From Pseudomonadota bacterium (lineage in GTDB: Bacteria; Desulfobacterota; Binatia; Binatales; Binataceae), in assembly GCA_021323945.1 (NCBI GenBank), contig JAJPKA010000017.1:219990-283989 (forward strand): a stretch of 64,000 bases of DNA. Reading direction: 5' to 3'. Below, piece by piece: positions 1 to 64,000 of the stretch. Position 1 is the first letter of the stretch. Each line of letters opens with the position of its first letter. The translations under genes and the position numbers were made by a program. The notes below the pieces were generated by a model. It was given only the letters and a program-made list of their open reading frames with translations, made no database searches and had not been told where the DNA came from.

Positions 1-554
1 TCGTGATAGGCGAAAACGCGTTCGATGAAATTCTCCCGCAAGTGCGGATCGGTCAGCCGTCCCTCTTCCTCAACCGGGAGGCTGGGATAGGCACTGATTA
101 GAGCATCGGCAAACAAGCCGCGGCCGCTGCGGCGCGGCGTCATGTTCTTGCCATAGAGGCGCACGCGCTCCATCCCGCAGCTTGGTGAGTCTTTCTTGAG
201 CACGTAGCCGGAGAGATTCATCCCCGCGATCCAACGCATCTTGCGCTGCGCCCATTCGCGCATCGTGTGAGTGTGGTCGGCACCACCGGCTTGTCCGGCA
301 CGACCCTGCGGTGCTTCGACGAGCCGGACTTCGCCGTCCGCTTCGACCAGGCGCAGCGTCGGGCGTGGGATCCCGAGCCCGATCTCGACTTCGGGGCAAA
401 TGGGCACCCAGGTAACGAACCGGCTTAGCGTGTTGGTAAGGAAATCGTTTTTCTTGTGGCCGCCATCGTAGCGCACCTTGCTGCCGAGCAGACAGGCGGA
501 GACGCCAATGCGCACTTCGTCGTGGTCCGCTCGCGACAAAGTATCCCGTTCCAT
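1..554 (-). CDS. DUF523 (+DUF1722-type) family protein, truncated by the left window edge
   Basis: Translating the minus strand from the ATG at 552-554 gives MERDTLSRADHDEVRIGVSACLLGSKVRYDGGHKKNDFL...VPICPEVEIGLGIPRPTLRL...LKKDSPSCGMERVRLY, typical DUF523 motifs. Open to base 1; absent from the ORF track because it runs off the window. Confidence 0.88.
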   Translation of the reverse strand, partial: MERDTLSRADHDEVRIGVSACLLGSKVRYDGGHKKNDFLTNTLSRFVTWVPICPEVEIGLGIPRPTLRLVEADGEVRLVEAPQGRAGQAGGADHTHTMREWAQRKMRWIAGMNLSGYVLKKDSPSCGMERVRLYGKNMTPRRSGRGLFADALISAYPSLPVEEEGRLTDPHLRENFIERVFAYH

Positions 555-938
555 CTTGTAAAAATGTACTTTTTTATTCCGCTGTTTGCAGCAGAATCAC
601 GACAAAGAGGACACAGGCGCTGGTCGCTGAGACCTTCGTAGAGTATAAATTCGCAGGTCTGAACACGTACCGCAGCTGTGGTCGGCTGCTCCTTGAGCGG
701 CGCGACCCAAAAGACGGCGTCAGGGAAGGACAGCTGGCGCCTTGGATGCGGCGATCGCGTCTGTCCTGTTTTGCCGGCGTTAGTCCATCAAGACGGCTCT
801 CAAGCTGTTTGGGTTATTGACGAGCCCAGTTAAGCAAGAAAAATAAGACCGCTTAGGACAGGTAGGCGATGTTTTTGCCGCTTTTATTCTGATAATTAAG
901 AACCATACACAGAGTTACGGAGGACTGCGGTTTCCGCG

Positions 939-2192
939 ATGAGACGCAACGTTGATCGGCGAGTTGTGGTTACCGGTCTGGGCTTGGTTACCCCGCTTGG
1001 AACCGGCGTGGAAAAGAACTGGGAAGCGCTGATGGCGGGTCGTTCGGGGATCGGCATGATTACTCGCTTCGAAGCATCGGACTACCCGACGCGGATCGCA
1101 GGTGAGGTTCGAGACTTTAATCCGCTCGACTTCATTGAAAAAAAAGACATTCGCAAAATGGATTTGTTTATCCAGTATGCGGTCGCCTGCGCCGAGCAGG
1201 CTATGCAGCAATCAGGGCTGAAGATTGATGAATCTAACGCCGATCGGGTTGGGGTTTTAATTGGTAATGGCATCGGTGGGCTCTGCACAATCGAGGAAAA
1301 TCACCTGATTTTCCTTCAGACTCGGCTCAAGCGGATTACTCCTTTTTTTATCCCGAAGCTCATCGGTAATCTCGCTTCGGGGCAAATCTCCATCCGCTTT
1401 GGCGCACGCGGCGAGAACATTGTGACCACCAGCGCTTGTGCCTCAGGTAGCCACGCTATCGGCGAAGCTTATCGCATGATTCGCCATGGCTATCTCGACG
1501 CGGCGATTACAGGCGGTACGGAAGCCGCACTCACCTCACTCGGCTTGGGTGGCTTTATTGTGATGAAGGCACTCTCCCAGCGGAATGATGATCCTACCGC
1601 CGCCAGCCGACCGTTTGACCGGGAGCGCGACGGATTCGTAATGTCGGAAGGGGCCGGCGCCCTGATCCTGGAGGAACGTGATGCGGCGATTGCGCGGGGC
1701 GCGCCGATCCTGGCTGAAATCGCGGGTTATGCATCGAACTCCGACGCTTATCACATCACCTCCCCGTCGCCCGAAGGGCAGGGGGCAGCCAAGTGCATGC
1801 GGATGTGTCTCGAAGACGGTGACATTGACCCGACCGAAGTTGATTACATCAACGCTCACGGGACCTCGACTCCTCAAGGTGATGTGGCCGAAACCCAGGC
1901 GATTAAGCACGTATTTGGCGAACATGCTGCCAAGATCGCAGTCAGTTCGACCAAGTCAATGACTGGTCACACTTTGGGGGCGGCCGGCGCGATTGAATCA
2001 GTCTACACGATCCTGGCGATCCAGCGAGGGATGTTGCCGCCAACTACCAACTATGATTATCCCGATCCCGAATGTGACCTCGACTATGTTCCCAATCACC
2101 CGCGGCCGGCGGTCATTCGGTTGGCACTGAACAACTCTTTCGGCTTCGGCGGTACTAACACCACCATCGCTTTCCGCCGGGCGGACAACTGA
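939..2192 (+). CDS. fabF: beta-ketoacyl-ACP synthase II (KAS II)
   Basis: VVVTGLGLVTPLGTGVEKNWEALMAGRSGI; catalytic Cys in TSACASGSHAIGEAY, His in NAHGTSTPQGD and KSMTGHTLGAAGA. Confidence 0.93.
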   Translation: MRRNVDRRVVVTGLGLVTPLGTGVEKNWEALMAGRSGIGMITRFEASDYPTRIAGEVRDFNPLDFIEKKDIRKMDLFIQYAVACAEQAMQQSGLKIDESNADRVGVLIGNGIGGLCTIEENHLIFLQTRLKRITPFFIPKLIGNLASGQISIRFGARGENIVTTSACASGSHAIGEAYRMIRHGYLDAAITGGTEAALTSLGLGGFIVMKALSQRNDDPTAASRPFDRERDGFVMSEGAGALILEERDAAIARGAPILAEIAGYASNSDAYHITSPSPEGQGAAKCMRMCLEDGDIDPTEVDYINAHGTSTPQGDVAETQAIKHVFGEHAAKIAVSSTKSMTGHTLGAAGAIESVYTILAIQRGMLPPTTNYDYPDPECDLDYVPNHPRPAVIRLALNNSFGFGGTNTTIAFRRADN

Positions 2193-2203
2193 GCGGTGCC
2201 ATC

Positions 2204-3181
2204 ATGGGTTCGAGAATCGTCGCTACCGGCCGTGCCACACCTCGGACTTGCCTGAGCAATCACGATCTGGCTCGGCATATGGACACGTCCGATGAATGGG
2301 TCCGATCACGCACCGGGATTGTCCAACGTTACGTGATGGCGAGCGGTGAATCCTTGGTCGAACTCGCGGCCGAAGCGAGCCGCATTGCGTTAAGCCGCGC
2401 CGGACTGAAGCCCACGGCGATCGACGCCATCGTAGTTGGCACCATCTCGTCTGATTACGGTTTCCCGTCATTCGGGTGCCAGCTGCAGTATCAACTTGGG
2501 CTCGATACGATCCCGGCGTTTGATGTCGCCGCCGCATGTTCTGGCTTTGTTTACGCGTTGAGCGTGGCGGATGCGTCGATGCGGGCGGGTGACTGGGGTC
2601 GGGTTTTGGTGATTGGCGCGGACGCCTTGTCAACGATGGTCGACTGGAACGATCGCTCAACCGCAGTATTGTTCGGCGACGGTGCGGGAGCGGCGGTGAT
2701 GGTTAATGAACCGGGTGATCGTGGCGTGCTCAGCAGCCTATTGCGTTCTTCGGGGCAATACTGGGAACTCTTGGCAGTGCGCAATCGAGGTGTTCAGACG
2801 ACTATCGACTCAGAGGCTCGGCGCCAGAGCGCCGACGCGATTAGAATGAAGGGCTCCGAACTGTTCAAGCTGGCGGTCAAAAGCATGGCTGATATCACCC
2901 TGCAGGTAGCGCAGCGGGCGTGCGTGTCACTTCAGGATATCCAGCTTATCGTGCCACATCAGGCCAATCTGCGAATCATTAATGCTGTGGCTCAGCGACT
3001 GGGACTGCCGCCGGAAAAAGTCTTCACGAATGTCGACCGATATGGCAACACCTCGGCTGCCTCCGTACCGATCGCTCTGGATGAAGCGCTGGAGAGCAAT
3101 CGCATCCACGATAACGATCTTGTGATGCTTAACGCCTGCGGTGGTGGTCTGACGTGGGGTGCCAACTTGCTCCGCTGGTGA
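2204..3181 (+). CDS. fabH: beta-ketoacyl-ACP synthase III (KAS III)
   Basis: AAACSGFVYALSVA active-site Cys, PHQANLRII His, YGNTSAASVPIAL Asn motifs. Confidence 0.92.
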   Translation: MGSRIVATGRATPRTCLSNHDLARHMDTSDEWVRSRTGIVQRYVMASGESLVELAAEASRIALSRAGLKPTAIDAIVVGTISSDYGFPSFGCQLQYQLGLDTIPAFDVAAACSGFVYALSVADASMRAGDWGRVLVIGADALSTMVDWNDRSTAVLFGDGAGAAVMVNEPGDRGVLSSLLRSSGQYWELLAVRNRGVQTTIDSEARRQSADAIRMKGSELFKLAVKSMADITLQVAQRACVSLQDIQLIVPHQANLRIINAVAQRLGLPPEKVFTNVDRYGNTSAASVPIALDEALESNRIHDNDLVMLNACGGGLTWGANLLRW

Positions 3182-3402
3182 GGAGAATCGACTCTACCCC
3201 GACGATTGTTCAAGCGGTACGTTGAGTTTTAATAGCGACCCGGCACTAGTGGCGGCCAAACGTAGGTTGCAGTCAGCGGCCGAGACGAGCAAGCACCAAC
3301 AGCCCAGTTAATTCGTAAGTAACTTCATATCTGGGATCGACCCCATCGCTCGGTACTTGCAAGTGCTCCGGCAGCCTCTCGGATTGTTGGAAGCGAAAGA
3401 GG

Positions 3403-4212
3403 ATGACTATGGCATTCGCGAACCTTCTATTGGAAAAGGCCGAGCTAATTGGAACCTTAACCCTTAATCGGCCCGAAAAGCTCAATGCGATGACTCCTCA
3501 AATGATCAGCGAGTTCGGAGAAGCACTGACTCAGATCGAGGACGATCCCGACATCAAAATACTAGTCATTCGGGGAGCTGGTCGGGCATTCTCTACTGGT
3601 TACGACCTGGCGGGCGGATGGGGCAGCGGTTCTGATCGATTTACGATTGACGACGACCAGCGCTTTCTACAGCGGTATATTACGCACTGGTTGCGGCTGC
3701 GGGATCTGCCCAAACCCGTAATCGCAATGGTCCACGGGTATTGCCTCGCAGGTGCCACGCAGCTGTGCGTGAGCTGCGACGTTATCTTCGTTGCCGAAGA
3801 TGCGCAACTCGGCTTCCCTTCGATCCCCGCTGGCGCCGGCTACGTCAGTTTGTTCTGGAATTGGATGGTCGGGCCTCATCGCACCAAGTATCTAGCCTTT
3901 CTGCCCGGCAGCCGAATCAGCGGCAAGGAAGCGGAGGCTATGGGTTTCGCCACGCGAGCCTTTCCGACCGCTAGTCTCGAGAGAGAAACCTATGAATACG
4001 CGAGGCGAATCAGCAAAGTTCCGGCGCAAAAGCTTCGCCTCGAGAAACTCGCAATCAATCGCGCGATGGACCTGCGCGGGTTCCGGGTTTCAGTCCAAGC
4101 CGGAAGCGAATTTGACGCGATCTTTCATTTCGGACCCGGCAACGAGGAGATCCGCAGGATTCAGAAAGAGCGCGGACTGCGCGGTGCGATCCAGTGGTAC
4201 GAGCAAAAATAA
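3403..4212 (+). CDS. enoyl-CoA hydratase/isomerase family protein
   Basis: TLNRPEKLNAMTPQM, GAGRAFSTGYDLAGG, PKPVIAMVHGYCLAGATQL crotonase-fold motifs. Confidence 0.88.
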   Translation: MTMAFANLLLEKAELIGTLTLNRPEKLNAMTPQMISEFGEALTQIEDDPDIKILVIRGAGRAFSTGYDLAGGWGSGSDRFTIDDDQRFLQRYITHWLRLRDLPKPVIAMVHGYCLAGATQLCVSCDVIFVAEDAQLGFPSIPAGAGYVSLFWNWMVGPHRTKYLAFLPGSRISGKEAEAMGFATRAFPTASLERETYEYARRISKVPAQKLRLEKLAINRAMDLRGFRVSVQAGSEFDAIFHFGPGNEEIRRIQKERGLRGAIQWYEQK

Positions 4213-4296
4213 TTCCCTTGGCGGAGGTTCGCTGCCTCTCAAGCGACAGCGAACGCACCGTGTGCATTAGCCAAAGAAAGCAGCGCTAAAGCCGAT

Positions 4297-5223
4297 TCAG
4301 TTGGATTCGATTGCTTTTGGCCGGGGTGCTGAACCCAAGCCGCGATGGCCCCACATGCTGCCGGAATAGTGCTGTTGCACCTTCCAGGTTGAGTCATCGA
4401 CTGTTCGTGCGCCAAATCCGTATTCGACCTCGAATCCTGACGGTGAGCGCATGTAAAACGATACCATGTGATCGTTGGTGTGGCGCCCGAGTGAGCCGGT
4501 AATGGGAATGCCGCGATCCTGGGCCAGATACATGGTAGAACAAACGTCGTCCAAGGTCTTTGTCTGCAGCATGAAATGTAATAGCCGCTTTGGTACCGGT
4601 AACTCGCCGAAGGCGAGCGAATGATGGCGCGGATTGCAATGCATAAAAGCGAGCGATAATTGCCGTCCAAGCCGGTGACCCGGCGGCAATTCAACGAAAT
4701 CGCTAATTCGCATCCCCAACACGTCGCGGTAGAAGTGTAAACTGCGCTGCGCGTCGTCTACTCGAATAACTATGTGACCCAGCCCCATAGCACCGGTTTC
4801 GAAGCCGGATAGCGGCCGCGGCGACTTGAAAGGTTCACGAAAGTTCATGAGCGGCCCGTAGTATGCTTCGGTGGGGATGCCGCTTGGGTCTTTAAACTTC
4901 AACAACTCAATAACCCCGCGTGCTCTGGCCTCTTCGGCAGATCCGTGAATAGTCTCGACTCCGTCGGCGTTGAGCTGACGTTCTAGCTGCTGCAGCGCAT
5001 GTTGGTCGGCAACTTCCCATCCGATAAACGCGACATCATCGTCGCTGTTTTGTTGGACGATGAAACGATGATGATACTCATCCATCCGCATGAAAAAACC
5101 TTGGGGCGTCTTGTCCACCACGGCGAGGCCAAGCAATTCTGTAGCGAACCGCTCCCATTCGCCCAGGTCGCTCACGTTCAGGCCCAAATACCCTAATTGA
5201 GAGACACTTGCCATCTTCGTCAC
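4297..5223 (-). CDS. two-domain VOC extradiol ring-cleavage dioxygenase (BphC/HsaC-like)
   Basis: GHIVIRVDDAQRSLHFYRDVLGMRISD, HHSLAF, GRHTNDHMVSFYMRSPSGFEVEYG; candidate metal ligands H, H, E in expected places. Confidence 0.88.
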   Translation of the reverse strand: MTKMASVSQLGYLGLNVSDLGEWERFATELLGLAVVDKTPQGFFMRMDEYHHRFIVQQNSDDDVAFIGWEVADQHALQQLERQLNADGVETIHGSAEEARARGVIELLKFKDPSGIPTEAYYGPLMNFREPFKSPRPLSGFETGAMGLGHIVIRVDDAQRSLHFYRDVLGMRISDFVELPPGHRLGRQLSLAFMHCNPRHHSLAFGELPVPKRLLHFMLQTKTLDDVCSTMYLAQDRGIPITGSLGRHTNDHMVSFYMRSPSGFEVEYGFGARTVDDSTWKVQQHYSGSMWGHRGLGSAPRPKAIESN

Positions 5224-5250
5224 CGCTTATTGGCCGCTAGCTGCTCTTGT

Positions 5251-5727
5251 TTAGACGATGAACGTCAAATTGTCGATCACCTCATCGTTGTTTACAAGCA
5301 GGGTTTTTTTCCACTGGATCTTCCAGCGCCCATCCTGGTACCTGAATCGATGCTGATAGCGTCCGGCGAAGATTCGCTGGCGGGTTTGGCGCAGCTCATA
5401 AAGAATGAATGCCGAGGTAACTGCTGCAGAGTCGGTCGATGTTTGCTCGACCTGGACGTTGGAGACCAATCGGCAGGTCTTTGATGGTGGATTCTGGGCA
5501 TGGGCGAGGCCGCTGTTCAGGCGATCGAGGCGATCGCGCAAACGCGCATGATCGTCATAGACGAGCGAAATTTCCCGATCGGGATCGGTACCCTCGCCGT
5601 TACACGGTACCCAGTAGATCACGTCCTCGGTCAGCATCGCGAACCACTCGTCGTAGCGGCGGCTATCGAGGATTCGAGCCTCTTCGTACAAGATCTCTTC
5701 GGCCTGCTGGCGGCTCAGAGTCGCCAT
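5251..5727 (-). CDS. aromatic-ring-hydroxylating dioxygenase beta subunit
   Basis: EEILYEEARILDSRRYDEWFAMLTEDVIYWVPCN ... FAGRYQHRFRYQDGRWKIQWKKTLLVNND; adjacent to the alpha subunit. Confidence 0.88.
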   Translation of the reverse strand: MATLSRQQAEEILYEEARILDSRRYDEWFAMLTEDVIYWVPCNGEGTDPDREISLVYDDHARLRDRLDRLNSGLAHAQNPPSKTCRLVSNVQVEQTSTDSAAVTSAFILYELRQTRQRIFAGRYQHRFRYQDGRWKIQWKKTLLVNNDEVIDNLTFIV

Positions 5728-5736
5728 GGAAGATTT

Positions 5737-7056
5737 CTAATCCAGAGCGGCGACCGACTGGGGTCGCGACTCTGAAGCCTCCGCAAACTTCTCGCACATC
5801 ATCCGCCGCCATTGGCGGTAGAAGGCGCGTTGGGGCAGTTCATCACTGATATGGGCCGCGATCGAACCATCATCGGCTGTGTGTTCCCGCTCGATTCCAC
5901 GTGACAGTTCAAGCCATTCAGCGCCTTTAACCCGCAACCCTGTAGTGCAACGGTTGAACATCTCGACATCGTCGGGAGCACCCCCGCCGGCTGAGCCGTA
6001 AAAAGCCTCGTGCGCCCGTAGGCGCGCCGTGTTGATCTCGTCAGGAACCCCTTTAAGTGTGGTGGGTGTTAGATAGACATCGGTTCGATTGACGTTAATC
6101 GGGATGACGTTGCGAAACTGGATCCCGATTATCAGCAAGTTTGGAAAGACCGCCAGATTAACGTTCGAAGCGCCGAGGATTTCGCTGGTTCGCTCTTCGC
6201 CGTATCGTCGGACCAAACGCTCGATGTAGATTTTGGTGCTGGCGTCAGAGGTCGAACCACGTAAGATGTTGTTGACCGGACGGTGTGACTTTCGTTGAGG
6301 CGCCATGTCGAGGATTGAGTGCCCATTTCCAAGATCTTTGCTTTGGTAGGAGGAAGCTTCCGTGAAGAGCTTCATCACTTTGCGGCCCAGCTTTTTGCCC
6401 TGAATCTCGAAAAACGATTGATGCACGAAATTCGGATGGTAACCGTCGACCCCGTTTTCCATCTGGAATTTCCAGTTGCCATCGTAGCCGTATTTATGAG
6501 TGCCGGAGCGAGCATCTACTTCACCCTCGGGCGACAAATCCATAAACAGATCTATGTAGTATCTGGCGCGGGCGAGGTGTTCAGTAATTTCGGGTACTTC
6601 GGGATTGAGGCTGGCAAAGACCAAGCCCCGATAGACTCCGACCTTGGCCCGTTTAAGGCTGAACTTGCGCCGTTCGAAACCCCGGCCGTAGCCGCCCGGA
6701 TACGGTACGCCGACCAGTTCGCCGCGATTGGTATAAGTCCAACCGTGGTACCAGCACCTGAAGAAACTTGAATTGCCGCGCTGCTCCTGACAGATAGTGG
6801 CACCGCGATGCATGCAGCGATTCATCAGGACGTGGATGCCACCGTCTTCATCACGGGTCATGATCGCCGGCTGGGTACCAATACTTACGGTCTTGTAATC
6901 ACCGCTGGCGGCCACTTCACTTTCATGACCGACGAACACCCAGGTGCGCTCGAAAATGCGCTCCATTTCGGCCTCGAACACCTCGGCGTCCGTATAGATT
7001 CGCCGATGGACGCGTTGGTCCTCGACCAGTGCCCCAAAATCCAATTGCAGTGGCAT
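5737..7056 (-). CDS. Rieske [2Fe-2S] ring-hydroxylating dioxygenase alpha subunit
   Basis: Rieske motif CMHRGATICQEQRGNSSFFRCWYHGWTY (CxH...CxxH); mononuclear Fe region NGVDGYHPNFVHQSF. Confidence 0.93.
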   Translation of the reverse strand: MPLQLDFGALVEDQRVHRRIYTDAEVFEAEMERIFERTWVFVGHESEVAASGDYKTVSIGTQPAIMTRDEDGGIHVLMNRCMHRGATICQEQRGNSSFFRCWYHGWTYTNRGELVGVPYPGGYGRGFERRKFSLKRAKVGVYRGLVFASLNPEVPEITEHLARARYYIDLFMDLSPEGEVDARSGTHKYGYDGNWKFQMENGVDGYHPNFVHQSFFEIQGKKLGRKVMKLFTEASSYQSKDLGNGHSILDMAPQRKSHRPVNNILRGSTSDASTKIYIERLVRRYGEERTSEILGASNVNLAVFPNLLIIGIQFRNVIPINVNRTDVYLTPTTLKGVPDEINTARLRAHEAFYGSAGGGAPDDVEMFNRCTTGLRVKGAEWLELSRGIEREHTADDGSIAAHISDELPQRAFYRQWRRMMCEKFAEASESRPQSVAALD

Positions 7057-7570
7057 GGTTTACCTCGCCCTGCGATAAGGAGATGCTCTTCCTCCTTATT
7101 AGCAAACGTCCAAGGCGATTGCATAACGACTGTGTACGCCGCGAGGATAGGCTGTCTCCCGGTCATAGCTTCGAGTGCGACAACCCCTCAAGGTTAAAGC
7201 AACAGGCGAGTTTCAGTGTTTGCGTATCGTATCTACTCGTCAGTTGTTAAGCGGACGAATGAGCACTGCTAAATGATGCGGGCGACGGCACGCTTACAGC
7301 CGGATCTTGGGAAATTACAAAGTTTGGAGAAAGCAGGATTTGGAATTTCGCGACAACCAAAAGTTGCTACCAACACGCCAAACGAGCGAAGAGAAAAAGG
7401 AAACAACGGGCCGTGGGATGGCGACACCGGAGCAGATGGAACTCGATTGATTCCCACCCGATCAACCGCACCTACACTTGCACGAAAGAAAATCAGTTCG
7501 CATCATCCTGTTATGCGGCCTGAGGTTGAGTTGTTTCAAAGCTCAGTGCGCTGAGCATGCTCTGTATTGA

Positions 7571-8137
7571 ATGATATCGTATTATTCCCTTGCACCGCTC
7601 AATTCGGCACTAAACGCTACCGCCGCGGTTCTTCTGCTCGCGGGCTATTATTGCATCCGCCGAAAGTGGGTCCGGCTCCATCGCGTCTGCATGCTCAGCG
7701 CTGTGGTCGTCTCGCTATCGTTCTTCATTTCCTACAGCGTCTACCACTATCACGTTGGCGACGTCCGATTTGAAGGGCACGGAATCGTCCGAGCGGTTTA
7801 TTTTGCCGTCCTGGGTAGCCACGTAATACTCGCCATCCTAATCGTACCGATGATAGTGATGACATTGTGGCGCGCTCTCAACGGTGCCTTCGTGCGCCAT
7901 CGCCGAATCGCACGATGGACTTGGCCCCTCTGGATCTATGTCTCGATCACCGGGGTCATCGTGTACTTGATGTGTTACCAGCTTTATAAGCCGGGTTATT
8001 CCACAGCCGCTGTCTCGAACGCATCAAGCCATCGGATAAACGGTGGTGAGGTCCAAAGAGAAGCCGCGACGAGACTCCAGAGAGGGCGCATTAATGCCGG
8101 TGAAAAACCGTGCGTAAATTGGCGTCTGAGAGCATAG
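7571..8137 (+). CDS. DUF420-like multi-pass membrane protein
   Basis: Hydrophobic protein with RLHRVCMLSAVVVSLSFFISYSVYHYHVG and HVILAILIVPMIVMTLWRAL...HRRIARWTWPLWIYVSITGVIVYLM. Confidence 0.75.
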   Translation: MISYYSLAPLNSALNATAAVLLLAGYYCIRRKWVRLHRVCMLSAVVVSLSFFISYSVYHYHVGDVRFEGHGIVRAVYFAVLGSHVILAILIVPMIVMTLWRALNGAFVRHRRIARWTWPLWIYVSITGVIVYLMCYQLYKPGYSTAAVSNASSHRINGGEVQREAATRLQRGRINAGEKPCVNWRLRA

Positions 8138-8148
8138 GCCGAGCAAGC

Positions 8149-8931
8149 TCAGCCCTTTAGAAAGTCCCGCACGATTCGGACGAATTCCTCCGGCTGCTCA
8201 TACATGACCATATGGCCGGCGTGCTTAATTGTAACGCTACGGCAGTTTCGAATTCGGCTAGCAAATTCGCCGGCATAAACTGGCGGGATCAGCCGGTCCG
8301 ATTCCCCCCACACGAGTAAAGTGGGAGCAGCGATCCGCCACGCACGTTTTTTCAAGCCGCGATCGGGAATTGGCCACAAAAAGCGGCTGGCCTGAGTCAA
8401 TCGTTTAGTGCGTTCAACGTACATGTCGGCCAATTGTTGCGGATCGCTGGGGATGGTTGTGAACATCTGTGCCAAGGGAGATTTGGGATCGTGGAACAGA
8501 TGGGCCGCTAGCTCAGGCAAATCCATGGCGAATGGATCGGGAATCGGGTGTTGCTCGAGCCAGAAGCCTGCCGGGCTCACCAGTACGAGCTTCTTAACCC
8601 GATGGACGTCTAGAGCGGCCAATTCAGCAGCGAGCATGCCACCCATCGAATGGCCGATTACATTGGTACTGGCGATCCCGAGATCATCCAGGAGTTGATG
8701 GTAGAAGAGACAAGCGTCGACCACGTCTTCAACCAGTTCCCCGCCGGTTGATTCGCCATAGCCGGGCAAATGGGGTGCGATCACTTTGAAATCTTTGCTG
8801 AGTTCGGCGAGGAATGGATCAACCCCAAGCAGACCGCCAGCTCCGTGCAAGTAGAGGAGTGGGTCACCGCTACCGCACAGCTCGAGTTCCACCTGCCATC
8901 GTCCACCGCCAATTTGATGCTGCGCTCTCAT
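8149..8931 (-). CDS. alpha/beta hydrolase (meta-cleavage-product hydrolase-like)
   Basis: LLYLHGAGG oxyanion region, GHSMGGM nucleophile elbow, terminal HAGHMVMYEQPEEF; stop/start overlap with the upstream LLM gene. Confidence 0.85.
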   Translation of the reverse strand: MRAQHQIGGGRWQVELELCGSGDPLLYLHGAGGLLGVDPFLAELSKDFKVIAPHLPGYGESTGGELVEDVVDACLFYHQLLDDLGIASTNVIGHSMGGMLAAELAALDVHRVKKLVLVSPAGFWLEQHPIPDPFAMDLPELAAHLFHDPKSPLAQMFTTIPSDPQQLADMYVERTKRLTQASRFLWPIPDRGLKKRAWRIAAPTLLVWGESDRLIPPVYAGEFASRIRNCRSVTIKHAGHMVMYEQPEEFVRIVRDFLKG

Positions 8932-10211
8932 TTCGCCGGCCTCCAGGGAGTTGCTGATATGATGCGGTTGTGTTCGAGCCCAGGGCGCCTGAAATCAACT
9001 GGCGCCGGTTCGGCCCGTTCACTCTCGGGGAGAGGATGCGGCGACCATTTGTCCTCCCATTCGCTCCACATATCGCGCAGGTAGGGCATCACCTCACGGG
9101 CGAACAGTTCAGCATTTTGGCGCACGAGTTCGGGAGGCATGGAACCCATGTGAATACCGGTTATGAGGTGACCGCAATTGAGACTCTTCATTGCTTCGCG
9201 CAGGCGTTCCCGCACTGTGCGGGGAGAGCCCGCGATTATGATGCCGTCGTCAACCAGATCTTTCCACGAATAGTGCTGTTTCAACTTAACGGGTAAGCCT
9301 GACTGGAGTGCTGCGCGAATCGAATTCAGCGTACGGTAACCAGGGGCGTCCGCAAAGTTGGGATGGATATGCAGGCAACGATTGTAGAAATAATCTGCAT
9401 GCGGAGCGAAGTCCCGTTCTGCTTCCTGATCGGTTGGGGCAACGACAACCCCCTGGGCGAACGCCATGCTGTAGGGGTTCAGCGGTTTGCCCTTTCTAGC
9501 CATTGTTTCCCAATAGCCGTCGGCGACCTTCTTTGCCGCCACATAGCCAAAAAAGGATAAAAAGCTGTATTGGTAATCGTGCTCGGCGCAGAAATCCCAG
9601 GTTTCGATTGAACCACCACCCGGAATCCAGACCGGCGGGTGCGGCCGTTGAAGGGGTTTTGGCCACAGGTTCACGTATCGGAGCTTGTTATACTTGCCGT
9701 TGAAACTGAAAATGTCGTTTTCAGTCCACGCGCGAATAATGAGGTCGTGCGCTTCACGATACTTTTCGCGCAGCGTCGCAGGTATTTCGCCATAGCAATA
9801 GTTAGTATCCATCGCGGTTCCGACAGGGAACCCCGCGACCAGTCGGCCCCCGCTAATGACGTCCAACATCGCGAACTCCTCCGCAACTCGAATCGGGGGA
9901 TTGTATAGAGCGATCGAGTTGCCGAGCACGACCAGGCTGGCGTGCCTGGTCCTGCGCGCGAGCGCCGCCGCCATGATGTTGGGAGAGGGCATCAGTCCGT
10001 AGGCATTCTGATGATGTTCATTAACACCAATGCCGTCGAAGCCCAGGCGGTCGGCGAGTTCAAGTTGATCCAGATACTCATTATAAATGCGATGGCCGAG
10101 CTGAGGATCATACAATGCTCGTGGAATGTCCACCCAGACACTGCGGTAGCGCTCGGTAAAGTCTGATGGCAGATTCGGATAGGACATCAGATGGAAGGCG
10201 GTAAATTTCAT
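8928..10211 (-). CDS. LLM-class flavin-dependent oxidoreductase
   Basis: GVNEHHQNAYGLMPSPNIMAAALARRT, EEFAMLDVISGGRLVAGFPVG luciferase-like motifs. Confidence 0.88.
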   Translation of the reverse strand: MKFTAFHLMSYPNLPSDFTERYRSVWVDIPRALYDPQLGHRIYNEYLDQLELADRLGFDGIGVNEHHQNAYGLMPSPNIMAAALARRTRHASLVVLGNSIALYNPPIRVAEEFAMLDVISGGRLVAGFPVGTAMDTNYCYGEIPATLREKYREAHDLIIRAWTENDIFSFNGKYNKLRYVNLWPKPLQRPHPPVWIPGGGSIETWDFCAEHDYQYSFLSFFGYVAAKKVADGYWETMARKGKPLNPYSMAFAQGVVVAPTDQEAERDFAPHADYFYNRCLHIHPNFADAPGYRTLNSIRAALQSGLPVKLKQHYSWKDLVDDGIIIAGSPRTVRERLREAMKSLNCGHLITGIHMGSMPPELVRQNAELFAREVMPYLRDMWSEWEDKWSPHPLPESERAEPAPVDFRRPGLEHNRIISATPWRPAK

Positions 10212-10316
10212 CGGCCCCTCCGTGATTAGAGTCTCGACGCTCCGGCCGAACTACAAAAGCGACCTCCGGCGCGTGCCTGCTTGCAATTGCCGCCGTGGAC
10301 ACTTAAGAGCCCACGG

Positions 10317-11612
10317 CTATTTTGCGGGGCGGTTTTCGCCGGCTAAAGCAGAGTTGTACCTTCCGTTGGTCTCCGTGCTGCTGTCATCCAGCGAAGCCGG
10401 AATTGCCCGCTCATTCTCGGTCAGGGGGTGCGGCGACCACTTGTCCTCCCATTCGTTCCAGAGATCGCGCAAAAACGGCATCACCTCGCGTGCAAACAAT
10501 TCAGTACTCTTACGCACCAACTCCGGAGGCATCGATCCAAGCTGTATCAGCACCATCAGATGGCCACAGTTCAGGCTTGTAAGTGCATCGCGCAGTCGGT
10601 CACGTACGGTTCTAGGGGAGCCGGCAATGACATAGCCGCCATCAAGGAAGTCTTTCCATTTGAGACCCTCGCGCCGCAGTGCGGCGCGGGCTCCAACCTG
10701 TCCAAGAAAACCGGCCTTGATCGTGGTGAGAGTTCGATAACCTGGCGCATCGGCAAAGCCGTCATAAACGTGAAGGCAGCGGTTATAGAAATAGTCCATG
10801 TGGGGCGAATAATCCCGCTCGGCTTGCTGGTCGGTCTCAGCAACGGCCACGACCTGGGCGAAACCGAGGCTGTACGGATTGAGCGGTTTGTTCTTCTTCG
10901 CCATCACCCCCCAGTAACCGTCCGCAACTTTTTTGCCGGCTTTGTAACCGAAATACGACAGAAAGCTGTATTGATAACCGTGGTCGGCGCAGAAATCCCA
11001 CGTCTCGAGTGACCCGCCCCCGGGAATCCAGATTGGTGGGTGAGGGCGCTGCAACGGCTTGGGCCACAGATTCACGTACCGCAATTTGGTGAACTTGCCA
11101 TTAAAGGCGAAAACTCGCTCTTCGGTCCAGGCCTTGACGATCAAGTCGTGCGCCTCATGGTATTTTTCACGAAGCGTTGCTGGCACCTCACCATAACAAA
11201 AGTTCGTATCCATCGAGGTGCCGACCGGAAATCCCGCAACCAGGCGGCCGCCACTGAGCACGTCCAGCATCGCAAATTCCTCGGCCACTCTAATGGGTGG
11301 ATGATACAATGCTATGGAATTACCCAGTACCACCAGGTTGGCGCGACGAGTGCGCCTTGCCAGTGCGGCGGCCATAATGTTCGGCGATGGCATCAAGCCA
11401 TAGGCATTCTGGTGGTGCTCGTTGACCCCGAGTCCATCGAAACCCATTCGGTCGGCAAATTCGAGCTGATCGAGATACTCGTTGTAGAGCTGGTGGCCGA
11501 GCCTGGGATCATAAAGATGACGTGGGATATCTACCCAGACGCTGCGATATTTGTCCTTGAAATCGTCAGGAAGAAAGCGATAGGGCATAAGATGGAACCA
11601 GGTAAACTTCAT
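10317..11612 (-). CDS. LLM-class flavin-dependent oxidoreductase (close paralog of 8928-10211)
   Basis: Very similar throughout to the preceding ORF product: GVNEHHQNAYGLMPSPNIMAAALARRTRRANLVVLGNSIALYHPPIRVAEEFAMLDVLSGGRLVAGFPVGT. Confidence 0.88.
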   Translation of the reverse strand: MKFTWFHLMPYRFLPDDFKDKYRSVWVDIPRHLYDPRLGHQLYNEYLDQLEFADRMGFDGLGVNEHHQNAYGLMPSPNIMAAALARRTRRANLVVLGNSIALYHPPIRVAEEFAMLDVLSGGRLVAGFPVGTSMDTNFCYGEVPATLREKYHEAHDLIVKAWTEERVFAFNGKFTKLRYVNLWPKPLQRPHPPIWIPGGGSLETWDFCADHGYQYSFLSYFGYKAGKKVADGYWGVMAKKNKPLNPYSLGFAQVVAVAETDQQAERDYSPHMDYFYNRCLHVYDGFADAPGYRTLTTIKAGFLGQVGARAALRREGLKWKDFLDGGYVIAGSPRTVRDRLRDALTSLNCGHLMVLIQLGSMPPELVRKSTELFAREVMPFLRDLWNEWEDKWSPHPLTENERAIPASLDDSSTETNGRYNSALAGENRPAK

Positions 11613-11766
11613 GACGGCCCTTCCTCCATTTTCCGGCAGTCTTCAGCCGGTCCGATGAACGGAGCGCGCAGCGAGACGGATTTACTCTAGTCTAGAATAC
11701 AGCAGATCACCATTGGGCGGGAATGCGAAACAGCCCTTAAAACATCCGTATCCGGGAGAAGTTCTC

Positions 11767-12198
11767 TTGAAAGCAAAGTTGCAAAACGATCTCATGGCGG
11801 CGATGAAGGTAGCGGACAAACTCCGGGTCCTGACCCTGAGAGGCGTACTGACTGAAATAACCCGCCTGGAAAAGGATGTGCGTCGACCTGCGACCGAGCA
11901 GGAGATTGTTCAGCTCCTGAAACGCGAGCGCGCCCGCCGCGACGAGGCGATAGAATTCGCCCGCAAGGGAGGACGCCAAGACTTGCTCGAGCAGAATCAG
12001 AACGAAGCCAAAATCCTCGACGAGTACCTACCGTCGCTGCTCGAGCCTGACGAAGTCAGAGCCGCAATCCGCAGCCAGATAGCCTCGGGTATTTCGCAGA
12101 TTGGCCCCATCATGAGAGCATTGCGAGACGAATTTGGTGCGAGACTGGACGGCAAGATGGCCAGCCAACTGGTCAAGGAGGCACTCGGCACAAAATAG
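11767..12198 (+). CDS. GatB/YqeY domain protein (probable TTG start)
   Basis: LKAKLQNDLMAAMKVADKLRVLTLRGVLTEI ... LDEYLPSLLEPDEV ... GKMASQLVKEAL. Family N-terminus begins at the TTG at 11767, preceded by GGGAGAAG; the listed ATG at 11713 adds an unlikely leader. Confidence 0.85.
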   Translation: MKAKLQNDLMAAMKVADKLRVLTLRGVLTEITRLEKDVRRPATEQEIVQLLKRERARRDEAIEFARKGGRQDLLEQNQNEAKILDEYLPSLLEPDEVRAAIRSQIASGISQIGPIMRALRDEFGARLDGKMASQLVKEALGTK

Positions 12199-12390
12199 CT
12201 TCCCGTCAGAACCGCCCCAATGGCGCTGGCTCAGGGTAGCTGTTCGGTAAGAGGTCTTGAAGAGAAGGGTTCACCACTCAAGCTTGTGTCGATTCGCGAA
12301 TTGACAACACTTCGCATGGCTCTCGCCGGCTGAACGAAAACTCCCGATTCGGAGTTTTGCAGCTCGAAGACGCAACCTGAAGGAGACAAG

Positions 12391-13542
12391 ATGGCCGCGG
12401 TAAAACCATTCCGCATCAATGTTCCCGATGCCGTGCTGCGTGACTTGCGTGAGCGCTTGGAGCGAACGCGGCTGCCAGGTGAAATTCCCGACTCAGGGTG
12501 GGATTACGGAACCAATCTCGCCTATCTCAAGCAGCTCATCGAGTATTGGCACGATCGCTACGACTGGCGCAAACACGAGGCCGAACTAAACCGGTTCGCC
12601 CAGTTCAAGGCGGATATCGATGGCCTCGGTATTCATTTCATCCACGAACCGGGCCGTGGTCGTAACCCCATGCCCCTGTTGCTGTCCCATGGATGGCCCG
12701 GGTCAGTTTATGAGTTCGTACAAATTATTCCGATGCTGACCGATCCGGCCGCTCATGGTGTACCTGAAGGACAGGCTTTTACGGTCGTGGCGCCATCTCT
12801 TCCCGGCTACGGTTTCAGTGATCATCCTCGGACGAGGGGCGTTAACATACAGGCGATCGCCGAGCTGTTTCACAAACTGATGACCGACGTGCTCGGGTAC
12901 GAGCGTTACGCTGCACAGGGCGGTGACTGGGGAGCAGCGATTACGTCGCGGCTTGGAGAGGTACATGGTGACAGCCTCTATGGAATTCACCTTAACTCAG
13001 TTTTCGTCGGACGACGAGCACACGAGGAAGGTGAAGGGCTGACCGATGAGGAAAAGCTATTTCTGGCTGACATGGATCGCTTTCGGCGTGAGGAGACCGG
13101 CTATCAATGGATCCAGGGAACCAAGCCGCAAACTCTCGCTTACGCTCTGAATGATTCACCGGCCGGGTTGGCTGCGTGGATAGTAGAGAAATTTCGGACG
13201 TGGAGTGATTGCGGTGGTGACGTCGAACGGCGCTTTACCAAGGACCAACTGTTGACTAACGTGACTATTTACTGGGTGACAGAATCCATCAACTCATCAA
13301 CTCGGCTCTACTACGAGGCGCGCCATCATCCGTGGCAACCCGATCCACGAAAGCGGATTGAGACACCAACCGGCGCGGCGATTTTTCCCGGCGAGATCTT
13401 ACGGCCGCCACGCCGCTGGGCCGAGGCCGTCTTCAATATTCAGCGATGGACAGTAATGCCCCGCGGTGGACATTTCGCCGCCATGGAAGAGCCTGGCCTG
13501 CTAGCAGACGATATACGAGCATTTTTCACCGGTCGTCGATAA
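12391..13542 (+). CDS. epoxide hydrolase (EHN N-terminal domain, alpha/beta hydrolase)
   Basis: FRINVPDAVLRDLRERLERTRLPGE EHN motif; LLLSHGWPGSVYEF; AAQGGDWGAAITSRLG nucleophile region; C-terminal PRGGHFAAMEEPGLL. Confidence 0.9.
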   Translation: MAAVKPFRINVPDAVLRDLRERLERTRLPGEIPDSGWDYGTNLAYLKQLIEYWHDRYDWRKHEAELNRFAQFKADIDGLGIHFIHEPGRGRNPMPLLLSHGWPGSVYEFVQIIPMLTDPAAHGVPEGQAFTVVAPSLPGYGFSDHPRTRGVNIQAIAELFHKLMTDVLGYERYAAQGGDWGAAITSRLGEVHGDSLYGIHLNSVFVGRRAHEEGEGLTDEEKLFLADMDRFRREETGYQWIQGTKPQTLAYALNDSPAGLAAWIVEKFRTWSDCGGDVERRFTKDQLLTNVTIYWVTESINSSTRLYYEARHHPWQPDPRKRIETPTGAAIFPGEILRPPRRWAEAVFNIQRWTVMPRGGHFAAMEEPGLLADDIRAFFTGRR

Positions 13543-13548
13543 TCAATC

Positions 13549-14355
13549 TCACGGATAAGGGTAGGGGGCGAGGCCGGGACCAGGACCGAAAGGCGAGCCC
13601 CCATAAGGTGAGCCATATGGACCGTACGGGGACCCGAACGGCGGTGAAAAGGGGCCGCCATATGGCCCGCCATACGGTGAAGCCACAAAAGGGCTTGAGC
13701 CAAAGGAAAAACCGCTTCCGCCACTCGCGATACCCATACCGAGGACGCCCAGTAACGCAATCAGCGGTAACATCGAAGTAAGCTGCTGTGCATAGGGATT
13801 CGCCTGTTGAGCTTTGTAGCTATCAGGCCCCGGATAGGCGGAAACGTCGGGTGAGGACGATAGAGCCGAGCCTGCATCCGAGCTCGACGAGGCAGACGGT
13901 GGATAGGATGCATACGGATTATTTGAAGAGCCAGTGGCCGGATGGTTCGCTGCCAGCAGCTCCGGTCGGACATTAATCCGATTGTCTACTACGACCGTTC
14001 GATCATGCAAAAAGCGGCGAGTTTTCTTTGTCGCATCCGATTTTCCGAAATCTGAGCCGACAAATCCGTACAAGATCACCATTCGATGTCCATCGGGAGT
14101 GTGCAAAACCTGCGCACCGACCAACGGCAACTTGTTCTCTTTCAGGAACTGGGTTAGGGCTTCACTCTCGCTGCGTTCGAGGGTGTAACCGCCTTCGCTT
14201 GGAGAATCCGAAGGCGTCGAGTAAGTGTCAGGTTCGCTTGAGGCAGAGCCAGAGTAGCGAGAGCCGACGGTTTCGGCGGCTGAGATCCAAACTTGGGCCA
14301 TCGTGATTGAAACGCCGAACCAAACAGCGAAAATCATTTGAATCCATCGCCGCAT
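13549..14355 (-). CDS. secreted hypothetical protein with Gly/Pro/Tyr/Phe-rich C-terminal tail
   Basis: N-terminal hydrophobic signal; PLVGAQVLHTPDGHRMVILYGFVGSDFGKSD core; tail GGPYGGPFSPPFGSPYGPYGSPYGGSPFGPGPG. Confidence 0.65.
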   Translation of the reverse strand: MRRWIQMIFAVWFGVSITMAQVWISAAETVGSRYSGSASSEPDTYSTPSDSPSEGGYTLERSESEALTQFLKENKLPLVGAQVLHTPDGHRMVILYGFVGSDFGKSDATKKTRRFLHDRTVVVDNRINVRPELLAANHPATGSSNNPYASYPPSASSSSDAGSALSSSPDVSAYPGPDSYKAQQANPYAQQLTSMLPLIALLGVLGMGIASGGSGFSFGSSPFVASPYGGPYGGPFSPPFGSPYGPYGSPYGGSPFGPGPGLAPYPYP

Positions 14356-14555
14356 GTTGCGATCTTACTCCTTTGCCGGAGGCGGAACATAGCCCAACAT
14401 AATCGTCCCTCGGTTACTTATCCCAAGCTCAATATAAGTACGAATTGCCTAAAAGATAGGAGTTGGGTAAATACGCTTCACGAATTCAACGGCCAAGCCG
14501 CTTTCAGCTAGTATAGGCGGTGAGGCTCGCGTGAAGTTCACGACGTGAGGCTACG

Positions 14556-15167
14556 ATGCAGGCCGGTTTAGCCATGCCAAACGCACCACGAATGCATTCC
14601 GAACAGCTTTTTTCGCCGTTGTTCTTGACTGCGTTGCTCGCAGGGTCGCTTCTTAGTGGATATGGATGTAGCGAACAACGCGCGCCAATGCAGGTGTCCG
14701 TTACCCAGCTAGCCCCTTATGTGAATGCAGCAAAAGATCCGAGCTGCCCGATGCCGGTCCTCGAAACAATGCCCGTTGGTTCTTATACCCAGGTGGCTAT
14801 CGTGGAAGCTTGGGCGGATCTAAAGGACACCAAAGAGGATGTGCTCCCGGCCCTAAGACGCAAGGCATGCGAGACCGGGGCGGACGCGCTGATCATCCTC
14901 AACAGTACTCACCAGGATGTGAAACGGTTACTTTACCAAGCCTCGCCCAATGAGCAGTTAAATGAGACGACCCAACAGAATGTCTACGCCGGACAGGGTG
15001 AATACATCCAAGAGATGGAACACACCCGGCGGATAGGAGAAGCGGGTCATAACGGTTTGTATGTTGATGCGATTGCCATTAATTACAAGAAGTCAGATGG
15101 AGACTCGGTGACGGGAAAGGCAGCTGTTTCAATGCCCGCAACCGAACCACTGGGTCCACAGAGTTAA
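14556..15167 (+). CDS. putative lipoprotein, unknown function
   Basis: Signal followed by lipobox-like LLSGYGCS. Confidence 0.65.
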   Translation: MQAGLAMPNAPRMHSEQLFSPLFLTALLAGSLLSGYGCSEQRAPMQVSVTQLAPYVNAAKDPSCPMPVLETMPVGSYTQVAIVEAWADLKDTKEDVLPALRRKACETGADALIILNSTHQDVKRLLYQASPNEQLNETTQQNVYAGQGEYIQEMEHTRRIGEAGHNGLYVDAIAINYKKSDGDSVTGKAAVSMPATEPLGPQS

Positions 15168-15206
15168 GCCAAGGGCCGCATGCGGCAAATCCGACTGACA
15201 ACATAT

Positions 15207-15248
15207 CCAGCAGTTTACGCTACCGCTCCAGCAGTCTACGCTACGCAG
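15207..15248. repeat. two imperfect 21-bp tandem units
   Basis: ccagcagtttacgctaccgct / ccagcagtctacgctacgcag. Confidence 0.6.
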
Positions 15249-15396
15249 GCTGCCCGGGTTGGAACCGATTAGCGGCCGCATCAGTCGGCACACCTGACCT
15301 CGCCTTGCAGGTTTCTTGAAGTTGCAACCGATCGCACTCGGGAAACTTAGTAAGGCGTGCTGAAGCTCGGAAAACCTTGTGGCTAATTACATAAGG

Positions 15397-16167
15397 TTAC
15401 GGATGCAGCGCTTGAGCAGACTCAGCACCCGAGACCGCCAAAGCTTGGGGGCTAAAAAACCGGATAAGTTCAACTCGTTCCAGTTCAGGCCCGTGAGCGG
15501 TGCCTTCAAGAGCGAGCGTTTTGATTAATCCCACATGCGGTGCATAGTAATCCTCGTAAACGAGACGGAGCGGTTTGCCAATTTTCGCGTATGAGCCGCC
15601 TTCGTATAGCGCCTCGGTTTCGATCCGCATGCAGCCGCTGAAGTGACCAGCGGGAACAACGATATCGGCGGGCTCAAAGAAAGTCCGATGAAGCTGTCGA
15701 ATATCGAACGATCCAGGCAAATGACCAAAAGGAAATATCTGACTTTTCCAATTGATTCCTGGCATCAAGGTGGCAGGCATGAAGGCACCTTCCTCGGAAC
15801 GGCCCCAGGCTGGGGCTTCAATATCGTCTTTTGAGTAATCAAGCCCCGAGAGGCGAGTCCAATAGCCGTTCCGGGTGATGTAAACAATCGGACGAATACC
15901 ACCGCGGTCCATATTGTAGTATTCTTCCACTACCTGGCCCGTAATGTTCAGCGAGGGAACGTACTTCTCGCCAATCGCCTTGTCCGTCACTACGTATGTC
16001 TTGTGTTGACTCTTGCTGTTGACACGATAGGTCCATACGCTGTTGGGGGCGAGGGGAAAAAAGTCATGAGCCAGCTTCGGATTGAATTGAGCTGTCTTCC
16101 CTTGGCAACCGAGCATCGGTACTGACAAGATCACGCACACCGAAAGCGCAATTACCTCGCGAACCAT
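15397..16167 (-). CDS. putative lipoprotein, unknown function
   Basis: Signal with lipobox-like LSVPMLGC; FFPLAPNSVWTYRV motif; continuous ORF. Confidence 0.65.
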   Translation of the reverse strand: MVREVIALSVCVILSVPMLGCQGKTAQFNPKLAHDFFPLAPNSVWTYRVNSKSQHKTYVVTDKAIGEKYVPSLNITGQVVEEYYNMDRGGIRPIVYITRNGYWTRLSGLDYSKDDIEAPAWGRSEEGAFMPATLMPGINWKSQIFPFGHLPGSFDIRQLHRTFFEPADIVVPAGHFSGCMRIETEALYEGGSYAKIGKPLRLVYEDYYAPHVGLIKTLALEGTAHGPELERVELIRFFSPQALAVSGAESAQALHP

Positions 16168-16382
16168 CTGCTTGATTCCTCCTGGTTTACGCCCGCCATA
16201 AAGATTCAGCTATTCAGGCAACGACGCACGAAGCGGAAGCAGCCACACACCATGAGAAGCCACCAGCGAAACAGCAGGTCATAATCAAACTTCGCGCGTT
16301 GTCCGGTTCTTGGCAAGACAAAAAACGAGTTATCCTGTTGTCGTATCGCTCCAATTCGCCACAAAAGTTTTGAGCTCCCAAT

Positions 16383-16419
16383 AAAAAAGGGGCGGTCGAG
16401 CGAATCATTCTCAACCGCC
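16383..16419 (-). terminator. rho-independent terminator downstream of the MMPL gene
   Basis: Minus strand GGCGGTTGAG-AATGATTCG-CTCGACCGCC followed by CCTTTTTT: 10-bp stem with one T-G wobble, 9-nt loop, T-tract. Confidence 0.8.
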
Positions 16420-16455
16420 GTGGACGGAAGCCCTCTTTTTTCAAGTAATCGGAAT

Positions 16456-18879
16456 CTAGGACGCTGCGGCCCTCAGTTCGCGCTCACGTATCATCGACTT
16501 GCCGCCAAACACAAACTTTGGCCGTGCCCACGACAGGTAACACGGCAGGATTATGACGCCGGCGACCATGTTGGTCGCCATGAGGAAGATTAGAAGGGTG
16601 CTCATCTCGCTGTGGAAAAGCAGCGGCGAGAACACCCAGGGAATAATACCGCCGATCATCACCAGAAAGGTGTTGAACACCGCCACGCCGGTGCTCTTGA
16701 GTGCGAGCACAATAGCGTCATCTACCTCCATCCCGCCCATCACTTCATCCCGAATCCGCGAGACCATGTAGATACCATAATCGACGCCTAGTCCGATGCC
16801 TAGTGAAATGACCGGGATGGTATCGATGGTTAGGCCGATTCCCCGGGCATTCATGTAAATGAAAGCTCCAAAGTTGGCAAGCACGCACGAAAACAGGAAC
16901 ATAAATCCTGCCACGAATGAGCGGAACGAGATCACGCAGAACAGCCAAACGACTGCGAGCACGAATGAGATGTTAAGGAAATCCAACTGCTTAAGGACGT
17001 CGTTTGCAGCAAGGTACAAGCCGGCGATACCAGCCAGATAATGGACCTGCACGTGGCTCAAATTGGGGTCAGGCGTCACTCGCTCCCTGACGAACCGCGC
17101 GATTTCGGCGCGGATGTCGTTGAGGGTCCCGTAGGTATGGTCACGCAGCAACACCCTTATGCAGGTGTCATTGTTCGAGCGATTGGAAATAAACCGCTCC
17201 AATTCACCTGGCGCGGAGCCGTTGAGAAACAGAAACCAAAGATTACCCGACATTTCGAGCGATTCCGGCGTGGCGAGGTACTTCGGATAGCCGTAGTGAA
17301 ACATCTGGTTAAACGGCTCGGAGACGGTGGATGCGAATGACACCACCTGACCAACTTTCGGGTCGTTGAAGAGGTATGAGCGCATGTCGGACACCATGCG
17401 CAGAACGTTAGGTCCCAGTACTGACTGCTGGTCTGGGTATGAGGGCGTCGTCAGAATCACCCAGCCGTCTTCCAAAGGAAATTTCTTGCCAACGGCGGCT
17501 ATGTCCAGGTTAACCTTGGCGTTCGGTTTATACAGCGGTGTGCCAGGCGTCGAATACCCAATCTTTGAGTCGAGTCCCGAAACTATTCCATAGATTAGAA
17601 ATATGGCCGAACCCCAGAGCAGCACCTTCCGCAGCGCTCCCGGCCGCGTCGGAATGTGTACGAACCAGTCGAGCGCACCAATGATCCGCTCCATCCATTG
17701 GCTCTGGCTTCGCGCCCTGGTTTTCCGGTGTCGCAGCTCTGGTACCCCCAGATAGCTCATCAGGATGGGCTGGAAGATAAAAACCATAGTAAGGCTGCCA
17801 AGCAACCAAACGGTACCTGCCAAGGCGATATGCTGGAGGACCGGGATTCCACCGAAAGAGATAAATATGATGCCGCTGACGTCGGCAAGGATCGAAAGCA
17901 GTCCCGGCGGCAACATAAAGTCGGTGGTTGCCGCGCATGCGGCCATCTTGTCCCCCAATCGATCTAGCTCATCGTGATAACGACCTTGCCACTGAATACC
18001 GTGACTCATGTCGCGGGCGGTCAGGATAAACGGGATGACCAGCATTACAGGGTCGAAGTCGTAACCCATCAAACCGACGAAACCAAGTCCCCAGATTGCA
18101 GACAAGGTACCGGTTACGATTGGTGCCCACCAACGGCTCCGCTGGCTGCCAGTGGCCCACAGGATCAGAACCATCACGCCAAGTGCAGCAACAAACAGTA
18201 CGATGAGGACTGGCGTATAGTAATAGCCGTAGCCCCGCACCATCGGCTCGCCCGAGACAAAAATATCGTTGTTCGCGTCCTGGTATCTGTTGACAATGTC
18301 CCGGACCTGATAGAAGAGCCGGCGGTAGTCTAAACCCCGTTCATTGAATGATGCCGTAACGAGCGCACTCTTGTTATCGGCGCTGACGTACTGGCTGATG
18401 TTGGCGCGGTTAGCCATGACGTGATTCCGGAGAGCCTCGATGCCGGCCTGTGTTTTCGGCACCTCCGGGAACATAAACGGTTTGATGGTAAGCGAGCCCG
18501 GTGTGGTTTCAGAAAAACTCACCCGATACGAAGCGATCGACAACACTTCGTTGTGGTCGACCCCGGGAAGTTTGTCTACGTCACGCTGAATGCCCTGGAT
18601 CTTTGATAGCGTATCGTAGTTAAAGATGTCTCCGTGTTTTACTTGGATCATCACCGACAGGGTTTGCGCGCCCCCGTAGCGATGCCACTTTTCGTAGAGC
18701 TGGACGTTGGGATGGTAGGAGGGGAAGAAGTCATCGAAATTGGTCCGAATAGTGACTTGCGAGCAGTAATAGACTGCTGCCGCACTTATGGCGAGCAACA
18801 CGCCCCCGATAATCGCTCGGAAGCGCAGAACAAAATCACCGATTCGCACCGAGGTCAGTTTTACTGAACTGCTTGCCAT
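16456..18879 (-). CDS. MMPL/RND-superfamily transporter
   Basis: 807 aa with repeated TM blocks and duplicated RND-like halves; GIGLGVDYGIYMVSRIRDE motif. Confidence 0.88.
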   Translation of the reverse strand: MASSSVKLTSVRIGDFVLRFRAIIGGVLLAISAAAVYYCSQVTIRTNFDDFFPSYHPNVQLYEKWHRYGGAQTLSVMIQVKHGDIFNYDTLSKIQGIQRDVDKLPGVDHNEVLSIASYRVSFSETTPGSLTIKPFMFPEVPKTQAGIEALRNHVMANRANISQYVSADNKSALVTASFNERGLDYRRLFYQVRDIVNRYQDANNDIFVSGEPMVRGYGYYYTPVLIVLFVAALGVMVLILWATGSQRSRWWAPIVTGTLSAIWGLGFVGLMGYDFDPVMLVIPFILTARDMSHGIQWQGRYHDELDRLGDKMAACAATTDFMLPPGLLSILADVSGIIFISFGGIPVLQHIALAGTVWLLGSLTMVFIFQPILMSYLGVPELRHRKTRARSQSQWMERIIGALDWFVHIPTRPGALRKVLLWGSAIFLIYGIVSGLDSKIGYSTPGTPLYKPNAKVNLDIAAVGKKFPLEDGWVILTTPSYPDQQSVLGPNVLRMVSDMRSYLFNDPKVGQVVSFASTVSEPFNQMFHYGYPKYLATPESLEMSGNLWFLFLNGSAPGELERFISNRSNNDTCIRVLLRDHTYGTLNDIRAEIARFVRERVTPDPNLSHVQVHYLAGIAGLYLAANDVLKQLDFLNISFVLAVVWLFCVISFRSFVAGFMFLFSCVLANFGAFIYMNARGIGLTIDTIPVISLGIGLGVDYGIYMVSRIRDEVMGGMEVDDAIVLALKSTGVAVFNTFLVMIGGIIPWVFSPLLFHSEMSTLLIFLMATNMVAGVIILPCYLSWARPKFVFGGKSMIRERELRAAAS

Positions 18880-19889
18880 TGGTCGCCCGCATTTCTCGTC
18901 AGGAGGATGGTTCCGTTCAAACCGACGGCAACACCCTGATTACCCGCAAACGCCATGTCGGTCAGGTCGTGGAATGTAGTGCGCGGTGCTTCCTGCCACT
19001 GATGGCCCGGACTGAGGACAAACATCCTGCCTCCGTTTCCACCCAGCCAAAGCCGCTTGCTCTCAGGATCTGTAGCAACAACGTAGGTGCCGACCTGATC
19101 AGGCAGCTTGGCCGGCTTCCACGTCTTTCCGCCATCTTCAGTAACCGCCAGTTCCCCGGCAAGTCCCGCCGCCACGGCGTGTAGAGGATCGGTGAAAGTG
19201 AGGGTGAAGTAGGGCCCAATTGTGAAGTCGCCCGTATTGCCACCGCTCGCTACAGTCCAGGTCTGGCCGCCATCTTTGGTGGTTAGAATCGTCGAAAACT
19301 CACCTGCTGCCCAACCTGTTTTCTTGTCCGTAAAAGTGACGTCAAAGAGGGTAATCAACTTGGGGGATTTCGCGCTTTGCCAATGAGCACCCCCATCATT
19401 GGTATGTAAGATGGTACCGTCAGCTCCCACCGCAACCGCCGTCTGGGGGTCGATTACCGCCACTTTAAACAGATTCTTCGTGGTTCCGGAATGTTGTACT
19501 GTCCAGGTCTTTCCGCCGTCGTTGCTGAAGAGAATGGTCCCTTCCTCGCCGACAATCCACGCCGCGCTGCCGTCCTCTGAAAATCGAATCGAATACAGAT
19601 CCCGATCCTGAAACAGCGCCGACCCGGGTCGCTCTTTAAGCGTCTGTTGAATCCAGGTCTTGCCATGATCGGTCGACGTCAGCAAGAGCGCCTTGGAGCC
19701 GACGATGTAAATGGTGCCGTCAGGTTTGACGGCAGTACCAAACAACGATAGCCACGGAGGTGCCGCGTGTCGTACCTGCGCCTCCATCGCACTGTGCCCG
19801 CACGGTGCGTACACCATCAATAACAGCGCACACGTGCTTAAAACAAAGGTTATCTGTCTTGTGGCCCTTTTCTTGTTCAAATTGGTCAT
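18861..19889 (-). CDS. YCF48/Hcf136-like beta-propeller protein (BNR/Asp-box repeats), secreted
   Basis: Repeated Asp boxes: TSTDHGKTW, SNDGGKTW, TNDGGAHW, TKDGGQTW, TEDGGKTW, TRNAGDQW; overlaps the MMPL gene by 19 bp. Confidence 0.87.
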   Translation of the reverse strand: MTNLNKKRATRQITFVLSTCALLLMVYAPCGHSAMEAQVRHAAPPWLSLFGTAVKPDGTIYIVGSKALLLTSTDHGKTWIQQTLKERPGSALFQDRDLYSIRFSEDGSAAWIVGEEGTILFSNDGGKTWTVQHSGTTKNLFKVAVIDPQTAVAVGADGTILHTNDGGAHWQSAKSPKLITLFDVTFTDKKTGWAAGEFSTILTTKDGGQTWTVASGGNTGDFTIGPYFTLTFTDPLHAVAAGLAGELAVTEDGGKTWKPAKLPDQVGTYVVATDPESKRLWLGGNGGRMFVLSPGHQWQEAPRTTFHDLTDMAFAGNQGVAVGLNGTILLTRNAGDQWQAVQ

Positions 19890-20212
19890 GCTTGGCAGTG
19901 GTCGCTGGCTAGCCTACCCGGCAACCATACTAATTGGCGTTCAGTCACGAATAGGCATCCGTAGCCTTTATGTGATAACTACCCTTTTCAAGTAGGACAC
20001 CTTCTCACCAAAGTCAAATTCTCGAACCGCTTACAATATGGCCCGAGCTGCTGTCAAGGGAACGGTGGTAGTAGTCGAGCCGATCATGCTGGCAACTTGG
20101 GCTGATATATGACTCCTGACGAAAGTAGTGTTGATGATACTTGCAGGTGGAACTCGGTAGCCAATGACCAAGCGTATCGCGTTCGAGGACCCGCATCTCC
20201 GCATCGAGGTGG

Positions 20213-21052
20213 GTGATGAAACAGATTGACGTCTGCCTCACTTTCGACTTTGACGCGTTTTCAGTGTGGATCGGCACTTTCCACGCCCGTTCACTCAGCG
20301 CGCTATCGCGCGGTGAATTTGGTAATGTCGGCGCGAATCGGCTGTTGGCCTTACTCGCTGATTGGGGCGTGCGATCGACCTGGTTCATTCCCGGGCATAC
20401 CGCTGACGCATTTCCGGGAACTGTGCAGAAGATTGCGCAGGCTGGCCACGAAATCGCTCATCACGGCTATTTTCACGAGCGGGCGAAAGGTGCCGAAGAT
20501 GAACGCCGCGACTTCGACCGTGCGTCGGCAGTTCTTGAACGAATTACAGGCCGGCGCCCGGTAGGCTATCGGTCGCCTGCGGCAGGACTTAGCGCGAATA
20601 TTCTGAACTGCCTGCTTGAGCGGAATTTTCTTTATGACAGCAGCTTGATGGGACATGATTTCTCGCCGTATTACTGCCGCGTCGGCGATCAAGCCCCGAG
20701 CGATGGGCCATTTCAATGGGGCCGTCCCACTTCGCTGGTTGAACTGCCGTTTACCTGGGGTCTCGATGATTTCCCAGTCTTTGAACACGTGTGGACCCGT
20801 AACGGAGTTAATCCCGGACTTGCTGCTCCTTCCCAGGTCTATGAAATCTGGGTGGGGGACTTTGACTATCTGTACAATCGACTCGGCCAGGGCACCTTCA
20901 TCCTCACCATGCATCCCCAGGTCATCGGTCGAGGCCATCGGCTATTAATGCTCGAGCGACTCGTGCAACACATGCGCGAACACGAAGGCGTAACCTTCAA
21001 AACCATGGCGGAAGTTGCCGAGGAATTTCGCCGGATGCATCCGATTCCATGA
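20213..21052 (+). CDS. polysaccharide deacetylase-family protein (NodB/PuuE-like)
   Basis: VCLTFDFDAFSVW, STWFIPGHTADAFP, GHEIAHHGYFHE, GYRSPAAGLS. Confidence 0.87.
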   Translation: MMKQIDVCLTFDFDAFSVWIGTFHARSLSALSRGEFGNVGANRLLALLADWGVRSTWFIPGHTADAFPGTVQKIAQAGHEIAHHGYFHERAKGAEDERRDFDRASAVLERITGRRPVGYRSPAAGLSANILNCLLERNFLYDSSLMGHDFSPYYCRVGDQAPSDGPFQWGRPTSLVELPFTWGLDDFPVFEHVWTRNGVNPGLAAPSQVYEIWVGDFDYLYNRLGQGTFILTMHPQVIGRGHRLLMLERLVQHMREHEGVTFKTMAEVAEEFRRMHPIP

Positions 21053-21116
21053 GCCCGCGGGCGGCCTTTCGTATCTGGATGAAAAGTGCAGTTGCGCAAC
21101 TGTCGGGGCCAGGCGC

Positions 21117-21470
21117 CTATCGCAGTGTATCGAGACGCAGGCTGAGCTTCTGCCCGAGCCAGAGAGCGTTTTCGGCGTGATCCTGGTAGGCATTACCAGT
21201 CTCCGGATGCACCAGGATATTGAGCCCGCGCCGATTGAGCATCAGCCACGGGACGACGCGGGCGAATTCATCGGGCCCGAATTTAACCTGATACATGGAC
21301 TGGGGATGGGGACCGACCGGTTCGTCGCGCCATCTTCCCATAATTACATGGAAGCCGCGCTCGAGCGCCTCGCGCAAGCGCGCGGCGATTTCTCGTGTCT
21401 CCGGGTCGTAATAGACGTGCGCGTGGTAACCCTGAATCGTCGCGGCATCGACAAATTCGCTGGCGGCCAT
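21117..21470 (-). CDS. DOPA 4,5-dioxygenase-family protein
   Basis: GYHAHVYYDPETREIAARLRE, VGPHPQSMYQVKF, RRGLNILVHPETGNAYQDHAENALWLG. Start chosen at the ATG at 21468-21470, preceded by GAGGAG on the minus strand. Confidence 0.83.
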   Translation of the reverse strand: MAASEFVDAATIQGYHAHVYYDPETREIAARLREALERGFHVIMGRWRDEPVGPHPQSMYQVKFGPDEFARVVPWLMLNRRGLNILVHPETGNAYQDHAENALWLGQKLSLRLDTLR

Positions 21471-21597
21471 AACCAGAGTCTCCTCGTGTAGCAGGCGTTT
21501 GATGCTGGTTGACTCCCATAACACGACACTAAACAAGGCGAGAGCACAGGGAGTCATCTGACCCCTGTGCTCTCCCAAACCCTCGCCCCGCTTTCGC

Positions 21598-22707
21598 CTA
21601 CATCAGTCCGTAGAGCCTGGCGGCAGTATCATGGACGATTTTGCGCCGTTCGATTTCGGGCAGGTGGCCAAACCGTTTGGCTACTATCTCCTGCGAGCGC
21701 GGGAAGGTTGCCGCGGTGTGGGGATAGTCAGACGACCACATGATGTTGTCCGGACCGTAGCGATGGAGTGAGTCGACGAACACCGGATCCGAAATGAACG
21801 TCGCATAAACCTGGCGCTTGATGTATTCACTGGCGCGAATCGGGAGCTTCATACCTCCGACCGCTCCGAGTCGATTCTGGACGGTATCGAGGCGATACAT
21901 GAAATACGGCATCCAGCCAACGTCATTCTCGGCGGAGACTATTTTCAGGCGCGGAAATTTCTCCAGTACACCACCATAGACCAGCACTGAAATGGAACGT
22001 TCTATCTGATGGTGCAAGTTGGCCAACGACAGGAGGAAATTGCTTTGGCGTTGGTCTGCGCCAGTCCCGCCTCGGGCGGTGAGGATATGGAGGGAAAGCG
22101 GCATGTTCAGGTCCTGAGCTGCCGCCCAGAACGGCTCGTAATCGGGATGGCTGTAAGGGCGCTCATTGGGCGGCTCGGCCCAAATCATGGCCCCACGCAT
22201 CCCTTTTTTCGCGATTCTTTCCAGCTCTTCAACTGCCGCAGGTATATCCTCGAGCGTAATGAGGCCCAAGGGGATGAGCCGATTGAAATCATAGCTGCAG
22301 TATTCGCACGCCCAGTCGTTAAAAGCTCGAAAGAGTGCAGCGCGAAGTTCCGCGTCATCCAGACCAAAGAGTGGCATCCCCATCGAGGTGTAGATCACCT
22401 CGGCTTGCACCCCGTCCCGGTCTTGATCAGCGATTCGATAAGCCGCATCCCAGACGCTCTTGGGTGCCTGGTCGAATCCCTTTTTGTTGTGTTCCGGCAA
22501 TTCGTTCGAAGGCACCCCTGCACCAAAGAACCCCGCAACGGCCATCGGGGTGATATTCTCGCAGACAAAAAATTCGCCCTCACGCCCGCCGAGGCCCTTT
22601 ACCGTGCGTGGAGCACGGTCGCGGAATTTTCGATCTACTCGTTCAGCCCACATGGTGGGCGGTTCGACGAAATGAGAATCCGCCGAGATGAGCCGAAACT
22701 CTGCCAT
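21598..22707 (-). CDS. amidohydrolase-2 family metal-dependent hydrolase
   Basis: ISADSHFVEPPTMW, VSAENDVGWMPYFMYRLD, IMWSSDYPHTAATFPRSQE. Confidence 0.88.
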   Translation of the reverse strand: MAEFRLISADSHFVEPPTMWAERVDRKFRDRAPRTVKGLGGREGEFFVCENITPMAVAGFFGAGVPSNELPEHNKKGFDQAPKSVWDAAYRIADQDRDGVQAEVIYTSMGMPLFGLDDAELRAALFRAFNDWACEYCSYDFNRLIPLGLITLEDIPAAVEELERIAKKGMRGAMIWAEPPNERPYSHPDYEPFWAAAQDLNMPLSLHILTARGGTGADQRQSNFLLSLANLHHQIERSISVLVYGGVLEKFPRLKIVSAENDVGWMPYFMYRLDTVQNRLGAVGGMKLPIRASEYIKRQVYATFISDPVFVDSLHRYGPDNIMWSSDYPHTAATFPRSQEIVAKRFGHLPEIERRKIVHDTAARLYGLM

Positions 22708-23191
22708 AGAAAGCCTCCTTGGAGGTTCACGCCAGGCCTGGCGGCCTCAGTCGTGACAGTTAAATTGCGCAGTTGACCTCATTAATTAGCGCCTAATCGT
22801 TGGGGCTGCAAACCAAAATCCTTCACGATCGCGCTGAAAAGCAAAATGGACCGCTGACCCTCAATCCAGCAGTCGCTCCACAGCCGCGCCAATCACAACC
22901 GGCAATCTGCAGTCCCGCTTGACCATGATTCCTCTGCTGAGATTCCAGGCACAGCACCCGGATTATTCCGACCGAAGACATGCAATCTCTAAACGGTGCT
23001 GATTCAGAAATTCCGAGTCGGGCTTTGCGGATCCTCCGTGGCGACAAAAGCGGTCGGGCGATGATGTAAAGATGCCTTCTTGGGCAGACCAAAGAACTTT
23101 ACTTACCTGCAACAAGCATTTGGGCCATCAACCGCGCGTGCGCAATGGCGAAACTTGTTCGTCTCGCCCAACTCCCCGATATTATGTAGGA

Positions 23192-23641
23192 ATGAGCCGA
23201 AGCTCCGATACCAGTGCCTTTCCGTGGCGCCCGCTGGTGCTGGGGCCGCTGACGCTTACCCTATTCGGCCTCGCCATGTACTTTTACGACAGGCTGCAGC
23301 CGGAACTCGCACTGACACTCCTCGGATGCGCGTTTGCCGTACCGATGGTGTGGATCGTGTTAGCCGCACGCGACGCCGAAAATACCGAATCGCCTGTACG
23401 TCAGTTGGTTCCGAGGCTAACTATCGTGTTGGTTTTGGGCTCGGCTTTTCTGGCCTTCACGATGAAGGACAAGTATCCGCGCATACCGCTCATCGAAGGC
23501 GCGTTTATCATTTTTTATCTAGCCGCGGGCATACTAACCTTGAAGATTTTCAGCTCTAAACCGCGCGGCCCGAACTTACGGGCTGTGGGCGGCCGCAATC
23601 AGGGGCGCCATCCAGCGCGGCGAACACCGCGAGCAAGGTAA
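23192..23641 (+). CDS. small multi-pass membrane protein, unknown function
   Basis: Start moved to the in-frame ATG at 23192; about four hydrophobic helices. Confidence 0.55.
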   Translation: MSRSSDTSAFPWRPLVLGPLTLTLFGLAMYFYDRLQPELALTLLGCAFAVPMVWIVLAARDAENTESPVRQLVPRLTIVLVLGSAFLAFTMKDKYPRIPLIEGAFIIFYLAAGILTLKIFSSKPRGPNLRAVGGRNQGRHPARRTPRAR

Positions 23642-24411
23642 AAGGTGAAAACAATCAAAATTCAAGGAAACCGTGCATTGCTTGAGTAGCGAGCACGCTA
23701 TTTGACCCGACCCGATACTGATAACAACTCGTGCTGTGAAAGTGCAGCTGTCAGGCGCCGGCAATTGACTGCAGTAGTCACAAAAGGGCGACAGAAGATC
23801 GATCGAGCTTCGCCACTGCGTCGCAATCTGTCGCCGGGGCCCTGTCGAAAAGGGAAGTTCATTGCCGCAGGCCCGGCCCTTGGCTACATCACCGAACCAT
23901 TTCTTTGGCGGGCGATAGACGCGTCTTTAGGATCAATTAAGTGGCTTAGGGAACCACTGGTCATCTATCTGGGTCTCGGCCTTGCGCATCAATCCTCGAA
24001 GGCTGACACCTTGGCAGCAAAAGGGTCGTTACCCATAACGATGCCATCGCCAGGCGTGTCGCTCCGGTCATTGTTGATTGCCCGGGGGCTGACCCAATGC
24101 CCTGATGCGCCAGAGCTTTTTTCAGAGTGAATTTGCTGGGGCTGTGATTCCTGGGCGCGCTCCGAGCTCATGTGTGACATTGAAAGGCTTAAATGGTAAG
24201 CACAAGCCTGCCTAAAGTGTTCTCGTTTCGTCCTTTTGCTGTTGATCTGTCCGAATGCCGCCACGAGCCGTTTCAGAATTCGTCGACCGAGAGGTTTTTT
24301 CGCGCCCCCCGTCTAGCAGTGGCGAGAATTCAAGATCTCTCTTTCGAATAATTCGGTCGACTGAATCGTCACTACAAGTGAGAGCAACGGTTCTCAAGCC
24401 CACAATCCAAG

Positions 24412-24516
24412 TCCGGCTGTAAGCTCCTCCCTGCGGCCGGATGGCTGTCCGATGCCAGACGGACGGCACCACGGGCGGGTGTGTGTGGGAGCCTCCCCCC
24501 TTCCAGCACACCCGCC
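24412..24516. other. cluster of three consecutive inverted repeats (possible structured RNA or cis-regulatory element)
   Basis: TCCGGC(24412-24417)/GCCGGA(24436-24441); GCTGTCCG(24444-24451)/CGGACGGC(24460-24467); GGCGGGTGTG(24474-24483)/CACACCCGCC(24507-24516). Confidence 0.5.
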
Positions 24517-24773
24517 TTTCCTTCCATTCGGGATTGGAATATTGGTCATTGCGCCCAAAGTTCGTCAAGCCGACGGCAGGGATTCGAAGAGGGCATTTTC
24601 CCTAGGTTGTCTTAATTCAGAATCTTGATCTTCTCTTCTTTTTGGCAAATTTAGCTAGTTGACGCGGCGATTCGCGCAATTACGATAGCTGGCGCCAGCT
24701 TTTGCTACGTCAGTTCCGGCCGAGAGACCCATCATGGCGATCGGCGGTTCCACGCACGTTGGGAGGAAAACAG

Positions 24774-25862
24774 ATGAGAACTGGAAGGGTCCTTTCGATC
24801 ATCGCTACAACCGCGGCAATGCTGTTCTACATCGCTACTGCTCAGGCGCAGGCGTGTACTCCGACCGGCTTTTACCGCGATGGGGTTAACATGACCGCGG
24901 CGGTAATCGCGAGCGGAGACATATCCGGTGGAATTATCGATGCGACTGGCTGCAACATCGGCATCTACTATGGGCCGGGGACCAGCGGCACTGTTGACGG
25001 CGTCACAGTAAGGAACGCGAACTACTTCGGCATTCTCGTCGCCGGTGACATCGAGAACGCCGGCGGCAGCTTCAGCAATCCCGGCGCGACCTCGGTTGAT
25101 ATCACCAACAGTACCATCTCGAAGATCGGCGAGAATCCGTTCAACGGCGATCAGCACGGAGTATCAATCTACTACCATGCGTTTGCTCCAGGCTCGAGCG
25201 CGACAGGTGCGGTATCGGGCAATATGATTTCCGCTTATCAGAAAGGCGGAATTGTCGTGAACGGCCCCGGATCAGCCGTCTCGGTCAGCGGCAACACCGT
25301 GAGAGGAAACGGTCCGGTGGATTACATTGCACAGAATGGGATCCAGATAGGTTATGGTGCGACCGGTCAAGTGATGCGCAACGAGGTTACGGGCAACTCC
25401 TATACCGGCCCCGGACTCGCGTCATCTGCCGGCATTCTGATCTTCGGAGGTTGCCAAGAGTATTTCGGCAATTTCCCACTTACCACCGGTGTGCAGGTTG
25501 TGAAGAATATCGTGGGCAGCTCCACACCTGACGACGGCAATGATATGGGCGTCGCGTTGGCCAACTATGACCCGACGTGCTCTACCAAGCCGATGACACC
25601 GACTAATAACAAGGTGATCAACAACACCATCACCAACGACGAAGTGACTAATACTAGCGGCAACGGCGCTCCGAACGAAGGCTACCAAGCCGGAGTTTAC
25701 GACAGCGGCGTGAACGACAAGATCATCAACAACGACATCTCAGGGGTCGGCTACAGCACGCCTCCGGGCTCGTGCGCTGTCGTGACCAACGGAACGGAGA
25801 CCTGTTCGATCGATACCAATTCCAGCACTGCCGCCAAGGTGCACGCTAATTCAGTTCCTTAA
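24774..25862 (+). CDS. secreted right-handed parallel beta-helix repeat protein
   Basis: ATG at 24774 after GGGAGGAAAA; signal MRTGRVLSIIATTAAMLFYIATAQAQA; recurring N/G/V-rich turns such as ISGNTVRGNG, NKVINNTITND, DKIINNDISG. Confidence 0.75.
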   Translation: MRTGRVLSIIATTAAMLFYIATAQAQACTPTGFYRDGVNMTAAVIASGDISGGIIDATGCNIGIYYGPGTSGTVDGVTVRNANYFGILVAGDIENAGGSFSNPGATSVDITNSTISKIGENPFNGDQHGVSIYYHAFAPGSSATGAVSGNMISAYQKGGIVVNGPGSAVSVSGNTVRGNGPVDYIAQNGIQIGYGATGQVMRNEVTGNSYTGPGLASSAGILIFGGCQEYFGNFPLTTGVQVVKNIVGSSTPDDGNDMGVALANYDPTCSTKPMTPTNNKVINNTITNDEVTNTSGNGAPNEGYQAGVYDSGVNDKIINNDISGVGYSTPPGSCAVVTNGTETCSIDTNSSTAAKVHANSVP

Positions 25863-26138
25863 ACCGGTTCGGGTTGACCAATACGGTCTCGGGCCGCGCC
25901 CTTCGGCGTGGCCCGCACCCTTGACGATCTAAACTCGCAAAACGTAGTTCCGGTTCCAGCTAGGTTCATCAGCCAGCGCAGCGCCTGCTAGATCGCCATC
26001 ACTTACAACACCGAACGAGGTGATCCGTGCGTGGAGACCAAGGGGCCAGCCGATTGGGCTGTTGACAATCGGTTCAATAGCCAGGCTCATTGTTTGACAG
26101 TGACGAACTGGCCTTTATAGTGTTCGGCGAGAGTTGAT

Positions 26139-26777
26139 ATGGAACGGCAAGCGCGGCGTCAGCAGGTCCTGCAACACGCCAAACGGATTTTCGCCAGAAA
26201 AGGTTACCATCGTACCAATATCTCCGACATTGTTGCACGGGCCCGCATAGCCCGTGGCACGTTTTATCTTTACTTCGAAAACAAGAAAGAGCTGTTCGAG
26301 GAATTACTGGAGCAGGTACTGGGTGAACTGAGACTGCGAATTCGACGCTTGCGAATTGGACCTGAAGAGCCTGAGCCGGTGGAGCAACTGCGTGACAATC
26401 TCAGGCGTGTGCTCAGCTTTCTCATTACGGAATGGGAGCTAACGGACATTTTGCTCAACCATTCCACCGGATTCGACCCAGAGCTTGATAGCAGGATTCG
26501 GGAATTCTACGAACGGGTCGCTGACCAAATCCAGCGTTCCTTGGACCTCGGGATTCAGATGGGGCTGGTTCGTGAGTGCGATACCAGGGCGGTCGCTTAT
26601 TGTATCCTCGGCGGTATCAAGGAGGTCGTGGGACAAGCGTCGCGTCATCGGCGTCGAGAGATCGGCCGGCTAGCGGAGGAAATCCTTGATTTCGGTCTGC
26701 GCGGCGTCGCTCGTCCTGACTTGCTCGCCGGTCTCCATCGTACTGAGGCCGTCGCGGCCGGGGCTTCCGCAAAGTAG
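26139..26777 (+). CDS. TetR/AcrR-family transcriptional regulator
   Basis: RQQVLQHAKRIFARKGYHRTNISDIVARARIARGTFYLYFENKKELFEELL. Confidence 0.93.
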   Translation: MERQARRQQVLQHAKRIFARKGYHRTNISDIVARARIARGTFYLYFENKKELFEELLEQVLGELRLRIRRLRIGPEEPEPVEQLRDNLRRVLSFLITEWELTDILLNHSTGFDPELDSRIREFYERVADQIQRSLDLGIQMGLVRECDTRAVAYCILGGIKEVVGQASRHRRREIGRLAEEILDFGLRGVARPDLLAGLHRTEAVAAGASAK

Positions 26778-26783
26778 ACTGAC

Positions 26784-27614
26784 ATGTCAGTATCGCGAGT
26801 GCCAAAGGGGCGTGGCGCGTCAGCCCGGCGGCTTTCCGGCCGATCGAAACCGCAGCGGGCGGGTGCCACGCTACAGCAGGTCAAGGGCTTCGCCTTTTAC
26901 GACGTTGATGGCACATTGGTCGATTTGAACCTACTGCATGCGACGATGTTTGTGCTGGCAAACTTGAGCGAATGGAGCGGGCGGCTCCGATATGCACTAA
27001 GCTTTGCCGCGCGCTTACCCCGGCTTTACTTGGCTGAACGAAATGATCGGCGCGTGCTCAACGAGGCGCTCTTCGAGTGTTTCAAGGGTATCTCGCGCGA
27101 TCGTCTGCGAGCTCTCGGGGAAGAATTTTGCGACCGAATTTTGCTGTCGCATCTCTATCCGCACGCTAGAGACCTGATTGAAGCCAATCGCGCGGCTGGT
27201 TTCGAACCGGTGCTGGTGACCGGCTCGCCCGATTTCATTATTGAGCCGCTGGCCCAACGGCTCAAGATTGAGGACTTTGCAGCCAATCGTCTCGTGTTCA
27301 GCGGAGGTTTGGCGACGGGTCGTCTGCATCCACCAGTTATGGCCGGCGAAGACAAAGCTCAGTGGTGTGAAACTTATGCGAGCTCTCGCGGCTTTTCTCT
27401 CGATTCGTGCTGGGGCTACGCCGACTCCTATTACGATCTGCCCTTTTTAGCAGCGATGGGGCATGCGGTCGCGGTTAATCCGGACCGGCGACTCGCAGCC
27501 GCAGCGCGCGCTCGGCACTGGCCCGTTATGTGGTTTGCGAAGACGCTGGCCGCTGCTAATCGCCCGGCAACGTTCCAGCTGGGGGATGGGAGGAGACTGA
27601 ATGGCGCGTCCTGA
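26784..27614 (+). CDS. HAD-IB-family hydrolase (SerB-like phosphatase)
   Basis: FAFYDVDGTLVDLN, PVLVTGSPDFIIEPLAQRL, CWGYADSYYDLPFLAAMGHAVAVNPDRRL. Confidence 0.88.
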   Translation: MSVSRVPKGRGASARRLSGRSKPQRAGATLQQVKGFAFYDVDGTLVDLNLLHATMFVLANLSEWSGRLRYALSFAARLPRLYLAERNDRRVLNEALFECFKGISRDRLRALGEEFCDRILLSHLYPHARDLIEANRAAGFEPVLVTGSPDFIIEPLAQRLKIEDFAANRLVFSGGLATGRLHPPVMAGEDKAQWCETYASSRGFSLDSCWGYADSYYDLPFLAAMGHAVAVNPDRRLAAAARARHWPVMWFAKTLAAANRPATFQLGDGRRLNGAS

Positions 27615-29241
27615 AGCGCGGCTCGGTGAACTCAAACTGCCGGAACTACGCTATGACCTCGAAGCGCGGCGGGAACTGGTCGTGACCCTCAACCGTCGCT
27701 CGCAACCGCGGCTCATTCCGTATGGCGAGGATTTTTTGGTCGAAAAACTGCCCGCGGGTACGCGAGTAATCTACCCGCCACCCCCGCTCGAGGCCTTGCC
27801 CGACCCCGACATGGCGATTCGGTACGCGCTGCTGCGCCCGCTGAATGCTGACCCGCTGTTTGCGCAGTTGAACCCCAATCTGCGAGTAACGATTGCAATC
27901 GACGATATCAGCTTGCCATTGCCGCCGATGCGCCGCCCCGATATACGCGAGCGACTGCTGAACGCAGTGTTGCAGACACTGGCAGATTATGGGGTTGACG
28001 ACGTTCACCTGATTATTGCCACTTCACTGCACCGGCGCATGACCGAGAGCGAGATCCGCAGGATGGTGGGTGAGCGTGCGTTCAAGCAATTCTGGCCCGA
28101 GCGGCTGTACAACTTTGATGCGGAGAACCGCAGTGAGCTGGTGATGCTCGGGAAGACCGAGATGGGGGAAGAAGTCTGGTTATCTCGCCGTGCGGCCGAA
28201 TCCGACCTTTTGATTTACCTCAACATCAATCTGGTTCCCATGGATGGTGGACACAAGTCGGTCGCAGTTGGACTGGCTCCCTACCAAAGCCTGCGTCACC
28301 ACCATAATCCGTCCACGCTACGCCGCTCTCATTCCTACATGGATCCGCGCAACTCGGCCCTGCATCATTCGGCCGATCGCATTGGCAGGTTGATTAACCG
28401 ACAGTTGAACGTGTTTTCCATCGAAACCGCAATCAACACCCGGATGTACGGGCCGATGCTCGACTTCCTGCACAAGAATGAAGACCGCTTCACTGACTGG
28501 GATCGATGGCGGCTCAAGGGCTTCCGCTGGACGGTCGGCGCAATGTCCCGCGAATTACGCCGCGAGGCGCTTTATCGATATGCGGCACCCTATGGAATGA
28601 CGGGGGTATGGGCAGGTGAAACTGAAACTGTCCATCAGCACGCCCTGGCTCGTGTCTTTCAGCAATACGCAGTGCCAGTCAAAGGACAGTCGGACATCTT
28701 GATTGTGGGCGTCCCCTACATCTGTCCGTACAACGTTAATTCGATCATGAATCCGGTGCTGGTGCAGTGCACGGGACTTGGCTACCTGTTCAACATGTTC
28801 CGCAACAAACCTCTGGTGAAGCCCGGTGGCACGATGATTATCTGCCACCCACTACGCGATGAGTTTCATCCCGAGCATCATCCGAGCTACATCGAATTCT
28901 TCCATCGCTGTCTAAGTGAAACGACCGACTCACTCGAGCTCGAGAAGAGGTTTGAGGCCGAATTCGCACGCAATCCCACCTACATCCACATGTACCGCTA
29001 CGGTCATGCCTACCATGGGGTCCATCCGTTCTACATGTGGTATTGGGGCGAGCCCGGGCGGCAACATTGCGCCCGAGTGATCGCTGCGGGTTGCGAAGAG
29101 CCCGAGGTTGCCAAGCGGCTCGGTTGGGAGGCAGCGGATACGTTGGACGAGGCCATTGCGATGGCAGCCTCGCCCTATGGACGTTCGGCCACAATAACTT
29201 ATCTCCATTTACCGCCTTTGGTCATCGCCGATGTCGAATGA
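27601..29241 (+). CDS. DUF2088/LarA-like (lactate racemase superfamily) protein, 546 aa
   Basis: VTIAIDDISLPLPPM, HLIIATSLHRRMTESEIRRMVGERAF, MDGGHKSVAVGLAPYQSLRHHHN; overlaps the HAD gene by 14 bp. Confidence 0.78.
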   Translation: MARPEARLGELKLPELRYDLEARRELVVTLNRRSQPRLIPYGEDFLVEKLPAGTRVIYPPPPLEALPDPDMAIRYALLRPLNADPLFAQLNPNLRVTIAIDDISLPLPPMRRPDIRERLLNAVLQTLADYGVDDVHLIIATSLHRRMTESEIRRMVGERAFKQFWPERLYNFDAENRSELVMLGKTEMGEEVWLSRRAAESDLLIYLNINLVPMDGGHKSVAVGLAPYQSLRHHHNPSTLRRSHSYMDPRNSALHHSADRIGRLINRQLNVFSIETAINTRMYGPMLDFLHKNEDRFTDWDRWRLKGFRWTVGAMSRELRREALYRYAAPYGMTGVWAGETETVHQHALARVFQQYAVPVKGQSDILIVGVPYICPYNVNSIMNPVLVQCTGLGYLFNMFRNKPLVKPGGTMIICHPLRDEFHPEHHPSYIEFFHRCLSETTDSLELEKRFEAEFARNPTYIHMYRYGHAYHGVHPFYMWYWGEPGRQHCARVIAAGCEEPEVAKRLGWEAADTLDEAIAMAASPYGRSATITYLHLPPLVIADVE

Positions 29242-32200
29242 TCATCCAGCTCATCCTTCTGTTGCGTCGACTCCGGGCCCGCTGCCGCCACTGGCGGAGG
29301 TTTTAAGCGGAAGAAACGTGCTGCTCACCGGTGCGACCGGTTTTCTGGGCAAGGTCATACTTTACCTGCTCCTGCGCCGACACCCGGAAATCAACTGCAT
29401 CTACCTGCTAATCCGGGGAGACAGCAAGTCGAGTTTAAACCGCTTCAGGCGTGAGGTTCTTGATTCGCCGGTAATGGGCCCTTTGCGCGAGTATCTGAAC
29501 GGCGGGTTCGAACGTTATGTGGAAGAACGTGTCACGGTACTGGCGGGCGACATTACGACGCCAGGCCTAATCGGTAAGGACGCCGTGCTGCACAGCAAGC
29601 CCGACGTCGTTATTCACTGCGCGGGCCTGGTAAACTTCGAGGCGTCGCTGGAAAAGGCGCTTAACATTAATGTAATTGGCGTCAAGAACGTAATCGACTT
29701 CTGCCGCAAACGAGGCGCTGCACTTATTCACGTTTCGACCTGCTACGTTGCTGGTGCCGCCGATGGTCATCGATTCGAAGATGAGCTGCCGGTTGACTGG
29801 TGCCCCGGCGGCGAATCCAAATTCAGTGTGCAATGTGAGATTAAAGACGCCTTGGCGACTTGCGAACGGGTAGAGGCTGAATCTCGCGACCGCCTGCGAA
29901 ACTTATCCGCGAGCGACGTCGAGGACAATAGTGCTGAATTGGCGGACGATACCCGCCGCAAACAATGGATTGAGGAACAGCTCAAAGAGCGCGGTCGTGA
30001 GCGGGCGCGGCGATGGGGCTGGCCCAATACATATAGCTATAGCAAAAGCCTGGGCGAACAATTGGTGCTCGGCGCGCGTGATCTCACCGCTACCGTGGTC
30101 CGTCCATCGGTCATCGAGAGTGCGCTCAAGGATCCTTTCCCAGGCTGGAACCAGGGGGCCAACACCAGCGCGCCGCTGACTTACCTATCCGGTCGCGGTT
30201 ACCGGTTTTATCCGGCACGCCCTAATCTGGTTCTGGATGTTATCCCTGTCGATCTCGTGGCCAATGCCATCATTCCGATAATGGGGGCATTGCTGTTGGG
30301 GCGTCACCAGCAGATTTATCAGCTCTGTACTTCTGATGTGAATCCGCTGCCAATGCGCCGGCTGGTCGAACTAACGGCTCTGAGTAATCGCCGAGAGCAT
30401 CGGCGCAACGACGGTCCGCTGGGAAAATTGGCACCCCACCTGGAGGCGGTGGTGGTGGGCCACAACACCTATGAGCTGGTAAGTCGGATCTTGCCAGCCC
30501 TCCTGCAACGGCTGGCTACCCTGGTGCAGGTCGTCGCTGCGGATCGGGCCCTGGTCCGCAAACTCGACCAGAGTATTGCGCGCATTTGTCAAAGCACAGA
30601 ATTGGCGCGCTCGCTGATCGAAGTTTATCGACCGTACATTCAGGAGCTGGCTTATACCTTCCATGGTCGCAACATTCGGGACTTATACTCGGCGCTGAAC
30701 CCTGCCGACGTCGCGCAACATCCCTACGAGCCTGAGAAGATCGACTGGAATGACTACTGGATTAATGTTCATTTGCCCGGCCTTAGGCGTCACGTTTTTC
30801 CCCAGCTCGACCTGCATACGCGCGGACGAACACGGCCGCTGCTGCGGCACAAGACCCTAATTGAGCTGATAGAGCGAGCAGCGGAACGCTTCGAATCCAA
30901 ACCGGCACTCGAGGTTCGCAAGCCTTCGGGTCAGCGCAGTTCGCTCTCCTACAGGGAACTGCGCGACGGAGCGCGTCGCGCCGGTTTGTTACTTGCCAGC
31001 CGGGGCATCGAGGCCGGCGACCGGGTGCTGCTGATAGCCGAGAATTCCCCGGACTGGGTAGTGGCCTACTTTGCCATCATCTATGCCGGTGCCGTTGCGG
31101 TTCCCCTCGACCATCTGATTTCCGGCGAAGAGCTTGCAGCAATTTGTCGCATCGCTGAACCGCGGGCTGCCCTGATGTCGACAGCCTGCCTGCAGCGGCT
31201 GGACCACATTCTGCAGACGAACTGGCCCGAGCTGCTTCGACTGGAACTGGGTGAACTCGGCCGGCCATTTCTGCTGCGGGGCAAAGCGCAGGCGGCGGTA
31301 AACGTCCAGCGCAAAACGCTCGCCTCAATCGTTTTCACTTCCGGGACCACGGGAACGCCCAAAGGCGTAATGCTGACGCATGGCAACTTCACTGCGGAGG
31401 TAATGATGCTCGGGCGCGTTTTTGCGCTCGACACCAACGACGTTGTCTTATCGCTGTTGCCACTTCATCACACCTTTGAGTTTACCTGCGGGATGTTGTT
31501 ACCGTTGGCGAGCGGAGCACGCATCGTTTATCCGCTCGGGGTCGACGCTTCAAACCTTGCACGCACGCTGGCCGACGTGCGACCGACTGCGCTCATCGGG
31601 GTTCCCGCCCTCTGGGAGGCGATTCATCGGCGCATCCTTGACCAGGTCGAAGCCGGGGGTCCGTTTTATATGGCGGCGTTTGACCGACTTCGAGATTTAA
31701 ACCGGCGTCTCGACAGCGACTATCATGTCAACCTGGGTCATCTCATTTTTCGACCGGCGCACGCCGCCCTCGGGGGCCGACTCAAATTGGCAGTCAGCGG
31801 CGGAGCGGCGCTGCCCCCGCGTGTGGCGCAGTTCTTTAATGATATCGGGATCAAATTGCTCGAGGGTTATGGTCTGACCGAATCAGCGCCGGTCCTCAGC
31901 GTTGCGCGGCCGGAGGAACCTCTGGTGTGCGGCTCCGTGGGCAAGCCGCTGGCCGGAATCGAAGTGAAGCTGGAAACCGCACCCGGTGAGGAAGTTGGCG
32001 AGATAGTGGTGCGTGGCCCCAATATCATGAGCGGTTACTTCCGCAACCCCGCCGCAACCGAGGCCGTGCTGAAGGAGGGCTGGCTTCACACAGGAGATCT
32101 GGGGCGTTTCGACCAGGATGGTCGACTTTATATCGTGGGCCGGGCCAAGGACGTCATCGTGGACTCCGGCGGCAACAACATTTACATCGACGAGCTGGAG

Positions 32201-33553
32201 GAGATTTATGGCCGTTCGCCGTTAGTCAAGGAAATCGCGGTTGTCGGGCTAAAGATTGGGCAGGGAGAACAAGTCGCAGCCTTGGTGGTGCCAGCCTATG
32301 CACGCGGAGAAAGTCGCCGAGCAGTCGAAGACCGGGTGCGCGAACACTTCGAGCAGACAGCCAAGGGGCTCAGTCCGCATAAGCGAATCAAGATTTTGCG
32401 GTTCGTCGACTCCGAGTTACCGCGAACGCGGACACGAAAGATTAAGCGGGCTGAGGTCGCGGCGATTCTGGAGCGTATGCTGGAAAGCCATATGGCTGAG
32501 GCCACCGCGGTGGGGACTGAAGTTGAGCCCTGGCTCGTGCATGCGCTGGCCCAGGTAGCCGGCGATGCTGGGTCGATCTCTCCAGGGACTCGATTAATCG
32601 AAGACCTCGGCCTCGATTCTTTGGCTTTGGCGGAGCTGAGCGAGCAGATCGCGGTACGATCGGGCCGCGAACTAAGCGCGGAACAGTTGTCAAATCTCCG
32701 TACCGTTCAGGATCTTCAACGTGCGATCAGCGATGGCCGCGATCGGCCCCGCCTGCCATCGTACGCCCAGCTGGCGCGCCCATATGTAGTCGAACTGCCG
32801 GGCCCATTAAGGCGGCTGGGCCAGTTGGCCACTCATCGTTCGATGGAAGCGTTGTTCGCGACCATGTTGAAACCGCAGATCTTGGGCCGCGGCAACGTGC
32901 CGACCAATCGCAACGTACTCGTCGTGGCCAATCATGCGAGTCACGTGGATTTTGGCTTAATTAGCTATGCCCTGGGTGTGATGGGGCGTGAGCTGGTAGT
33001 GCTGGCCGCCAAGGACTACTTCTTCAACAATGCCATCCGCCGTTTTCTGGCCACCAATTTCACTCGACTCATCCCGTTCGATCGCGAGCGCGCCCAGTTG
33101 GAGTCGCTCGATCAAGCGATGGCCGAGCTTGCAGCGGGACGCAGCGTACTGATGTTTCCGGAGGGAACCAGGTCGGTCGACGGCTCGATTCAGGAATTCA
33201 AAAGCGGGGTAGGGTATCTGGCGCTTAATAGCGGTTACGACGTCCTCCCGGTCAGGCTCAGTGGAACCCACGCGGTATTGGGCAAAGGAAGTTTGATACC
33301 GCAGCGGGCACCGGTGGAAGTCCGCATCGGCGCGCCCATCTCGAACGCAGCACTACGCTCAGTCGTACAGAACACCGAAGGCGCCGGTGCTTATCGCCAG
33401 ATTGCCGATTATCTCCGAGCAACGGTCATCGCATTGGGGCAGCCTGGGCCGCGCGTAGCCAGTCTCAATCAAGGCTCGGCGGAATCCAGTGTCAGCAGCA
33501 CGGAGCGAGACTCGCATGACAAAGTCGACGCAAGGCGGCGGCGCGCACCCTGA
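29231..33553 (+). CDS. multidomain enzyme: N-terminal fatty-acyl/thioester reductase (NAD-binding_4), AMP-dependent ligase, acyl-carrier domain, C-terminal PlsC-type acyltransferase
   Basis: LLTGATGFLGKVILYLLLRR and YSYSKSLGEQLV; IVFTSGTTGTPKGVMLTHGN, GYGLTESAPV, HTGDLGRF; LIEDLGLDSLALAEL (phosphopantetheine Ser); NHASHVDFG (HX4D) and FPEGTRS. Confidence 0.9.
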   Translation: MSNDHPAHPSVASTPGPLPPLAEVLSGRNVLLTGATGFLGKVILYLLLRRHPEINCIYLLIRGDSKSSLNRFRREVLDSPVMGPLREYLNGGFERYVEERVTVLAGDITTPGLIGKDAVLHSKPDVVIHCAGLVNFEASLEKALNINVIGVKNVIDFCRKRGAALIHVSTCYVAGAADGHRFEDELPVDWCPGGESKFSVQCEIKDALATCERVEAESRDRLRNLSASDVEDNSAELADDTRRKQWIEEQLKERGRERARRWGWPNTYSYSKSLGEQLVLGARDLTATVVRPSVIESALKDPFPGWNQGANTSAPLTYLSGRGYRFYPARPNLVLDVIPVDLVANAIIPIMGALLLGRHQQIYQLCTSDVNPLPMRRLVELTALSNRREHRRNDGPLGKLAPHLEAVVVGHNTYELVSRILPALLQRLATLVQVVAADRALVRKLDQSIARICQSTELARSLIEVYRPYIQELAYTFHGRNIRDLYSALNPADVAQHPYEPEKIDWNDYWINVHLPGLRRHVFPQLDLHTRGRTRPLLRHKTLIELIERAAERFESKPALEVRKPSGQRSSLSYRELRDGARRAGLLLASRGIEAGDRVLLIAENSPDWVVAYFAIIYAGAVAVPLDHLISGEELAAICRIAEPRAALMSTACLQRLDHILQTNWPELLRLELGELGRPFLLRGKAQAAVNVQRKTLASIVFTSGTTGTPKGVMLTHGNFTAEVMMLGRVFALDTNDVVLSLLPLHHTFEFTCGMLLPLASGARIVYPLGVDASNLARTLADVRPTALIGVPALWEAIHRRILDQVEAGGPFYMAAFDRLRDLNRRLDSDYHVNLGHLIFRPAHAALGGRLKLAVSGGAALPPRVAQFFNDIGIKLLEGYGLTESAPVLSVARPEEPLVCGSVGKPLAGIEVKLETAPGEEVGEIVVRGPNIMSGYFRNPAATEAVLKEGWLHTGDLGRFDQDGRLYIVGRAKDVIVDSGGNNIYIDELEEIYGRSPLVKEIAVVGLKIGQGEQVAALVVPAYARGESRRAVEDRVREHFEQTAKGLSPHKRIKILRFVDSELPRTRTRKIKRAEVAAILERMLESHMAEATAVGTEVEPWLVHALAQVAGDAGSISPGTRLIEDLGLDSLALAELSEQIAVRSGRELSAEQLSNLRTVQDLQRAISDGRDRPRLPSYAQLARPYVVELPGPLRRLGQLATHRSMEALFATMLKPQILGRGNVPTNRNVLVVANHASHVDFGLISYALGVMGRELVVLAAKDYFFNNAIRRFLATNFTRLIPFDRERAQLESLDQAMAELAAGRSVLMFPEGTRSVDGSIQEFKSGVGYLALNSGYDVLPVRLSGTHAVLGKGSLIPQRAPVEVRIGAPISNAALRSVVQNTEGAGAYRQIADYLRATVIALGQPGPRVASLNQGSAESSVSSTERDSHDKVDARRRRAP

Positions 33554-33618
33554 AAAGCACGTTTTCTCCCTCGATCAGCAACGAGTGCTGGGCGCGTACC
33601 ACGACACTCTCGTCGCGC

Positions 33619-33828
33619 TCAGCCGGGCCGATTTTGATTCCAACCGCTGTCGTGTTTATAAACCAGCCCCGCCGTCAGCAAACCAGCTCCAATGATCGCG
33701 GGTAAGACGACGACCAGAAAAGGTGGAACAGAACCTCTGGCCAGGAAGATGGCCATGGTGACGGCGACCGCGAGCAGCATTGCTCCGAAGATCGCGGCGA
33801 ATCCTGCCAGCTTGTTCTGATTGCTCAT
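33619..33828 (-). CDS. small two-TM membrane protein
   Basis: MSNQNKLAGFAAIFGAMLLAVAVTMAIFLARGSVPPFLVVVLPAIIGAGLLTAGLVYKHDSG; two hydrophobic helices; AAGGAG-like RBS. Confidence 0.55.
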   Translation of the reverse strand: MSNQNKLAGFAAIFGAMLLAVAVTMAIFLARGSVPPFLVVVLPAIIGAGLLTAGLVYKHDSGWNQNRPG

Positions 33829-34094
33829 CTATCGCTCCTTCGAAAAGGCTTAATGGAGCGGGGGAGCAATACACGCGCCATTTGTAAGCTACAAGATAGC
33901 ATAGATTAGCTCATTGCTAATTAGATGCGCGTCAATTTTTGGTCACCCGCGACCAACAGTGCGGCGCTACACCGTTAATACTGTCAATGAAAGCACCTTT
34001 GGCAACGTCCGAAAGTCCGAGCCGAAGCTGTAGAAGCGTTCGGATTCAGACCTGTCAAGATCGCGGGCCGACGCACCCGACCAGCGCTTACGGT

Positions 34095-34186
34095 TTATGT
34101 TCCCTGTAGATGACGCGTTATGTTCCCTGTAGATGACGCGTTATGTTCCCTGTAGATGACGCGTTATGTTCCCTGTAGATGACGCG
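34095..34186. repeat. four perfect 23-bp tandem repeats, the last spanning the hemB stop codon
   Basis: ttatgttccctgtagatgacgcg at 34095, 34118, 34141 and 34164. Minus-strand reading of the fourth copy is ...R-H-L-Q-G-T-stop, the HemB C-terminus. Confidence 0.98.
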
Positions 34187-35141
34187 CGACTTGAGTCGCG
34201 AAGTAGCTTAGAATCAGGTCGGCGCCAGCGCGCTTTATGGCTGTGAGAACTTCCATCGTCGCTCGCTCTTCATCCAACCAGCCGTTGATTCCCGCGGCGC
34301 GGATCATCGAGTATTCACCCGACACATTGTAGGCGGCCACTGGCACATTGAACTCCTGCTTGGCACGGTAGATCAGATCCAGGTAGGCCAACGCCGGTTT
34401 CACCATTACGATATCGGCCCCTTCCTCGAGGTCGAGCGCGATTTCGCGCATGGCCTCATCGCCGTTCGGCGGGTCCATCTGATACGAGCGCCGATCACCG
34501 AATCGGGGTGCGGATTCCGCCGCCTCGCGAAACGGGCCGTAAAATGCCGAGGCGAATTTGGCTGAATAGGCCAGGATGGGGATATGGCTGAAGTTTTCAG
34601 CGTCCAATGCGTTTCTGATCGCTGCCACCCGCCCATCCATCATGTCGGACGGGGCCACCATATCGGCGCCAGCTCGCACATGAGAGAGCGCTTCACGAAC
34701 CAGTAGTTCAAGCGTCGCATCATTGTCGACGTCATTCCCGGTGATCAGTCCGCAGTGGCCATGGTCGGTATATTCGCACAGACAGACATCGGTGATTACT
34801 ACCAGACCTGGCACATGTTCTTTGATTTCTCGGATCGCTGTCTGTACCGGGCCTTCAGCATCCCACGCGCTTGAACCACGGTGGTCCTTCTTTTCCGGAA
34901 TACCAAAAAGAATGATCGCTGGCACACCAACCGCATAGGTTTCCCGGGCAGCTCGCACCACTTCATCGGGCGACATCTGCGCCACCCCTGGCATTGCGCT
35001 CACGGGCTTGCTGATGCCACGCCCGGAACACACAAAGTAAGGTTGGATGAAATCATTGGGCGTGAGAATCGTTTCGCGCACCATGCGGCGCAGGGCTTCA
35101 GTGCGGCGGAGGCGCCGTAGCCGATTTGCCGGAAATCCCAT
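34164..35141 (-). CDS. hemB: porphobilinogen synthase (delta-aminolevulinate dehydratase)
   Basis: [87 protein letters not shown]. Confidence 0.95.
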
Positions 35142-35197
35142 TTGAACTCACCGAAGGCTGGTCATCAACTCATCTTTCAGTCGTCAAGCTCGTTAGG

Positions 35198-36727
35198 CTA
35201 AGGGGATGGCGAGCGAAAATATTTTAAAATCGTAGCCAGCAGGCCGTCCACCGTATACTCGGGAGAACTAACGACCAGGTCGAAGCCGTGCGCGCGTGCG
35301 GTTGCTGCAGTGATTGGACCAATAGCCGCTGCTTTGACACCTTCAACCCGTTCGCCGACCATCGCGCAGAAATTCCTGACAGCGCTGGAGCTGGCAAAGG
35401 TAACCAGATCTATTGCCCGGTTTCGAACCAGCTGTCGCATTCGTTCTAAGTTAGCATTTCCTGGGATTACGGTCTTGTAAGCAGGTGCCACCAATACTTC
35501 TTTTGCCCCGTTGGCATAGAGTAGGCGGGGCAGGATTTCCCTGGCGACCTGGGCTCGCGGTATCAGGATTCGAGCCCCCGCGATGTTGCCCGGGCCTAGA
35601 GTCGCGGCCAGTGCTTCAGCGCGATATTCGTCCGGGCGAGCGGCAACTGTCAGCCCATAATCGACCAGCCTGGCCGCGGTCGCGGGACCGATTGCGGCGA
35701 TTCGCGCGCCGCTGGTCGCACGGATGTCAATTTTCAAGTTCCGCAAACGGTCAACGAAGGCGTCGACGCCGGTTGCGCTCGTGAAGATAATCCAGTCAAA
35801 GGACTGGATGCGGCCTATCGCGGCGTCGAGCTGTGCATAGCTGTCAGGAGGTTCGGTCGCGATCGTCGGAAATTCGATCGCCTCCGCACCCAAATGGCGC
35901 AGCCGAGTGGCAAATGCGGCCGCCTCCTTTGCGGCACGTGTTACCACGATACGTCGGCCGAAGAGAGGGAGGCGCTCCGCCCAACTCAGCCTTGGGCCCA
36001 AACCAGCGCACTGACCTACCACAACGACGAGAGGCGCGGTCAAGCCCGCATTTTCGACCTCATCCGACAAGGACCCCAGGGTGCCGATTACTGTTTTTTG
36101 AGCAGCGGTCGTACCCCATTGAATGGCGGCGCAGGGCGTTGTGGCTGGCAGGCCTCCTGCAGCTAAGCGCTCGAGATTGCGCCGCAAATGAGCACTGGCC
36201 ATCAGAATCACGAGCGTGCCACGTGCGCTGATGATCTGTGCCAGCTCCTCCCATTGAAAAGGTCCCGAGGTTTTTTCGTCGTCATGGTGGCCAGGTACAA
36301 AGGCCACTAACGAGCCATACTCACGATGAGTCAGCGGAATACCGGCGTACGCAGGCACTGCGATCGCGGAACTCACCCCGGGCACAACTTCGAACTCGAT
36401 GCCGGCTGCCGCCAAGGCCTCTGCTTCCTCACCGCCGCGACCAAAAACAAACGGGTCGCCTCCCTTCAGGCGCACAACCTGCTTGCCGGCGCGTGCGTGC
36501 TCAATCAGGATTTGATTTATCATCGGCTGGTCAAATTGCTTGGAGCCGCTTCCGACCTTGCCGACGAAAATGCGTTCGGCCCTGGCCGGAGCCATCTGCA
36601 CCAGGTCGGCACTCGCCAAATAGTCGTAGACGACCGTATCGGCCAACCGCAATATTTCGGCGCCGCGAACGGTGATCAGATCGGGAGCTCCAGGTCCAGC
36701 GCCGACCAGATAAACCTTGCCTGTCAT
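35198..36727 (-). CDS. cobA-hemD: fused uroporphyrinogen-III C-methyltransferase / uroporphyrinogen-III synthase
   Basis: GKVYLVGAGPGAPDLITVRGAEILRLADTVVYDYL, VRLKGGDPFVFGRGGEEAEAL, then HemD-like C-terminal half. Start set at MTGKVYLVG (36725-36727), directly after the hemC stop. Confidence 0.92.
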   Translation of the reverse strand: MTGKVYLVGAGPGAPDLITVRGAEILRLADTVVYDYLASADLVQMAPARAERIFVGKVGSGSKQFDQPMINQILIEHARAGKQVVRLKGGDPFVFGRGGEEAEALAAAGIEFEVVPGVSSAIAVPAYAGIPLTHREYGSLVAFVPGHHDDEKTSGPFQWEELAQIISARGTLVILMASAHLRRNLERLAAGGLPATTPCAAIQWGTTAAQKTVIGTLGSLSDEVENAGLTAPLVVVVGQCAGLGPRLSWAERLPLFGRRIVVTRAAKEAAAFATRLRHLGAEAIEFPTIATEPPDSYAQLDAAIGRIQSFDWIIFTSATGVDAFVDRLRNLKIDIRATSGARIAAIGPATAARLVDYGLTVAARPDEYRAEALAATLGPGNIAGARILIPRAQVAREILPRLLYANGAKEVLVAPAYKTVIPGNANLERMRQLVRNRAIDLVTFASSSAVRNFCAMVGERVEGVKAAAIGPITAATARAHGFDLVVSSPEYTVDGLLATILKYFRSPSP

Positions 36728-36728
36728 G

Positions 36729-37811
36729 TTATTGACCGCCGAGGAGCTCGCCGGCATCTCGCTCCAACATCAGGTGCCCGAGCCTTTCACCCAGGTGAAC
36801 AGCAGCGCGCTCGAGCGGCTCGCCGTTACGCGACGGCCCTTCATCCGTTAATTCCGCCTCCAGACTCCGCGAACCATCGGGGCTGAACAATTGGGCCCGC
36901 AGTGTGAGACTCTGGCTGACGACTTTACAGTTCACACCTACAGGTGACGCGCAGGAAGCCCCTATTGTAGCTAGGAATGAGCGTTCGGCCGTAATCTCCG
37001 CCAAACTGGGAACGTGGGTGAGATCGCGCACGGCAGCTTCGATTTCCATTGAACCGCCGACGTAAGATTCGCACAAAGCTTCAACCGCCAGGGCACCCTG
37101 GCCGCCCGGCGGGACGAAGTCGGGCGGCTGCAACTCGGTTAGGTGGATTGGCTCTGATCCCGCGACCTCTGAACCCTCCTCGCGTCCTGCCCTCGCAAGC
37201 GTCTGGCGAAGCTCACCAGCACCTGGTGCAGCCAGTACCAGTTCGGTGCAGAGTAGCCCGGCATCAGTCGTGCTCCAAAGACCAAGGCGCCTCAGTCCCG
37301 CTGCCGCAAGAATGATCGCGTCGAAATCCCGATTGCGTAGCCTGCGCAGGCGCGTGTCGACATTGCCACGCAACGCCAGCACTTCGAGATCGTGTCGGAT
37401 GCGCAGAGCCTGCAAGCGTCTCCTGAGAGACGATGTGCCGAGACGGGCACCTCGGGGGAGTGCCTGCCAGCCACCATCTCCATGTGCCAACAACACGTCA
37501 CAAGGGGATTCGCGACGCGGCACCGCGACGAGGCGATACTGCGGCGGCAGGGTCGCCGGCAGGTCCTTCATAGAATGAACCGCGACGTCGATCCGGCCTT
37601 CGCTCAGGGCCTCTTCCAGTTCGCGCACAAACAGGCCTTTGCCGCCGAGCCGCACGAGCGACGCTGAGGCAATCTTGTCGCCGCTAGTCCTGATGGGGAC
37701 AATCTCCACGGCGACTTTGCCCAGGCGTGCGCGCAACGCTTGGGCAATTGTTGCCGCCTGTGCCAGGGCGAGGGCGCTCGGCCGCGCACCGATCCGTAAA
37801 GCCATTGACAT
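36729..37811 (-). CDS. hemC: hydroxymethylbilane synthase (porphobilinogen deaminase)
   Basis: LRIGARPSALALAQA, GGKGLFVRELEEALSEGRIDVAVHSMKDLP, GTSSLRRRLQALRIRHDLEVLALRGNVDTRLRRL, GASCASPVG. Confidence 0.93.
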   Translation of the reverse strand: MSMALRIGARPSALALAQAATIAQALRARLGKVAVEIVPIRTSGDKIASASLVRLGGKGLFVRELEEALSEGRIDVAVHSMKDLPATLPPQYRLVAVPRRESPCDVLLAHGDGGWQALPRGARLGTSSLRRRLQALRIRHDLEVLALRGNVDTRLRRLRNRDFDAIILAAAGLRRLGLWSTTDAGLLCTELVLAAPGAGELRQTLARAGREEGSEVAGSEPIHLTELQPPDFVPPGGQGALAVEALCESYVGGSMEIEAAVRDLTHVPSLAEITAERSFLATIGASCASPVGVNCKVVSQSLTLRAQLFSPDGSRSLEAELTDEGPSRNGEPLERAAVHLGERLGHLMLERDAGELLGGQ

Positions 37812-37887
37812 GCGCTATATCCTACAGGGTTTCGCCCGGTCGGGATTGCGTGCGGTGCTCGTGACGCCCTTCCCGGTTATTCGAGCA

Positions 37888-38784
37888 TCAGAACATTCGC
37901 GGGGGTTCGAGCCCCACGCCAAGCGTCTGCTTGAACAGCTTGAAGACATCCTCGACATCCCACGGGCCGTTGTTTATGAGTATGCGGTCCGGTTTCATGT
38001 GAGTGTAACGGGTAATTCGATAGCCGGATGCACCGAAACATTGGCCGGTGACCTCGCCGGCCTCGTCGCTGCAGAGGTATACAATGATCGGTGGGACGTT
38101 AACTGGATCCATTGGCGTCCCTGCTGCATCAGTGCTCCTAATAAGACCGGCGCCAGGCATTCGCCCGGCCGGAATCGAATCAGTCATCCGAGTGGCCGCC
38201 CCCGGCCAGATTGCATTGCAGGTCACTCCGTACTTTTGCATAGCGTTGGCAGTGCTGTAGGTTAGGCCGAGGATGCCCGCTTTGGCCGCCGCATAGTTGG
38301 GCTGGCCGGGGGATCCCTGAGCCGCATTGGAGGAAAAATTGATGATGCGGCCAAATTTGCGTTCACGCATGTGGGCTGTCGCCGGCCGCATCGTGCAGAA
38401 GTGGCCCCGCAGATGGACCTTGATGACCGCGTCCCATTCCTCGATCGTCATGTTGAAGATCATGCGGTCGCGCAGAATGCCGGCCACATTGACCAGGATG
38501 TCGAGCTTGCCAAACTCCTTAATCGCCTGATTGACCAGACCCTCGCCGCCTTCCGGAGTTGAGATATCGAGATGATTGGAGCTGGCGGTACCTCCCTCGG
38601 CCTTGATCTCGCGCACGACATCGTCGGCCGGCGAAGTTGTTTCCCGCTCCCCGGCCACCGTGACGCCGAGGTCATTCACCACCACAGCCGCTCCTTGGCG
38701 AGCCAGGGCCTTGGCGACCTCGCGGCCAATGCCACGCCCCCCACCAGTGACGGCTGCAACTTTTCCTTCCAGATGACGAGCCAT
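37888..38784 (-). CDS. short-chain dehydrogenase/reductase
   Basis: GKVAAVTGGGRGIGREVAKALARQGAAVVVND, NVAGILRD, INFSSNAAQGSPGQPNYAAAKAGILGLT. Confidence 0.9.
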   Translation of the reverse strand: MARHLEGKVAAVTGGGRGIGREVAKALARQGAAVVVNDLGVTVAGERETTSPADDVVREIKAEGGTASSNHLDISTPEGGEGLVNQAIKEFGKLDILVNVAGILRDRMIFNMTIEEWDAVIKVHLRGHFCTMRPATAHMRERKFGRIINFSSNAAQGSPGQPNYAAAKAGILGLTYSTANAMQKYGVTCNAIWPGAATRMTDSIPAGRMPGAGLIRSTDAAGTPMDPVNVPPIIVYLCSDEAGEVTGQCFGASGYRITRYTHMKPDRILINNGPWDVEDVFKLFKQTLGVGLEPPRMF

Positions 38785-38943
38785 GATCCTTCTCCCAGTC
38801 TGTTGGAGCGGCAGTTCTTTGCGTCTGTCGCTCGAGTCTTTGGTTGAACCGCTTATACCGCAAACGTCAACGTGGGCAATAGTTTACACGGACGCGGTCC
38901 TGTTCAAAGGATTGAGAATGCTGCGCCTCCTGTCCTGAAGCGC

Positions 38944-40077
38944 TCAAGGCGAGCTGATGAGCAGATGCTGAGGTCGGGGACGAGCTTGGCTCGCCACCAC
39001 TGCAGGAAACTGGTCAACAATACCGTCTGGTGAAAACCGGCCCAGCATTCCGTTGGGTTGTGTGAACCAAAGGTAGCCATCGCGGTTCCAAGTGATCATG
39101 CCGGGCATGAGATCGTCGCCGAGCACATAGACTCGTTGACTCCCATCATCGGCCAGCCTGCAGAGAGCATGAGCAACTGGCACCGTGACCCAAACGTAAG
39201 CTTCACTGGCGGTGATGCCGACCGGGGGTCCGTGGACCGCCAGTGCATACTCATAGATGTGGCCGGAAACAGTGAAGCGTCCCACTTTTTCAGCGGCGAA
39301 CTCCGTGAACCAGATATCGCCGTCGCTGGCGGTGATTACACCGTCGGGTCGGGCATCTCTGGTCGGTAAGGGAAATTCCTCAACTCTGCCATCCATCGAC
39401 AGTCGGTCGATCCGATTGCCCGTGTTTTCGGCTATGTACAGACGATGGTCCCTTCCTTCTGCGATGCCCGCTGGCCCTCCGCCGTGCGGGAGGAGAAATT
39501 CTGTCAAAGTCCCCAGCGGCGTCAGGCGGGCAACCCGATTGGCAGCGTGTTCCGTGATCCAGAGGTTTCCGTCGCTCCCACTTATGATTCCGGCAGGCCC
39601 GCTATCGGGTGTTGGCAAGGGCACATATGCGGTGGTTCCGTCGAGCCCTAGCCGGCCAATGCGGTTTCCAGCCGGATCAGTAAACCAAATTGCACCGTCA
39701 GGCCCTGCGGTGAGTCGTTCAGCCAAGGCGCCCTTCCCCAGGTCGAAGGAAGAAATCTCTGCGGCGGGCGTGACGCGCCCGATAGCCGAGGCGCGGAGCT
39801 CGCTGAACCAGAGATTGCCGTCCGGTCCGACTGCGATTGCAAACGGGGTCATTCGCTTTGAGATTTTAGCCTCTGGCCGAGGATTATTTGCCGAGGAGGG
39901 GACCGGCGGGAAATTTTCGGTCAGGCGGCGCAGGCTCGAGAGCGAAGGGAGTTTACTTAAATTTGCACAAGCACAGACCGCCAGCGCCGTCCATGCTCCG
40001 AGCAGCAGGCCTGGGAAGAGGCGTCCGAACCGGTCCCGGGCAATGATAGCCAAGGGACGGCTTACTACATTATTCAC
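38944..40077 (-). CDS. Vgb-like (virginiamycin B lyase family) beta-propeller protein, exported
   Basis: Repeated blades: GPDGNLWFSELRASAIGRVTP, GPDGAIWFTDPAGNRIGRLG, GSDGNLWITEHAANRVARLTP, ASDGDIWFTEFAAEKVGRFT. Confidence 0.83.
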   Translation of the reverse strand: MNNVVSRPLAIIARDRFGRLFPGLLLGAWTALAVCACANLSKLPSLSSLRRLTENFPPVPSSANNPRPEAKISKRMTPFAIAVGPDGNLWFSELRASAIGRVTPAAEISSFDLGKGALAERLTAGPDGAIWFTDPAGNRIGRLGLDGTTAYVPLPTPDSGPAGIISGSDGNLWITEHAANRVARLTPLGTLTEFLLPHGGGPAGIAEGRDHRLYIAENTGNRIDRLSMDGRVEEFPLPTRDARPDGVITASDGDIWFTEFAAEKVGRFTVSGHIYEYALAVHGPPVGITASEAYVWVTVPVAHALCRLADDGSQRVYVLGDDLMPGMITWNRDGYLWFTQPNGMLGRFSPDGIVDQFPAVVASQARPRPQHLLISSP

Positions 40078-40106
40078 TACGACCCGTCACCGAAAGCTAT
40101 ATGGCT

Positions 40107-40604
40107 TCACGGGCGAACGCCTCGAGGCGATTGGGAACGGACACTTAATCTGACGACGCATTGACCCGGCTCCTGGCCATAGCACACGGTGCTTATTGCT
40201 CCGGGAGAGCGAGCCTCACTCTCGGCAGCATTCGCGGGGCATATCCAATGGCCGGCGGCCCGATAGAGCGCAACCGCGTACCACTGTCCGGGTGCCAAAT
40301 TACCCTCGGCTGTGCCGCTTATCTCTTGAATCGAGTAAACGGTAAAGCCGTCGTGGCCGAGACCCGAGGGATCGAAACGCATGAAAGTCAGCAGCCAGCG
40401 CCCGGCGCCGCGGTTGACCGCTTCGTAGCTCATTGGCCGGTCCGACGAGAATACGGGTTTGTCTCGGCACAGCCAGGGTCGAGGCTGGACAGCGAATGCC
40501 TTCGAAGCAAGCACCGCATTGATACCGATCAGCAAAAAGAGCATTGCACCGCCAAAACCAAGCAACGGGGGTTGACTTGATTGAAGCCTGGGCGCGCCTA
40601 ACAA
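40107..40604 (-). CDS. hypothetical protein with N-terminal TM/signal segment
   Basis: GFGGAMLFLLIGINAVLASKAFA followed by a Cys-containing extracytoplasmic-like domain. Confidence 0.5.
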   Translation of the reverse strand: MLGAPRLQSSQPPLLGFGGAMLFLLIGINAVLASKAFAVQPRPWLCRDKPVFSSDRPMSYEAVNRGAGRWLLTFMRFDPSGLGHDGFTVYSIQEISGTAEGNLAPGQWYAVALYRAAGHWICPANAAESEARSPGAISTVCYGQEPGQCVVRLSVRSQSPRGVRP

Positions 40605-40630
40605 ACCAGCCTCCTGTACTCTTGTATTCC

Positions 40631-42205
40631 TCAGAATGGACTAGACGTCAAAACGTCGCGTGCATACACGTCCCAGAGTTTACCGAAAAACAGCCGAGCG
40701 AACTCATTGAGAGCCGTCAACCGTTCGGCCATCGTAGGCGCTTGAACGCGAAAGGTCGTGAGCTGCCTCTGGAAATCAAGCATATTTATTATAATAATGC
40801 CGGCGCCGACACTTAGCGCGGCCAATGCTTGAGGATCGCTGGCCGCGGCATCCTCAGCCTCCTTGGTAACGTGCCCGTTAAGGATACGAGTGTAAAGGGT
40901 GGTGGTCGCGCGCCATACATCCGAGCCCGCTTCCTCTTTGATGTGCTTGGCACCACTGAGGGTTAAGTCCAGCCCGTTCTGATCTGTGAAGAAAAGCCGG
41001 TACAGCATGTATTTGACGGCTGGGTCAGTGCTATCGACGAAAAGATTGAACTGTCCGCGCTGGATTGCGCATTGCCCCCCAAAAGCACGACTCGCGACGT
41101 AGCCGGCGACATCACTGGTGTCGTGCTCGGGGCGAACGACAAAGGAGTGGACGCCGTTGATTGTGATTGTGAGATGAAACATCAGGTCAGTGCCGGCCGC
41201 CTTGCCCTTATCTGCGCCAGCGGCGAAATCAGTCTCGCCGAGCGACCAGAATCCTTTCATTTCTTCGGTGAAAGAGAGCGCGGTTGGAATTTCATTGACG
41301 TAGATGGGGTATTCGGGACCTTTGCGCGAAAACGAAATATTGTTTGCCCGACACCATTCCCTGGCGCGTTGAACACCGAGGTTTACGGTTTCGATCAGTC
41401 GATCCTGACTGAAATCGACCAGGTAATGGAGCGCAACATCCGCTTTGAGCTCCTTGACCGCTATGAATCGACCAAATTCGCCCGCCCGCCCGTTTGCTAC
41501 GGCTGTATTGTTTGCCTCGATGCGCCTGCGCATCGCCTTGTAATGACCATCCGCGCTAGTCTCGATTATCTGGAAGTAATTAGCGACAAAACCGGGATGC
41601 CATTCATCCTTTTCACTGACCGTCCAAATAACCCAGAGTTCATCCGCTCCGCGGTTTATCGCCTCCTCGAGGTTGGCATCGGTCAGGAAAACGGCGTCGA
41701 TAAATGTTTCGCCCCCGATACGGACCGGCGGAAACCACATTGGAAGCGAGACACACGCAACGAGCAGGTCTTCGCTCATGTTACGAGGTTCGATGACCTC
41801 TAATTCTTTGCGGCTGAAGTTGAAAACGTTGAAGGTTGCATTGAGAGCGGTGGTTCTAATCCTGTTCCAGTCCAGCCCCCATTTTGGGAATACGCGGCTG
41901 CGATAGGCGTCGAGGGTGAACAGAGATTCGGCATAGGCCAGCCTGGCTAGTTGCGCGGGATTGAAGCTGATACCGGCAAGCGGGTCGAGATTGCGCCAGT
42001 TGTCGGCAATCTGGGTCCCGCTCATCCCCTGACACATCATCGCCAGGTTGAACACACCGCCGCTGGCGCCATCCACGTGATGAAATTCGAGGCCTGCCTC
42101 GTCGAGCCAGACCTGCAGCACACCGGCCTGAAACGCTACCTTTATTCCACCTCCGGCAAGAATCAGCGAACGTCTATGGCCTTGGCTGTTGGTCTGATTC
42201 ATCAA
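40631..42205 (-). CDS. patatin-like phospholipase-family protein
   Basis: LILAGGGIKVAFQAGVLQVWLDEAGLEFHHVDGASGGVFNLAM (oxyanion Gly-rich loop plus GASGG nucleophile). Confidence 0.83.
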   Translation of the reverse strand: MMNQTNSQGHRRSLILAGGGIKVAFQAGVLQVWLDEAGLEFHHVDGASGGVFNLAMMCQGMSGTQIADNWRNLDPLAGISFNPAQLARLAYAESLFTLDAYRSRVFPKWGLDWNRIRTTALNATFNVFNFSRKELEVIEPRNMSEDLLVACVSLPMWFPPVRIGGETFIDAVFLTDANLEEAINRGADELWVIWTVSEKDEWHPGFVANYFQIIETSADGHYKAMRRRIEANNTAVANGRAGEFGRFIAVKELKADVALHYLVDFSQDRLIETVNLGVQRAREWCRANNISFSRKGPEYPIYVNEIPTALSFTEEMKGFWSLGETDFAAGADKGKAAGTDLMFHLTITINGVHSFVVRPEHDTSDVAGYVASRAFGGQCAIQRGQFNLFVDSTDPAVKYMLYRLFFTDQNGLDLTLSGAKHIKEEAGSDVWRATTTLYTRILNGHVTKEAEDAAASDPQALAALSVGAGIIIINMLDFQRQLTTFRVQAPTMAERLTALNEFARLFFGKLWDVYARDVLTSSPF

Positions 42206-42410
42206 TCACCTGCGATTCTCAGCGGTCGTTTGGTACGACGACTGCGGTTGCTGCGCAAGCTTTTGCTCTCAGAGCTTGAGCTGTTCGTTTGCTATCGCCG
42301 ACGGTTAACCTGCTTTAACTGCTGGACAACTTTTATCCCGATGTATAAAAGGGAGCCACCCAGTTAACCACGGTAACTTTAAGTTCGTCAATCTTATTTC
42401 GAGGTAAATC

Positions 42411-43661
42411 ATGTCTGACGGCCATGTTTTCATTATGGATCGCCTTAATGCTGTGTTGAGCAAACTTGATGAGTTCGACTCGATTTCCGGCCCTCCGCGC
42501 CGTCAAATGGTTCGTCAGGCAATGAGCGAATTGCGCGATGATGTCGCGCGGCTCGATGTCGTCGCGCCCAACCTCGAACTCGACGCGATCGCGCACAGCC
42601 TTATTGGACTGAACTCAGGACGCACTGTGGCCAAGGCAGTCGGGGCACGGGAACTTGACGGATTCGAGAAATACGAGAATGAAGATCCCGGCTGGATCAA
42701 ATGCCTGCTGGAGTATGCAACTTGCCACCCGGTCGACTTCCCCATCGCCGGACCAGGTGCCGCTGTCTACCCCCTGCAGGGCGGAGACGAAATAAAGATC
42801 GCATTGGCCGGTGACTGGGGGACCAATAATGCGCCAGCGGTCGCTATTGCTGGTTATATAAGGGCTGCCAATCCCGACTACACGATCCATCTTGGGGATG
42901 TCTACTACGCCGGAGACCCCAAAGACGAAGTTGCCAATCTGGGCGAGCTATGGCCGACTGGACGCTTCGGCACCTTCGCGTTGAACTCCAATCACGAAAT
43001 GTATTGCGGTGGCACCGGATACTTCCAGGTGATTAGAAAACAGAAATTCATGAACCAGGGTTTCAGCTATTTTGCCTTGCACAACGACAATTGGCTGATC
43101 ATCGGACTCGATACCGCGTACTGGGGTCACAAGCAAAGCTTTCTCTATGAGGACGGGTATATCTCGGATGACAAAATAAAGCCCAAAGGCACGGCCCAAA
43201 AAGATTGGCTGGTCGATTTACTCGGTCGGGCCGAGCATCAGCACAAGCGGCTAATGATCCTCACGCATCACGACGGGTTCGACGTGGATATTGGCAGAGT
43301 TAAAGAGAAAAATCTGTTGCGAGAGATAACCCAGTTGATCGGGAAGACGCGGGATTGTTTATGGTATTGGGGTCACGTCCATGCGGGCATCGCGTACAAA
43401 CCGATTCGGCTGGCGGACAACGTTTTTCTGCGGGCTCGATGCGTTGGTCATGGCGGCGTCCCCTATGCCCCCTTTGGCGAGCTCCCCAGCTACGGCAGCG
43501 GCGACTACGCCATCGAATGGGCGGAGCAGGAAAAGGCAACCACCGGCGACCCGCGACGCGCCTTGAATGGCTACATGATCCTCACGCTAAAAGGAAAGGA
43601 AATCACCGAGCAGTTCTACGACGAATGCGGCCGCCGGCGGCCCTGGACGGGGCACTCATGA
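42411..43661 (+). CDS. calcineurin-like metallophosphoesterase
   Basis: IALAGDWGTNN, IHLGDVYYAGDP, LNSNHEMY, LMILTHHDGF, WYWGHVHAGIAY metal-ligand motifs. Confidence 0.87.
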   Translation: MSDGHVFIMDRLNAVLSKLDEFDSISGPPRRQMVRQAMSELRDDVARLDVVAPNLELDAIAHSLIGLNSGRTVAKAVGARELDGFEKYENEDPGWIKCLLEYATCHPVDFPIAGPGAAVYPLQGGDEIKIALAGDWGTNNAPAVAIAGYIRAANPDYTIHLGDVYYAGDPKDEVANLGELWPTGRFGTFALNSNHEMYCGGTGYFQVIRKQKFMNQGFSYFALHNDNWLIIGLDTAYWGHKQSFLYEDGYISDDKIKPKGTAQKDWLVDLLGRAEHQHKRLMILTHHDGFDVDIGRVKEKNLLREITQLIGKTRDCLWYWGHVHAGIAYKPIRLADNVFLRARCVGHGGVPYAPFGELPSYGSGDYAIEWAEQEKATTGDPRRALNGYMILTLKGKEITEQFYDECGRRRPWTGHS

Positions 43662-43706
43662 GCGCCCAGGCCCGGAGCAAGCGATTGCCGTCGGAAGTCT
43701 CTCAGC

Positions 43707-45023
43707 TCAAGCGGAGAGTGCGGTCCGGTCCACAACCGGCGCGCGTTTGACCCCGACCGCTAGCGGAACCGAGCCAGGGCTGCGCTCGAACGGATCGAAA
43801 AGGCCGATTTGCCGCGCATGTGCCTTGAGTTCGGGAATTACTTCGTGCGCGAACAAGCGCATGCTGGTTCGGCGTTCCTCGTTACCGATAGGGCCCTGAA
43901 TACTCAGGATAATGAAGATCCCGGTCCGAAGAATCGTCAAAATTTTTTTAAGTTTTGGAACGACGCTCTGTGGGGTGCCGACGATAACCTGCAGATTTTG
44001 TTCGGCTCGTACCAGTGCCGCATGCAGCTTTCGGCGAATTTCGTCGAAATCGATCTCGCCGCTCTCACCGTGCATCTGCTGTTTGACTTTTTCTCCGGTC
44101 AACCCCAGCCAGGCGCTCGCCTGCTGTTTGGCCATGATTCGAATCGCAGCCTTGGAATTGTAGCCCGGCGGACTGGTGAACTCGGGTCCGGAAAAGGCGT
44201 TTTGACCTCCGCCATAAACAAATCCTTTGGCCACTTCCTGAGCTTTTTCCTCGGTTTCAGCAACTGCGGTTGCAATCATATAGCCGAAGTTCTCCGGGCC
44301 AGCTTGATAGCCGAGCCTGGCCGCTTCGTCGGCGTAAAAGTCCCACAGGTCGCAGGTCGGAGCCAGCGGAGTCCCGAGAGCGATATACGGGTAACGATGC
44401 TCGGCACACCATTGCACGGTTTCCGGACTGAGGGTGCCCGGAATCCACATCGGTGGATGCGGCTTCTGGTAGGGCCGCGCCCACGGGTTGACGTGCCGAT
44501 AATGAAAATGTTTGCCCTCGTAGCGCCACGGACCGGGCCGAGTCCAGGCCTGCACGATAAAATCGTGTGCTTCGTTGAAAAGCTCGCGGTTATAGGCTGG
44601 GTTCGCGTTATTGAAAAACTGCTCCGAACCTGCTCCCCGAACCCATCCGGTGACCAGGCGGCCGCGCGAAATCAGATCGATCTCGGCCAGTTCTTCGGCC
44701 AGCCGCAAGGGGTGCTTAATGACCGGCAAGGGGTTGCCGATAAGAACCAGTCGCGCCCGTTTGGTGCGATGAGCCAGCACCGCAGCCTCAACGTTGACCA
44801 CTGCGCCCATACAGATCGGATTGCCGTGATGCTCGTTGAGAGCGAGCGCGTCAAAACCCAGTTCCTCGGCGAAGCAATATTCGTCGATATAGTAGTTATA
44901 ATCGTCGGCCGCCTTTTCACGATCAAAAAAGCGGTTGGAAATCCCGAAAAATGCTCGGTGTTTGAGAATCTCTTCTTCCGGGAGCCAGCGATAGGGTCGC
45001 TCAGTGAAGTATCCTATCTGCAT
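43707..45023 (-). CDS. LLM-class flavin-dependent oxidoreductase
   Basis: LNEHHGNPICMGAVVNVEAAVLAHRTKRARLVLIGNPLPVIKHPLRLAEELAEIDLISRGRLVTGWVRG. Confidence 0.87.
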   Translation of the reverse strand: MQIGYFTERPYRWLPEEEILKHRAFFGISNRFFDREKAADDYNYYIDEYCFAEELGFDALALNEHHGNPICMGAVVNVEAAVLAHRTKRARLVLIGNPLPVIKHPLRLAEELAEIDLISRGRLVTGWVRGAGSEQFFNNANPAYNRELFNEAHDFIVQAWTRPGPWRYEGKHFHYRHVNPWARPYQKPHPPMWIPGTLSPETVQWCAEHRYPYIALGTPLAPTCDLWDFYADEAARLGYQAGPENFGYMIATAVAETEEKAQEVAKGFVYGGGQNAFSGPEFTSPPGYNSKAAIRIMAKQQASAWLGLTGEKVKQQMHGESGEIDFDEIRRKLHAALVRAEQNLQVIVGTPQSVVPKLKKILTILRTGIFIILSIQGPIGNEERRTSMRLFAHEVIPELKAHARQIGLFDPFERSPGSVPLAVGVKRAPVVDRTALSA

Positions 45024-45172
45024 ATCGTTGACGACCTGGTTTTGTTCAAGATGTTTCCTTGCTCGAGCGTTCTTTGCAAGTCAGCCCAGCGAGGTAGGTC
45101 GCGATTTGCGGTTACCAATCAGGATTGCTAGGAGTGGTCAGGCAATTCAATGCGCTTACGCAGGAGGCGGCG

Positions 45173-46048
45173 ATGGAGATAGGTGTGATGATTGTCGCGA
45201 CTTCGCAAACCGGAGATATTGGCGCGATCGCCCGCGAAGTCGAGCGCCTCGGCTATGAATCGCTGTTCATTCCCGAGCACCCGGTAATCCCTATCGGTTT
45301 TAAAACCGTGCCGCCAGGTGGTGGGCAGTTGCCCGAGCATTATGGGCGGTGGCTCGATCCTTTTGTTACCTTGTCGGTAGCGGCCGCTGTGACCAAACGG
45401 ATTAAGCTAGGCACGGGTATTTGCCTCCTTCCTGAGCGGGAGCCCCTGATTACAGCCAAGGTCATCGCCACTCTCGATGTCATTTCAGGCGGGCGGGTAG
45501 TACTCGGGGTCGGTGGTGGATGGCTCAAGGAAGAGACTGAGGCGATGGGCACGCCATTCCGCCTGCGTTGGAAGCGCTTGCGGGAAACGGTGGAAGCGTT
45601 GCGCATTCTCTGGACACAGCCCGAGCCCAGTTATAGCGGGGAACTCGTTCATTTCCCCCCAGTGCGTTGTGAGCCAAAACCGGTGCAACAAGGCGGACCA
45701 CCGATCCTTCTCGGCGCCCATGGGCCCAAGGGCCGCGAGCGGGTTCTGCGCACCTACGACGGCTGGTGCCCGGTGGTGGGCAAGCCCGAAACTTTCAAAC
45801 GTGACGTGGCTGAGCTCAGGCGAATGGCCGCCGAATTCGGACGCCGGCCGGATAGCGTGCAGGTGACAGCGTTTGTGGCGCCCCATCAGGACGGACTTTC
45901 AGTCGACGAACTCAAATTCTACCATGAGGCAGGCGCTAATCGGCTCGTGCTCTTCTCCCAACGGGACGCCATCGCCTCAGCCAACGGACAGGCCTTGGAG
46001 ATAATTCGTCGAATTGCTCCGACTCTCGACCGCGCACAGCATATTTAG
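45173..46048 (+). CDS. LLM-class (F420-dependent type) oxidoreductase
   Basis: Start [37 protein letters not shown] after [34 protein letters not shown]-type motif. Confidence 0.88.
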   Translation: [291 protein letters not shown]

Positions 46049-46142
46049 TCGGTCGGATCGGCCCAAGGTGGTGACCAGAATGCTGTTGAGTGACAACAAA
46101 GCCAGCAGATAAGCGCCCAGACATTATCAGAGGATTGCGTCA

Positions 46143-47027
46143 ATGAGGATCGGTTTATTCGCAGTCGGTACTCCCAGGATGGCGGGTGGAGCGTTGCTTC
46201 GCACATTGGCGATTAACGCAGAGCGCCTGGGCTTTTCGACCTTGTGGGTTCCGGAGCACGTCGTTTTGGTCGATAGATATGCTTCCCGCTATCCCTATAG
46301 CCAGGATGGTCAATTGCCTGCGCCGACCAATGCCCCGATTTTTGATCCGTTCATTTCGCTCGCGACAATGGCCGCCGTTACCTCAAGGATCCAGCTGGCA
46401 ACCGGGATTTGCCTTGTGCCGGAGCACAATCCCCTGGTGCTCGCGAAAGTCGTGGCCACCCTGGATTTTCTGAGCGGCGGACGCGTGGTGCTTGGCGTGG
46501 GCATCGGATGGCTCGAAGAGGAGTTTCGCGCGCTTGGCGTGCCGTGGGAGCGACGTGCCAAGCGTACTCGGGAATATATCGAGGCGATGCGTAAACTCTG
46601 GAGCGAAGAAGTCAGCTCCTATCACGGCGAATTTGTTAACTTCGATGGGGTGCGCAGCAACCCTAAGCCGATCCACGGTGGTAGACTGCCAGTCTTCTTC
46701 GGCGGCGAGAGCGGACCTGCCCTGCGCCGTGTTGCCGATTATGGCGATGGATGGTGTGGGTTTAATCTGGCGCCCAACGAGGCCGCCGCCAAGATCAAAC
46801 GCATCGAGGATTTACTCAAAGCTAATGGCCGCAGGCGTTCAGACGTCGTTTTGGCGGTGTCACCCTACACCAAGCCGATCAACCCGGACGACCTCAAGCG
46901 CTACCGTGACGCGGGCGCTGACGAGGTCATACTGACTAGATTGCGCCCGCCACGGGAGGAGAAGGAATTGCTCGCGCATCTTGAGGAAATTGCGCGCGAA
47001 TGGGTGGAGCCGGCCAGCAGGATTTAA
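46143..47027 (+). CDS. LLM-class (F420-dependent type) oxidoreductase
   Basis: [63 protein letters not shown]. Confidence 0.88.
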   Translation: [294 protein letters not shown]

Positions 47028-47054
47028 CCATCACAATTTTGCGGGAGAGGATGC

Positions 47055-47984
47055 GTGCCGCGAATCGTTAGCCTGCTTCCCAGTGCAACCGAGATTGTCT
47101 GTGCGCTCGGCTTCGAGCAGCAGCTCGTGGGTCGCTCCCATGAATGCGATTATCCGCCGTCGGTGGCCCGCTTGCCCGTGCTGACGCGACCCAAATTTAA
47201 TCCCGAGGGCAGTAGCGCGGATGTCGACCAACGAGTGCGAAAAATTCTAACTGACGCGCTCTCTGTGTATCGCGTCGAAGTTGACCTTTTGCGCCAGCTG
47301 CAACCTGACTTTATCGTCACCCAATCACAATGCGAAGTATGCGCGGTCAGCATGCGCGACGTCGAAGAGGCGGCCGCTGTCTGGCTGGGCGCCTCGCCAC
47401 CCAAAATCATATCGCTGGCGCCGTACCTCGTGGATGATGTGTTGGCTGACATGGAACGAGTTGGGCGTGAGCTCGGCGCCCCTGACCGTTCCACTCGGCT
47501 GGTCGATGCACTGCGTCAGCGCATGCATGCAACTCGCAGACTCGCGGCTTCGGCGAGTAGCCAACCGACCGTTGCTTGCATTGAGTGGCTCGAGCCATTG
47601 ATGATTGCCGCGAACTGGATTCCTGAGCTTGTGGAAATGGCCGGCGGAAGGATGCTGTTCGGCGAACCTGGACAACACTCATCGAGGCTCGATTTCGCTC
47701 AGCTGCAACGGGCGGACCCCGACGTCATCGTACTTATGCCCTGCGGATTCAACATGGATCGAACTGCCAGCGAGCTACAAACGCTCGTGCGCCAGCCGGG
47801 ATGGGATCGGCTTAAGGCGGTCCGCAAGGGCCGGATTTACTTGACTGACGGTAATCAATATTTCAACCGACCCGGACCGCGCATCGTCGACTCACTGGAG
47901 ATTTTGGCCGAAATTCTTCACCCCGAGCTGTTCAATTTTGGACATGCGGGCACGGGTTGGCGACCGGCCGACCTGCCGAACTGA
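47055..47984 (+). CDS. BtuF-like cobalamin-binding/periplasmic-binding-fold protein lacking an evident signal peptide
   Basis: RIVSLLPSATEIVCALGFEQQLVGRSHECDYPPSV, FIVTQSQCEVCAVS, NQYFNRPGPRIVDSLEILAEILHPELF; GTG start. Confidence 0.83.
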   Translation: MPRIVSLLPSATEIVCALGFEQQLVGRSHECDYPPSVARLPVLTRPKFNPEGSSADVDQRVRKILTDALSVYRVEVDLLRQLQPDFIVTQSQCEVCAVSMRDVEEAAAVWLGASPPKIISLAPYLVDDVLADMERVGRELGAPDRSTRLVDALRQRMHATRRLAASASSQPTVACIEWLEPLMIAANWIPELVEMAGGRMLFGEPGQHSSRLDFAQLQRADPDVIVLMPCGFNMDRTASELQTLVRQPGWDRLKAVRKGRIYLTDGNQYFNRPGPRIVDSLEILAEILHPELFNFGHAGTGWRPADLPN

Positions 47985-48438
47985 CCCCGGGGCAGCAAAA
48001 CAAGTTCCGGCTCTGCAGGGCCGTTCGATCTTCTGGATATCGGTTGGTGACATAGTGGCGTTCGTTTGCGGCTGTGGTCGCCAGCTCAAAATATACCAAG
48101 GCGGGGGCGCCTTTCGTTAAGGCACTGAGCGCGGCCGCTTCGCTACGTCCTACTCTCTGAACTGTACTCTAAAACCGCTTCAAAATATCTCTGAGTCGCT
48201 GGGATGTGCTGTTGCATCGCATGGCGTCTGTAGCTGAATTGACCGCACGGCGCACAAGCGGCATCCTTAATATCTGGGCGGAAGCTGCCGAACCTTCGGT
48301 CTCGATCGCTATAACCGAAGTGAGAGATATGAGAATGTGTACCGGGATCCCTTCGAAACGTATTATTAAGATGGTCTCTCCGGCCGACGCCCTGGTCGAA
48401 CCCAATTACCAGGGCTACTGAAAGGTGGGCCGGAAAGC

Positions 48439-49323
48439 ATGGACGCGCGAGATACGAGGCGACCGGCTGGTCAGTCTTCTGTACCGCATAAAGAGTCTCC
48501 GGCGTCGGTCAGTTGTTCATCGCAGGCAGGGTCCGACGCACCATCAGCGAAAGCGACTTCCGTCACCGTGCAGCGCGGTCAGCCGGCGCCTGTCAGCAAT
48601 GCTCGACGCACAGGTCTGCTTTATCATCCGCACCCTTATCCCGGTAGATTAATCGCGGTTGAGGGAATCGACGGTTCAGGCAAATCAACCCAGCTCCTGC
48701 TGCTTGATCGATGGCTTCGTACGCGTGGCTATCCGGTGCATTTTACTGAATGGAACTCGTCGCGTCTGGTGCGACGGGCCATGAGCCGGGGGAAGAAGAA
48801 GAATCTGCTGACGCCGACGACTTTCAGCCTGCTGCATGCGGTGGACTTTGCTGATCGTCTGACCTACCAGATTCTGCCTCCACTTAAAGCGGGCATGATC
48901 GTGCTGGCCGACCGCTATGTCTACACGGCCTTTGCGCGGGATGTCGCGCGCGGCGTGGACTCGCAGTGGGTGCGTCAGGTCTACAGTTTCGCGCCCCGTC
49001 CCGATTTGACGCTCTATTTCCGAGTGCCAATTGAGGTTTCGCTCGAGCGGCTGCTCGCTGGACGGGCGAAGCTCAAGTATCATGAGGCAGGCATGGATGT
49101 TACGCACGCGGCTGATCCGGTGGAAAGCTTCCGGCGTTTTCAAAGCCGCGTTTTGGCAATTTACGACGAATTGGGCCAGGAATTTGCCCTGAAGCCCATT
49201 GACGCAACTCAAGAAATTCCCGCCCAACAGCGCCTGGTCCGGAAGATGGTCCAGGAGATCCTGGTTGATTACGATCGCGAGCGGGCACAGGGACATCATG
49301 GCGCCGCAATCCAAGCCTCCTAA
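48439..49323 (+). CDS. thymidylate-kinase-like P-loop kinase (paralog 1, intact Walker A)
   Basis: LIAVEGIDGSGKSTQLLLLDRWLRTRGYPVHFTEWNSS ... LADRYVYTAFARDVARG ... RPDLTLYFRV; TMK fold but no TREPGGT. Confidence 0.8.
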   Translation: MDARDTRRPAGQSSVPHKESPASVSCSSQAGSDAPSAKATSVTVQRGQPAPVSNARRTGLLYHPHPYPGRLIAVEGIDGSGKSTQLLLLDRWLRTRGYPVHFTEWNSSRLVRRAMSRGKKKNLLTPTTFSLLHAVDFADRLTYQILPPLKAGMIVLADRYVYTAFARDVARGVDSQWVRQVYSFAPRPDLTLYFRVPIEVSLERLLAGRAKLKYHEAGMDVTHAADPVESFRRFQSRVLAIYDELGQEFALKPIDATQEIPAQQRLVRKMVQEILVDYDRERAQGHHGAAIQAS

Positions 49324-50044
49324 GAGCTGGTACGGGCGCGGTCTGCCTTACCTGACCAAGAAGCCGTTGCCCGGCCATCTGATCGTAATTGAAGGCACTG
49401 ACGGGGTAGGGCGCTCGACCCAAGTCAGTCTGCTCAGCCCGTGGTTAGAGCTTGAGGGCTATGCGGTCAGCAGCACTGGATGGACCCGCTCGCCACTGCT
49501 GCATGAAACGATCAACGAGGCGAAAGCCGGTCATCAACTGACTGTTACCACTTTCAGCTTGCTATATGCGGCGGATTTTGCCGACCGCCTGGAACACGAG
49601 ATTTTACCAGCACTTCAGGCCGGTTTTATTGTAATAGCCGATCGCTATATGTATACGGCGTTCGCTCGCAACACGGCGATGGGAGCCGATCCTGCCTGGA
49701 CGCGCGACCTGTTCGGCATGGCTCTGGTCCCCGACCTCGTGCTTTATCTCGATATTGACGTCGACAACCTGATTCCGCGAGTGGTCCAGGGCAAAGGCAT
49801 GGATTATTGGGAATCAGGAATGCACCTTGCCCTCGGTACGGACCTGTTCGACTCCTTTCACCGTTATCAGACCAATCTTATCGAGGAGTACCGGCGACTG
49901 GCCCAGGAGTTTGGCTTCATCACCGTCGACGCCCGGCGTTCCATTGACGAGGTCCAGAATGACCTCCGCAGGCACATTTCGAACTATTTGAGCAGTGCGG
50001 ACGCGAGCCGCAGCAGGCTCGGCTCTTCGGGGTCAGGGAGTTAA
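49298..50044 (+). CDS. thymidylate-kinase-like P-loop protein (paralog 2, Walker A Lys replaced by Arg)
   Basis: LIVIEGTDGVGRSTQVSLLSPWLELEGYAVSSTGWTRS ... IADRYMYTAFARNTAMG ... VPDLVLYLDI. Start at ATG 49298, overlapping the previous stop. Confidence 0.8.
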   Translation: MAPQSKPPKSWYGRGLPYLTKKPLPGHLIVIEGTDGVGRSTQVSLLSPWLELEGYAVSSTGWTRSPLLHETINEAKAGHQLTVTTFSLLYAADFADRLEHEILPALQAGFIVIADRYMYTAFARNTAMGADPAWTRDLFGMALVPDLVLYLDIDVDNLIPRVVQGKGMDYWESGMHLALGTDLFDSFHRYQTNLIEEYRRLAQEFGFITVDARRSIDEVQNDLRRHISNYLSSADASRSRLGSSGSGS

Positions 50045-50047
50045 CGC

Positions 50048-51015
50048 TTGGTTACCGGAGCCCAATCGGCGCACTCCGGATTCTGCCAGGCCTCATCGGC
50101 TACCACCCTCGCTGGGCAGGCGCGCACCGATCCTCGCTGGCTGTTCAACCAAGAAGTCGAAGCCATCAGGCGCAACCGGCCGGGCGTGCTGGCTCTCGAC
50201 CCTCAAGCAATACATGAATTTCGTATCAGTGTCCGCAAATTAAGAGCGTTACTTGAAGTTTATCGGCCGCTTTTGCCTCGGGCCTGGTCGAAGCATCAGG
50301 GTCAGGAGCTCCGGCTGCTTGGCCGATCGCTCGGCGAGCTCCGCGACAGCGACGTGCTCGAGCAACGGCTGGTTGATGCTGCGGCGGAGCTCGATGAATC
50401 TTTGAGCAAGGCACTGAAGCCACTGTTCGATATGTTGGCCAAGCGCCGTCGCGAGCAGAGCCAAAAAGCGGCTGGCCTGCTCAACGCTGCTCGCTTCGAA
50501 GCGTTGGTTGAGAATTTGTCTGGAGCCAAACTCGAGTCGGCGCTGACGTCCCGCGAGCATGCCGCAGCATCGGACTTGATTGAGCCGTTGCTGAAAGTGC
50601 GCAGCGCGCGGTTCATAAACTCAGCCGCAAGTCGCCGCCTGGCGATCTTCATCGTCTACGCATCAGAATCAGGCGTCTGCGCTATGCGCTGGAGATGTGC
50701 AATGGCGGAAGTCGACGCGCAAAGAAGGTAGCCAAAAAGTTGAAGAAGGTGCAGGACGCACTGGGTTGTCAACACGACCTGGTAACCGCCCTGAATTGGC
50801 TGCGAACGATGGCCGAGTTGAGGACGTTTCCTGCCGCGACGTTGTTCGGCGCAGGTGCACTCTACCAGGTTATCCGTCGACGCTCTTGCAAAGCTTTGCG
50901 CGTGTGCTGGAAGGTATCGGAAGCGCTGCGTACGGGTGATATGCTCGATGACGTGCTGCGCGCGCTTGGTCGCCGCGGTCTGCCTGGAAATCACCTCGGG
51001 GCGCAGAAGACGTGA
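50048..51015 (+). CDS. CHAD-domain protein, interrupted by an apparent frameshift near 50640-50650
   Basis: Frame of 50048: IHEFRISVRKLRALLEVYRPLL...LRLLGRSLGELRDSDVLEQRL. The -1 frame continues GDLHRLRIRIRRLRYALEMCNGG...VAKKLKKVQDALGCQHDLVTALNWLRTM, ending at 51015. Confidence 0.82.
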
Positions 51016-51512
51016 ACCTGTACATCATGCGACATGCCGAAGCCGAAGAGATGTCCCAATCGGGCGCCGATGAGACGCGCCCTCTGACTGTCAGGGGACG
51101 TCAACGCACGCGTGCCGCCGCGAGCGGCTTGCGGGCCTTGAAGCTCCGCTTTGATCTGATTTTGACGAGCCCACTACTGAGAGCCGTGGAAACTGCTGAG
51201 ATAGTCGCCGATGCCGACGCCAGGAATCCACCGCCGGAGGTCTTGCCTGCACTCTCAACAGGTGTACCACCGGGCGAGTTGATAAGCGCGATTGGGCCTT
51301 ATTCGGATCACAAGGATGTCCTCCTGGTCGGGCATGAGCCGCAACTGAGCGGGGTGATTGCCTTATTGCTGACCACCAACGGCAAAGTCGCTATTCGCTT
51401 GAAGAAGGGCGCATGCGTGGCTCTGGAAATTCCCCAGAAGCTCGAACCCGGTGGAGCCGTGCTGCGCTGGATGTTGACTCAGCGCCAGCTTCGCAAACTC
51501 CGCAAGGGCTAA
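51012..51512 (+). CDS. sixA: SixA-like phosphohistidine phosphatase (histidine phosphatase superfamily)
   Basis: NLYIMRHAEAEEMSQSGADETRPLTVRGRQRTRAAASGL, VLLVGHEPQLSGVIALLL; GTG start overlaps the CHAD stop. Confidence 0.88.
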   Translation: MNLYIMRHAEAEEMSQSGADETRPLTVRGRQRTRAAASGLRALKLRFDLILTSPLLRAVETAEIVADADARNPPPEVLPALSTGVPPGELISAIGPYSDHKDVLLVGHEPQLSGVIALLLTTNGKVAIRLKKGACVALEIPQKLEPGGAVLRWMLTQRQLRKLRKG

Positions 51513-51667
51513 GGCGATCGCATCCGGCAGCTCCGCGGCGAGATCCATTTGGGAGCGCACTCCATCGGCGTGGCCGGTCAAAGGCGCCAAGTGCACCGGG
51601 TTCGCTGCGTTACGGACAAACCCCTCTTGAGCCCTGCCTCCACCGAGCTGTAACCTGAGTTCGAACC

Positions 51668-53437
51668 ATGCTGCCGCGCAAACGTGCACTCACGCGCCTG
51701 GCCGCTGAAAAGGCGCTCTACGAACGCCCTCGGTGCGGTGATCTGTCCGTCTGTGTGGTTTATCCCAATGTCTACCGTGTGGGGATGGCCAACCTTGGTT
51801 TCCAGGCCGTCTATCACATTTTCGCGACCGCCCGCGGCGTGGCGGCCGACCGCGCATTTCTCCCAGACCTGGATGAGCGGGCGCTGATTCGTGCGGGCCA
51901 GGCGCGGCTGACCTCGTTCGAGCAGGGAAGGGCGCTCTCCGATTTCGAAATCATTGCGTTCTCGATCGCGTTCGAGAGCGACTACCTCAACGTGCTTACG
52001 CTGTTGCGGATGGCCGGGATACCATTGCGGCGCTCGGAACGGAGGGCACAGCCGTACCCCTTGGTTATCGCCGGTGGTTCCGCGGTCTTTCTTAATCCTG
52101 AGCCGATCGCCGAATTCATTGATCTTTTTTTGATCGGCGAAGGTGAGGAGATGGTTCCGGAATTTCTCGAAATCTACCAAGGCGCCCGTCATCGCGCCTG
52201 TGGCGATGCCGAATGGCTTCCGAGACTGGCGCAGGTTGAGGGAGCCTATCTGCCGGATCATTTTCAGCCTGAATTTGACAGCTCTGGCAAGATTCGCACG
52301 ATCGCCTATTCGGGTCCCGGTTATCCTCGGGTAAAGCGTCGTTTGATCAAAAACCTCAATCAGGTCACGACCGCCTCGCTGATCCTGACTCCGGAATCAG
52401 TCTTCGGCGACATGTATCTGGTTGAAGCCAGCCGGGGATGTCAATGGGGCTGCAGGTTTTGCGCTGCGGGCTTCATGTACCGCCCAATCAGGTTCAGGAG
52501 CGCCGACAAGTTGATCGCCGAAGCCCGGCGCGGCCTAAGAGAGAGGAGCGTAATCGGCCTGGTTGGAGCGGAGATGGCCAGCGTGCCGGGGATCGAGCAG
52601 GTCGCCAATGCGGTCGCGGACGACGGCGGGCGTGTGTCGCCCTCGTCGCTGAAAGCCGACTGTATCTCTCCCCAGTTGGCGGCGGCGCTCAGACGCAACG
52701 GCAACCGAAGTATTACGATCGCCCCTGAGGCCGGGAGTGAGCGGATGCGCAAGGTGATTAACAAAAACCTAAGCGAGTCGCAGATACTCGAGGCGGCCTC
52801 TCTACTGTCTGCCGAAGGCATCGAAAATCTCAAGCTTTACTTCATGATCGGCTTGCCCGAGGAGCGGGACGACGATGTGCTTGAGATTGCGCAGCTGACC
52901 GGCAAAATCCGTGAGCGAGTCCGGACGCGCGACAATTCCGCGCCTCACATTACTGTTTCGCTCAACCCCTTCGTGCCCAAACCGTGGACGCCCTTTCAAT
53001 GGGATCCTATGGAAGACACCCAGGCGCTCAAGCGAAAGATAAGCTTGCTGCGAGCTGAACTTGCACGCCGAGCCGGCGGTGGTGTCGAACTCGATGCTGA
53101 ATCACCCCGGGACGCCTACTTTCAGACTCTGGTCTCGCGTGGCGATCGCCGGGTGGGCGCAATTCTGGAGCGCTTGAGCGCTGCGGAATGCGATGAAATT
53201 GGACCGATCTGGCAGCAGTTGCGCACTATCAAGCGCGAGGTGGCAGCCGGTGGCACTCTGCCGGATCCCGATTTCTTCGTCACCCGGCGCTACGCCCCGG
53301 ATGAAGTTTTGCCGTGGGACTTTATCGACCATCACATTCACAAGTGGTTTCTACTGTCGGAGCGGAAAAAGGCGCACTATGCCCACCAGACCAAACCCTG
53401 TGATGTGACGCGATGCACTGTATGTGGGGCATGCTGA
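51668..53437 (+). CDS. B12-binding radical SAM protein (TIGR03960-like)
   Basis: SRGCQWGCRFCAAGFMYRPIRFRSADKLI (CxxxCxxC), YFMIGLPEERDDDV, C-terminal CDVTRCTVCGAC. Confidence 0.88.
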   Translation: MLPRKRALTRLAAEKALYERPRCGDLSVCVVYPNVYRVGMANLGFQAVYHIFATARGVAADRAFLPDLDERALIRAGQARLTSFEQGRALSDFEIIAFSIAFESDYLNVLTLLRMAGIPLRRSERRAQPYPLVIAGGSAVFLNPEPIAEFIDLFLIGEGEEMVPEFLEIYQGARHRACGDAEWLPRLAQVEGAYLPDHFQPEFDSSGKIRTIAYSGPGYPRVKRRLIKNLNQVTTASLILTPESVFGDMYLVEASRGCQWGCRFCAAGFMYRPIRFRSADKLIAEARRGLRERSVIGLVGAEMASVPGIEQVANAVADDGGRVSPSSLKADCISPQLAAALRRNGNRSITIAPEAGSERMRKVINKNLSESQILEAASLLSAEGIENLKLYFMIGLPEERDDDVLEIAQLTGKIRERVRTRDNSAPHITVSLNPFVPKPWTPFQWDPMEDTQALKRKISLLRAELARRAGGGVELDAESPRDAYFQTLVSRGDRRVGAILERLSAAECDEIGPIWQQLRTIKREVAAGGTLPDPDFFVTRRYAPDEVLPWDFIDHHIHKWFLLSERKKAHYAHQTKPCDVTRCTVCGAC

Positions 53438-53459
53438 GGGGATAACGGGAGGGGAAGAA

Positions 53460-54131
53460 ATGAAGTCTCACGTGGACGGCCTTCATACTCTTGCCGGGTT
53501 AGCTGTATTGCTCGTCGGCTGGTTGGTCATTCTGGCTGCGGTGCACAGTGCCATTGCGCAGACGACCGGCCAGTTTCCGGATAAGTTCCCGAACGCGACG
53601 ATTATTTCCGATGAAACCGACACCGGCCGTGGGCCCGAATCCGCGATCGGTCCGTCCGCCCCGAGTGGGACCAGTACGCCGAAGGTCCACTCCACCAGGC
53701 ACCGTCATGTCAGCAGCGCCTTGCAGACTTATTCGGCCGCGGTCGAACCCACCCATGCAACGCTGAAGTTGCTTAAGGACAGTTGGGCATACTCGGGGCC
53801 GGATGCCTCGAGTGGGACGATCGAACGGATTCCGGCGGGGAAGTTACTCAACGTGACCGGTTCAACCCATCATTATGTCCAGATTAAATTAAAGAATGGA
53901 ACGATCGGTTATGTTCCGCTTTCAGCCGTCGAGTTAACTCATCCCGAAGACAAGATCATGCGATTAACGGCCGACGCAGCGGTGCTTTCGCAACCGAATC
54001 GGTATGGCAAAAAGCTTTCCGAAGTGCATCAGGGTCATGACGTTCATGTGATCGGTACCTCGATGAATTACATCAAAATCCGAATGAGGAGCGGTCTGGA
54101 AGGTTACATTCCCGTCGCGGTGGCGCAATAA
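53460..54131 (+). CDS. secreted protein with SH3-like repeats
   Basis: ATG at 53460 after GGGAGGGG; signal LAGLAVLLVGWLVILAAVHSAIAQ; SH3-type segments LNVTGSTHHYVQIKLKNGTIGYVPLSAVEL and VHVIGTSMNYIKIRMRSGLEGYIPVAVA. Confidence 0.78.
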   Translation: MKSHVDGLHTLAGLAVLLVGWLVILAAVHSAIAQTTGQFPDKFPNATIISDETDTGRGPESAIGPSAPSGTSTPKVHSTRHRHVSSALQTYSAAVEPTHATLKLLKDSWAYSGPDASSGTIERIPAGKLLNVTGSTHHYVQIKLKNGTIGYVPLSAVELTHPEDKIMRLTADAAVLSQPNRYGKKLSEVHQGHDVHVIGTSMNYIKIRMRSGLEGYIPVAVAQ

Positions 54132-54241
54132 ACGCGCATCCGCTCATTCACTCTTTACTGCAGTCAAGACTTCTGCAACTTGCGCTAACGGGCACTGATG
54201 TGGCGCAATAAGCTGGAGTAAGGCGAGCAGGTTGGGTTCGT

Positions 54242-54979
54242 TTGGAGCGCCGATTCGGGCGCAGCGTAATCAGCGCCGTGCCACGAGTCTACCTGCCCTA
54301 TGCTTCTCGCCTGAGTCCAGCGATGCGATTCTTTTCGGCTATACGCAACAAGCGTCTCAAACTAACCGCCTGGAAGTTGCTGGAGCCCTTTTTCAATGTG
54401 CAGTACATTTTCGCGTTCGACCTGGCTTCAGCAAAGATGCTCGACTCGTCAGCCCGTCAGTTGCCGCCGGGTGTCCGTCTCAGAATCGTCTGCAATCCCG
54501 CCGCCGCTGAGTTGCCTGAAATCTGCGCGCTGCTGAGCGAGGCCGGGATGCCCCGATGGGTCGTCCAAGAAAGGCTTGCGCGTGGTGACGTGCTCGGCAT
54601 TGCGGTGGCGGACGAGGAGTTGGCGGCGTACACATGGGCGACGTTTTCGCGCGCGCGGATCGCCGAAGCGCGAAGGTCTCTACGGCTACTTCAAGACCAG
54701 GCGGTGCAGTACGACACGCTGGTTATGCCCTGGTGGCGCGGAAAAGGTTTGCAATATAGGCTAACAGCCGCCGTTCTGCAGCACCTCTCCGCTGTGGGTT
54801 ATCGCCAAACGCTGGCCTGGGTTAATTCCTGCAATGTCCGTTCGCTCAGGAACCAGTTATCTCAAGGGAAACGTAAGATTGCGACGATTTGGAGCAGCCC
54901 AATTCTGGGCCTGGCTTGGGTGCATCCACTCACCGAGGAAGTGCGTCTCGCGCTCGAAAAAACAGCGACCCCCGATTGA
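54242..54979 (+). CDS. GNAT-like N-acetyltransferase family protein
   Basis: YDTLVMPWWRGKGLQYRLTAAVLQHLSAVGYRQTLAWVNSCNVRSLRN resembles the GNAT acetyl-CoA motif; start uncertain. Confidence 0.55.
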   Translation: MERRFGRSVISAVPRVYLPYASRLSPAMRFFSAIRNKRLKLTAWKLLEPFFNVQYIFAFDLASAKMLDSSARQLPPGVRLRIVCNPAAAELPEICALLSEAGMPRWVVQERLARGDVLGIAVADEELAAYTWATFSRARIAEARRSLRLLQDQAVQYDTLVMPWWRGKGLQYRLTAAVLQHLSAVGYRQTLAWVNSCNVRSLRNQLSQGKRKIATIWSSPILGLAWVHPLTEEVRLALEKTATPD

Positions 54980-55197
54980 TAAGCCGCAGAAGGCGCTACC
55001 CTGAAGCGTTCAGACGAAACCAACGAGCGTGCAGGTAGCGCTCAGGTGCGATCGCCGAACGGCTCTGTACAATGTACGCGCTATTCCATGCTATGCGGGA
55101 GCGCCCTGCCGACGTTTTTCGGATCGGGCGACTCGGTTCCCGCCCGAGCCCTGACCAAACCGGGTCCTGTGCGAGACTCCGCTGAAGGATTGGGACA

Positions 55198-55422
55198 GTG
55201 CGGTTAGACCTGCTTGATGTGTTTGGGATGGTGTCGGTGTCCGCGATGCTGGTGTTCTATTGGCTCGAAGAGCGCAGCCGATGGTTCACCCTGGCTTTTG
55301 CGGCTGCGTGTCTGTCGGGGTCGATGTACGGTTTCTTACAGGGTGCGTGGCCCTTTGGCATTGTCGAGGCGGTCTGGGCCGCTGTAGCCGTGCGCAAGTG
55401 GGCGCGACGGAGTGCGGCTTGA
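55198..55422 (+). CDS. small membrane protein (CBU_0592-like length and composition), GTG start
   Basis: LLDVFGMVSVSAMLVFYWLEERSRWFTLAFAAACLSGSMYGFLQGAWPFGIVEAVWAAVAVRKW. Confidence 0.55.
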   Translation: MRLDLLDVFGMVSVSAMLVFYWLEERSRWFTLAFAAACLSGSMYGFLQGAWPFGIVEAVWAAVAVRKWARRSAA

Positions 55423-56058
55423 TCGTGGCTAGGCAGCGCTCGAGTAGGTTGGCGTCGAAGTCGAGTTCAAAAGCTAGAATCATCGATGGGCGGCGCCGAG
55501 GCACCCCAACCGAATTCGCCAGCATCGAGCCGAGCGAGGGAACGCGCTTTACCGCGCAACCTCGCGGCTCTGGCTTTTTGAGCGACAACTGGAGCTCAGC
55601 GGCTGCGCTTCGGGACGAAGTCGCCAATCGAGGGCGGGCAGAGTTTCGGCCAGCCGCCGCAGCAGTTTTTCTGTCAGGTAGCTCAGGAGTTCAGTCACTG
55701 CTCGAAAATTGGTGGGTTTCCTACGCCAGCACGCCGAGTGCCGCAGTTACCGCGGACTTTTTCATTCTTCGAAAATTATGAAATGACTGCTCGTAACTTA
55801 GTGGCCTTCCGCAGACGGCTTGTCACCGCTGGTCAAGTTGTGGCGGGACGAGAAGTATTGCGCCGTGCCGTCACCCACAGAACATCACACCATGGATGAC
55901 CGATCCGAGTGACATATTGTGAAGAAGACGTTCTGTGCATTTTTGGGGCGGCCGCGCGGTTCGTGGTGTTGATATCGCGCTTCGCCCAGTGGCGTCCGCT
56001 TCACACGACCACAGCCCTGCTGTGTAACAAACCGCTGCAGCGGTTCGCCTAGCCGCCA

Positions 56059-56205
56059 TGCCAGGGCATGGCGTGAAAGACGGAATTTCCATGCGCTGGC
56101 GCTAGACTGTTGATTATCCGGTGAGCCGAGAATTCAGCAACTAATGGCGGAGAGGGAGGGATTCAAACCCTCGGTATCCGGTAAGAGTACGCCAGATTAG
56201 CAATC
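56059..56205. repeat. left copy of an approximately 147-bp direct repeat containing the 3' part of tRNA-Ser
   Basis: tgccagggcatggcgtgaaagacggaatttccatgcgctggcgctagactgttgattatccggtgagccgag... matches 60006-60153 with few differences. Confidence 0.93.
56145..56205 (-). pseudogene. truncated tRNA-Ser (3' part, ending in the anticodon arm)
   Basis: tggcggagagggagggattcaaaccctcggtatccggtaagagtacgccagattagcaatc matches the 3' 61 nt of the tRNA-Ser at 60093-60183, then diverges. Confidence 0.88.
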
Positions 56206-57110
56206 CGACCGGACGGTTTCACGCGGTGAGGACAAATACGACTGGAAGGGAAGCGAGTCTTTGTGTCACAAGGAGTTTCGTGAGGTCTTGCAATCCAACT
56301 GGATTACCCTGATTCCCCGCCAGCGAAGCCGGTTTGTTCTAGATCGGATCTAGGGTTCGCGCACCGGAAATCGAACAAACGGTATGCTTCGCTTAGGTCG
56401 GCTTCACAAGCCGCGATGCAAGAGGCCCTTGTTCGCGTCCGGATGGCTCCGCCAAAGGATTTTCAAAGACGAAATTGTTTTTGCATTCGTCAAGGACTGT
56501 TAGGTCGCCGCGCGACGTTTCAACCGGAGCGATGTGTGCACGGTTCGAGTTGAAGGGATTTGAATCCTTACGTCCGATGGGCGATGGCCTTTCGAGTTTG
56601 GTTCCGCCGACAACTACGGCGTCCAAGGCCATGCGCGAGATGACTTCCGAGAGGCACTCGTGGTCTAATCCAAAACCGAAGCTCCGCCACCTAATAATCG
56701 CGATAATCGCGCGCCTGCCTCGGCGACGCAGTTCACACTGACGGGCCGTCTCGACGCGAAAATCCACCCAGACTGCCCCGGTTTCAGTGCAGTCGCGACG
56801 GACCTTGACATACTGAGATGAAATTCGCTAGGAGAGCGACATCAACACGACCCGCCAAACGTTGACCCTGGTTGAGAAAGCTCGAACCCTTTGGCGGATG
56901 AAATCGCAAAGCTTCCATCGGGGCTGTTCATGGCTTACAGCCTGACGTTTCGCTCTGACGTACGTAGGGTTTGTACGAACTGCCGGATGGGACTGACAGG
57001 GATGGCAACCGAGTTGCTGCTACAGCGCCGGTCTCGGGCTTTTCTACGCGACGCAGCTATCACCTTCAGTTTACGCAGCTGTGCTCGGGAGCCGCAGGGC
57101 GAGGCCACCC

Positions 57111-58247
57111 TTGAGTAGCGCGCCATATTTTTGCAGCAACTGTGGGGCATCGTATCACAGCTCTGAAGCGAGATGGTGCACCAAGTGTGGAAGGCCGCTC
57201 TCCAGACAAAAGCCGGAGGAGCGCCCTAAGTCAAACCACGCAGCAAAGACGCCGCCAGCGCTGCATTCGGCACAAAAAGCGCCCCCAGTGGTGCCGGCAC
57301 CAAAAGCGTCGTCAGCGCCTACCGGGCCGCGCCTGACGACCAGAAAGTCTGAGCTCCACATGGCTGTCGAGAGAAGCGGGCGGATAGCCTGGTTGGTCGG
57401 CTCGCACTGTGGACATCTGCTGACGGATGTCGGGCAGCTGCTCGGGCAGGCCGCTCTGGATGTAATCTTTGCCGCGCGGCTTTTACTGCTACAAAGAGCT
57501 CGACATGATGCGTGCCAACCCACGGCCGGGATTGATTCTGCCATCGCCAGGCTTCGTAACCAACGCTCGCAGCGCTGGTCGGCATGGAAGGCGAGTCCCA
57601 CCTGGCGGAAGATGGAAATACGCGCGGTGCTGGCGCTGCTCGGCTTGCTAATTGTTCTCTTTTTGCGTTCCCATTTCAGCGCGAGCATAGGGGCTGACGC
57701 CGGTGATGCGACGGCGACGGCCGCGGCCTGCCCGCCTGGTACACCACTATCGGTATGCCATTGGGAACAATTGCTGCCCAAATGCAAATACGGATTGGAA
57801 GGCGGAGGAGGGCCGCTACGCTGCGCCGACGCGAACAATCCTAACAGCTCGGCCAGCATCGAGCATCCGCTTTTTGCGCTGTTACAATTGCCTCTTGCAG
57901 ATAAACAGGATGAGCCCGTTTGCCTCGCGATCACGAAGTCCAACTACCTGGAATCGGGCAACTACATGGTGCCACTTCACGCCGACAATGATCCGTGGGG
58001 ACAGTTGCCTGCTTATGACTACTTGAACTATCAAGTGCACTTGCCCGACCGACGATTGACGCTAACGAGCGCGTGGACCCAACAAGGCGTCGAGCGCAAG
58101 ATCGACAAGGACTTCAAGATCTACGATGTACCCCAGCGCGGCTGGCCTTGCTCACTCCACAACTGGGCTCAACTGTTGGCAAATGATCAGGTGCCGATCG
58201 CGAACGTTCCCGACCAACGCTACGGAAAGCTCAAATTTTTACAGTAG
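57111..58247 (+). CDS. zinc-ribbon-containing membrane protein, unknown function
   Basis: YFCSNCGASYHSSEARWCTKCGRPL zinc ribbon; TM segment IRAVLALLGLLIVLFL; start uncertain (TTG 57111 or GTG 57081). Confidence 0.6.
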   Translation: MSSAPYFCSNCGASYHSSEARWCTKCGRPLSRQKPEERPKSNHAAKTPPALHSAQKAPPVVPAPKASSAPTGPRLTTRKSELHMAVERSGRIAWLVGSHCGHLLTDVGQLLGQAALDVIFAARLLLLQRARHDACQPTAGIDSAIARLRNQRSQRWSAWKASPTWRKMEIRAVLALLGLLIVLFLRSHFSASIGADAGDATATAAACPPGTPLSVCHWEQLLPKCKYGLEGGGGPLRCADANNPNSSASIEHPLFALLQLPLADKQDEPVCLAITKSNYLESGNYMVPLHADNDPWGQLPAYDYLNYQVHLPDRRLTLTSAWTQQGVERKIDKDFKIYDVPQRGWPCSLHNWAQLLANDQVPIANVPDQRYGKLKFLQ

Positions 58248-58257
58248 GAGAGCGGAC

Positions 58258-58872
58258 ATGCGGAAGGCGGTTCTGATCGTTGTTTTGTTGCTATTTAGCG
58301 GTCCTGCTTACGCTCAACCGAAGTACCAGATCTATTATACGTACGCAGCCTTCGGCGCGCGCGATGTGCACGGAAATCCTGTGATCGACCCGGGCACGGG
58401 CAAGCAGATTCAAACCGGCGTCTGCATCGTTTGGAAATCCTACTATACCAAGATTGACAACCCCGACGTGGAAATTTTGGGCAGCAACTTCTACTCCAAA
58501 TACAGCTACAGGGTCGATCCGCGTGATCTGCGGCTAACGATCTATAGCGTCGAAGCGCCCCGTGTCGTAGCGATTACCAGCGGCACCGGCTGGTTCCCCG
58601 TGGGCGGCAATGTCGATTTTCAGACCAATATCACCGTGCCGCTGGATACGCAGCCTCAAGCTCAGTGGCCGTGCAGCGCGGAGACTTGGAAATTGGCATT
58701 GAGCATTCCGGACAGATATTATCTGCCCCCGCCCGTGATCTTGCCAAGCGGTTTCCGGCCTATCCCTTCGTCATACGGTCCGACCTATAATGGTAAGCAT
58801 GCTGTAAGTGGAAGTGTAATGCCCATTTGTCCGCCCGGCACTTCCCATGGCGCGGGAGGTTATTGCTATTGA
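58258..58872 (+). CDS. secreted hypothetical protein
   Basis: ATG at 58258 after TAGGAGAG; signal MRKAVLIVVLLLFSGPAYAQ; terminal PICPPGTSHGAGGYCY. Confidence 0.65.
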   Translation: MRKAVLIVVLLLFSGPAYAQPKYQIYYTYAAFGARDVHGNPVIDPGTGKQIQTGVCIVWKSYYTKIDNPDVEILGSNFYSKYSYRVDPRDLRLTIYSVEAPRVVAITSGTGWFPVGGNVDFQTNITVPLDTQPQAQWPCSAETWKLALSIPDRYYLPPPVILPSGFRPIPSSYGPTYNGKHAVSGSVMPICPPGTSHGAGGYCY

Positions 58873-60005
58873 AACGGGAGCGAGGCAGCCCGCGTTGTGC
58901 CCGCCGCCTGGTGGGCACGCGCCGTCCACTGGAATCAGGCCAGCTCCATCCTCGCCGGGTAGGTTCTATGCCAGGACAGATGCGCTTGGGGGCGATGCTG
59001 CTGGCGCTAACTTCTGGCCGCGCCGACTCACGCGCCGCAGCCTCCTCCGGGTGATAGTTTCGGCAGCGCTTCGCGAGAACCGGTTTCCGCCTGCGTCTGC
59101 GAGGGCCCCCTGGCTGCTCCCCAGCCAGATCCCCCCTGATAGCGTCGTGATGACAACCGAGGAGGTATAACAACTCGGGAAAGATTGATAGGCGTAAATG
59201 TCGGTGCCAAGCACGGAGCCGAGCCAGCGGCACCTCGCAGCAGCCGCGGCCTTCAGCTCTCGACCCATCTCAACCGGACAAACTTTGCCGCAATCCGCGG
59301 GCGGCAGCGTACCATTGGCCCAGACGGGTGGCGGCTTGCCGGGTGAAGGTTGGTTCGGCGGCAGCTTTTTAAGCAACTCGTTGATATCGGTCCCGCCCGT
59401 CCGGCAGATCACATGATCAGGCGGACCCTTGCAGCAATACCATCGCTGCCGACGCTGCGCGCTGGATGGTTGCCAACTCTCAAATCGTCTGGAAGGTCAA
59501 TCCGTTCATCCGTGAGGTGGTCATTGAAAAGGTGCTGGCGGTTCTGTTCTGTACTCCCGCCAGAGGCTATCGATGGGTCGGCGTCCTGAACCGGGAAAAG
59601 TTCCGCCTGATCTATTATGTTAACGAGTCGAAATCGTCAGCCTCAAAATCGTTTTTCGCTCAAACCAGGCTGGATGGCAGGCGGCAGAACGGACTTTGCA
59701 AAAGCATATCGGCGACCTCGCCAGCGCTGACAAAATTTGGTAAGTCCAAGCAAGAACTGCAACAGGGCATCGCGCAAGGCTTTGCTCGCAATGCAGCACA
59801 ATGGCGGCGCGTGCTGAAGATTCGTGTACCGTCGGGCTTTGGAAGCGAGATTCAGAACCTGGTTGCCTATGGTCAAGGAGAACGGGGTGGCGGTCCGCAT
59901 TTTGCCATGGCCATGAATCCTGACGGAGTAGCGGGCTGCGGACCCCCCATTGCCCTGGCTCACAGCGAATCGCGGCTTGGTGGTCAGTCGAACTCTGCTT
60001 TCGGC

Positions 60006-60183
<178 letters not shown>

Positions 60184-60415
60184 ATGCTCGTCAGGACGAC
60201 TTATTTAATCACTCTCAGCGCCCCGGGCAAACCATCTCCTTTGATTCGAACGATCAGTCGTGCAGTGCGAGCAGCGGTCACAGCTTGATGGCTCACCGCC
60301 GTATTCGTCCAATGAAGGGTGTGGGCTTGAATCAAAGCCGCCAGCAATTGCTGGCCTGCGAGAAATTAGCTCGTATCCTTGTAAGCAGAGCCCCGGAAAC
60401 CGAGCACTCGAAGGC

Positions 60416-61780
60416 ATGCCGCATAGCCGCAAGAAGTTGACCAAAACGATCCTGAGCCGTTTCGCCGCCCACTTCGAAGGCGACCTCATACTTCCCGAAA
60501 ATCGCCTCTATTCACGTGCGCGACGCGTTTGGAATCATGCGATCGACCAATACCCGCAACTTATCGCACGATGTCGCAACAGTGACGACATCATTCGTGC
60601 GGTCCAATTGGCTCGCGATTACAATCTGCTCCCTGCAGTACGCGGCGGTGGCCACAGCTTTGCCGGTCATGGGGTCTGCGATGGTGGAATCGTGATCGAC
60701 CTGTCGGCCCTGAAGCAGACGATTATCGATCCAGTCCGCCGAATGGTTCGAATCAGTCCCGGAGTGCTGGGAAATGAGCTGGACTGCGTTACGCAGGCTT
60801 TCAAGCTCGCGGTGCCGCTCGGTTCTTGCCCGTCCACCGGCGTAGTGGGTTATGCATTGGGCGGCGGCGCAGGCTCATTAACGCCCAAGTTTGGTTACGC
60901 ATGCGATCATATTGCTCGATGTCAACTGATAACCGCTGATGCGCGCGAGATAACAGCTAGCCAAGGTGAGCATAAAGATCTTTTCTGGGCATTACGGGGA
61001 GCCGGCTCGAACTTCGGGATTGTCACCGCTTTGGAGCTGCAATTGGATCACGTTGATCAGGTTCTTTCCGGCCACCTCAAATACCCTATCGGCCAGGCTA
61101 CGAAAGTATTGGCCTTCATTGAGCAGTATGCGCAGGCGATTCCGGACGAGTTATTTCTGCTGCTGGCGGTGCTACCCCATCCGGGGGACCGAATGCTGAA
61201 CGTCAGCGTGGTCTGGCCCGGGGATCCCAAGCGCGGTGCAAAGGTGCTCGCTCCGCTGCGCCAATATCTGAAGCCTACTGAAGATACCATTCAAATTCGC
61301 AGCTATCTTGAGGAGCAGCGCGCCGGTTCCGACAACCCTGGTGACGGTGACTATTCCACCTACCGCCGCGCCGGACATCTGGAAGATCTTGGCGCCGAAA
61401 CGATCGACGCAATCGTCGAACACGCTACGAGGGCCCCGACCGAGGCCAGCGGCATTACTATGATTTACTGGCATGGGCCGTGGTCGTCAGAGCCTCGAGA
61501 CGACGCTTTCGGCTTTCGACAGACGGGCTATCATTATTGGATTCACTCGTATTGGCAGCGGGCCAACGAGGCTTTGCCAGCGCAGCGGTGGGTCAAGGGC
61601 TTTTTTGACACTTTAGCGCCATATTCCAGCGGCGCTGTCTACGTCAACGACCTCCAGAATGAGGGCCAGGAACGGGTACGTGCTGCGTATGGCGACAAGT
61701 ATGAGCGATTGCGAGCGCTTAAGCGCAAATACGACCCGACGAACTTTTTTCGCGTTAACCAAAATATTCCGCCCAATTGA
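60416..61780 (+). CDS. FAD-binding PCMH/BBE-type oxidoreductase
   Basis: PQLIARCRNSDDIIRAVQLARDYNLLPAVRGGGHSFAGHGVCDGGIVIDLS, GYALGGGAGSLTPKFGYACDHI, C-terminal YDPTNFFRVNQNIPP. Confidence 0.9.
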   Translation: MPHSRKKLTKTILSRFAAHFEGDLILPENRLYSRARRVWNHAIDQYPQLIARCRNSDDIIRAVQLARDYNLLPAVRGGGHSFAGHGVCDGGIVIDLSALKQTIIDPVRRMVRISPGVLGNELDCVTQAFKLAVPLGSCPSTGVVGYALGGGAGSLTPKFGYACDHIARCQLITADAREITASQGEHKDLFWALRGAGSNFGIVTALELQLDHVDQVLSGHLKYPIGQATKVLAFIEQYAQAIPDELFLLLAVLPHPGDRMLNVSVVWPGDPKRGAKVLAPLRQYLKPTEDTIQIRSYLEEQRAGSDNPGDGDYSTYRRAGHLEDLGAETIDAIVEHATRAPTEASGITMIYWHGPWSSEPRDDAFGFRQTGYHYWIHSYWQRANEALPAQRWVKGFFDTLAPYSSGAVYVNDLQNEGQERVRAAYGDKYERLRALKRKYDPTNFFRVNQNIPPN

Positions 61781-61946
61781 CGATCCGACGGCGGCTCAGG
61801 CCTTCGAAAGCTCTGGCTTTGGCTAGGGCTTGTGATGCCGCGCGAGCTATCGAGCGGTCTTGCATCGGGCTTTATCGACGATCAAGCAAAAGCAAGGTCC
61901 CTTGCCGCCCTGTGGGCAAAAGCAGACCCGTGGGGAGCCGGCGTGC

Positions 61947-62729
61947 TTATTCGGGGATTTTATGGGGAGCTGGGGCCGATGATGCGGCTGCAGGCGAGCC
62001 GAAAATTGACGTAGTCTGCTGATAACCCTTGGGTACTTCGAAGGTATCGGCAGAAAGGCTCTTGACGCTTATTTTCTGGACCGTTGTGTCGTTGACAAAC
62101 TTGCGATGGTCAAGCATTTCGCGGATGGCCTTGGCCTGTTCGGGTGGTGTGCCTGGTGGCGGATCACCCATCGTGGTGGTGATCTTCAGTCGCAGCGGAA
62201 CCCCGGGCGGGATCTGCCCCATATTGGCCATGGTTGTGCCTTTGACTTTTTCCGCCATGACGCGCTGAAAATTACTATAGTCTGCGGCTCCTGGGGCCGA
62301 GTCCGAGAAACATCCGGACATACTCACCGAGTTACCGCCGACCGTTCCGGTTCCCGAGTATTCGTCGCAGGAGTAGCCAATAATAGTTTCGTGGGCCCCG
62401 GTTTTTTTAAAACTGATGGTGGGTGAGACTCCCGTTTGACTCATTGCCGCGGCGCTCTTCGGCGGAAACGGGATGACCACATAGGTCTTGCGGCGGCCAT
62501 CGACCATCGTCATCGTTCCTTTATCGAGATCAGTTATGATCGTCCGAATACCGTTATCGATGACGGATTTTTGCTTGTCGCCTTCGATCATGACGGTGCG
62601 GGTTCGATTCACACGCTGTCCGTTGATCTCGTCGACCGTCTGCTGTTCGTCAACCACAACGCCGGCATGAGCTGTGGCGGCGAAGGACAGGATCGCAATA
62701 AAGCCCAGAGCGGGCGCGAACTTCTTCAT
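61947..62729 (-). CDS. secreted DUF4412-like protein
   Basis: Start at ATG 62727-62729: MKKFAPALGFIAILSFAATAHAGVVVDEQQT; VMIEGDKQKS, IITDLDKGTMTMVDGRRKTYVVIPF, IGYSCDEYSG. Confidence 0.72.
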   Translation of the reverse strand: MKKFAPALGFIAILSFAATAHAGVVVDEQQTVDEINGQRVNRTRTVMIEGDKQKSVIDNGIRTIITDLDKGTMTMVDGRRKTYVVIPFPPKSAAAMSQTGVSPTISFKKTGAHETIIGYSCDEYSGTGTVGGNSVSMSGCFSDSAPGAADYSNFQRVMAEKVKGTTMANMGQIPPGVPLRLKITTTMGDPPPGTPPEQAKAIREMLDHRKFVNDTTVQKISVKSLSADTFEVPKGYQQTTSIFGSPAAASSAPAPHKIPE

Positions 62730-63760
62730 AGTGATTCGCCTCGTTGTGGTTCTGCCATTTGCAGGATTCCCTCGGCACGATCCGCGCCGCGGACGCGCTC
62801 GGTAATGCGATGAGCGGTTAGGCCCGCCAATCCGAGCCCAACCCACACCATTTCTTTGATACGCCTGATCAAACCAATAGCAAAGCCCGCGTCTGGGGGA
62901 TACCCGAGCATCGACAAGATCAGGGCTTTGCCCCCTTCCTGACTTACGAGTTTGGCAGGGATCAGAAAGGTGGCGCGTTCGATCAGCAGGCCGAGCGCTT
63001 CGACCAGCGCCGCGGTTCTCCAGTTCGCAGGCTGTCGCAGGAGTCGTAGGTAAATGAAGATTTCAACCGGTCCGAGCGACCATGCGAGCAGGTAACAGCA
63101 GGATGAGGCCAACAGCCGCCATGGATGATTTTCGTAGAACAGCCTCAAACGGGTATCAGCGGCGCCCGCGGCGGCTCTGATTTCAGGGTCGGCTATCTGT
63201 GGAATTTCCAATTTGGCCGCCAGCCGCCATAGTTGAGAAAAAGGTCTTTTCATCTGGACCGCAAAGAAACCCGCGGCCAAGCCAATCGCGACGAGCAGAC
63301 CAGCAGTCGCCGGTATCAGAAGATGATCCATCCGCGCTTCGAGCGGCCATCCGGCTAACAAGCCACCGATGATGAAGCCGATTTGCCCGAGTGCTTCGGC
63401 CAATGAGGCAATTACGACGGTCGCCAACCCGGCTGCCATTGCGACTTTGGCGCGCACCATCATTGCCATGACGAACTGGCCGCCCAATTGGGCAGAGGGA
63501 GTTATGTAGTCGATCGCTTCGCCGGAAACGCGGGCGATGAAAAGTTCGCGGAAACTTAGCCGCGAAGGATAGTCGGTGATAGTCACCCGCCAGCCGACGG
63601 TATTCGCGACGCGCGCAACTGCTTCAAGCAAAACAGCGAAGGCGAGTCCCCACCCGGCATACCGCACGTACTGAGCGACGTTGGCCAGGCCAAACCGACT
63701 GAGGAACCAGGCATAAAAGCCGACAGCGAGCAGGATGATCAGAGTTTCGAGCCGACGCAT
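62726..63760 (-). CDS. lysylphosphatidylglycerol-synthase-TM/flippase-like (HpnL-type) membrane protein
   Basis: GWGLAFAVLLEAVARVANTVGWRVTI, SGEAIDYITPSAQLGGQFVMAMMVR; multiple TM helices; ATGA overlap with the DUF4412-like gene. Confidence 0.75.
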   Translation of the reverse strand: MRRLETLIILLAVGFYAWFLSRFGLANVAQYVRYAGWGLAFAVLLEAVARVANTVGWRVTITDYPSRLSFRELFIARVSGEAIDYITPSAQLGGQFVMAMMVRAKVAMAAGLATVVIASLAEALGQIGFIIGGLLAGWPLEARMDHLLIPATAGLLVAIGLAAGFFAVQMKRPFSQLWRLAAKLEIPQIADPEIRAAAGAADTRLRLFYENHPWRLLASSCCYLLAWSLGPVEIFIYLRLLRQPANWRTAALVEALGLLIERATFLIPAKLVSQEGGKALILSMLGYPPDAGFAIGLIRRIKEMVWVGLGLAGLTAHRITERVRGADRAEGILQMAEPQRGESL

Positions 63761-63916
63761 TCTGAACAGTTATCTAGTCGATTTCCATCCCGCCCTTGGC
63801 CGCCATTGTTTCAGGCACAACTCTCGCGTGCAAGTCGCGCCGCCTCCCGATGTCCACAGGGCGAGCATCGGCCCGATCGGCAAACTAGGCTATCCTTCAA
63901 CCAGCGGTTAGCTTGG

Positions 63917-64000
63917 TCAGACCTTGAAGCGGATGTGAATAATGTCGCCGTCGCGTACGACGTAATCGCGGCCTTCGAGCCGCAGTTTCCCTGCCTGACG
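63917..64000 (-). CDS. ychF: C-terminal end of YchF/OLA1-family GTPase (TGS domain), truncated by the right window edge
   Basis: Minus strand reads RQAGKLRLEGRDYVVRDGDIIHIRFKV-stop, matching the conserved YchF C-terminus; absent from the ORF track. Confidence 0.82.
   Translation of the reverse strand, partial: RQAGKLRLEGRDYVVRDGDIIHIRFKV

Follow-up and report, generated by a model that had tools for sequence, protein, structure and literature searches.

A TetR-led, elb-type candidate ether-lipid operon in which the ElbC protein is a single-histidine LarA homolog

Introduction

Four closely packed genes in the window (the whole 64-kb stretch of bacterial DNA analysed here) encode a TetR regulator, a HAD-family enzyme, a LarA-like protein and a 1440-aa multidomain enzyme, and they raise the question of which lipid such a set would make and what a relative of lactate racemase would do beside a lipid megaenzyme. 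A preliminary description of this DNA pointed to ElbD of Myxococcus, proposed an ether, alkyl or otherwise modified membrane lipid as the product, and named the LarA-like protein as the least explained part. Our analysis supports that interpretation in part: the relation to ElbD and the co-conservation of the genes stand, and the role given to the LarA-like protein, action on a 2-hydroxy intermediate, proves half right. The elb genes are used as marker genes for organisms that make branched tetraethers, lipids employed as climate proxies, and in M. xanthus the light-induced carotenoid color depends on ether lipids.

Operons of this type are already known, and ElbD homologs have been found in many phyla (PMC11868695; PMC9426513). 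As far as the searched literature shows, three points are new: the recognition that ElbC is a single-histidine LarA homolog and a near-constant partner of ElbD, a TetR-led elb variant without ElbE, and an Acidobacteria version of the core with a lipid kinase. In the papers searched, no text ties ElbC or the elb ether lipids to LarA, DUF2088 or lactate racemase.

Results

The ORF coordinates, all on the forward strand (Table 1), give exactly the 6-nt gap and the overlaps of 14 and 11 nt that the preliminary description attributed to the four genes, and Pfam domains confirm its reading of the 1440-aa protein as a reductase, AMP-ligase, carrier and PlsC-type acyltransferase. We limit the operon to these four genes because the next annotated gene downstream, of porphobilinogen synthase type (34164-35141), sits on the opposite strand. 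A good ribosome-binding site (GAGGAG) precedes the start codon of the LarA-like gene by 5 nt, and the overlapping start of the megaenzyme gene, ATGTCGA, is present in 11 of 13 same-family relatives, the same letters also encoding the conserved D-V-E C-terminus of the LarA-like protein. The likely operon promoter, TTGACA-16-TATAGT, is matched exactly only once in the window and never in 100 shuffles, and 16 of 19 compared sequences, the window counted in, have TTTGAC at 50-60 nt upstream of tetR. A palindromic TetR operator was considered and rejected: a 17-nt imperfect palindrome, GTTTGACAGTGACGAAC, overlaps the -35 element in the window, and relatives keep only TTTGAC. The best NCBIfam match of the TetR protein is the fatty-acid regulator FadR of Bacillus, and since its 65 bits fall far below the cut-off of 200, an acyl-CoA ligand is only a guess.

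Table 1. Positions of the operon, its promoter, the megaenzyme domains and the key ElbC codons in the window.
Feature	Position	Strand	Remarks
Promoter-like TTGACA-16-TATAGT, likely operon promoter	26094..26121	+	17 nt before tetR; 11/12 match
tetR	26139..26777	+	212 aa; TetR_N, TetR_C_24; 66-84% conserved in 13 relatives
HAD-IB phosphatase, ElbB equivalent	26784..27614	+	276 aa; Pfam HAD; four HAD motifs intact
LarA-like protein, ElbC equivalent	27601..29241	+	546 aa; Pfam Lar_N; NCBIfam NF052592 LarAH14/15/16
H144 codon, single catalytic histidine (LarA H108 position)	28030..28032	+	invariant in 81/81 homologs
K219 codon, NPN-tether lysine (LarA K184 position)	28255..28257	+	invariant in 81/81
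H235 codon, nickel-ligand position (LarA H200)	28303..28305	+	invariant in 81/81
Megaenzyme, ElbD equivalent: reductase - AMP ligase - carrier - PlsC-type acyltransferase	29231..33553	+	1440 aa
R domain, fatty acyl-CoA reductase (aa 32-347)	29324..30271	+	Pfam NAD_binding_4; structure match
Sterile / FAR C-terminal region (aa 450-523)	30578..30799	+	under Pfam cut-off
Adenylation (AMP-ligase) domain and C-terminal subdomain (aa 548-1070)	30872..32440	+	Pfam AMP-binding, C-domain
Carrier domain (aa 1101-1163)	32531..32719	+	Pfam PP-binding; attachment serine in DLGLDSL
PlsC-type acyltransferase domain (aa 1219-1343)	32885..33259	+	NHASHVD, FPEGTRS

The surroundings hold further features. About four 23-bp units, TTATGTTCCCTGTAGATGACGCG, repeat in tandem at 34090-34204, between the operon and the hemB-type gene, and the array extends into the 3' end of the hemB-type ORF. 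The reverse strand carries a tetrapyrrole gene row (34164-37811) for porphobilinogen synthase, a fused uroporphyrinogen-III methyltransferase/synthase and hydroxymethylbilane synthase, as well as genes for a streptogramin-lyase-like protein that scores under the resistance-model cut-offs (38944-40077) and a patatin-like phospholipase (40631-42205).

Catalytic motifs are intact throughout the megaenzyme, with GATGFLG and YSYSK in the R domain, TSGTTGTPKGV in the adenylation domain, and the carrier and acyltransferase motifs listed in Table 1. Residues 21-523, spanning the R domain and the Sterile-like region, match the fatty acyl-CoA reductase structure 7eoz end to end (E 7.4e-54). Carboxylic acid reductases likewise combine a ligase, a carrier and a reductase on a single chain, but in the order A-T-R, whereas the window protein runs reductase-ligase-carrier-acyltransferase with a FAR-type reductase first and PlsC last; this assignment was rejected, the score being 178 bits against a cut-off of 1300. 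The HAD protein belongs to the HAD-IB class (TIGR01490 over cut-off), keeps the motifs DVDGT, TGS, K and DSxxD, and may act as a lipid phosphatase.

The order of HAD, LarA-like protein and megaenzyme is that of the Myxococcus xanthus elb operon (MIBiG BGC0000871), which makes the ether lipids VEPE and AEPE. The published elbA-elbE genes encode a NAD-epimerase, a HAD protein, a 'protein of unknown function', ElbD and a second NAD-epimerase (PMC9131029), and five close-packed genes of Myxococcus sp. CA023, for a NAD-epimerase, a HAD-IB protein, a LarA homolog (LarAH), a 1474-aa reductase-ligase-carrier-acyltransferase and a NAD-epimerase, match them one for one. Because of this gene-for-gene match the window genes can be equated with elbBCD, an identification made through congeners of M. 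xanthus and the published gene list, M. xanthus itself lying outside our set of 80 loci. Between the window megaenzyme and CA023 ElbD, the alignment covers ElbD residues 13-1442 at 40% identity, and the domain order is the same (FAR reductase, ACS ligase, ACP, AGPAT-type acyltransferase), which bears out the relationship drawn in the preliminary description; the HAD (elbB) and elbC-type genes lie directly upstream of elbD, and the window ElbC is 55% identical to its Myxococcus counterpart.

The window operon differs from Myxococcus elb in that tetR comes first and elbA and elbE are missing. No elbA/elbE-type NAD-epimerase genes flank the operon in the window, and an ElbE equivalent elsewhere in the genome was rejected, as the best match (34%) is no better than in G015, a genome without the operon. 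With ElbA and ElbE sought and not found, we file the window as an elb variant (elbBCD) and not as a complete elb operon. ElbE is needed in Myxococcus (PMC9131029), and some other reductase may do its job in the window organism. The plasmalogen desaturase CarF is also absent from the window's genome by a search that finds it in Myxococcus genomes. Because gene order and domain order are homologous, the catalytic motifs are intact and the genes co-occur tightly, the window very probably carries an elb-type, TetR-led variant of the bacterial ether-lipid operon.

That co-occurrence was seen among 38 related genomes, of which 23 have both the LarA-like gene and the megaenzyme and 15 have neither. 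The 23 carriers of the LarA-like gene, two of them with fragments of it only, are the same 23 that have the megaenzyme, and the counts, drawn from genomes that share kinship, are not independent events. The 15 without either gene comprise 14 sampled genomes of the class's other families and G015 of the window's own family. All 13 same-family genomes examined keep the TetR, HAD, LarA-like and megaenzyme genes in the same order, an arrangement beyond coincidence, and among the operon's proteins ElbC shows the highest conservation in relatives (77-91%).

Scanning the LarA-like alignment A1 against genome contigs gave 80 loci, in Deltaproteobacteria-labelled MAGs, Myxococcota, Acidobacteria, Planctomycetota and others. 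A HAD gene lies at most 300 nt upstream of the LarA-like gene in 50 of the 64 loci with enough flank, and a reductase domain at most 2 kb downstream in 45 of 62. Fifteen genomes in which ElbC does not adjoin a megaenzyme were checked; 13 of these encode an enzyme of ElbD type at another place (complete or almost complete in 11, across two contig ends in one, and with reductase and acyltransferase parts in a single frame in one), and the other two, both Acidobacteria, have a stand-alone reductase only. From these locus counts and unlinked genomes, the constant parts are LarAH and the reductase, usually with the HAD protein. Megaenzyme homologs consistently lacking HAD and LarA-like neighbors had been named as evidence that would overturn the proposed pathway; the survey finds these genes kept with the megaenzyme, and the protein once called least explained turns out to be a near-constant partner of ElbD, namely ElbC.

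ElbC is the only Lar_N protein in the window's genome, as it is in four Myxococcus/Corallococcus genomes. In two Archangium-like genomes, G045 and G046 (loci L090 and L088), ElbC and ElbD are unlinked (in G045 about 8 kb separate them on a single contig), and each genome has a second Lar_N protein. One record titled Comamonas sp. KCTC 72670 (L105, BNCN01000002.1) carries elb genes 84-95% identical to those of Myxococcus and is probably mislabelled or mixed.

Its fold, its match to a curated model and most of its cofactor residues place ElbC in the LarA superfamily. The window protein scores 825.8 bits on NF052592 against a curated cut-off of 740 (849.4 bits for ElbC of CA023, locus L099), and it has the Lar_N domain, the two-domain LarA fold and the equivalents of LarA K184 and H200. 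Its AlphaFold model, built from 51 sequences (pLDDT 90.2, pTM 0.90), matches best the single-histidine LarA homologs 9q3k (E 5.8e-35) and 9q3j, followed by LarA and malate racemase structures, and sequence profiles give the same ranking. Residues were mapped through structure and profile alignments and PMC12611868. Besides the three residues of Table 1, the ribose aspartate D102 (LarA D72), Y377 and H475 (ligand-site Tyr307 and His401) and the distal H472 are invariant in 81 of 81 homologs. In the same 81, the position of the second catalytic histidine (H174) is Val212, inside a shortened loop, and that of the NPN-phosphate arginine or lysine (R75) is Leu, Val or Met, which counts against use of the nickel-pincer nucleotide (NPN).

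ElbC thus shares with lactate racemase LarA and the other two-histidine racemases the two-domain fold and the K184, H200, H108 and D72 equivalents, but differs from LarA in its missing second histidine and R75 and on the substrate side. With its nearest solved relatives, the single-histidine nickel-pincer proteins LarA_Sp (9q3k/9q2u) and LarA_Bw (9q3j), it has in common the NPN lysine, the nickel histidine, one catalytic histidine and the distal Tyr and His. It differs from them in being only about 20% identical, with some 47 extra residues between the domains, a Pro for His306, a hydrophobic residue for the phosphate Lys, lipid in place of sugar gene neighbors, and Val where they have a conserved Asn in the second histidine position. 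ElbC is not a two-histidine racemase, nor, judged from the alignment, an Asn-type single-histidine protein; N208, near Val212, is invariant and may supply a structural Asn at the H174 site. The proposal that the LarA-like protein acts on a 2-hydroxy intermediate is therefore only half right: a single-histidine LarA homolog is unlikely to carry out classical two-base racemization of a 2-hydroxy acid.

Discussion

The alternative that survives best makes ElbC an NPN epimerase or one-way racemase without a part in ether-bond formation, which would fix the configuration of glycerol C2, a hydroxy fatty acid or some small precursor. Every LarA homolog of known activity inverts C2 of a 2-hydroxy acid, and a one-way single-histidine racemase has been proposed for the nearest solved relatives (PMC12611868); however, the second catalytic histidine is missing in all 81 homologs and the neighbors are lipid enzymes, not those of 2-hydroxy-acid catabolism, and we regard this role as possible but unlikely. 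Early LarA surveys describe groups 14 and 15 as lacking H174 and suggest that they might carry out another hydride reaction; LarAH14 was inactive on the tested 2-hydroxy acids, which counts against NPN use by ElbC.

Turning to the product, the ether or alkyl lipid put forward in the preliminary description is well supported by homology to elb, given that elbD mutants lose ether lipids (PMC9131029), and is read here from the genes. ElbD ligase and carrier activities have been demonstrated in vitro, i15:0 aldehyde is missing in elbD mutants, and the Myxococcus AGPS homolog has a minor role in ether lipids (PMC9131029). An elbB insertion was only partly restored by elbD, a result ascribed to polarity (PMC9131029); since elbC lies downstream of elbB, a lack of ElbC could account for some of the deficit that remained. 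We conclude that the window operon probably makes an ether lipid, and since CarF is absent this would most likely be a saturated alkyl ether instead of a plasmalogen. In the window lineage the operon might instead make another reduced lipid, such as a fatty alcohol, a wax ester or an unusual acyl lipid. The FAR-type R domain and the failure to find an ElbE ortholog or CarF in the genome would suit such a product, and Pontiella, which has ElbD homologs (defined by similarity) and in which ether lipids were not found (PMC11868695), argues against the ether-lipid reading. The ElbB-ElbC-ElbD core is nevertheless kept whole and in order, and the window ElbD has the FAR domain that many ElbD-like homologs outside myxobacteria lack (PMC9131029), so that another reduced lipid appears improbable.

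We consider it fairly likely that ElbC uses NPN. The weakest alternative, in which ElbC would be the structural or scaffolding remnant of a LarA enzyme whose NPN chemistry is gone, draws on the loss of the R75 and H174 equivalents and the inactivity of LarAH14 on the substrates tried, but is very improbable given the residues invariant in 81 of 81 (the K184, H200, H108 and D72 equivalents, H472, H475 and Y377), an NPN-carrying LarA_Sp with one histidine (PMC12611868) and the high conservation of ElbC. LarB, LarC and LarE are encoded in the window's genome and do not discriminate; they were rejected as proof of NPN use, since genomes of the class without a Lar_N protein carry them too, and they speak for a capacity to make the cofactor but not for its use by ElbC. 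Five such genomes (G015, G024, G028, G029 and G030) seem to make the nickel-pincer cofactor without a known client enzyme. A lar cluster around LarC was also sought and rejected, the neighbors there being queE, galU, an L,D-transpeptidase gene and pcrA, without larA, larB or larE.

As a whole, the TetR-led elb variant with ElbB, ElbC and ElbD is the best explanation and a reasonably likely one. The ElbD ligase would load a fatty acid onto the ElbD carrier, the R domain would reduce an acyl thioester to a fatty aldehyde or alcohol, the acyltransferase would esterify a glycerol lipid, and the HAD enzyme would remove phosphate from a glycerol-lipid intermediate. ElbC, holding NPN on K219 and H235, could take hydride from a carbinol carbon, most likely glycerol C2, with H144 as the single base; a transient ketone would let the alkyl chain go on at C1, after which the hydride would be returned. 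One general base would be enough for an NPN enzyme that always meets the alcohol in the same configuration, and this hidden redox accords with a single histidine, a cofactor that is redox-neutral and the lipid enzymes next door; we nonetheless hold this specific step as tentative and doubtful.

The animal plasmalogen pathway, FAR1 - GNPAT - AGPS, likewise brings FAR, acyl activation and acyltransferase functions together, but the window operon has ElbC and the HAD enzyme where that pathway has AGPS. Animal AGPS works on a ketone substrate, DHAP, whose acyl group at C1 it replaces with an alkyl group, and the ElbC step would replace this FAD enzyme. The fullest form of the idea makes ElbC the missing ether-bond catalyst of an AGPS-independent bacterial pathway, in which nickel-pincer chemistry would oxidize C2 transiently, the fatty alcohol or aldehyde from ElbD would replace the C1 substituent, and the hydride would be returned; we rate it as slightly less probable even than the hydride step. 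As a member of the nickel-pincer LarA superfamily, ElbC is a concrete suspect for AGPS-independent alkyl ether bonds in aerobic bacteria, and the orphan LarA group LarAH14/15/16, which had no known substrate, gains a pathway. If the C2-oxidation reading is true, ElbC would be an NPN enzyme that acts on lipids and goes beyond plain racemization or epimerization.

In six Acidobacteria loci (L110, L117, L118, L138, L145 and L146) the genes after LarAH are of ElbE type and of diacylglycerol-kinase type, and this lipid kinase beside the core would point to a glycerolipid substrate. In L117 and L118 a stand-alone fatty-acyl reductase gene lies between the ElbE-type and diacylglycerol-kinase-type genes.
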